A stretch of DNA of 32,992 nt from positions 1-32,992 of the forward strand of contig CATLHC010000030.1 of NCBI GenBank assembly GCA_949948775.1. The letters are read 5' to 3'. Numbering within the stretch: the stretch's first letter is position 1; each line of letters starts with the position of its first letter. Made by a program: the position numbers and the translations under genes. Under the pieces are notes generated by a model that ran no database searches, was not told the DNA's origin, and saw only the letters and a program-made list of their open reading frames with translations. Source of the stretch: an uncultured Oscillospiraceae bacterium. Its GTDB lineage: Bacteria; Bacillota; Clostridia; Oscillospirales; Oscillospiraceae. Below, piece after piece: positions 1 to 32,992 of this stretch.

Positions 1-1
1 C

Positions 2-88
2 CTGGTGCTGGTGTGCTCGATGTTGGTGGGGCTGATCTTGCTGTCGGTGATGTTGCCGCTGATGCACATCATGAGCGCCATCGGGTGA
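2..88 (+). CDS. C-terminal end of a type II secretion/type IV pilus platform protein (GspF/PilC family), cut by the window edge
   Basis: Only the last 28 residues are in the window. They form one hydrophobic segment that ends with residues LPLMHIMSAIG and a TGA stop. A final membrane helix followed by a short polar tail is how GspF/PilC inner-membrane platform proteins end, and the next genes encode pseudopilin-like proteins and a PilT ATPase. The start lies upstream of the window. The assignment rests on the tail motif plus context, so it is probable rather than certain. The next gene begins 4 bases after the stop, so they are almost surely cotranscribed. Confidence 0.6.
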   Translation: MVLVCSMLVGLILLSVMLPLMHIMSAIG

Positions 89-92
89 GCCT

Positions 93-416
93 ATGGGGAA
101 AAAGAAGAGCGGAGCGGCCGCCCTCCGGCGGGGCCTATTGCTCCCGCTGGCGGCCGCGGCGGTTTTGCTGTGGTTTGCCGTGGCGGTGGACAGCTTGGAG
201 AGCGGGCGGTCTGAGGAAGACCTGCGCCGGCTGGAGGAGACCCTGCGGCGCAGCTGTGTGGCTTGCTACGCCGCTGAGGGGGTCTATCCCCCCGATTTGG
301 ACTACTTAAAGGAACACTATGGGCTGCAGATCGATGAGCGGCGGTACACGGTCAAATATTCCGCCTTCGCGGAGAACCTGATGCCGGACATCACCGTGCT
401 GGAGAACGCGCCATGA
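93..416 (+). CDS. Small membrane-anchored protein of the pilus operon, unknown function
   Basis: A 107-residue protein with a basic N-terminus (MGKKKSG), a single membrane helix at about residues 14-32 and an extracytoplasmic domain. The exterior part begins with a charged, probably helical stretch and then has a two-cysteine segment (SCVACYAAEGVYPPDLDYL). The latter resembles the region after the N-terminal helix of minor pilins, where residues PPDL often occur. No canonical prepilin cleavage site is visible. The start follows a GGTGAG-like site, and the stop overlaps the next start (ATGA). It is likely a minor pilin-like assembly or structural component, judged by position and topology only. 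Confidence 0.6.
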   Translation: MGKKKSGAAALRRGLLLPLAAAAVLLWFAVAVDSLESGRSEEDLRRLEETLRRSCVACYAAEGVYPPDLDYLKEHYGLQIDERRYTVKYSAFAENLMPDITVLENAP

Positions 417-898
417 GGAGGCAGGGGACAAGAGGCCGTATGGACGGCTTGCTGACGCTGCTGCTGTTCGGCGTGTTCGCGGCGTGCGTGCTCATGGTGC
501 TGCTCACCGGGGCCAGGGCGTACCGGGGGCTCACGGAGCGGGACCGGGCGGCCTACGACCGGCGGACCTGCGTGCAGTACATCGCCACGAAGGTGCGGCA
601 AGGGGACGCGGCGGGGGCGGTTACGGTGGAGCCCTTTGGGGATACCGCGGCCCTGCGGCTGGACGACGGCGAGGCGGGGTGCGTCACCCGGCTGTACTGC
701 TTCGATGGATGGCTCATGGAGCTGTACACCTTTGCGGACGCAGAATTGTCTCCCCAGGACGGGGAGAGGATCATGCCCCTGGCGGGGCTGACTCTCACCC
801 TGAAGGACGGGCTGCTGACGGCGGAGATCGAGGCCGGGGAGGGCGTGACGGACACGCTGCGCCTGTCCCTGCGCTCGGAGGAGGGGGGACAGCCATGA
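413..898 (+). CDS. DUF4860-like membrane-anchored protein of the pilus operon
   Basis: A 161-residue protein with one N-terminal membrane helix (about residues 11-33) followed by GARAYRGLTERD and then a CVQYIATKVRQGD stretch. That pattern is recalled from the DUF4860 family found in Firmicute pilus loci. The rest looks like a small beta-rich exterior domain. The ATG at 413 overlaps the previous stop. An internal ATG at 440 would shorten the protein by 9 residues and still keep the helix. Its stop overlaps the next start by 4 bases, so translational coupling runs through the whole group. Biochemical function is unknown; a role as a pilus or pseudopilus component is inferred from context. Confidence 0.65.
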   Translation: MRRQGTRGRMDGLLTLLLFGVFAACVLMVLLTGARAYRGLTERDRAAYDRRTCVQYIATKVRQGDAAGAVTVEPFGDTAALRLDDGEAGCVTRLYCFDGWLMELYTFADAELSPQDGERIMPLAGLTLTLKDGLLTAEIEAGEGVTDTLRLSLRSEEGGQP

Positions 899-1383
899 GG
901 AGCAAGGCGCCCCTGCTGCTGATGGAGCAGATGGTGATGCTGCTGGTGTTCGCCCTGGCGGCGGCGCTGTGCCTGCAGGCGTTCGTGAAATCGGACGGCC
1001 TGTCGGGGGACAGCGAGGAGCGGGACCGGGCGGTGACGTTGTGCCAGACGGCGGCGGAAACCATCCGCTGGTACGGCGGGGATATCGTGTCTGAGGAAGC
1101 GGCCCAGGCGCTGGGGTATCACTATGATAAAGGGGTCATGTACCAGGAGTTTGACGAGGACTGGAATCCGGTGGAGTTCGGCGTCTACTGCCTGGACGCG
1201 GAAGGGATTCCGGCGGATGTCCCCGGGGACAGAATTCCCGGACTCCGAAAGGCCCACGTGTGTGTGGCGAAGGGCTATAACTATGACCAGGAGCTGGAGG
1301 TCCTCTTTGAGCTCGAGGTGGCCTGGCAGGTGCCGGTAACAGGTACGGCGGAGGTGGAGATCGACGATGGCACGGCAGAGTAA
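895..1383 (+). CDS. Pseudopilin-like protein of the pilus operon
   Basis: A 162-residue protein beginning MRSKAPLLLMEQMVMLLVF. The short basic leader, the hydrophobic helix and a glutamate five residues into the hydrophobic run (LLLME) match the type IV pilin N-terminal pattern, although the residue before the run is Pro rather than the usual Gly. The exterior part has aromatic and acidic residues and a glycine-rich middle. The ATG overlaps the previous stop by 4 bases, and the 3' end overlaps the next gene by 17 bases. It may be a minor pseudopilin processed by a prepilin peptidase encoded elsewhere, or an uncleaved membrane-anchored subunit. Family membership beyond this is not recognised. 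Confidence 0.6.
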   Translation: MRSKAPLLLMEQMVMLLVFALAAALCLQAFVKSDGLSGDSEERDRAVTLCQTAAETIRWYGGDIVSEEAAQALGYHYDKGVMYQEFDEDWNPVEFGVYCLDAEGIPADVPGDRIPGLRKAHVCVAKGYNYDQELEVLFELEVAWQVPVTGTAEVEIDDGTAE

Positions 1384-1819
1384 AGCGCGGGAGCGGTTCT
1401 CTCCCCCGGCGGTGGGAGGCATCTCCCTGCTGGTGGTGTTCGCGGTGCTGTGCCTGACGGTGTTCGCCCTGCTGGCGCTGACCACCGTCCAGGCGGACGC
1501 GCGCCTGGCGGACGCCTCGGCCCAGGCGGTGGCGGACTACTACGCCGCCGACTGCGCGGCCCAGGAGATTCTGGCCCGGCTGCGAAACGGTGAGCGGCCC
1601 GAGGGCGTGGAAATCCTGAACCGGCTGGGCGGCGGGATGTACACCGCACACTACGCCGTGCCCATCTCGGACACCCAGGAGCTTCAGGTGGAAGTGAATT
1701 TTGCGGAGGACTGGGCCGGTTACAACTGGCGCTACCAGGTGATCCGCTGGCAGAGCGTACCCACGGGGGCGTGGGAGGGCGACGAGTCCCTGGACGTCTG
1801 GGACGGCGCTGTTTTTTAA
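1367..1819 (+). CDS. PilX/GspK-like membrane-anchored protein of the pilus operon
   Basis: A 150-residue protein with a basic N-terminus, the segment VGGISLLVVFAVLCLTVFALLAL as membrane helix (about residues 16-38), then a long amphipathic stretch (ADARLADASAQAVADYYAADCAAQEILARL). A Gly-Gly just before the helix, no glutamate at position 5 and a helical extension with YYAAD resemble PilX/GspK-type minor pilins. It overlaps the preceding gene by 17 bases, and pilT follows 11 bases downstream. The presumed role is as a minor component of the pilus tip or assembly machine. This is inferred from shape and neighbours. Confidence 0.6.
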   Translation: MARQSKARERFSPPAVGGISLLVVFAVLCLTVFALLALTTVQADARLADASAQAVADYYAADCAAQEILARLRNGERPEGVEILNRLGGGMYTAHYAVPISDTQELQVEVNFAEDWAGYNWRYQVIRWQSVPTGAWEGDESLDVWDGAVF

Positions 1820-1830
1820 AGGAGAGGCTT

Positions 1831-2889
1831 ATGACGCGACTGACGGAGTATTTACAAAAAGCTGTGACCGACCGGGCGTCCGACCTGTTTATCGTGGCGG
1901 GGGGGCCGGTGTGTGCCAAGCAGGATAACCGGTTGGTGCCCATCAGTGAGGACCGGGTGTTCCCGGTGGAGACGGAGGAGCTGGTCCGGGAGATCTATGA
2001 GACGGCCAACCGGCCCATGGACCGCTTCCTGCGGCAGGGGGACGACGATTTCTCCTTCTCCATGGCGGGGATGGCCCGATTCCGGGTGAACGTCTACCGC
2101 CAGCGTGGGTCTATGGCGGCGGTGATCCGGGTGGTGGCCTTCGATATTCCCAACTGGATCGACCTGAGCATTCCGGAGCAGGTGATGAATCTGGCGTCGC
2201 TGTCCCACGGAATGGTGCTGGTGACGGGCACGGCGGGCAGCGGCAAGTCCACCACCCAGGCGTGTATCATCGACCGGATCAACCGGACCCGGGAGTGCCA
2301 CATCATCACGCTGGAGGACCCCATCGAGTACCTGCACCGGGACCGGCGGAGCATTGTGAGCCAGCGGGAGATGGCCATCGACACCCAGGACTATCCCTCG
2401 GCCCTGCGGGCCTGTCTGCGGCAGGCTCCGGACGTGATTCTGCTGGGCGAGATGCGGGATCAGGAGACCATCCACACGGCCATGACGGCGGCGGAGACGG
2501 GGCACCTGCTTATCGCCACGCTGCATACCAAGGGGGCGGTGAACACCATCGACCGGATTGTGGACACCTTCCCCAGCGGGCAGCAGGACCAGGTGCGGGT
2601 ACAGCTGAGCATGGTGCTGCGCACGGTGGTGTCCCAGCAGCTGGTGCCGGACACCAAGGGGGGGCTGGTGCCCGCCTTTGAGATCATGCATGTGAACAGC
2701 GCCATCCGCAGCCTGATCCGGGACAGCAAGACCCACCAGATCGACAACGCCATCGCCGCGGGGGGCGCGGAGGGGATGATCGCCATGGATCAGTCCCTGC
2801 TGGCCTTGTACAAGGGCCGGGAGATCACGGCGGAGACCGCTCTGGCCTACGCTGACAACCCCGATCAGCTCAAGCGGAGGATGGGCTGA
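1831..2889 (+). CDS. pilT: PilT-family type IV pilus retraction ATPase
   Basis: A 352-residue cytoplasmic hexameric ATPase that powers pilus retraction. The N-terminal PAS-like domain (about 1-100) precedes a RecA-like core. That core has Walker A GTAGSGKST (133-141), the Asp box ITLEDPIEY (about 159-167), Walker B DVILLGEMRD (201-210), the His box HLLIATLHT (225-233) and the PilT signature AIRSLIR (291-297). The length is normal for PilT and too short for PilB/GspE. The ATG at 1831 has a GGAGAGG site 5 bases ahead, so upstream in-frame codons are not used. It closes the operon and a hairpin terminator follows. Retraction rather than assembly is supported by the AIRxLIR motif, but twitching was not tested here. 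Confidence 0.93.
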   Translation: MTRLTEYLQKAVTDRASDLFIVAGGPVCAKQDNRLVPISEDRVFPVETEELVREIYETANRPMDRFLRQGDDDFSFSMAGMARFRVNVYRQRGSMAAVIRVVAFDIPNWIDLSIPEQVMNLASLSHGMVLVTGTAGSGKSTTQACIIDRINRTRECHIITLEDPIEYLHRDRRSIVSQREMAIDTQDYPSALRACLRQAPDVILLGEMRDQETIHTAMTAAETGHLLIATLHTKGAVNTIDRIVDTFPSGQQDQVRVQLSMVLRTVVSQQLVPDTKGGLVPAFEIMHVNSAIRSLIRDSKTHQIDNAIAAGGAEGMIAMDQSLLALYKGREITAETALAYADNPDQLKRRMG

Positions 2890-2909
2890 GCGCCCAAATA
2901 TGAAATGAA

Positions 2910-2949
2910 AGCGGACCAGAGCTTGTTAAAAGCCCTGGTCCGCTGTTTT
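2910..2949 (+). terminator. Rho-independent terminator after pilT
   Basis: Perfect 10-base arms AGCGGACCAG (2910-2919) and CTGGTCCGCT (2935-2944), with a possible inner GCTT/AAGC extension, are followed by GTTTTT. It separates the pilus operon from the convergent methionine operon. Confidence 0.85.
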
Positions 2950-2956
2950 TGTACGC

Positions 2957-4714
2957 TTATCTCAGCTCTGCCATAATTCGGGCGATAAGAGATACCCGGC
3001 GGAAGGGCGTCATAAGATACCAGCCGTCGGTATAGGCGGCCATGTCTCGGGCGGTCTGTACCGATAGGGATACCGCCAACGCCTCCGCCTCCTCCCGGCT
3101 TTTGCCTTCGTAGAGCCGCACAATCTCCTCCGGCACGGAGACTCCAGCCACCTCGTTGTTGAGAAACAGGGCGTTGCGGTGGCTGACAATGGGGAACACG
3201 CCTCCCAAAATTTTTCCCTTCAGCGTATTCCGGGCCAGCTTCAGGTTTTCCAGCGCCTGCGGGGAGTGCACCGGCTGAGTCAGAAAGCCCGCCGCGCCGC
3301 AAGCCTCCTTTTCCTGTGCCAACTCCAGCTGCTTGGCAAAGTTAACAGCGTTCAGGTTCAGCGCGCCGAAAATTTGGAAGGGGGTGGACAGCCCGTGATC
3401 CATCAGGCCGCTGACGTAGGTCATCAGTTTGCGGGAGTTGAAATTGAACACGCTCTTCACCTCATCCCGGTCCTGGGTGGGGATGGGGTCGCCGGTAACC
3501 AGCAGCACATTGTGTACTCCCTCCATGCTCAGGCCCAGCAGCAGCGCCTTGGTGGCGTTCAGGTTGCGGTCCCGGCAGGTCAGGTGAGGGAGCGGTTCCA
3601 CACCGGTCTCCCGGTGAATCTTACAGGCCAGCAGGGAGCTGTCCGCCCTTGGGCGGCCCACGGGACAGTCCGCCACCGTAACCGCGTCCGCCCCGGCGTC
3701 CCGCAGGGCGCGGACTCTCTCCATGAAGGCGTCCACCTGGTCGTCGGCGGGAGGGTCCAGCTCCACGGCAATGACCCGCTTCCCGGCCGTCAGCTTGTCC
3801 TGGAGGCGGTTTTGTCCGGGGCGGGCCTCCGGCTTTGTGCGGGGCTGGACGGAGAGAGCGGCGGGCTTTGCGGTCAGTTCCCTCAGCGCTTGGGCGGTGC
3901 GGGCAATGTGCTGGGGCCGCGTGCCGCAGCAGCCGCCCAGAATGACCGCGCCGGATCGGGCGATGTCCGCCATTTGAGCGGCAAAATAGTCCGCGCCGCC
4001 CTGATACACCACCCGGCGCCCCAGCACCGTGGGGTAGCCCGCGTTGGGCATGACGGACAGCGCCCTGCCGCCCAGCGCGTCCAGGTCCAGCCCGCGGACG
4101 AACTCCAGCAGGTGATGGGGGCCGGATACGCAGTTGAAGCCCACGGCGTCCACCTCATCCAACGCCGCCGTCCGCGCAAAAAGGGTGCGCCCGGACAGAC
4201 CGTCCCGTGTAATTCCATCGGGAGCCACGGCAAAGGACACCAGCAGGAACGCCTCGGGACAGAGCGCCTTCAGATGACGGGCCAGCTCGGCCACGCCCTC
4301 GTCGGTGGGCAGGGTCTCCACAATAAAATGGGTCAGCCCCTGGGCCAGAAAGACGTCGGCCTGGCGGCGGTAGAAGGAGCCGGGGGCCGTTCCGCCCTCC
4401 CGGGGGGCGGGGCCCAAGTCTGCGAATACGTATGCTCCAAAAGGGCGGGCCGCCTCCAGCGCAATGCGGCACCCCGCCTCAATGATACGCCGGGCGGTCC
4501 CGGCATCGGTGCCCGCGTCGAAAGTATTGGTGCGGATGGCGCGGCACCCCGCCTCCAGGTAGGAGCGGTGAATGGCGGCGATCTCCTCGGGCCGGTCCAG
4601 GTTGGCCGGTTCGCATTGGGCCTCCGCCCGGTTGGGGCGGGAGGCGTAATAGGTCCCCATGGCCCCGTCAAACAGCAGGGACCCACCCGTTTTCAAATAC
4701 GATCTAATCTTCAT
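2957..4714 (-). CDS. Bifunctional homocysteine S-methyltransferase / 5,10-methylenetetrahydrofolate reductase (YitJ type)
   Basis: A 585-residue fusion. Residues 1-280 are a homocysteine methyltransferase barrel with the FDGAMGT start motif and the zinc-binding cysteines in GFNC (C195) and GGCCGT (C262, C263). Residues of about 303-585 are a MetF-type flavin-dependent reductase barrel (VIAVELDPP, LLVTGDP, and GGVFPIVSH near the end). The fusion is known in Bacillus YitJ and many Clostridia. The reductase makes 5-methyl-THF, the methyl donor used by MetH encoded just upstream. Its ATG overlaps the metH stop by 4 bases. Having a second homocysteine methyltransferase domain beside a full MetH is partly redundant; which methyl donor the fused domain uses is unknown. 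Confidence 0.93.
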   Translation of the reverse strand: MKIRSYLKTGGSLLFDGAMGTYYASRPNRAEAQCEPANLDRPEEIAAIHRSYLEAGCRAIRTNTFDAGTDAGTARRIIEAGCRIALEAARPFGAYVFADLGPAPREGGTAPGSFYRRQADVFLAQGLTHFIVETLPTDEGVAELARHLKALCPEAFLLVSFAVAPDGITRDGLSGRTLFARTAALDEVDAVGFNCVSGPHHLLEFVRGLDLDALGGRALSVMPNAGYPTVLGRRVVYQGGADYFAAQMADIARSGAVILGGCCGTRPQHIARTAQALRELTAKPAALSVQPRTKPEARPGQNRLQDKLTAGKRVIAVELDPPADDQVDAFMERVRALRDAGADAVTVADCPVGRPRADSSLLACKIHRETGVEPLPHLTCRDRNLNATKALLLGLSMEGVHNVLLVTGDPIPTQDRDEVKSVFNFNSRKLMTYVSGLMDHGLSTPFQIFGALNLNAVNFAKQLELAQEKEACGAAGFLTQPVHSPQALENLKLARNTLKGKILGGVFPIVSHRNALFLNNEVAGVSVPEEIVRLYEGKSREEAEALAVSLSVQTARDMAAYTDGWYLMTPFRRVSLIARIMAELR

Positions 4715-7077
4715 GCGCCAAACACCTTCCGGGCGATGTCCACCGATTGACGGGCATCTTTTGCGTAATGGTCCGCCCCCATCCGGGCGGCGTACTCCGG
4801 GGTCACCACCGCGCCGCCCACAAAGATCACCGGGGGATTTTCCAGGGTGCGCAGCAGCTTGATGGTGTCCTCCATAGCGGGCAGGGTGGTGGTCATCAGG
4901 GCGGACAGGCCCACCAGGGGGATGTTCTGCTCCCGCACCGTGTCCAGGATGGTCTCCGGCGGCACGTCACGGCCCAGGTCTACGGCGTCGTAGCCGTAAT
5001 TCTCCATCACCGTGCGCACGATGTTTTTTCCAATGTCGTGTATGTCTCCTTTGACGGTGGCGATGACAAATCTGCCCTTTTTCACCGGGGCGCCGCCCTT
5101 TTGGGCGATGGAGGCCTTGATCACCTCAAACACGGCCTGAGCCGCCTGGGCGGAGCTCAAAAGCTGGGGCAGAAACGCCCGGCCCGCCTCATAGTCCGCC
5201 CCAACCTTGTCCAAGGCGGGGATGAGGCGCCGCTCCACCAAAGACAGCTCGTCCTGGGTTTTCAGGGCCTCCCGGGCCAGCTTTCCGGCGTCGCCCTCCA
5301 GGCCCCGGGCGATGGCGTCTTCCAGGGTGAGGGAGGAGCCGCCGGCTGCGGGCGCGGAGGGGGAGGGAGCCGCGCCGGCAAAGCGGGCAATGTAGTCCCG
5401 GCTCCCCGCATCCTCCCCGGACAGCACCTTGAAGGCCGCCACCGCGTCCATGATCTCCCGCTGGTTGGGGTTGATGATGGGCAGGGTCAGCCCCGCCGCC
5501 ATGGCCTGGGTCAAAAAGCTCCGGGTGACGGCGATTCGGTTGGGCAGGCCGAAGGAGATGTTGGACACACCCAGCACCACCTGGAGGCCCAGCTCCTCCC
5601 GCACCATGCGCACGGCCTTCAGGGTCTCCGCCGCCTGCTCCTGCTGGGCGGACACGGTGAGGGTGAGGCAGTCGATCCACACGTCCTCCGCCGGGATGCC
5701 GTGGTCCAGGGCCGCGTCCAGAATGCGGCGGGCGATGGCCACCCGCCCCTCGGCGGTCTGGGGGATGCCGTTTTCGTCCAGACACAGGCCAACTACGCTG
5801 GCCCCGTACTTCTTCACGATGGGCAGGACGCGGTCCAGCACGGCCTGCTCGCCGTTGACGGAATTCACCGCCGCCTTGCCGTTGTAGACCCGCAGGGCGG
5901 CCTCCAGCGCGCCGGCGTTGGTGGAGTCCAGCTGGAGGGGCAGAGGGACAGCGCTCTGGATCTTTTTCACCACCAGGGGGAGCATGGCCGCCTCATCCAC
6001 GCCGGGGTGGCCTACGTTGACATCCAGGATGTCCGCCCCCGCGTCCTCCTGTTGGACGGCCATGTCCAGGATATAGTCCAGGTCGTGTTCCAGCAGGGCC
6101 TGCTGGAAGCGCTTTTTGCCTGTGGGATTGACGCGCTCGCCGATGACCCGCACGCCGTCCAGGAAGCAGGGCGTCATGGCCGAGCAGACGAAGCCCGCGG
6201 AGTGGTACACTCTGGGGGTGGGCATCCTGCCCTCCAGCGCTTTGGAGAGGGCGCGGATATAGTCCGGCGAGGTGCCGCAGCAGCCGCCGAAGATGGACAC
6301 ACCCGCCTCCAGGCAGGGGAGCAGGGCCTGGACGAAGTCCTCTGGGCCCATGTCATATTTTCCGGTGGCGGGGTCGGGCAGGCCCGCGTTGGGCTTGGCG
6401 ATGACGGGCAGGCGGGTGTTCTCACACAGCTCCCTCAGCAGCGGGGCCAGCAGGTCCGGCCCCAGGGAGCAGTTCAGGCCGATGGCGTCCGCGCCCAGCC
6501 CCTCCAGCGTCCGGGCCATGGAGGGGATGGTGCAGCCGGTGAAGGTGCGCCCGCTTTGCTCAAAGGACATGGTGACAAGCACGGGCAGATTGGTGTTCTC
6601 CTTCACCGCCAGCAGGGCGGCCTTGGCCTCGTAGAGGTCGGTCATGGTCTCGATGGACACCAGGTCAGCTCCGGCCCTCTCGCCCGCCGCGGCCACCTCT
6701 TTGAAATATGCATAAGCCCGCTCAAAGGGCAGGGTGCCCAGAGGCTCCAGCAGCTCACCCAGGGGACCCATGTCCAGCGTCACCTTCACATCCGTTCCGG
6801 CGGCGGCCTGCTTGGCAATGGCGACAGCGGCGGACACCACCTCGTCCACCGTGCGGCCCGTCCCGGCCAGCTTGGGCGCGCTGGCGCCGAACGTGTTGGC
6901 GCAGATGATCCGGCTGCCCGCCTCGATGTACTCCCGGTAGATGGAGCGAAGCAGGTCCGGATCGGTGAAGTTGAGCAGTTCCGGCTTGCCTCCAGGGGGC
7001 AGGCCCCGCTGCTGGAGAACGGTGCCCATGGCGCCGTCTAAAATGACGATCCCGTCATATAAAAAGTCAAGATCCAC
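4711..7077 (-). CDS. metH: Cobalamin-dependent methionine synthase lacking the activation domain
   Basis: A 788-residue enzyme that transfers methyl from 5-methyl-THF to homocysteine through cobalamin. Modules in order: homocysteine domain (1-290) with zinc cysteines C203 (GLNC), C266 and C267 (GGCCGT); pterin-binding domain (about 305-570) with GERVNPTGKKRF; B12 cap and Rossmann domain (about 590-788) with the cobalt-ligand motif GDIHDIGKN (H680) and the later GLSALMTTT and FVGGAVV. The E. coli type carries an extra C-terminal AdoMet-binding activation domain of about 330 residues. Here the chain ends after the B12 domain, and that function is the separate gene upstream. The start is GTG with an AAGGAGGG site 8 bases before it. 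It overlaps the upstream gene by 11 bases. Confidence 0.95.
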   Translation of the reverse strand: MDLDFLYDGIVILDGAMGTVLQQRGLPPGGKPELLNFTDPDLLRSIYREYIEAGSRIICANTFGASAPKLAGTGRTVDEVVSAAVAIAKQAAAGTDVKVTLDMGPLGELLEPLGTLPFERAYAYFKEVAAAGERAGADLVSIETMTDLYEAKAALLAVKENTNLPVLVTMSFEQSGRTFTGCTIPSMARTLEGLGADAIGLNCSLGPDLLAPLLRELCENTRLPVIAKPNAGLPDPATGKYDMGPEDFVQALLPCLEAGVSIFGGCCGTSPDYIRALSKALEGRMPTPRVYHSAGFVCSAMTPCFLDGVRVIGERVNPTGKKRFQQALLEHDLDYILDMAVQQEDAGADILDVNVGHPGVDEAAMLPLVVKKIQSAVPLPLQLDSTNAGALEAALRVYNGKAAVNSVNGEQAVLDRVLPIVKKYGASVVGLCLDENGIPQTAEGRVAIARRILDAALDHGIPAEDVWIDCLTLTVSAQQEQAAETLKAVRMVREELGLQVVLGVSNISFGLPNRIAVTRSFLTQAMAAGLTLPIINPNQREIMDAVAAFKVLSGEDAGSRDYIARFAGAAPSPSAPAAGGSSLTLEDAIARGLEGDAGKLAREALKTQDELSLVERRLIPALDKVGADYEAGRAFLPQLLSSAQAAQAVFEVIKASIAQKGGAPVKKGRFVIATVKGDIHDIGKNIVRTVMENYGYDAVDLGRDVPPETILDTVREQNIPLVGLSALMTTTLPAMEDTIKLLRTLENPPVIFVGGAVVTPEYAARMGADHYAKDARQSVDIARKVFGA

Positions 7078-7726
7078 AGGTTTTTCCCTCCTTGCGGTAT
7101 TGGCAGGTTTCTCGCAGGCTGCAGAACCCGCAGCCCCGGATGCGGGCGGGCTGGGGGTGGTGGGCCAGGCCGATGACGGCGGTCACCGACTTGGACGGAT
7201 TCATGAGTAAGCTGTCTGTCACCTGCACCCCCAACCGCCGGGAGGCGTCCAGCACGGCGCAGATGTCTTTTTGCAGCTCCAGCGGCAGGTCCCCGTAGCC
7301 GGGGCTGAAGCGGTCGGTGAGGTGGAGGTCCGGGAAACGGGCGGCGATCTCCTCCTCGGCGGCGTCGCAGCCCGCCTCCACCCAGGCGGAGCCGCAGGCG
7401 TCCAGCAGGGCGGCGCGGGCCATGCCCCGGGCCTGCTCGGCGCGCAGGAGCGCTTCAAATCCCGCCCCCAGAGTACAGGCCAGCAGCACCGCCTGGGAGC
7501 ACTCCGCCAGCATTTTGCGGGCCATGCCTCCAGGGAGGGCAAGACCGGCTCCCTCCAGGACCACGCCCTCGTCCCGATGGAGGACGGGGAACACCCGCCA
7601 GAGCCACCGGGGCGTCACCGAGCGGGTGAGCCTGTCCGCCGCGGCGGACAGCTGGGTGGACAGGGCGGGATCGGGTTCCCCCCGCACCCCCAGATAGCGC
7701 AGGGGCTCGGACAGATCCAGTTTCAC
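7067..7726 (-). CDS. Stand-alone methionine synthase reactivation (AdoMet-binding) domain protein
   Basis: A 219-residue protein with the MetH activation-domain signature RFSPGYGDLPL and the following LLMNPSKSVTAVIGL segment, which help form the AdoMet site. It ends in a cysteine cluster (CGFCSLRETC plus a last C) that may bind metal. In MetH proteins lacking this module, a separate small subunit reductively remethylates oxidised cobalamin. Position supports that role: it is the first gene of the operon and overlaps metH by 11 bases. The start is GTG, with GGTGGAG just upstream. It is shorter than the fused E. coli domain, as is usual for this stand-alone form. Confidence 0.88.
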   Translation of the reverse strand: MKLDLSEPLRYLGVRGEPDPALSTQLSAAADRLTRSVTPRWLWRVFPVLHRDEGVVLEGAGLALPGGMARKMLAECSQAVLLACTLGAGFEALLRAEQARGMARAALLDACGSAWVEAGCDAAEEEIAARFPDLHLTDRFSPGYGDLPLELQKDICAVLDASRRLGVQVTDSLLMNPSKSVTAVIGLAHHPQPARIRGCGFCSLRETCQYRKEGKTCGS

Positions 7727-7764
7727 GGCTCCACCCTCTTTCTTACTTTAAATCAAGCCACTTT

Positions 7765-7770
7765 ACTATA
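7765..7770 (-). promoter_or_regulatory. Candidate -10 box for the methionine operon
   Basis: On the minus strand TATAGT lies about 40 bases before the GTG start at 7726. The best -35 at 17 bases (TGGATT) is poor, so this is only a candidate. No SAM, T-box or cobalamin riboswitch pattern was seen between 7727 and 7860. Confidence 0.3.
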
Positions 7771-7846
7771 CCGCAAACGGCGGAAAAAATCCAGAGATAA
7801 ATTGTATCGGCCGCCCTGGGCATCGGCTGTACTTTTTGGCCTTGAT

Positions 7847-7860
7847 ATGCTATCATTCCG
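7847..7860 (+). promoter_or_regulatory. Candidate extended -10 promoter for yjdF
   Basis: TGC followed by TATCAT (7851-7856) forms an extended -10 element just ahead of the structured leader. No good -35 stands 17 bases upstream, which extended -10 promoters can lack. Transcription would begin near 7863, giving a leader of about 120 bases. Confidence 0.35.
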
Positions 7861-7863
7861 ATA

Positions 7864-7983
7864 GCGGAGATAAAAACACAGTCCCCGTCGGGTAGTCGGG
7901 GCGCGGGAGTCCGCCCTCCCGCCAGTAACCTGCCTCCTTGGTTGTCCCTTCTCCGTAAGCGATTTTAAGGAGGACAGTGGAAT
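7864..7983 (+). ncRNA. yjdF RNA motif candidate (azaaromatic-responsive riboswitch) in the yjdF leader
   Basis: The 120-base leader folds into clear stems: CCCCG (7883-7887) with CGGGG (7897-7901), and GCGGGAG (7903-7909) with CTCCCGC (7916-7922). After them CCTCCTT (7933-7939) is the exact complement of the ribosome site AAGGAGG (7967-7973). A shorter alternative, CTCC (7951-7954) with GGAG (7969-7972), is also possible. Such exclusive pairings fit control of translation. The call leans on the downstream gene: yjdF genes in Firmicutes usually have this riboswitch class, which binds azaaromatic compounds. The conserved ligand core was not matched base by base, so a covariance search is decisive. 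Confidence 0.72.
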
Positions 7984-8433
7984 ATGTGCGTTTTCAAGGC
8001 AAGGCTGACCGTGTATTTTGAGCCGCCCTTCTGGGCGGCGCTGTACCAGCGGGAGGAGGGAGACTGCTGCCGGGTGTGCAAAGTGACCTTCGGCGCCGAG
8101 CCCAGGGACCAGGAGGTGCTGGACTATTTTCAGGCCCACTTTCGGGAGCTGCGCTTCAGCCCGACCGTAGCGGGCGCGCCGGACCCGGACCGCCCGATCA
8201 ACCCCAAGCGCGCACGGCGGGAGGCCCGGAAGGCCGTCCGGCCTGCCGGGACGGGGACAAAGGCCCAGCAGGCCCTCCAGCTCCAGCGGGAGCAGATGAA
8301 GGCGGAGCGGAAAGCCGGCTCCAAAGAGCGGCGGGAGGCACAGCGGGAGCGGAAGCTGGCCATCCGGTGGGAAAAACGCAGAGAAAAGCGCAAGGGGCAC
8401 AAGCCCCGTGCGCTTTTCAGTCATGCTTGGTAG
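7984..8433 (+). CDS. yjdF: YjdF family protein (DUF2992)
   Basis: A 149-residue protein. The N-terminal part (1-60) is a small beta-rich domain (ARLTVYFEPPFWAALYQRE, FGAEPRDQEVLDYF). The rest is a very basic helical tail starting NPKRARREARKAV and including TKAQQALQLQREQMKAERK, which is the recognisable YjdF/DUF2992 pattern. Length and layout match Bacillus YjdF. The tail looks suited to nucleic acid or ribosome contact, but function is not established; its riboswitch suggests a response to toxic azaaromatic compounds. The ATG has AAGGAGG 10 bases ahead. The 3' end carries the terminator hairpin within its last codons and overlaps the convergent tetR end by 13 bases. Confidence 0.87.
   Translation: MCVFKARLTVYFEPPFWAALYQREEGDCCRVCKVTFGAEPRDQEVLDYFQAHFRELRFSPTVAGAPDPDRPINPKRARREARKAVRPAGTGTKAQQALQLQREQMKAERKAGSKERREAQRERKLAIRWEKRREKRKGHKPRALFSHAW
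8383..8418. terminator. Bidirectional terminator shared by yjdF and the convergent tetR gene
   Basis: Arms GAAAAGCGCA (8383-8392) and TGCGCTTTTC (8409-8418) enclose AGGGGC and GCCCC around an ACAA loop. The A-run on one arm and T-run on the other let it act on both strands. It lies inside the last codons of yjdF and just past the tetR stop. Confidence 0.75.
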
Positions 8434-9017
8434 ACCCGCAGCAGCCGCTGGATGAACTGGAGGGTGGCGGCGGTCAGGTCGTAGGCGTAGCCGGTGGTGC
8501 ACCAGTGATAGGTCAGCCCCCGGACGGAGATCATGAGCAGGGAAGCCATCTCCTGAGCGCTGTCCCCACGGCCGTTCAGCTCACCGCTGTCCAGCCCGCC
8601 CTGGAGCACCCGGATCAATACCCCAACCAGGCTGTTTTCCTGGGGGCGGTTGAACCAGGGGTTGTCCGGGCTGTACAGCAGCCGGGTCATCTTCCGGTCG
8701 GTGAGTTCGCCGCTGTAGTGGGCATAGCGGTCGAAAAAGTACAGCACCCGCTCCCGGCAGGTGGGCTGGGTGAGCTGGGGCTGCACCACTTCGTTGAAGT
8801 AGTGGTCCGCCACCTGATAGGTCTCGTAAAAGACCTCCAGCTTGGTGCTGTAGTAGTTGTAAAAGGTGCCGATGGACACGTTGGCCCGGTCCACGATGTC
8901 CCGGATGGTGATGCTCTCAAAATCCCGCTGGGCCAGCAGCTCCACCGCGGCGTTGAACAGCTTCAGCTTGGTCTGCTCCGCCTGGAGCTGGCGCTTGGTT
9001 TTGTTTTCCTCTGTCAC
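8421..9017 (-). CDS. TetR family transcriptional regulator, probable local regulator of the acyl-CoA cluster
   Basis: A 198-residue protein. Residues of about 14-60 are a TetR DNA-binding domain (LKLFNAAVELLAQRDFESITIRDI, then ANVSIGTFYNYYSTKLEVFYE). The C-terminal all-helical part is a ligand and dimer domain without clear relatives by eye. It is divergent from the CoA-transferase gene, whose promoter carries a palindrome over the transcription start. Control of that cluster, perhaps with an acyl-CoA ligand, is therefore the simplest reading, although the ligand is not visible in the sequence. It has its own promoter at 9057-9085. The ATG at 9017 is preceded by a weak GGAGGG about 10 bases away. 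Confidence 0.9.
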   Translation of the reverse strand: MTEENKTKRQLQAEQTKLKLFNAAVELLAQRDFESITIRDIVDRANVSIGTFYNYYSTKLEVFYETYQVADHYFNEVVQPQLTQPTCRERVLYFFDRYAHYSGELTDRKMTRLLYSPDNPWFNRPQENSLVGVLIRVLQGGLDSGELNGRGDSAQEMASLLMISVRGLTYHWCTTGYAYDLTAATLQFIQRLLRVYQA

Positions 9018-9056
9018 GGTGAATCACCTGCCCTCCAAAATATGGGGTCAGCAGGC

Positions 9057-9085
9057 ATTATATCGAAAAAATGTCCCGTTGGCAA
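9057..9085 (-). promoter_or_regulatory. Sigma-A type promoter of the tetR gene
   Basis: On the minus strand TTGCCA (9085-9080), a 17-base spacer and TATAAT (9062-9057) stand about 40 bases ahead of the ATG. The spacing and -10 are consensus. Confidence 0.75.
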
Positions 9086-9179
9086 GGGGGGGTGGGCGAA
9101 AGCAATCCAGCACATCATACAAATTTTGGCTCCGAAAATATACGTTGTCCACAAAAAAAACGGGAAGACACTTTCCCTA

Positions 9180-9208
9180 TTGACGATTTTTTATAAGGGT
9201 AGTATAAT
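9180..9208 (+). promoter_or_regulatory. Strong sigma-A promoter of the CoA-transferase/acyl-CoA dehydrogenase cluster
   Basis: TTGACG (9180-9185), a 17-base spacer and TATAAT (9203-9208) give a near-consensus promoter. The start would fall at about 9214-9216, directly on the palindromes described next. Confidence 0.85.
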
Positions 9209-9215
9209 TTTTGAC

Positions 9216-9241
9216 GAACAAGTTCAGTGAATACGTTCACT
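9216..9241. promoter_or_regulatory. Palindromic operator candidate for the TetR regulator
   Basis: Two adjoining palindromes cover the transcription start and early leader: GAAC-AA-GTTC (9216-9225) and AGTGAA-TACG-TTCACT (9226-9241). TetR proteins bind such sites, and this position would block initiation or early elongation. Binding is inferred. No second copy was found near the tetR promoter. Confidence 0.6.
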
Positions 9242-9260
9242 AAAATATGGAGGGGTAGAT

Positions 9261-10886
9261 ATGGCAAAATTTATCACAGCACAGGAAGCGGCCAAACTGA
9301 TCCCCGATGGGGCCACGGTGGGCGTGGCGGGCATGGGCCTGTCCGGCTGGGCGGAGGAGGTTGCCTGCGCCATCCGGGACAGCTACCGTGAGACGGGCCA
9401 TCCTAAAGCCTTGCATTTGAAGCAGGGCAGCGCCCTGGGCGACTGGGGCTACGGCAACGCCTTTGTGGGTTGGAACCGCTCCAAGCGGGAGGGCGGCCCG
9501 GACAAGGAGCACGGCAACCGGGGGGCCACCCGGCTGGGCGAGGCGGGTCCGGGGCTGGTGAAGAAGTGGACCAGCGCCCACATCGGCAGCGCCTTCACCC
9601 TGTGCGACCAGGCCCGGAACAACGAGCTGGAGAGCTACTGCCTGCCCCAGGGCGTCATCATCAACCTGTGGCGCGAGATCGGCGCGGGCCGTCCTGGCCT
9701 GCTCACCAAGGTGGGCCTGGGCACCTTTGTGGACCCCCGGGTGGAGGGGGGCCGCATGAACGCCTGCGCCAAGGATGAGCTGGTGAAGGTGGTCAACTTC
9801 GAGGGGGAGGAGTACCTGTTCTACCCCGGCTTCAAGGTGGACGTGGCCATCCTCCGGGGCACCATCGCCGACGAGAACGGCAACATCTCCTTCGCCCGGG
9901 AGAGCGTCATCAACGAGGGCTTCGCCGTGGCCAACGCCACCAAGAACTCCGGCGGCATCGTCATCGTCCAGGTGGAGTACCTGGCCAAGAAGGAGACCCT
10001 GCCCGCCAAGGACATCAAGATCCCCGGCACTCTGGTGGACTATGTGGTCCAGGCCCGGGACCCCAAGTCCTGCTGGCAGGCCGAGGGCGACTACTGGGAG
10101 CCCTCCTTCTCCGGCGAGATCCGCAAGCCTCTCACCTCCATCGAGCCCCTGCCCTTCGACGAGCGGAAGGTCATCTGCCGCCGCTGCGCCATGGAGCTGA
10201 AGGCGGGCGACCTCATCAACCTGGGTGTGGGCATGCCCGCCGACATCGCCAAGGTGGTCAATGAGGAGGGCCTCATCGACCAGGTGACCATGTCCACCGA
10301 GAGCGGCATGGTGGGCGGCGTGCCGTCTGCCCTGCCCAGCTTCGGCTCCGCCTACAACCCCGAGGCCATCATCACCCCCAACGAGATGTTCGACCTCATC
10401 AGCGGCGGTGGGCTGAACATGACCTGCCTGGGCATCGGCGAGATTGACAAGGACGGCAACAACAACGTCAGCCGGATGGGCTCCCGGCTCACCGGCCCCG
10501 GCGGCTTCATCGACATCAGCTCCACCACCCCCAAGGTCATCTTTGCCGGCACCCTGGTGGGCAAGGCCAAGGTGAAGGTGGGAGACGGCAAGCTGGAAAT
10601 TTTGGAGGAAGGCACCATCCGGAAGTTTGTGGACCAGGTGGGCCAGATCACCTTCTCCGGCAAGTATGCCCCCGACGATCAGGAGGTGCTGTACGTCACC
10701 GAGCGGGCGGTGTTCAAGCTCATCGACCACAAGCTGACCCTCATCGAAATCGCCCCGGGTATCGATCTGGAGAAGGACGTGCTGGACCAGATGGGCTTCC
10801 GCCCCGAGGTCTCCCCCGACTTGAAGACCATGGATCCGGCCCTGTTTGAGGAGCACTGGGGCAAGCTGGGCGAGACCCTGCGCTGA
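9261..10886 (+). CDS. Acyl-CoA:acetate/3-ketoacid CoA-transferase (family I, single-chain YdiF/Pct type)
   Basis: A 541-residue enzyme in which the alpha and beta halves of a family I CoA-transferase are fused. The N-terminal half begins with ITAQEAAKLIPDGATVGVAGMG. The C-terminal half starts near residue 300 and holds TESGMVGGVPS, whose glutamate (E347) should carry the glutamyl-CoA intermediate. It swaps CoA between a short acyl-CoA and acetate or another acid, typically releasing butyrate or propionate as end product. The ATG follows GGAGGGG by 5 bases. It is first in a cluster with two acyl-CoA dehydrogenases and Etf. Substrate range cannot be read from sequence. Codons end mostly in C or G, a sign of high expression. 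Confidence 0.88.
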   Translation: MAKFITAQEAAKLIPDGATVGVAGMGLSGWAEEVACAIRDSYRETGHPKALHLKQGSALGDWGYGNAFVGWNRSKREGGPDKEHGNRGATRLGEAGPGLVKKWTSAHIGSAFTLCDQARNNELESYCLPQGVIINLWREIGAGRPGLLTKVGLGTFVDPRVEGGRMNACAKDELVKVVNFEGEEYLFYPGFKVDVAILRGTIADENGNISFARESVINEGFAVANATKNSGGIVIVQVEYLAKKETLPAKDIKIPGTLVDYVVQARDPKSCWQAEGDYWEPSFSGEIRKPLTSIEPLPFDERKVICRRCAMELKAGDLINLGVGMPADIAKVVNEEGLIDQVTMSTESGMVGGVPSALPSFGSAYNPEAIITPNEMFDLISGGGLNMTCLGIGEIDKDGNNNVSRMGSRLTGPGGFIDISSTTPKVIFAGTLVGKAKVKVGDGKLEILEEGTIRKFVDQVGQITFSGKYAPDDQEVLYVTERAVFKLIDHKLTLIEIAPGIDLEKDVLDQMGFRPEVSPDLKTMDPALFEEHWGKLGETLR

Positions 10887-10936
10887 ACGGTAAGACGGGA
10901 ACAAATTTACATAATAATAATAGGAGGAATATCACT

Positions 10937-12079
10937 ATGAGCAGCCCGTTTTTTAATGAAGACCATGAATCCATCCGCGAGATGGCCCGAGACTTTGCCA
11001 ACAAGACCCTGGCTCCCATCGCCGCCGACATCGACAAGAACGAGGAGTTCCCCATGGACGTGGTGGGGCAGATGGCCGAGATGGGCTTCCTGGGCCTGAA
11101 GATCCCCGAAGAGTTCGGCGGCCTGGGTCTGGACATGCGCTCCTACGTGTGCGTCATGGAGGAGATTGCCAAAAAGTGCGCCACCGCCACCCTGTTTATC
11201 TCCTCCGCCAACTCCCTGTCCACCGCCCCCATCGTCATCTCCGGCACTCCCGAGCAGAAGGAGAAGTATCTGCCCGGCGTGGTGGCAGGCGAGGAGTTCA
11301 TCGCCTTCGCGCTCACCGAGCCCAACGCGGGTTCCGACGCGGCCAGCATGACCACCAAGGCGGTGGAGGACGGCGACAGCTACATCCTCAACGGCCGCAA
11401 GTGCTTCATCACCATGGCCCCCATCTCCAAGTACTCCATCGTCTATGCCAAAACCAACCCCGAGAAGGGCGCCAAGGGCATCAGCTGCTTCATGGTGGAT
11501 ATGTCCCTGCCCGGCGTGTCCTGCGGCAAGCACGAGGAGAAGATGGGCCAGCGCGGCGTACCCGTCAGCGACGTCGTCCTGGAGGACGTCCGCGTGCCCA
11601 AGGACTGCCTGATCGGCGAGTTGGACCTGGGCTTCATCAACGCCATGAAGACCCTGTCCGTGGGCCGCATCGGCGTGGCCTCCATGTGCCTGGGCATGGC
11701 CGCCGAGGCCATTGAGCTGGCCGTGGAGCACACCAAGAACCGCGTCCAGTTCGGCAAGCCCCTGTGCAAGCATCAGGCCATCGCCTTCATGCTGGCCGAG
11801 ATGGAGACCAAGCTGAACGCCGCCCGGGGCCTGGTGTACAACGCCGCCTGGATGATGGACAACGGCATGAAGGCCGATAAGGAGGCGTCCATGGCCAAGT
11901 TCTTCGCCGCCGAGGCCGGCATCGAGATCGTGAACAAGGCTCTCCAGCTCTTCGGCGGCTACGGCTACAGCCGCGAGTACGAGATCGAGCGCATCTACCG
12001 CGACATCCGCGTGTGCTCCATCTACGAGGGTTCCTCCCAGGTGCAGCAGATCGTCATCTCCGGCCAGATGCTCAAGTGA
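10937..12079 (+). CDS. Short-chain acyl-CoA dehydrogenase (first of two)
   Basis: A 380-residue flavoprotein with the normal three-part fold: N-terminal helical domain, middle beta domain with FALTEPNAGSDAASM and GRKCFITMAP, and a C-terminal helical domain. The catalytic glutamate is expected at E364 in IYEGSSQVQ; most butyryl-CoA dehydrogenases have EGTSEVQ here, so this copy deviates. Late motif GGYGYSREY is intact. It interconverts an acyl-CoA and its 2-enoyl-CoA and passes electrons to Etf, encoded next. It sits 50 bases after the CoA-transferase with an AGGAGG site. The second dehydrogenase at 14202 is clearly diverged, which suggests distinct substrates. Confidence 0.92.
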   Translation: MSSPFFNEDHESIREMARDFANKTLAPIAADIDKNEEFPMDVVGQMAEMGFLGLKIPEEFGGLGLDMRSYVCVMEEIAKKCATATLFISSANSLSTAPIVISGTPEQKEKYLPGVVAGEEFIAFALTEPNAGSDAASMTTKAVEDGDSYILNGRKCFITMAPISKYSIVYAKTNPEKGAKGISCFMVDMSLPGVSCGKHEEKMGQRGVPVSDVVLEDVRVPKDCLIGELDLGFINAMKTLSVGRIGVASMCLGMAAEAIELAVEHTKNRVQFGKPLCKHQAIAFMLAEMETKLNAARGLVYNAAWMMDNGMKADKEASMAKFFAAEAGIEIVNKALQLFGGYGYSREYEIERIYRDIRVCSIYEGSSQVQQIVISGQMLK

Positions 12080-12150
12080 GATAAGTCCACAAGGCGGGCG
12101 GCTTCTAGACAAATACCAAGATTGTCAAAAAATAAACTATTGAGTTTTTG

Positions 12151-12179
12151 CTGACAAGCCGCCGTAAATATGATAAACT
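12151..12179 (+). promoter_or_regulatory. Possible promoter ahead of etfB
   Basis: CTGACA (12151-12156), a 17-base spacer and TAAACT (12174-12179) lie in a 150-base A/T-rich gap between the first dehydrogenase and etfB. The -10 is only a partial match, so an internal promoter is plausible rather than shown. Nothing else was recognised in this gap. Confidence 0.35.
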
Positions 12180-12229
12180 ATATACCGCACAAAGCAGCGC
12201 ACAATAATCTCAGATAGGAGGAACCCAAG

Positions 12230-13033
12230 ATGAATATACTTGTCTGTGTCAAGCAGGTGCCTGACACCACCGAGATCAAGATCGATCCGGTGAAGAATAC
12301 GCTGATTCGAGACGGCGTTCCCAGCATCGTCAACCCGTTTGACGGCTACGCCCTGGAGGCGGCCGCCCGCATCAAAGACAAGAACCCCGACACCAAGATC
12401 GTGGTGCTGACCATGGGCCCCCCGCAGGCCACCGCAGCCATCAAGGAGTGCCTGGCCATCGCGGCGGACAAGGGGTATCTGGTGTCCGGCCGGACCTTCG
12501 GTGGCTCCGACACCCTGGCCACCAGCTACATCCTGTACAACGCGGTGAAGAAGGTGGAGGAGCTTGAGGGCAAGTTCGACGCCATCTTCTGCGGCAAGCA
12601 GGCCATCGACGGCGACACCGCGCAGGTGGGCCCGGAGCTGGCTGAGCACCTGGGCTATCCCCAGGTCACCTACGGCCTGGAGGCCGAGGTGGACGGCGAC
12701 ATGCTGAAGGTGAAGAAGGAAGTGGAAGAGGGCGTCGAGGTCATCGGCGTGAAGTTCCCCTGCTTGGTGACCTACACCAAGCCCGCCTGGGATCCCCGCT
12801 ACCCCACCATCAAGCGCAAGATGGCCGCCAACCGCGCCGAGATCCCCGTGCTGGGCGACGACGCTTTCCCGGACATCGACACCACCCGCATCGGCCTGAA
12901 GGGCTCTCCCACCAACGTGAAGAAGACCTTCGTGCCGCAGAAGAAGAGCGGCGGCGTGAAGATCAAGGAAGCGGACAACGAGGCTTCCGCCAAGAAACTG
13001 TTCGAGCTGCTCAGCGGCGCCAGCATCATTTAA
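12230..13033 (+). CDS. etfB: Electron transfer flavoprotein, beta subunit
   Basis: A 267-residue subunit starting MNILVCVKQVPDT. The beta-subunit signature is present, with CGKQAIDGDTAQVGP at 121-135. With EtfA it forms the heterodimer that exchanges electrons with the acyl-CoA dehydrogenases on either side. In anaerobic Clostridia such Etf/dehydrogenase complexes can bifurcate electrons from NADH to crotonyl-CoA and ferredoxin. That mode is plausible here but not shown by sequence alone. The ATG follows AGGAGG by 8 bases, and etfA begins 15 bases after the stop. Confidence 0.95.
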   Translation: MNILVCVKQVPDTTEIKIDPVKNTLIRDGVPSIVNPFDGYALEAAARIKDKNPDTKIVVLTMGPPQATAAIKECLAIAADKGYLVSGRTFGGSDTLATSYILYNAVKKVEELEGKFDAIFCGKQAIDGDTAQVGPELAEHLGYPQVTYGLEAEVDGDMLKVKKEVEEGVEVIGVKFPCLVTYTKPAWDPRYPTIKRKMAANRAEIPVLGDDAFPDIDTTRIGLKGSPTNVKKTFVPQKKSGGVKIKEADNEASAKKLFELLSGASII

Positions 13034-13048
13034 GGGAGGGGAAGCACA

Positions 13049-14053
13049 ATGGAAGCCAAGACCAAAGACCTGTGGGTATTTGTAGAGACCAACGAGGACG
13101 GCACCGCGAAGAACGTGGGCATCGAGCTGCTGACCCCCGGTAAGATGATGGCGGGCAAGCAGGGCGGCGCTCTGGTGGCCGTGGTCATCGGCAGCGGCGT
13201 GGACGAGGCGGTGAAGGCCGCCAACGAGCACGGCGCGGACAAGATCATCGTGGTGGACGGTCCGGAGTACAAGCACTACACCACCGACGCCTACGCCATC
13301 GCTCTGGTGAGCCTGGTGGAGAAGTACGGCCCCACCAGCATGCTGATCGGCGCGACCAACAACGGCCGTGACCTGGGTCCCCGGGTGAGCTGCCGTTTGA
13401 AGACCGGCCTGACCGCCGACTGCACGGCGCTGGACATCGATGACGAAACCGGCAACGTGGCGTGGACCCGTCCCGCCTTCGGCGGCAACCTGATGGCCAC
13501 CATCCTGTGCCCGAACCACCGGCCCCAGATCGGCACGGTGCGTCCCGGCGTGTTCAAGAAGAGCGACGCCGTGGAGGGCAAGGCTGAGATCATCAAGGAG
13601 GACCTGCATGTGGCCGAGGACCAGATCCGCACCCAGGTGATCGAGCTCATCAAGGAGATGGGCGGCGAGAACGTGGATCTGGAGGGCGCTGAGATCATCG
13701 TGTCCGGCGGGCGCGGCGTGGGCGGCCCGGAGGGCTTCGAGCCCATCAAGGCTCTGGCGGACGCGCTGGGCGCCACCGTGGGCGCTTCCCGCGCGGCGGT
13801 GGACGCGGGCTGGATTGCCCACGCGCACCAGGTGGGCCAGACCGGCAAGACGGTGGGTCCCAAGCTGTACATCGCCTGCGGCATCAGCGGCGCGATCCAG
13901 CACCTGGCGGGCATGAGCGGCTCCGACGTGATCGTGGCCATCAACAAGGACCCCGACGCCCCCATCTTCGATGTGGCCGACTACGGCGTGGTGGGCAACC
14001 TCTTCGAGGTGCTGCCCATTCTCACCGAGGAGATCAAGAAGGCCCGCGGCTAA
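13049..14053 (+). CDS. etfA: Electron transfer flavoprotein, alpha subunit
   Basis: A 334-residue subunit. The C-terminal FAD-binding domain is complete: GRG (221-223), GASRAAVDAGW (245-255), QTGKTV (264-269), CGISGAIQHLAGM (277-289) and AINKDPDAPIF (297-307). The N-terminal domain is the usual nucleotide-binding-like fold without an added ferredoxin domain. It pairs with EtfB encoded 15 bases upstream. An AGGGAGGGG site precedes the ATG. A long nested stem follows the stop. Confidence 0.95.
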   Translation: MEAKTKDLWVFVETNEDGTAKNVGIELLTPGKMMAGKQGGALVAVVIGSGVDEAVKAANEHGADKIIVVDGPEYKHYTTDAYAIALVSLVEKYGPTSMLIGATNNGRDLGPRVSCRLKTGLTADCTALDIDDETGNVAWTRPAFGGNLMATILCPNHRPQIGTVRPGVFKKSDAVEGKAEIIKEDLHVAEDQIRTQVIELIKEMGGENVDLEGAEIIVSGGRGVGGPEGFEPIKALADALGATVGASRAAVDAGWIAHAHQVGQTGKTVGPKLYIACGISGAIQHLAGMSGSDVIVAINKDPDAPIFDVADYGVVGNLFEVLPILTEEIKKARG

Positions 14054-14055
14054 TT

Positions 14056-14156
14056 CCCGGATACGACACCGGGCTGTCTGAAAATTAGGGACGAGCCGTC
14101 CGGGAAAGTGGGCAAAAACCCCTTTCCCGGCGGCAAATCCGTATTTTCAGCGGCTC
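14056..14156 (+). other. Large nested stem-loop region between etfA and the second acyl-CoA dehydrogenase
   Basis: CCCGG (14056-14060) pairs with CCGGG (14069-14073). Then CTGAAAAT (14078-14085) pairs with ATTTTCAG (14143-14150) around an inner perfect stem CCGGGAAAG (14100-14108) with CTTTCCCGG (14122-14130). No T-run follows, so it is not a simple terminator. It may stabilise the upstream message or partly separate expression of the two parts of the operon. Function is not known. Confidence 0.65.
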
Positions 14157-14201
14157 CGGCGTTTTGTCATTTTATCAACTACGAAGAAAGGAAGATGCCC
14201 T

Positions 14202-15344
<1,143 letters not shown>

Positions 15345-15373
15345 GCGCCTGTTCTTCTTCAAAAGCTGAAAAG

Positions 15374-15403
15374 AGCGCCCCGTCAATGGACGGGGCGCTT
15401 TTT
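15374..15403 (+). terminator. Terminator of the acyl-CoA dehydrogenase/Etf cluster
   Basis: Perfect 11-base arms AGCGCCCCGTC (15374-15384) and GACGGGGCGCT (15389-15399) with an AATG loop are followed by TTTTT. Confidence 0.95.
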
Positions 15404-15420
15404 CCTGTGTGCAGGCCGGC

Positions 15421-15864
15421 CTATAGGTCCCGCCGGAAATAGATCATGTCGGTCAGCCGGACGCCGCATTCGTAGATCGGGTGATCGTAGTGATCCGTGA
15501 AGAAATTTTTAACCCGGTGAGAGCGGACAAAGCCGCACTTCTCATAAAAGGGGACCGTCAGGGGGCTGTCGCCCGTCCCAACCTGCAGGACCGAATATGT
15601 GCCCCTGTACCGTGCGGCGATAAACGCAATGAGCGCTCTCCCATAGCCCATGCTGCGGCAGGAGGGGTCCGTGGCGATATTTTTCAGCTCAAGAACGCCG
15701 CCGCCCTCGTCAGTGACCACGCACTCGCCTTTGACGCCGCCGTCCTCCAATATATACATGGTCCCGCGCTCAAGATAGCGGTCGATCATATCCTCCTGCT
15801 CGTCCGCCAGCAGCAGCAGAGGGAGGTATCGCTTCTTATTGTCCTTGACCTGTCGAATCTCCAT
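15421..15864 (-). CDS. GNAT family N-acetyltransferase
   Basis: A 147-residue cytoplasmic acetyltransferase. The acetyl-CoA pyrophosphate-binding turn is visible as NIATDPSCRSMGYGRALI (R-x-x-G-x-G pattern), and the late strand FYEKCGFVRS is the usual GNAT motif. The substrate is unknown. The start at 15864 is chosen because AGGAGG stands 7 bases before it; an in-frame start 11 codons further upstream has no ribosome site. It is divergent from mutY with back-to-back promoters. Confidence 0.88.
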   Translation of the reverse strand: MEIRQVKDNKKRYLPLLLLADEQEDMIDRYLERGTMYILEDGGVKGECVVTDEGGGVLELKNIATDPSCRSMGYGRALIAFIAARYRGTYSVLQVGTGDSPLTVPFYEKCGFVRSHRVKNFFTDHYDHPIYECGVRLTDMIYFRRDL

Positions 15865-15887
15865 GGGGTTTCCTCCTATTTGTCTCC

Positions 15888-15916
15888 ATCCTAGCACAGC
15901 GGCTCCGTTGATTCAA
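15888..15916 (-). promoter_or_regulatory. Promoter of the GNAT gene
   Basis: On the minus strand TTGAAT (15916-15911), a 17-base spacer and TAGGAT (15893-15888) precede the GNAT start. Its -35 lies one base from the -35 of the divergent mutY promoter. Confidence 0.6.
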
Positions 15917-15917
15917 G

Positions 15918-15946
15918 TTGAAAAATCCCCGGCTCCATGGTACAAT
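15918..15946 (+). promoter_or_regulatory. Promoter of the mutY-tdk-radical SAM operon
   Basis: TTGAAA (15918-15923), a 17-base spacer and TACAAT (15941-15946). The transcript would start near 15953, about 27 bases before the GTG start. Confidence 0.7.
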
Positions 15947-15979
15947 GACAAAAATCCGATCGAAATGGGAGGACCCGTT

Positions 15980-17026
15980 GTGGACGCATTGGAACAACTG
16001 CCCGTCCCTCTGCTGGAGTGGTTTCGGGACAACGCCCGGCGCCTGCCCTGGCGGGAGGATCCCACGCCCTATCACATCTGGCTGTCGGAGATCATGCTCC
16101 AGCAGACCAGGGTGGCGGCGGTGCTGGACTATTACAAGCGGTTTTTGGCTGAGGCGCCGGATGTGGCCGCCCTGGCCGCGCTCCCAGAGGAACGGCTGAT
16201 GAAGCTGTGGCAGGGGCTGGGGTATTATTCCAGGGCCCGAAATCTGCAAAAGGCCGCGAAGATCATCGTGGAGGGATATGGCGGCCGGTTTCCGGCGGAC
16301 TACGCCGTGGTCCGCGCTCTGCCCGGGGTGGGGGATTATACCGCCGGGGCGGTTTGCTCCATCGCTTTTGGACAGGCCGTCCCCGCGGTGGATGGCAACG
16401 TGCTGCGGGTGTATGCCCGAATTGTGGGGGATGATGGAGACATCTCCACCCCGCAGATGAAGAAAGAGGTGACGCGGGCACTGGAGAAAGTCATTCCCGT
16501 CAACGCGGCGGGGGCCTTCAACCAGGCGCTGATGGAGCTGGGGGCCACGGTCTGCCTGCCCAACGGCGCGCCGCTGTGCGAGCGGTGCCCGGCGAAGGAG
16601 TTTTGCGCGGCGCTGGCCCAGGAGCGTATTTCTGAGTTGCCGGTGAAGGCTCCGAAGAAGCCCCGCCGGGTGGAGGAGCGCACAGTATGGCTGATTTTCC
16701 GGGGAAATAGTGTGGCCCTGCGCCGCCGCCCGGGCCGGGGGCTGCTGGCTGGACTATGGGAGTTCCCAAACGAGCCGGGGAATGGCCCGCTCCCAGGGGA
16801 TTGGGGGATAGAGGCGCGGTCCAACGAGTACGCCGGACAGGCCAAGCACATCTTTACCCACATTGAATGGCATATGGCTTTGCGGGAAGTGGAAGCGGGC
16901 ACGGATGCCCTGCCCTCTGGCTGGGTCTGGGCCAGCGGGGCCGAATTAGAGTGGAACTATGCCGTCCCCAATGCCTTTGATCGGGCGCTGGGGCTGGCAA
17001 AAGAGAGATTGAACGGGGGAAAATGA
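15980..17026 (+). CDS. mutY: Adenine DNA glycosylase
   Basis: A 348-residue base-excision enzyme that removes adenine opposite 8-oxoguanine. The glycosylase domain has WLSEIMLQQT with catalytic E37, the helix-hairpin-helix LPGVGDYTAGAV (114-125) and D138 in VDGNV. The iron-sulfur cysteines are C192, C200, C203 and C209; the first spacing is seven residues, one longer than in E. coli. The C-terminal part (about 225-348) is the NUDIX-like 8-oxoG recognition domain (RGLLAGLWEFPNE). GTG at 15980 is preferred because GGGAGGA ends 6 bases before it; an ATG at 15965 adds five residues but has no ribosome site. The thymidine kinase gene starts 1 base after the stop. Confidence 0.92.
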   Translation: MDALEQLPVPLLEWFRDNARRLPWREDPTPYHIWLSEIMLQQTRVAAVLDYYKRFLAEAPDVAALAALPEERLMKLWQGLGYYSRARNLQKAAKIIVEGYGGRFPADYAVVRALPGVGDYTAGAVCSIAFGQAVPAVDGNVLRVYARIVGDDGDISTPQMKKEVTRALEKVIPVNAAGAFNQALMELGATVCLPNGAPLCERCPAKEFCAALAQERISELPVKAPKKPRRVEERTVWLIFRGNSVALRRRPGRGLLAGLWEFPNEPGNGPLPGDWGIEARSNEYAGQAKHIFTHIEWHMALREVEAGTDALPSGWVWASGAELEWNYAVPNAFDRALGLAKERLNGGK

Positions 17027-17027
17027 T

Positions 17028-17612
17028 ATGGCAAAGCTGTATTTCCGATACGGTGTGATGGGGTCCAGCAAGTCCGCCAACGCGCTGATGGTGCGCTACA
17101 ACTATGAGGAGCGGGGGCAGAGCGCCCTGATGGTGAAGCCCGCCATCGACCAGCGGGAGGGGGAGAGCGTGGTCAACTCCCGCATCGGGCTGAATTACGC
17201 TTGCGTTTGGTTTGAGGACCTGCAGAAAATGACGCCGGAGGATATTAAGGCATACCAATGTGTCATCGTGGACGAGGCCCAGTTCCTCACCCACGCCCAG
17301 GTGGACTATCTCACCGAAATCGTGGACAATATGAACGTTCCGGTGATCTGCTACGGTCTGCGGGCGGATTTCAGCGGACGGCTGTTTCCCGGTTCAGAAG
17401 CCCTGCTGGCCTGCGCCGACATCATCGAGGAGGTCAAGACCATCTGCTGGTGCGGCAAAAAGGCCATCTGCAACGCCCGGTTTGATGCCAACGGCGTGGT
17501 GCTCAAGGAGGGCGAACAGGTAGTGCTAGGGGCCAACGACTGCTACATCGGCCTGTGCCGGAAGCACTGGAAAGAGGGCAATCTGGGTCCGGACGGGCCT
17601 GTGAAGCAATGA
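17028..17612 (+). CDS. tdk: Thymidine kinase
   Basis: A 194-residue type II thymidine kinase for nucleoside salvage. The P-loop GVMGSSKSA lies at 9-17, the catalytic glutamate is E83 in VIVDEAQF, and the zinc lasso has TICWCGKKA (C140, C142) plus CRKHW near the end (C177). The CxCG form resembles the E. coli-type enzyme. It begins 1 base after mutY and its stop overlaps the next start, so the three genes are one operon. Linkage of nucleotide salvage with mutY may be coincidental. Confidence 0.94.
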   Translation: MAKLYFRYGVMGSSKSANALMVRYNYEERGQSALMVKPAIDQREGESVVNSRIGLNYACVWFEDLQKMTPEDIKAYQCVIVDEAQFLTHAQVDYLTEIVDNMNVPVICYGLRADFSGRLFPGSEALLACADIIEEVKTICWCGKKAICNARFDANGVVLKEGEQVVLGANDCYIGLCRKHWKEGNLGPDGPVKQ

Positions 17613-18487
17613 TTTGTAATTTATGTCCCCGGAAATGCGGGGCGCTGCGGGATGAAACGCACGGCGAGGGTTTTTGTGGAATGCCCGCGCTCCCCGTGTG
17701 CGCCCGCGCCGCCCTGCACTTTTGGGAGGAGCCTTGCCTGTCCGGCAGTACTGGGGCCGGGACAGTGTTTTTTTCCGGCTGTACCCTGGGCTGTGTGTTC
17801 TGCCAAAATCACTCTATCAGCCGGGAGAATTTTGGGAAAATCATGGCAGAGGACGAGCTGTACACCGCGTTTCAGCGTTTAGCGGACCAAGGCGCGGCGT
17901 GTATCGAGCTGGTCACGCCCACTCAGTTTGCCCATGTGCTGGCGAAAGTGCTGGAGCGGCCCGTTCCCAATGGCCTGCCCGTGGTGTGGAACAGCGGCGG
18001 CTATGAGCGGGTGGGTGTGCTCAGAGCCTTTGAGGGCAAGGTGGACGTGTACCTGCCTGATTTGAAGTACGTGACCCCCTCCATCGCCGTCAGATATTCC
18101 GGGGCGGAGGATTACCCGGAGGCGGCGAAAGCGGCTATTCTGGAGATGTACCGCCAGCGGGGCCCGGTGCGGATGGAGGACGGTATGCTGAAAAGCGGTG
18201 TGCTCATCCGTCACCTCATCCTTCCGGGGCAGGTGGCGGAGGCCAAGCGGGTGATGGATTGGGTCGCAGAAACCTTCCCGCCCGGCGCGGTGCGGTTCTC
18301 CCTCATGGCCCAATACACCCCAGTTGGGGAGCTGGCGGACTTCCCGGAGCTCCAGCGGCCTTTGAGGGCGTCGGAATTGCGTGCTGCCAAAGCATACATG
18401 GAAAATCTGAGGTTGTCAGGGTATGTTCAGGAACTCAATTCCAGCGGAGAGGGTTTTATCCCCGCCTTTGACCTGACAGGATTATAA
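17609..18487 (+). CDS. PflA/PflX-like radical SAM protein
   Basis: A 292-residue iron-sulfur protein. The radical SAM cluster motif is CTLGCVFCQN with C58, C62 and C65. An N-terminal cysteine set (C3, C6, C10, C23) could hold another metal centre, as in the PflX (COG1313) group, which is related to pyruvate formate-lyase activase but has no assigned substrate. No glycyl radical enzyme gene is nearby, so an activase role is not supported by context. The ATG at 17609 overlaps the thymidine kinase stop. Earlier in-frame codons would lie wholly inside tdk. Confidence 0.85.
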   Translation: MICNLCPRKCGALRDETHGEGFCGMPALPVCARAALHFWEEPCLSGSTGAGTVFFSGCTLGCVFCQNHSISRENFGKIMAEDELYTAFQRLADQGAACIELVTPTQFAHVLAKVLERPVPNGLPVVWNSGGYERVGVLRAFEGKVDVYLPDLKYVTPSIAVRYSGAEDYPEAAKAAILEMYRQRGPVRMEDGMLKSGVLIRHLILPGQVAEAKRVMDWVAETFPPGAVRFSLMAQYTPVGELADFPELQRPLRASELRAAKAYMENLRLSGYVQELNSSGEGFIPAFDLTGL

Positions 18488-18521
18488 AAACAGCGGAGAG
18501 GTGAACGCCTCTCCGCTGTTT
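18488..18521. terminator. Bidirectional terminator between the radical SAM gene and eno
   Basis: Perfect 14-base arms AAACAGCGGAGAGG (18488-18501) and CCTCTCCGCTGTTT (18508-18521) with a short loop. The A- and T-ends suit termination of both convergent transcripts. Confidence 0.85.
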
Positions 18522-18541
18522 ATTCACAAATAGGGGATAGC

Positions 18542-19867
<1,326 letters not shown>

Positions 19868-19912
19868 TCAAAGGTATATTGTTGCAGAGGCTTCTGCCTC
19901 ATGGGACACGAT

Positions 19913-21436
19913 TTATTTTACGATCAGGGTCTGACCTGTCATCTCAGCGGGCTGCTTCAGCCCCATCAGGTCCAGCATGGTGGGGGCTAGGTCGGCCAGG
20001 CGGCCGTCCCGCAGCTTCACATCCGCGCCCACCACGCAGCAGGGCACCAGGTTGGTGGTGTGGGCGGTGAAGGGGGAGCCGTCCGCCTCCACCATGTGCT
20101 CGGCGTTGCCGTGGTCGGCGGTGATGATGGCCACGCCGCCCATCTCCCGGGTGGCGTTCACCACCTGGTTCACGCCGTCGTCCACCGCTTCGGCGGCCTT
20201 GACGGCGGCCTCAAACACGCCGGTGTGGCCCACCATGTCGCAGTTGGCGAAGTTCAGGATGATGACGTCGTAAGCGCCGCTCTTGATGCGCTTGACGGCC
20301 TCGGTGGTGACCTCGGGCTGGCTCATGTGGGGCTGGAGATCATAGGTGGCCACCTTCGGGGAGGGGATCAGGCAGCGGTCCTCGCCGGGGAACACGGTCT
20401 CTACGCCGCCGTTGAAGAAAAAGGTGACATGGGCGTATTTCTCGGTCTCGGCGATGCGCAGCTGGGTCATGTTCTGCTGGGCGATATACTCGCCGAAGAT
20501 GTTGTCCAGGCTCTCCTTGGGGAAGGCGATAACCACGTTGGGCATGGAGGCATCGTAGGACGTGGTACACACGTAATTCACCTTGAAAAAGCCCTTGCGC
20601 CGCTCAAAGCCCTTGAAATCCGGGTCCACAAAGGTGCGGGTGATCTCCCGGGCACGGTCGGGGCGGAAGTTCATGAAGATGATGGAGTCGCCCTCGCCAA
20701 TCTCGGCGTGCTCGGCGGTGATGACGGGCACGACAAACTCGTCAGTGACGCCCGCGTCGTAGCTGGCCTGCATGGCGCCCACCGGATCGCCGATGAAACG
20801 CTGCTCGCTTTCGCCGTACACCATGGCCTTGTAGGAGCGCTCGACGCGGTCCCAGTTGGTGTCCCGGTCCATGGCGTAGTAGCGCCCGGAGATGGTGGCG
20901 ATCTGGGCCCCGTACTGGTCGCAGGTTTCCTTCATCTCGGCCACGAAGCCCTTGCCGGAGGTGGGGGGCACGTCGCGGCCGTCCATGAAGCAGTGGACAA
21001 AAATTTTGGGACAGCCCAGGTCGTGGGCCATCTTCACCGCCGCCTGGATATGGGTGATGTGGCTGTGGACGCCGCCGTTGGACATCAGGCCGTAGATGTG
21101 GACAGCTTTCCCGGCGTTTTTCGCCGCCAGCATGGCGTCCTTATAGGCGGGATTCTCAAAGAAGTCCCCGTCCTGGATGGCCTTGGTGATTTTGGGCAAG
21201 TCCTGGAACACCACCCGGCCCGCGCCGATGTTGGTGTGGCCCACCTCGCTGTTGCCCATCTGACCGTCGGGCAGGCCCACGTCCAGGCCGGAGGCGGACA
21301 GCTTACAGGTGGGATTTTCGGCGAAAATGCGGTCCAAGTTGGGGGTGTTGGCGGCTTTGATGGCGTTGTCCCCCGCCGCGGTGGAGGAGGACAGGCCGAA
21401 GCCGTCCATGATGATTAAGGTAGTGGGTGTTTTCAA
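19913..21436 (-). CDS. gpmI: 2,3-bisphosphoglycerate-independent phosphoglycerate mutase
   Basis: A 507-residue manganese-dependent mutase interconverting 3- and 2-phosphoglycerate. It starts (M)KTPTTLIIMDGFGL with the metal ligand D11. The catalytic serine is S63 in QMGNSEVGH, and the alkaline phosphatase-like metal sites recur in NCDMVGHTG and TADHGNAEHM near the end. The start appears to be TTG at 21436: AGGAG lies 8 bases before it, no ATG exists nearby, and homology begins exactly there. The gene starts 5 bases after the tpiA stop with its ribosome site inside the tpiA tail. A rare start codon could lower its translation relative to its neighbours. Confidence 0.95.
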   Translation of the reverse strand: MKTPTTLIIMDGFGLSSSTAAGDNAIKAANTPNLDRIFAENPTCKLSASGLDVGLPDGQMGNSEVGHTNIGAGRVVFQDLPKITKAIQDGDFFENPAYKDAMLAAKNAGKAVHIYGLMSNGGVHSHITHIQAAVKMAHDLGCPKIFVHCFMDGRDVPPTSGKGFVAEMKETCDQYGAQIATISGRYYAMDRDTNWDRVERSYKAMVYGESEQRFIGDPVGAMQASYDAGVTDEFVVPVITAEHAEIGEGDSIIFMNFRPDRAREITRTFVDPDFKGFERRKGFFKVNYVCTTSYDASMPNVVIAFPKESLDNIFGEYIAQQNMTQLRIAETEKYAHVTFFFNGGVETVFPGEDRCLIPSPKVATYDLQPHMSQPEVTTEAVKRIKSGAYDVIILNFANCDMVGHTGVFEAAVKAAEAVDDGVNQVVNATREMGGVAIITADHGNAEHMVEADGSPFTAHTTNLVPCCVVGADVKLRDGRLADLAPTMLDLMGLKQPAEMTGQTLIVK

Positions 21437-21441
21437 TGAAA

Positions 21442-22215
21442 TCACTCCTGATTGGCCGCGTTGATGATGGCCATGAAGTCGTCGGGCTTCAGGGAAGCGC
21501 CGCCGATGAGGCCGCCGTCGATGTCGGGCTGGGCCAGCAGCTCCGCCGCGTTCTTGGCGTTCATGGAGCCGCCGTACTGGATGGTGACGGCGCGGGCCAC
21601 GCGGGCGCCGTACTGCTTGCGGATGATGGAGCGGATGTGGGTGCACACCGCGCCCGCCTGCTCGGCGGTGGCGGTCTTGCCGGTGCCGATGGCCCAGATG
21701 GGCTCGTAGGCGATGACCACGCGGCGGACCTGGGTCTCGTTCAGCCCGGCCAGGGCCACCTTCACCTGGTAGGAGATCAGCTCCTCGGTGACGCCCAGCT
21801 CCCGCTGCTCCAGGCTCTCGCCCACGCACACGATGGGGCGCAGACCGGCCTCCAGAGCGGCGTGGACCTTCTTGTTGACGGTAAAGTCGGTCTCGTTATA
21901 GTACTGCCGGCGCTCGGAGTGGCCGATGATGACGTACTTGGCGCCCACGTCCTTGAGCATCTCCACGGTGACCTCGCCGGTGAAGGCGCCGCTGGCCTCG
22001 TAGTGGCAGGTCTCGCCGCCGATGGCCACGCGGGTGTCCTTGAACAGCCGGACCGCGCCGGGAATGTTCACGCCGGGGACGCACAGCACCACCTCGCACC
22101 ACTTATGGCGGCCCAGCTGGGGCTTGAGGGCCTCGGCGAAAGCCTTGGCCTCGGTGATGGTCTTGTTCATCTTCCAGTTGCCGGCGATGATCGTCTTGCG
22201 GTACTTGAGGTTCAT
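21442..22215 (-). CDS. tpiA: Triosephosphate isomerase
   Basis: A 257-residue TIM barrel interconverting dihydroxyacetone phosphate and glyceraldehyde 3-phosphate. Catalytic residues are N13 and K15 (GNWKMN), H99 (IIGHSERR) and E171 ([14 protein letters not shown]). The phosphate-binding YGGSMN and GGLIGGASL motifs are intact. It lies between pgk and gpmI. The upstream gap is unusually long for this operon because of a duplicated pgk tail and an inserted repeat. Confidence 0.97.
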
Positions 22216-22250
22216 TTGTTGAACTCCCTTCTTTTATTTAAAAAGACTGA

Positions 22251-22298
22251 TTAAGCGTCCAAAAGGCAGGCGACGCCGGGCAGCTCCTTGCCCTCCAT
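22251..22298 (-). pseudogene. Duplicated 3' end of pgk (48 bases)
   Basis: This segment encodes [15 protein letters not shown] and a TAA stop, identical in protein to the last 15 residues of pgk at 22424-22471. The DNA differs at 4 of 48 positions and all four changes are silent. It lies in the tpiA leader and cannot be a gene by itself. Confidence 0.9.
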
Positions 22299-22322
22299 GT
22301 CGTCGGGGCAAAGTCCACGCAC

Positions 22323-22410
22323 TCCGCTTCCGCCTGACGGCGAAAGCTGCGTTTGTTCCCTTGCCCCTCCTCTCCCCACAAAAGCTGAGGGGCGCTTTTG
22401 CGGGGACCCC
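22323..22410 (-). repeat. Intergenic repeat copy A, 3' of pgk
   Basis: Read on the minus strand, this core aligns by eye along its length with the plus-strand copy at 25844-25930. Shared blocks include GTGGGGAG, GCAAGG, CGCAG and TTTCGC. Both copies carry a hairpin whose arms changed in step: CAAAAGC/GCTTTTG here, against CAAAGCC/GGCTTTG in the other copy. It is the main part of the 125 bases between the true pgk tail and its duplicate. Confidence 0.75.
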
Positions 22411-22423
22411 GGACGCCGTTGTG

Positions 22424-23704
22424 TTATGCGTCCAGCAGGCAGGCGACGCCGGGCAGCTCCTTGCCTTCCATGAATTCCAGGGAAGCGCCGCCGCCGGTGG
22501 AGATGTGGGTCATCTTGTCGGCGTAGCCCAGTTGCTGCACCGCCGCCGCGCTGTCACCGCCGCCGATGATGGTGATGGCGCTGGTCTTGCTGAGGGCCTC
22601 GGCCACGGCCTTGGTGCCCACGGCGAACTTGTCGAACTCAAACACGCCCATGGGGCCGTTCCAGATGACGGTGCCCGCGTCGGCCACGGCGCCGCAGTAC
22701 AGCTTCACGGTCTCGGGGCCGATGTCCAGGCCCTGCCAGCCGTCGGGGATCTCGCCGGACTTGACCACGCGGCTCTCGGCGTCGGGGGCAAACTTGTCGG
22801 CGATGACGGTGTCGATGGGCAGCAGCAGCTTCACGCCCTTGTCCGCGGCCTTCTTCACCATGTCGTTGGCGTAGTCCTCCCAGTCGGCTTCCAGCAGGGA
22901 GTCGCCCACCTTGCCGCCCTGGGCGGCGGAGAAGGTGTAGGCCATGCCGCCGCCGATGATGATGGTGTCGGCGATCTCCAGCAGGTTGTTGATGACGCCG
23001 ATCTTGGAGCTGACCTTGGAGCCGCCCAGGATGGCCACCAGGGGGCGCTTGGGGTTGGCCAGGGCGCCGCCGATGAAGTCCAGCTCCTTTTGGATCAGGA
23101 AGCCGGAGACGGCGGGCAGGTAGTCGGCCACACCGGCGGTGGAGGCGTGGGCGCGGTGGACCGCGCCAAAGGCGTCGGACACGTACACGCCGTTAGCCCC
23201 GGCCAGATCGGCCATCTTGCGGGCCAGCTCGGGGTCGTTCTTGGTCTCGCCCTTCTCGAAGCGGGTGTTCTGGAGCAGCATGATCTCGCCGCCCTTCAGG
23301 GCCGCGGCCTTGGCCTGGGCGTCGGGGCCGACGACATCGTCAGCCAGGATGACCTTCTTGCCCAGCAGCTCGCTGAGGCGGGCGGCCACAGGCTCCATGC
23401 GCAGCTCGGCCAGGGACTTCTTCCACTTCTCCTCGGTGATGGAGGCCTCGTCCTTGCCCTTTTCCAGCTGCTTCTTCTTGTAGGACTCAAAGGTGGCCAC
23501 CGGCTTGCCCATGTGGGAGCAGGCGATGACCGCCGCGCCCTGGTCCAGCAGGTACTGGATGGTGGGCAGGGCGGCGCGGATGCGCTTGTCGTCGGTGATG
23601 ACGCCGCTGCCGTCCTTGGCCATGGGCACGTTGAAGTCGCAGCGCAGCAGCACCTTCTTGCCCTTGACGTCAATGTCTTTGACAGTCTTTTTGTTGTAGT
23701 TCAT
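22424..23704 (-). CDS. pgk: Phosphoglycerate kinase
   Basis: A 426-residue glycolytic kinase that makes ATP from 1,3-bisphosphoglycerate. Motifs: [11 protein letters not shown] near the start, [32 protein letters not shown] and the nucleotide loop [11 protein letters not shown]. At about residues 70-100 it carries an extra charged stretch ([19 protein letters not shown]) not present in the usual chain of about 395 residues. ATG at 23704 is chosen with AAGGAG 10 bases ahead; a TTG three codons earlier is too close. It follows trmL by 51 bases. The last 48 bases are duplicated downstream, but the gene itself is intact. Confidence 0.96.
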
Positions 23705-23755
23705 GTGCTCCAAACTCCTTTCATTGTTACAGCGTGAAGCGATTTAGGTTTGGAT

Positions 23756-24241
23756 TTATGTTAACGCCATTTCTCCCGTCCCGCTCAACCCGGGGAAGCC
23801 CTGCTGCTTGAGAGCCTCATAGGCCAAAATAGCCACCGAATTGGACAGGTTCAGGCTGCGGGCGTCGGCGCGCATGGGGATTCGGATGCAGCGCTCCCGG
23901 TGGGTCTGGCGGAAGGCCTGTGGCAGTCCGGCGGTCTCCTTGCCGAAAAACAGCCAGCAGCCGTCCCGGAATTGCGCCTGGGAATAGTCTCGGGGAGCCT
24001 TGGTGGTTGCCAGCCACAGGTCGTCCACCCGGCTGCGGGCGAACAGGTCGTCCAGGCTGGAATAGACGGTGAGATCCACCATAGGCCAATAGTCCAGGCC
24101 CGCCCGTTTCACCGCCTTTTCACCGATATCGAATCCCAGAGGCTCCACCAGGTGAAGCCGGCTGTAGGTAGCGGCGCAGGTTCGGGCGATATTTCCACAG
24201 TTCTGCGGGATTTCCGGTTCAACTAAAACGATATTGACCAT
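23756..24241 (-). CDS. trmL: tRNA (cytidine/uridine-34-2'-O)-methyltransferase
   Basis: A 161-residue SPOUT-family RNA methyltransferase acting on the wobble base of leucine tRNAs. It begins MVNIVLVEPEIPQNCGNIARTCA, has FGKETAGLP and ends with the trefoil-knot motif IRIPMRADARSLNLSNSVAIL. These and the length are typical of TrmL. The ATG at 24241 is chosen because homology starts there; the ribosome site (AGAGG) is weak. It heads the same-strand run trmL-pgk-tpiA-gpmI-eno with no clear terminator before pgk, so it may be cotranscribed with glycolysis genes. Confidence 0.93.
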   Translation of the reverse strand: MVNIVLVEPEIPQNCGNIARTCAATYSRLHLVEPLGFDIGEKAVKRAGLDYWPMVDLTVYSSLDDLFARSRVDDLWLATTKAPRDYSQAQFRDGCWLFFGKETAGLPQAFRQTHRERCIRIPMRADARSLNLSNSVAILAYEALKQQGFPGLSGTGEMALT

Positions 24242-24274
24242 ACTATTTCCAAATTCCTCTCTTAACCACGCACA

Positions 24275-24303
24275 ATTATAGCCGCTTGACAAAAAAATAG
24301 CAA
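24275..24303 (-). promoter_or_regulatory. Promoter of trmL and probably the glycolysis operon
   Basis: On the minus strand TTGCTA (24303-24298), a 17-base spacer and TATAAT (24280-24275) precede trmL by about 35 bases. No comparable promoter was found in the 51 bases before pgk. The stretch 24304-24508 between the divergent promoters holds no gene I can support, only a short palindrome GCAAAATTTTGC (24398-24409). Confidence 0.7.
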
Positions 24304-24508
24304 GAGAAAATGTGGCAAAAGTGTTAAAAATTTACCCTTTTTTGTTGTCACTATGCCGAGGACCGCTCCATTTTTTCAGATTTTCATAGATGGCGATGCA
24401 AAATTTTGCGCTGGACGGAGGATTTTTTGAGCCGACGCAACCTTTTGAGGACGCAGAGGGTATTGTAAACGGACGGATCGGAGGCCCGGCGGGCTGGCAG
24501 GGAAGAGG

Positions 24509-24537
24509 TTGCCATTTTCCTTTGCGTATGCTAGAAT
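24509..24537 (+). promoter_or_regulatory. Promoter of the uridine kinase gene
   Basis: TTGCCA (24509-24514), a 17-base spacer and TAGAAT (24532-24537) stand about 45 bases before the ATG. Confidence 0.7.
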
Positions 24538-24582
24538 ATCCGCGACGCGACCGGAAAGAGCATACGAAAGAGAGGGCGGCAC

Positions 24583-25200
24583 ATGGGTACCATGATCATC
24601 GGCATCGCCGGAGGAACCGGCTCGGGCAAGACCACGCTGACCCGCAGGCTCCAGGACGCTTTTGGGGCGGATGTGTCCGTGGTCTACCACGACAACTATT
24701 ACAAAAAGCACGTTGGCATGACATACGAGGAGCGGGCGGCGCTGAACTATGACCACCCGGACGCCTTTGACACCGATCTGATGGTGGCCGACCTGAAGCG
24801 CCTGGCGGCGGGGGAGACCATCCGCTGCCCGGTGTACGACTACTCCATCCACAACCGCTCGGAGGACACTGTGGAGGTGCGTCCCACCAAGGTGGTCATT
24901 GTGGAGGGCATTCTCATCTTCGCGGACCAGGCCCTTCGGGACCTGATGGACGTGAAGATCTTCGTGGATACCGACGCCGACGTGCGCATTCTCCGGCGCA
25001 TCCTCCGGGATGTGAAGGAGCGGGGCCGGTCCCTGGACTCGGTGATCAGCCAGTACCTCACCACCGTCAAGCCCATGCACGAGCAGTTCGTCCAGCCCTC
25101 CCGCCAGTACGCCGACATCGTGGTGCTGGCCGGCGGACACAACCTGGTGGCGCTGGACATGATCACCCAGCGCATCAAAAGCCATATCGAGAGCCGCTGA
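24583..25200 (+). CDS. udk: Uridine kinase
   Basis: A 205-residue P-loop kinase that phosphorylates uridine and cytidine in salvage. The Walker A loop GGTGSGKTT is at 10-18. YHDNYYKKHVGMTYEERAALNYDHPDAFD is the uridine-binding region, with VVIVEGILIF (Walker B), RILRRILRD (lid) and FVQPSRQYADIVV near the end. Length is normal. It is not closely coupled to the lipoprotein gene 103 bases downstream; a GGTCCGGC/GCCGGACC hairpin lies between them. Confidence 0.95.
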   Translation: MGTMIIGIAGGTGSGKTTLTRRLQDAFGADVSVVYHDNYYKKHVGMTYEERAALNYDHPDAFDTDLMVADLKRLAAGETIRCPVYDYSIHNRSEDTVEVRPTKVVIVEGILIFADQALRDLMDVKIFVDTDADVRILRRILRDVKERGRSLDSVISQYLTTVKPMHEQFVQPSRQYADIVVLAGGHNLVALDMITQRIKSHIESR

Positions 25201-25241
25201 GGGGATAATCCCCTCAAATCGGGCAGACTATCATGGCCCGC

Positions 25242-25262
25242 GGTCCGGCCCCGCGCCGGACC
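25242..25262 (+). terminator. GC-rich hairpin after udk, possible weak terminator
   Basis: GGTCCGGC (25242-25249) and GCCGGACC (25255-25262) form a perfect 8-base stem with a 5-base loop. No T-run follows, so termination would be weak or it may protect the mRNA end. Confidence 0.4.
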
Positions 25263-25303
25263 GGCAAACTGAAATTTTGTCATTATTAAAGGAGAATGCC
25301 GCA

Positions 25304-25804
25304 ATGAAAAAAGTGATTGCCCTGTGCACCGCCGCCGTGTTGTGCCTGTCGCTGCTGTCCGCCTGCGGGCCGAAGCAGGCGGAGGAGAAGCAGGTGGACC
25401 TGGCCGCCTTTGCCCAGGAGGTGATGAAAAACCATGAGTTTTCCGCTTTGGAAAAGGCCGACCCCGCCGACGAGGAGGTGGGAGCCATCATGCTGGAGAA
25501 CAGCTACCCCGGCCTGAAGGACATGGATCTGGAGCAGTTGGAGGTCTATCTGGCCATGATCTCCTTCGGCGGCAGCGAGCTGGCCTTGGCTCAGGCCAAG
25601 AGCCCGGAGGATGCCGCCAAGGTGAAGGAGGTCTTCCAGGCGCGGCTTGACTTTAAGACCACCGAGGGGCCGGGCAACTACCCCGAGGAGGTGGAGATGT
25701 GGCAGCGCAGCGCCAAGGTGGTGGACCACGGCAGCTATGTGATGCTGGTGAATCACCAGGACAGCGAGGCCATCGTCAGCGAATTTGAGGCGCTGTTTCA
25801 GTGA
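25304..25804 (+). CDS. DUF4358-like lipoprotein (first of two paralogues)
   Basis: A 166-residue exported lipoprotein. The signal peptide MKKVIALCTAAVLCLSLLSAC ends in lipobox LSAC with C21 as the lipid-bearing residue. The mature part contains VDLAAFAQEV, an SYPGL segment, AKVKEVFQARLD and EMWQRSAKVV, and ends with SYVMLVNHQDSEAIVSEFEALF. This pattern fits DUF4358 lipoproteins of gut Clostridia, whose role is not established. ATG at 25304 is chosen because AAAGGAG stands 9 bases ahead and the signal peptide starts there. The downstream gene at 26018 is a clear paralogue, separated by a 213-base gap that holds repeat copy B. Confidence 0.85.
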   Translation: MKKVIALCTAAVLCLSLLSACGPKQAEEKQVDLAAFAQEVMKNHEFSALEKADPADEEVGAIMLENSYPGLKDMDLEQLEVYLAMISFGGSELALAQAKSPEDAAKVKEVFQARLDFKTTEGPGNYPEEVEMWQRSAKVVDHGSYVMLVNHQDSEAIVSEFEALFQ

Positions 25805-25843
25805 GAAGCGCGGAGCCGTCGCGAGCGGCGCAGGCCGCCTCAA

Positions 25844-25930
25844 TGGGGCCCACGCAAAGCCGCCCTTTGGCTTTGTGGGGAGGGGAGAAGCAAGGAAGTG
25901 AGCGCAGTTTTCGCGGAAAGCGGAAACGAA
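25844..25930 (+). repeat. Intergenic repeat copy B, between the two lipoprotein genes
   Basis: This copy aligns with 22323-22410 (minus strand). Its hairpin is CAAAGCC (25855-25861) with GGCTTTG (25869-25875). The related non-coding stretch runs from the stop at 25804 to about 25990 and adds a CGAAGC/GCTTCG hairpin beyond the shared core. As with copy A, it lies directly 3' of a gene and reads in the same direction as that gene. It has no coding potential that matches the neighbours. Confidence 0.75.
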
Positions 25931-26017
25931 GCCGAGCGGGCTTTGCTTCGACGAAAGCCGTGCGTCGCGAACAGGCAAAGCGTGACGACATAAAAAATTA
26001 AGGAGTTTGAGAGACAT

Positions 26018-26755
26018 ATGAAACGCATTTTTGCCCTGACCCTGAGCGCCGCCATGGCGCTGTCCCTGCTGGCCGGATGCAGCGGCTCCGGCGCCAAGGA
26101 GACCGTGATCCCCACCGACCCCTCCGAGGCCGTGGAGTCCGCCCAGCCCACCGCCACCCCCACGCCGGAGCCCAGTGCCGAACCCTCTGTGGAGCCCTCT
26201 GAGGAACCCAGCGCCGAGCCCACTCAAGAGCCCTCCCAGGCCCCGTCGGCCAAGCCTACCCCCACGCCGGCTCCTACGCCCACGCCGGCTCCTACGCCCA
26301 AGCCCACCCCCGCTCCCACCCCCACGCCGGAGCCCACCCCCACGCCTGCCGCCGGCGTGGACTTGGCGGCCTTCTACCAGAGCGTCACCGGTCAATATGA
26401 GTTCGGCCCCCTGGAGCTGGCCAGCGACGGCCTGCTGGACGGCTATTATCCGGGCATGACCGGGATTGAAACTGAGCAGTGCCTGGTCTATGTCTGCCAG
26501 ATGTCCATGAACAACGGTGAGTTTGGGCTGGTGCAGGTGAAGAACAGCGCCGACGCGACCGCAGTCAAGGCCATTTTCCAGGCACGCATCAACTATATGG
26601 TGGGCGACGGCAACGGCCCCGGCGGAGCCTGGTATCCCGGCCCCACCGAGATGTGGCAGAACAACTCCCGGGTGGTGTCCAACGGCAATTACGTCATGAT
26701 GATCGTCCACGAGAACTGCGACGACATCGTGGCCCAGTTCAACGCCCTGTTTTGA
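26018..26755 (+). CDS. DUF4358-like lipoprotein with a Pro/Thr/Glu-rich stalk (second paralogue)
   Basis: A 245-residue exported lipoprotein. The signal peptide ends in lipobox LAGC with C21 as the lipid-bearing residue. Residues of about 38-112 are a low-complexity stalk rich in Pro, Thr, Ser, Glu and Ala, which likely spans the cell wall. The C-terminal domain (113-245) matches the preceding lipoprotein: VDLAAF, YYPGM, AVKAIFQARI, EMWQNNSRVV, NYVMMIVHE and IVAQFNALF. Function is unknown. The stalk and a tandem 18-base repeat in its DNA suggest that its length varies between strains. AAGGAG precedes the ATG by 12 bases. Confidence 0.85.
   Translation: MKRIFALTLSAAMALSLLAGCSGSGAKETVIPTDPSEAVESAQPTATPTPEPSAEPSVEPSEEPSAEPTQEPSQAPSAKPTPTPAPTPTPAPTPKPTPAPTPTPEPTPTPAAGVDLAAFYQSVTGQYEFGPLELASDGLLDGYYPGMTGIETEQCLVYVCQMSMNNGEFGLVQVKNSADATAVKAIFQARINYMVGDGNGPGGAWYPGPTEMWQNNSRVVSNGNYVMMIVHENCDDIVAQFNALF
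26261..26296 (+). repeat. Tandem 18-base repeat (two perfect copies) in the lipoprotein stalk
   Basis: The unit CCCACGCCGGCTCCTACG occurs at 26261-26278 and again at 26279-26296 and encodes a Pro-Thr-Pro-Ala pattern. Exact repetition suggests recent slippage. Confidence 0.85.
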
Positions 26756-26760
26756 ATACA

Positions 26761-26788
26761 AAGGGGAGCGGCGGGAGCCGCTCCCCTT
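26761..26788 (+). terminator. Hairpin terminator after the second lipoprotein gene
   Basis: Perfect 12-base arms AAGGGGAGCGGC (26761-26772) and GCCGCTCCCCTT (26777-26788) with a GGGA loop. The T-run is short, so some read-through into the MBOAT gene is possible. Confidence 0.65.
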
Positions 26789-26820
26789 GTCCTGAAATCT
26801 GCCCGGTGAGGTGAAGGCCC

Positions 26821-28287
26821 GTGATATTCTCCAGCCCGTATTTTCTCTTTCTCTATTTCCCCGTTGTATTGACGCTCTACTACATCACGCCCCTGCGGTG
26901 GCGTAACCTGGTGCTGCTTATTGTCAACCTGATCTTCTACGGCTGGGGCGAGCCGGTGTATGTGCTCATCATGTTCCTGTCCATCGCCATCGACTACTCC
27001 CACGGGCGCATCGTCACCCGGTGCAAGGTCAACGGCAATGACAAGGGCGCACGGGCGGCGGTGGCCTCGTCGGTGGTGTTCAACCTGCTGCTGCTGGGAT
27101 TCTTTAAGTACTGGGACTTCATCGTGGGCAACCTCAACGCTCTGGGGTTGGAGCTTGTGACCCGCTCGGAGATCCGCTCCGCCATCAACGCGGCGCTGGC
27201 GAACATCGGCCTGGACCCCCTGTTCCAGACCGCCTCCAGTACCCTGCCCATCGGCATCTCCTTCTACACCTTCCAGACCATGAGCTACACCATCGACGTG
27301 TACCGGGGGGACGCCCGGTGCCAGAAGAACGTTGTCACCTTCGGTACCTTTGTCACCCTGTTCCCCCAGCTCATCGCCGGGCCCATCATCAAGTACAAGG
27401 ACCTGGACGAGCAGCTGGAGCGCCGGGATTACACCGTCCAAAAGTTTGCCTCCGGCGTCCAGCGCTTTACCATCGGCGTGTGTAAAAAGGTGCTGCTGGC
27501 CAACGCCCTGGGCCCCCTGTGGGACGTGTATCTGGCTACCCCCTCCGCCCAGCTCACCACCCTGGGGGCCTGGCTGGGCATCGTGGCCTTTTCCCTCCAG
27601 CTCTACTTCGACTTCTCCGGCTACTCCGATATGGCCATCGGCCTGGGGCGGATGCTGGGCTTCGAGTTTTTGGAAAATTTCAACTATCCCTACATCTCCA
27701 AGTCCGCCAGCGAGTTCTGGCGGCGGTGGCATATCTCCCTGGGCAGCTGGTTCCGGGAGTACCTCTACTTCCCCCTGGGGGGCAGCCGGGTGAAGCCCGC
27801 CCGGATGGTGTTCAATCTGCTGGTGGTGTGGGCGGCCACCGGCATCTGGCACGGGGCCAGCTGGAACTTCCTGATCTGGGGCCTGTACTGGTTTGTCTGG
27901 ATCGGCTTGGAGAAGCTGTGGCTGGGCAAGGTGCTGGACAAGGCCCCGGCCTGGGTGTGCCACATCTACGGCGTGGTCATCGCCGTGGTGGGCTGGGCCA
28001 TTTTCGCGGTGGAGGATTTCTCCGCCATGGGGCCCTACCTGGCCGCCATGTTCGGCTTTGGGGCGGGGGCGCTGGACGGCGACTTCCTCTACTACCTGCG
28101 CAACTATCTGCCCATCCTGGTCATCGCCGTGGCGGCGGCCACCCCCCTGGGCAGGAACGTCTGGCACAAGCTCCCCCAGCGGGCGCGGCAGGTCGCCTTC
28201 CCGGTGCTGATGCTGGCGGGCCTGGTGCTCACCACCGCCTACCTGGTGGACGGCACCTACAATCCGTTCCTGTACTTCCGGTTCTAA
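26821..28287 (+). CDS. MBOAT family O-acyltransferase (AlgI/DltB-like)
   Basis: A 488-residue membrane protein with many hydrophobic segments, starting MIFSSPYFLFLYFPVVLTLYY. It has the AlgI hallmarks LGRMLGFEFLENFNYPYIS, SEFWRRWHISLGSWFREYLYFPLGG and TGIWHGASWNFLIWG, with the expected catalytic histidine at H344. Such enzymes pass acyl groups, often acetyl, across the membrane to an exported glycan or wall polymer, with a partner that finishes transfer outside. That partner is the DHHW protein encoded 134 bases downstream. The start is GTG at 26821 with an AGGTGAAGG-type site. The acceptor polymer cannot be told from the sequence, since no polymer synthesis gene lies nearby. Confidence 0.92.
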   Translation: MIFSSPYFLFLYFPVVLTLYYITPLRWRNLVLLIVNLIFYGWGEPVYVLIMFLSIAIDYSHGRIVTRCKVNGNDKGARAAVASSVVFNLLLLGFFKYWDFIVGNLNALGLELVTRSEIRSAINAALANIGLDPLFQTASSTLPIGISFYTFQTMSYTIDVYRGDARCQKNVVTFGTFVTLFPQLIAGPIIKYKDLDEQLERRDYTVQKFASGVQRFTIGVCKKVLLANALGPLWDVYLATPSAQLTTLGAWLGIVAFSLQLYFDFSGYSDMAIGLGRMLGFEFLENFNYPYISKSASEFWRRWHISLGSWFREYLYFPLGGSRVKPARMVFNLLVVWAATGIWHGASWNFLIWGLYWFVWIGLEKLWLGKVLDKAPAWVCHIYGVVIAVVGWAIFAVEDFSAMGPYLAAMFGFGAGALDGDFLYYLRNYLPILVIAVAAATPLGRNVWHKLPQRARQVAFPVLMLAGLVLTTAYLVDGTYNPFLYFRF

Positions 28288-28291
28288 GGGC

Positions 28292-28323
28292 CTCCTTCTT
28301 TTTCTTGAAAGAAAAAGAAGGAG
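28292..28323. repeat. Perfect purine/pyrimidine inverted repeat between the MBOAT and DHHW genes
   Basis: CTCCTTCTTTTTCTT (28292-28306) and AAGAAAAAGAAGGAG (28309-28323) are perfect 15-base arms around a 2-base centre. A further AAGAAAAAGAA follows. Neither strand has a T-run outside the hairpin. It may be a dispersed hairpin element or an RNA processing or attenuation site. Confidence 0.7.
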
Positions 28324-28421
28324 CAAGAAAAAGAACTTTAAACCGTTACCGCCATTGTTTTTCATCCCGCGTTTTGTGCTCGGTGACGAAAACAATGTGC
28401 TTTCTGACAGGGGATATGTTT

Positions 28422-29555
28422 ATGAGCAAAAAATATTCCATTTTCATCACGGCGCTGTTCTGCCTGTTCACCTTCGGCTTTGGCATCGCCCACTTTATCC
28501 TCCCCGACCGGGAGTTCTCCGAGCAGGAGAACACCTTCCTGGAGCAGTTCCGGGCCCCCACTCTGGAGACTCTGCGCTCCGGGGAGTTCATGGAGAAGTT
28601 CGAGAAGTATTACAACCACCAGTTTCCCCTGCGGGACCAGTGGATTCAGCTCAAGGCCCGGTCCGAGCGGGCGCTGGGCAAGCAGGAGAACAACAAGGTC
28701 TATTTTGACCGAATTGAGGGCGGCCAGACCCTCTTCGCCCACTTCACGAAAATTTCTGACGAGGATCTGGCCACCCGGGTGGGCTTCGTCAACAAGCTGG
28801 GGGACAACCTGGACGTGCCGGTCTACTTCTCCCTGGTGCCGGACAAGAGTTGGGTGTGGGCGGATTATCTGCCGGATTACGCCCCCAACGTGGACGACGG
28901 GTCCACCATTGAGCGGGCCATGGGGCTGTGTGGGGAAAACGTGACGTATATCGACCTGCGGGGCGCGCTGGATTACGACAGCTTCTACCGCACCGATCAC
29001 CACTGGACCACCATGGGAGCCATGCAAGCCTATTTCAGCCTAATTTGGACCATTGCCGGAGAAAACAGCGGCGACTGGTATCACGAGCCGGAATTACAAT
29101 CCGACCAGTTCTACGGCACTACCTACTCCGCCTCTGGGGCGGGCTGGGTGCGCCCGGACAGCATCTATACCATGATCCCCGAGGGGGGGACGCGGGGACA
29201 TATTACCGTCACCCGCTATCCCGAGGGCGAGCCCATTGAGGGCGGCCTGTACTACCCTGAAAAGCTGGAGGTCAAGGACAAGTACGCCTACTTCCTGGGG
29301 GGCAACCAGCCCCTGTGCGTCATCAAAAACCCGGACGCGGCCAATGGAAAGCTGCTGGTGGTCCGGGACTCCTACTCCGACAGCCTGGCCCCGTTTTTAG
29401 CGGAGGAGTTCCAGGAGGTCCATCTGTACGACCTGCGCTACAACAATGTCTCCCTCAAGAAATACGTGGCGGAGAACGGCATCGACCAGGTGCTGGTGCT
29501 CTACTCGGCCAACAACTTCAACACGGACAATAACCTGTTCAAGCTGGGACTGTAA
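28422..29555 (+). CDS. DHHW family (AlgJ/AlgX-like) O-acetyltransferase partner protein
   Basis: A 377-residue exported, membrane-anchored protein. One N-terminal helix (about 6-25) acts as uncleaved anchor, with the catalytic domain outside. The hallmark DHHW lies at 192-195 in YRTDHHWTTMGA, and a serine motif VVRDSYSDS holds the likely nucleophile S317, as in SGNH hydrolase-like AlgJ/AlgX proteins. It probably completes acyl transfer begun by the MBOAT partner. ATG at 28422 is chosen because AGGGGA ends 7 bases earlier; an ATG two codons upstream lies too close to it. It ends before a strong terminator. Confidence 0.9.
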   Translation: MSKKYSIFITALFCLFTFGFGIAHFILPDREFSEQENTFLEQFRAPTLETLRSGEFMEKFEKYYNHQFPLRDQWIQLKARSERALGKQENNKVYFDRIEGGQTLFAHFTKISDEDLATRVGFVNKLGDNLDVPVYFSLVPDKSWVWADYLPDYAPNVDDGSTIERAMGLCGENVTYIDLRGALDYDSFYRTDHHWTTMGAMQAYFSLIWTIAGENSGDWYHEPELQSDQFYGTTYSASGAGWVRPDSIYTMIPEGGTRGHITVTRYPEGEPIEGGLYYPEKLEVKDKYAYFLGGNQPLCVIKNPDAANGKLLVVRDSYSDSLAPFLAEEFQEVHLYDLRYNNVSLKKYVAENGIDQVLVLYSANNFNTDNNLFKLGL

Positions 29556-29559
29556 ATGA

Positions 29560-29599
29560 ACAAGCCCCTCCGGCTCGGGCCGGAGGGGCTTGTCTTTAT
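29560..29599 (+). terminator. Terminator of the MBOAT/DHHW genes
   Basis: Perfect 15-base arms ACAAGCCCCTCCGGC (29560-29574) and GCCGGAGGGGCTTGT (29579-29593) with a TCGG loop are followed by CTTTAT. Confidence 0.9.
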
Positions 29600-29643
29600 A
29601 AAAATGCTTGATAAAGCGGATACGGAACAGAGGCCGACATTTC

Positions 29644-29672
29644 TTGACAGCCATCCGCAAAGATACTATAAT
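29644..29672 (+). promoter_or_regulatory. Consensus sigma-A promoter of the TerB-like/AAA+ gene
   Basis: TTGACA (29644-29649), a 17-base spacer and TATAAT (29667-29672) are a perfect match. The leader to the ATG at 29787 is about 108 bases and contains no recognised riboswitch. Confidence 0.92.
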
Positions 29673-29786
29673 GGAGCGGAAAAATAAATTCGTCCTTGGG
29701 CGGTTGCCCGCGGTCCGGATGCTGTCGGAGTTCTGACTGGGCAGCTACGTCAAACAGACCGATATAGAAAAAGGAGCGTGCCCAAC

Positions 29787-31268
29787 ATGTCTCAGCCCAT
29801 GACTCCCGCCGCCGTCCATAAGCAGTACGACGAGGCCATGACCGCCTTCCGCCGCCAGCTGGCCGACCCCGCAGCCCGGGTGGCCTTCGGCCGGGAGGCC
29901 GACGGCTTTATGCGCAGCTGCGCCTGCGGCGTGTGGCACACTGACCAGGGAATGACCCCCCGGCACGTGGAGTACTTCAACGCCATCTATGCCAAGGGAA
30001 ACCCGGTGCCCACCGCGCTCTATTGGGAGCTGGCCTCCGCCGTGGAGGAATACCAGGGCTTTGTGCTGCCCAATTTTTTCCGGCGGCTGGTCCAGGCCGA
30101 TCTGGAGCTGGGACGCAGCCAGAGCCGCCGGTTTGTGGACACCTTTACCCTGATGCTGCTGCTGTTCGCCGCTGTGGACGGCAAGGTCAGCGAGGCGGAG
30201 GCCGGGTTTGTCAACGCCTGCGCCGACTCCCTCTCCTCCTACTGTGACCACGCCGGGGTGTCCGGCGGAAAATCGGGGCTGGATGTGAACGAATTTGTGG
30301 CCCGCCGCACCGACGGCGCGCCTGTCAAGACGGGCAGGCCGGAAGACGAGGCGGTCTCCCCGGCTCCCGCTAAAACCGCGGCTCCCCAAAAGGAGGAGGT
30401 CCCGGCTGAGCCGGAACCCACCTTGGAGGAGCTGCTGGCTCAGCTGGATGAGCTGTGCGGATTGGCTAAGGTCAAGGAGGACGTGAAGGGACTCATCAAT
30501 CTGGTGAAGGTGCGCAAGCTGCGCCAGGAGGCGGGTCTGCCGGTGCCGCCCATGTCGCTGCACCTGGTGTTCATGGGCAATCCGGGTACCGGTAAGACCA
30601 CTGTGGCCCGACTGCTGGCGAAAATCTATCACGCCGTCGGCGTGCTGTCCAAGGGCCAGCTGGTGGAGGTGGACCGGTCCGGGCTGGTGGCGGGCTTTGT
30701 GGGCCAGACCGCCCTCAAGACCCAGGAAGTTGTCGACAAGGCCCTGGGCGGCGTGCTGTTCATCGACGAGGCCTATGCCCTGGCCAACCAGGACAACGCC
30801 AACGACTTTGGCCGGGAGGCCATCGAGGTGCTGCTCAAAGGGATGGAGGATCATCGGGATGATCTCATCGTCATCGTGGCGGGCTACACTGATTTGATGG
30901 GAGACTTCATCCACGCCAACCCGGGACTGGAGAGCCGGTTTAACAAATATTTCTATTTTGAGGACTACAGCGGCGAACAGTTGGCGGAAATTTTTCGCTC
31001 TGTCTGTAAGAAGAACGGCTACAAGCTGGACGAGGCGGCGGATAAGGCCGCTGCGGAGGCATTTCAGGTGATGTATGACCGCCGGGACGAGAACTTCGGC
31101 AACGCCCGGGATGTGCGCAACGTGTTTGAGGCGGCGGTGGCCCGCCAGGCTAACCGGGTGGCGGCCATGGGTGCACCCAAGATGGAGGATTTGATGGCGC
31201 TCACTGTGGCGGACCTGGATTTGGAGGATGGAGGGGAGGAAGGAAAATTAGAAAAGTCTGAAGAATAA
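29787..31268 (+). CDS. AAA+ ATPase of the CbbX/SpoVK type with an N-terminal TerB-like domain
   Basis: A 493-residue cytoplasmic protein. Residues of about 105-155 (TLMLLLFAAVDGKVSEAEAGFV) resemble a TerB-like acidic helical domain. A low-complexity Pro/Ala/Glu linker spans about 175-212. The AAA+ module (213-480) has Walker A GNPGTGKT (264-271), the pore-loop region SGLVAGFVGQT, Walker B LFIDEAY (324-330), sensor IVIVAGY and the arginine-finger region NPGLESRF. This module matches the CbbX/SpoVK group, which remodels partner proteins. The partner is unknown. ATG at 29787 has AAGGAG 10 bases ahead; a GTG three codons earlier is too close. It is a single-gene unit with its own strong promoter. 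Confidence 0.88.
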   Translation: MSQPMTPAAVHKQYDEAMTAFRRQLADPAARVAFGREADGFMRSCACGVWHTDQGMTPRHVEYFNAIYAKGNPVPTALYWELASAVEEYQGFVLPNFFRRLVQADLELGRSQSRRFVDTFTLMLLLFAAVDGKVSEAEAGFVNACADSLSSYCDHAGVSGGKSGLDVNEFVARRTDGAPVKTGRPEDEAVSPAPAKTAAPQKEEVPAEPEPTLEELLAQLDELCGLAKVKEDVKGLINLVKVRKLRQEAGLPVPPMSLHLVFMGNPGTGKTTVARLLAKIYHAVGVLSKGQLVEVDRSGLVAGFVGQTALKTQEVVDKALGGVLFIDEAYALANQDNANDFGREAIEVLLKGMEDHRDDLIVIVAGYTDLMGDFIHANPGLESRFNKYFYFEDYSGEQLAEIFRSVCKKNGYKLDEAADKAAAEAFQVMYDRRDENFGNARDVRNVFEAAVARQANRVAAMGAPKMEDLMALTVADLDLEDGGEEGKLEKSEE

Positions 31269-31271
31269 CCC

Positions 31272-31300
31272 TTGCGTTCAGGGAATAGGTGTGATATAAT
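31272..31300 (+). promoter_or_regulatory. Promoter of the structured leader and tRNA-Leu
   Basis: TTGCGT (31272-31277), a 17-base spacer and TATAAT (31295-31300). Transcription would begin near 31307, about 190 bases before the tRNA. Confidence 0.75.
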
Positions 31301-31303
31301 ACA

Positions 31304-31477
31304 TCCTGCGTATTTCAGGGTGTTGAAATTGGTAAGTGAGTGGGCGCAGGACCTGCAGCGCCGTTTTACGCCCGCTTTGGCGTAAGCCTTTGATTTTCAG
31401 GACTTTTTGAAAGCCGAATATATAGGCTTTTAAGTGCTTCCCCGATGTCCCTCCGATTTCTCGGACGGGATATCGGG
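31304..31477 (+). ncRNA. Candidate structured RNA between the promoter and tRNA-Leu
   Basis: Stems follow one another: TCCTGCG (31304-31310) with CGCAGGA (31345-31351), enclosing a small TTTCA/TGAAA hairpin; TTACGCC (31366-31372) with GGCGTAA (31379-31385); AAAGCC with GGCTTT near 31409-31430; and a long stem CCCGATGTCCC with GGGATATCGGG capped by TCCGA/TCGGA (31441-31477). No coding frame fits. It could be a separate small RNA or a long tRNA precursor leader. The first arm begins a few bases before the predicted start site, so exact ends are uncertain. Confidence 0.5.
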
Positions 31478-31497
31478 AGATAACTTAAAATATAAAT

Positions 31498-31584
31498 GCC
31501 GGTGTGATGGAATTGGTAGACGTAGCGGATTCAAAATCCGCCGGGGGAGACTCCGTGGGGGTTCGAGTCCCCCCACCGGCACCA
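31498..31584 (+). tRNA. tRNA-Leu (anticodon CAA)
   Basis: An 87-base class II tRNA. The acceptor arms GCCGGTG (31498-31504) and CACCGGC (31574-31580) pair perfectly, then A and an encoded CCA follow. The anticodon arm GCGGA-TTCAAAA-TCCGC gives anticodon CAA, reading UUG. A long variable arm, the D-arm GATGGAATTGGTAGAC and the T-arm with GGTTCGAGTCC are all in place. Confidence 0.96.
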
Positions 31585-31628
31585 AACCCTCAGTAAAGTC
31601 TGGTTTTTCGGGCTTTACTGGGGGTTTT
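31585..31628 (+). terminator. Terminator directly after tRNA-Leu
   Basis: CAGTAAAG (31591-31598) and CTTTACTG (31613-31620), extended by AACCC and GGGTT, are followed by TTTTC. It starts on the base after the tRNA CCA. Confidence 0.8.
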
Positions 31629-31651
31629 CTCTGTTTATTGCACTGAAAATG

Positions 31652-31693
31652 TGCCGATAGATTTTCTCTGAAAAAGAAAGGAGTCTATCGGCA
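31652..31693 (+). promoter_or_regulatory. Inverted repeat around the integrase ribosome site
   Basis: TGCCGATAGA (31652-31661) and TCTATCGGCA (31684-31693) are perfect 10-base arms. The loop contains AAAGGAG (31677-31683), and the right arm includes the A of the ATG. It could fold in the mRNA to limit integrase translation, or serve as a protein-binding site in the DNA. Confidence 0.65.
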
Positions 31694-32640
31694 TGAAGCG
31701 AAAGAAGCTGGAGGAAAAGAGCCTTACGGTACAGGAGGCATATGACCAGTTCCAACGATACAACTTGACGAAGGGGCTGTCTGAGGGGACTGTCCGCTAC
31801 TATGAGTCATACAGTCGGGCATTTTTCAAGTTTCTGGGTGATACGGGTCAGCCGCTGGCTGAGGTGACGAAGGCCACCGTGGATGACTACACCCTCTATC
31901 TGAAAGGGAAGGCCACCGTAACGGACACCACGGTAAACACCGCTTTGCGGATGGTCCGGGCGTTCCTCTACTTCTGTATGGAGCAGGGCTGGATACCACA
32001 CTTCAACGTCCCCCAGATAAGGGCCGCCCAGCCGGTCAAGGAACCGTATACCAACGATGAGTTGGTGAAGCTTCTGAAAAAGCCCGATTTGAAGTCTTGT
32101 ACCTTTGCCCGCTACCGGAATTGGGTGATTGTCAACTTCCTCTTGGCGACCGGATGCCGGGCCGCTACGCTGGTGAATCTGCGTATCATGGATATTGACC
32201 TAAGCGGTGGGACAGCGTTCTTCCGTCATATGAAGGCCGGGAACCAGCAAGCGGTCCCGCTGTCTAAAACCATCGTCCACATCCTGGAGGAATACCTGCC
32301 CTACCGGAACGGCCAGCCTAGTGAGCCGCTGTTCATCTCTGAGTACGGTAATGCCCTGCGGGTGGATGTACTGGAGAGTGCCATCCGGGAATATAATCAT
32401 TCCTGTGGAGTGGAAAAGACATCTCTACACCTGTTCCGGCACACCTACGCCAAGCTTTTTATCATGGCTGGCGGCGACCCGTTCCGCCTCCAGAAGTTGC
32501 TGGGACACACCGACCTGTCTATGACAAAGCGGTATGTGGCCCTCTACGCTGACGATCTGAAAGAAAATTATGACAGCTTTAACCCGTTAGAACAGGTGAC
32601 AGCCGGTCAGAAGCGGGGAGTAAAGCGGAAGCTGGCCTAA
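31693..32640 (+). CDS. Tyrosine recombinase / integrase
   Basis: A 315-residue phage-type integrase. The N-terminal core-binding helical domain (about 10-110) has TVRYYESYSRAFFKFLG, and the catalytic domain covers 120-290. Catalytic set: R156 (ATGCRAATL), K181, H246 and R249 (HLFRH), H272 (LLGHTD) and Y281 (KRYVALY), all present, so it should be active. It cuts and rejoins DNA at attachment sites through a 3'-phosphotyrosine. AAAGGAG stands 9 bases before the ATG inside an inverted repeat. Base composition is visibly lower in GC than nearby chromosomal genes, which supports transfer. Its cargo is not in the window. Confidence 0.93.
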   Translation: MKRKKLEEKSLTVQEAYDQFQRYNLTKGLSEGTVRYYESYSRAFFKFLGDTGQPLAEVTKATVDDYTLYLKGKATVTDTTVNTALRMVRAFLYFCMEQGWIPHFNVPQIRAAQPVKEPYTNDELVKLLKKPDLKSCTFARYRNWVIVNFLLATGCRAATLVNLRIMDIDLSGGTAFFRHMKAGNQQAVPLSKTIVHILEEYLPYRNGQPSEPLFISEYGNALRVDVLESAIREYNHSCGVEKTSLHLFRHTYAKLFIMAGGDPFRLQKLLGHTDLSMTKRYVALYADDLKENYDSFNPLEQVTAGQKRGVKRKLA

Positions 32641-32992
32641 AACCCTCGATATGTTGGGGTCCCACTCCGGTGATACTTTCCTCAACCTGGGTAGAGGGCG
32701 TACCATAGAACCGATTTCTGGATGGATAACGGTGTTTTTATACTTCCGGAGGTCCGGAGGTAATTTTTGAAAAGGTGCTTAGACGTTGAAAGACTATCTT
32801 CGCTTATAGGGTTTCGGGGCGGCCTCCGGCCCGCTTCGCTCGCCCCGAAACCCTATACCTTGTGGCGGAGCTTCGCTCTCCGCCCCTTCGGGGACTCCGA
32901 GCTTTGCTCCAATTTTCTATTTTTATATAAATTCCTTCGGAAATAGCCTATAACCGGGGAGAAAGTTATTAAATCGGGGCGTTCGTTATGAT
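32641..32992. other. Non-coding, hairpin-rich segment after the integrase
   Basis: No supportable gene is seen in these 352 bases. The first part carries a direct repeat CCGGAGGT (32746-32753 and 32754-32761). The second part is packed with hairpins: a 17-base perfect stem (arms 32805-32821 and 32841-32857), GGCGGAG/CTCCGCC (32864-32884), CCCC/GGGG (32883-32893), then A/T-rich DNA. It may hold a terminator or a recombination or transfer site of the element. Confidence 0.6.
32805..32857. repeat. Long perfect inverted repeat
   Basis: TATAGGGTTTCGGGGCG (32805-32821) and CGCCCCGAAACCCTATA (32841-32857) are perfect 17-base arms with a 19-base GC-rich centre. No T-run follows on either side. Confidence 0.85.

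Follow-up and report, generated by a model that had tools for sequence, protein, structure and literature searches.

Copies of F1, a short repeat scattered through genomes of Oscillospiraceae and other bacteria, recurrently stand between two versions of the same flanking sequence, commonly the end of a gene, and this duplicated flank is a rule across F1 copies and no accident of the phosphoglycerate kinase gene (pgk) at which it came to light. Because a gene is harmed by an insertion, small repeats are usually expected in intergenic DNA. F1 lies within the ends of core genes and leaves the protein unchanged or nearly so, and its layout suggests a little-known route by which a mobile repeat can get into genes and leave them whole.

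The pgk gene end

The window, meaning the whole stretch of 32,992 nt analysed here (contig CATLHC010000030.1 of an uncultured Oscillospiraceae bacterium, G000 in the comparisons below), holds the 3' end of pgk twice, as tail A, which ends the complete gene, and as tail B, which lies beyond F1 (Table 1). In a repeat search the two are identical at 45 of 49 nt, and the differences, read on the minus strand (GAA/GAG, CTG/CTT, CTG/TTG and GCA/GCT), comprise four synonymous and no non-synonymous changes, both tails encoding the same 15 residues and then TAA. A preliminary description of this DNA had the last 48 bases of pgk recurring with four silent differences, which is confirmed, one shared base bringing the stretch to 49 nt. 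The 125-base insert that it placed between the tails is made up of the 13-nt spacer, the 111-nt repeat and the shared base 22299, and the repeat it saw there is F1, with 26 profile matches in the window's own genome, the pgk copy among them. The two pgk flanks align with a score of 78, against a maximum of 58 among 480 permuted-flank scores. By eye, spacer x is common to G018, with 2 differences, and partly to G029.

The second F1 copy in the window has no recognisable tail duplicate. A CGCGAACAGGC-AAGCGTGAC stretch to its right (25955-25995) is perhaps another small repeat, and similar stretches lie near F1 in L068 and in the pgk gap of G062, all by eye. Elsewhere in the window, Rfam models place an azaaromatic (yjdF) riboswitch at 7860-7965 on the plus strand (71.3 bits, gathering score 45) and a tRNA gene at 31498-31581, also on the plus strand.

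Table 1. Features of the pgk-tpiA region and the second F1 copy, in window coordinates
Feature	Position	Strand	Basis or remark
pgk (phosphoglycerate kinase)	22424..23713	-	Complete, tail A being its end; ORF list, homologues in 59 of 60 relatives
Tail A, 3' end joined to pgk	22424..22472	-	Sequence and repeat search
Target junction T|C at tail A	between 22473 and 22472	-	
Spacer x, 13 nt, from pgk stop to F1	22411..22423	-	
F1 element (GGGGTCCCC ... CCGACGA), 111 nt	22300..22410	-	Hairpin P1, then compound stem around second hairpin
F1 right terminus CGACGA, fixed end; tail B begins beside it	22300..22305	-	
Tail B, repeat of the pgk 3' end, in-frame stop included	22251..22299	-	Read as displaced native end
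tpiA, next gene downstream of pgk	21442..22215	-	
Second F1 copy, after the stop of another gene	25845..25954	+	

The F1 repeat and its fold

By eye, F1 begins with GGGGYCCCC and ends with CGACGA and has no clear terminal inverted repeats. The right end is strongly conserved, its six positions holding C in 131, G in 133, A in 134, C in 132, G in 133 and A in 110 of 136 copies. Of 45 diverse copies chosen, 40 were aligned, and 22 of the 31 pairs in the predicted fold have compensatory changes on both sides; these changes are strong comparative evidence that selection acts on a folded single strand, whether RNA or DNA. Rfam searches at the gathering score in seven sources gave no match on F1, and a relaxed search of 301 bases gave, near the pgk copy, hits below threshold only, and no credible family.

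A 271-base query around the pgk site found 24 matches in the window's own genome, self included and not all of them F1. Further afield, F1 was matched in 32 of 60 relatives, and in species genomes a pattern scan located 49 stretches with F1, many in records titled Oscillospiraceae and others in records titled Lachnospiraceae, Acutalibacter, Anaerotruncus and similar. Fifty-five of 125 copies lie at most 60 nt after the stop of a co-directional ORF. Copies at L082, L116 and L292 adjoin tRNA-gene-like stretches (by eye), and sequences beside F1 at L165 and L170 appear, by their motif, to resemble c-di-GMP riboswitches.

In being short, dispersed, non-coding and folded, F1 is like MITEs and the ERIC, RUP, BOX and REP repeats, and as a non-coding, multi-copy element of its length it answers to the short-repeat description of a MITE. 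Prokaryotic MITEs, however, are described as typically rich in AT and bounded by terminal inverted repeats of some 4-30 bp (PMC10969869), whereas F1 is GC-rich, has no clear inverted ends by eye and is accompanied by duplicates that start 26-139 nt before the element.

Duplicated flanks at a fixed right end

Among 136 non-redundant F1 copies with an intact right end, 32 have a duplicate (called at a score of at least 24) that starts 0-2 nt after that end, as against 9 of 1353 permuted pairings; the other 104 have no flank duplicate by this test. In a first set of 96 copies, the flanks of 23 scored higher than the 99th percentile of 480 permuted pairs, and the duplicate starts at the right end in all of these except L072 and L082 (21 of 23). 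Within the window's own genome, reading found tail duplicates at pgk, L002, L003, L009 and L291, or 5 of 26 F1 matches, so that other gene ends flanked alike, which the preliminary description had proposed to look for, are present there as well as among the copies overall.

On the gene side, 23 of 32 duplicated stretches are immediately preceded by T (T makes up 18% of flank bases) and 22 of 32 open with G: the target of F1 is T|G-like. The left side, by comparison, is variable, with 0 to 87 nt separating the end of the duplicate from the F1 left end. Gene ends occupied by F1 include those of pgk, tpiA and genes that are aroF-like, valS-like, enolase-like, mazF-like and spoVA-like, the last five named from translations. 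At L105 and L131 the duplicated stretch reads as the beginning of an oppositely oriented gene, presumably lepA-like and typA-like to judge from protein motifs. Given these two cases, the rule of insertion seems to be that the gene is left whole, and not the 3' end as such. The idea of a miniature element that inserts at gene ends and restores the reading frame consequently holds as far as the intact gene is concerned, and finds no support in its restriction to 3' ends.

The nameable loci with duplicated tails all carry metagenome-bin titles, as would be expected if two strains had been joined in assembly, and the strain-titled loci (9 readable of 10), which to judge from their flanks represent only two kinds of site, show no duplicated gene end. 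An artefact of this sort is nevertheless highly improbable, since the same layout appears in separately named assemblies, where B has diverged from A and the right end obeys the same rule, and such recurrence across separate bins argues against assembly error.

The closest anatomical relative is the prophage e14 in icd, whose 165 bp substitute end is described as bringing 12 exchanges and two conservative replacements (PMC11148124). As there, F1 interrupts a metabolic gene within its 3' end, with a substitute end before it and the native end stranded behind. F1 differs in that its 111 nt are too short for an integrase and in having many target genes instead of one attachment site, and by analogy may be called an e14-like gene-end anatomy, but miniature and at many genes. 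That the pgk copy is the remnant of such a site-specific integrative element, its body lost and the repeat kept, would account for the anatomy, the substitute tail and the small number of amino-acid changes, which are likewise few in e14 (PMC11148124). The same repeat and layout recur at many unrelated genes, however, which a fixed attachment site cannot explain, and this very unlikely alternative is largely refuted.

Both tails as coding sequence

Across 24 gene-end pairs, tails A and B differ by 83 synonymous and 8 non-synonymous changes. With an expected synonymous fraction of 0.247 by chance, or 40% if B alone drifts, the binomial probabilities are 3e-41 and 6e-25, for pairs that are not fully independent, some being one gene in close species; dropping eight close-species or repeated-gene pairs leaves 56 synonymous and 7 non-synonymous changes in 16 pairs, pgk still being represented twice. 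The distal copy keeps an in-frame stop in 24 of 24, often of a changed type. The 24 pairs are the 32 duplicates less L009 and L081 (indel in B), L105, L131 and L121 (gene start, or wrong or shifted frame) and L134, L104 and L135 (duplicate without the stop of a co-directional ORF). The counts support the earlier suggestion that both tails probably evolved as coding sequence, and from the mostly silent differences and the kept stops the simplest reading is that tail B served as a real gene end until recently. Yet the indels in B at L009 and L081 and the decay of B in G027 indicate that tail B is not kept for long.

The differences are not evenly spread. At third positions they become more frequent towards the stop (17/129, 27/120 and 41/121, counted outward from the junction, in 24 pairs, with 0 of 2000 permutations as extreme), a gradient partly exposed to ascertainment, since the pair filter requires similarity near the junction. 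For that reason it was computed again without the first 9 nt in the 12 pairs of at least 45 nt, where it reads 7/77, 15/73 and 14/67, with 8 of 5000 permutations as extreme. A chimeric tail, host-like near the junction and donor-like near F1, would give such a gradient, which favours a model in which homology settles one end only. The position of the differences also bears on the idea that F1 and tail B form a guide-RNA unit whose nuclease cuts unmodified gene ends while a silently recoded tail A escapes. A folded element followed by a target sequence, and a tail A silently diverged in G018 and G027, would suit such a unit. Escape from a seed would nonetheless leave the opposite pattern, the 18 junction-nearest bases being identical in A and B of G018 and the differences concentrating away from the junction, and the idea, hardly credible in this light, was rejected.

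Filled and insert-free alleles

The pgk locus was read in 40 of 42 genus genomes, G023 having no match and G064 not being among them. F1 with a tail duplicate stands at pgk in G000, G018, G027 and G020. In G006, G021 and G035 a different repeat precedes an F1-like left hairpin, and the tail is duplicated; at L049, L052 and L054 such a repeat (GCGCCGCCGCGCGAGC...) and hairpin lie between two gene ends, about 66 nt being duplicated. Remnants were read in G029, G014 and G022, and the rest of the 40 loci have no tail duplicate by eye. A comparison of the pgk-tpiA gap in relatives, put forward with the first description, found insert-free alleles in G061, G033, G005 and G016. G061 belongs to a cluster of near-identical species with G018 and G027, and the DNA after the stop of its uninterrupted pgk resembles the DNA after tail B in those two. 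By eye, over 45 sites, tail B of G018 has 5 differences from the G061 tail and tail A has 12. Between G018 or G027 and each of G061, G033 and G005, the last 15 codons of pgk (those of tail A) differ by 9-15 nt and other windows by 0-5, and the three insert-free alleles differ mutually by 2-5 nt in these codons. In G018 and G027, then, the gene-linked tail A is the odd, silently diverged copy. For the window's own pgk a comparable insert-free allele is that of G016, with a GCT TAA ending as in tail B and similar downstream DNA (by eye).

Other genes give further cases. At the aroF-like gene F1 was found in 4 of 30 genomes read (41 searched), and in G018 and G061 a shrunken F1 is left after B. 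At the spoVA-like gene (30 read of 42 searched) F1 stands in G035 and G036, and another repeat stands in the same layout in G016 and G014, at the site GT|GGC or a closely similar one; the other 26 genomes read have no gene-end duplicate seen, a short second match in G029 being left out. At tpiA, G003 and G036 have nearly identical F1 copies, with strongly different DNA after B. Tail A equals or nearly equals tail B in G035 (93/93), G016 (two differences by eye) and tpiA of G003 and G036. The proposal that the element carries a substitute gene end accordingly fits G018 and G027, with their odd gene-linked tail, and not G035 and G016, where both tails are the host's own; to judge from these fresh cases, a tail can apparently start as a local duplicate.

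Several further repeats were noticed on the way. At L267 and L264, loci of the spoVA-like gene, the same layout is seen with a repeat whose left end is GGGACC-like and whose right end is CGAGGAGGAG. In another subclade (L048, L051, L053 and L057) the pgk-tpiA gap is taken up by a third repeat (GAGGATAGACGCATAGGG ... GCGTCCAATCCGAGCGTGA), apparently present twice in L053 and standing also after tail B in L052 and L054; it has no obvious tail duplicate of its own, all by eye.

Phage records also resemble the pgk region (10 matches, of which 7 were examined and H6, H7 and H9 left out). By tblastn, pgk is present in 6 of these 7 (L041-L045 and L047), with tpiA adjoining in 5, and H8 has an F1-like stretch only. 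The six are "Bacteriophage sp." records from faecal samples and probably bacterial contigs; an attachment site attP on a phage was dropped as a candidate, since phage records with pgk look like bacterial contigs in virome data.

Long duplications and the search for an enzyme

Some duplicates are perfect (93/93 at L074 in G035, 26/26 at L178), and three of the longest, with identities of 93/93, 92/96 and 128/139 nt, have a tail B that runs into F1. The extension of B into the first nucleotides of an F1 amounts to 29 at L074, 64 at L095 and 17 at L105 (29 and 17 by eye). Partial second F1 copies of this kind (L074, L095, L105, G018 and G061), together with the strong hairpin of F1, are what would be expected of a local tandem duplication of gene tail, spacer and F1 through template switching at the hairpins as the DNA is replicated, after which the distal F1 would be lost and A and B would diverge, all without transposition at the locus. 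Such an origin is improbable, as it leaves unexplained the T|G preference, the exact right end, the odd gene-linked copy in G018 and G027 and the mostly silent pattern.

A weightier alternative, a real possibility though a rather doubtful one, is that F1 is a miniature element moved by a DDE-type transposase with a long, variable target-site duplication. Insertions at T|G would duplicate some 25-140 bp, survivors within genes would be those whose duplicate spans the stop (or start), and filled alleles would spread by homologous recombination until A and B differ like orthologues. The preliminary description had thought so long a duplication unusual for a transposon, an objection that is not exclusionary, given that IS1549 and IS1634, of a family normally making repeats of 5-6 bp, are reported to make direct repeats of 8-514 bp (PMC2266710). 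According to that 2008 study of the IS4 and IS1634 families, a mechanistic model for the long duplications had yet to be put forward. F1 is like these two in its long insertion duplications of variable length; they are full insertion sequences, however, whereas F1 is non-coding, with one fixed end and mostly silent divergence within pairs. Perfect long direct repeats at fresh insertions, insert-free alleles and the two apparent gene-start cases are all in keeping with a transposase of this type, and the fresh cases in G035, G016 and tpiA of G003 and G036 fit a plain long target duplication equally well. Under this alternative B would be free to drift, but silent changes make up 83 of the 91 differences and every stop is kept; F1 has no clear terminal inverted repeats by eye; and because the DNA after B is host-like in G018, G027 and tpiA of G003 and G036, spread there would appear to need a right crossover inside B.

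The enzyme screen covered 42 genus genomes, all drafts of 64-100% stated completeness. Y1_Tnp was found in 16, RVT_1 in 25, IS110 in 20 (19 over the cut-off) and DDE_Tnp_1 in 21 of the 42. The window's own draft genome (89.4% complete) has no match to any of the four, and none of them was matched in every F1-rich genome, again in drafts. DDE_Tnp_1 is present in the F1-rich G002, G014, G016, G022, G023, G029 and G034, as the DDE reading would have it, and has no match in the drafts of the F1-rich G000, G018, G020, G027, G028 and G035, which sets F1 further apart from IS1549 and IS1634. In respect of REP/RAYT, no Y1 tyrosine transposase (Y1_Tnp) was matched in six F1 genomes, G000, G018, G027, G002, G014 and G016, drafts in which a gap is possible; in G020, Y1_Tnp is the sole match among the four families.

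A possible mechanism

The reading we prefer, with confidence that stops somewhat short of even, is that F1 is a non-autonomous mobile repeat: its right end would join a T|G-like site, and homology would settle its left end. F1, at about 110 nt, would act through a folded single strand, RNA or DNA, as the intermediate, and an enzyme acting at the right end would join CGACGA to a T|G-like site in roughly the last 20-80 nt of a gene. The left side would be settled by homology, either with the gene end itself or with the left-hand remnant of an older F1; tails B that run into the start of an F1, and the shrunken F1 at the aroF-like gene, suggest that the left side of a new insertion aligns with pre-existing homology. 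The inserted piece would consist of gene tail, spacer and F1, so the gene would run on into the inserted tail A with protein and stop kept, and the native tail B would be stranded beyond F1 and then decay. A donor piece from another lineage would give tail A that lineage's silent differences, and one from the same locus would make A equal to B. Long target duplication combined with allelic exchange stands close behind this homology-settled left end and explains nearly as much.

Homology-facilitated illegitimate recombination also has one homologous end and one that is not (PMC3240628), and differs from the pattern at F1 in that the second end is here the exact right end at a T|G-like site. Small variable segments are reported to be flanked by repeats in 10-18% of cases, mostly of less than 30 bp (PMC2884548). 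A literature search, in which few subscription journals were covered, found no description of the F1 family or of its pattern.

Implications

In light of these observations it is possible, rather than probable, that F1 represents a new mode of mobility, in which a folded non-coding element with one specific end inserts inside gene ends, uses homology for the other end and carries a silently distinct replacement end. If true, F1 would be a natural miniature home-and-rescue cassette, by which a selfish repeat enters essential genes, and foreign gene tails would be carried between species. F1 would also offer a measurable case of how long duplications arise. More broadly, it would be a source of silent mosaicism at gene ends, which could mislead tests for recombination and selection.
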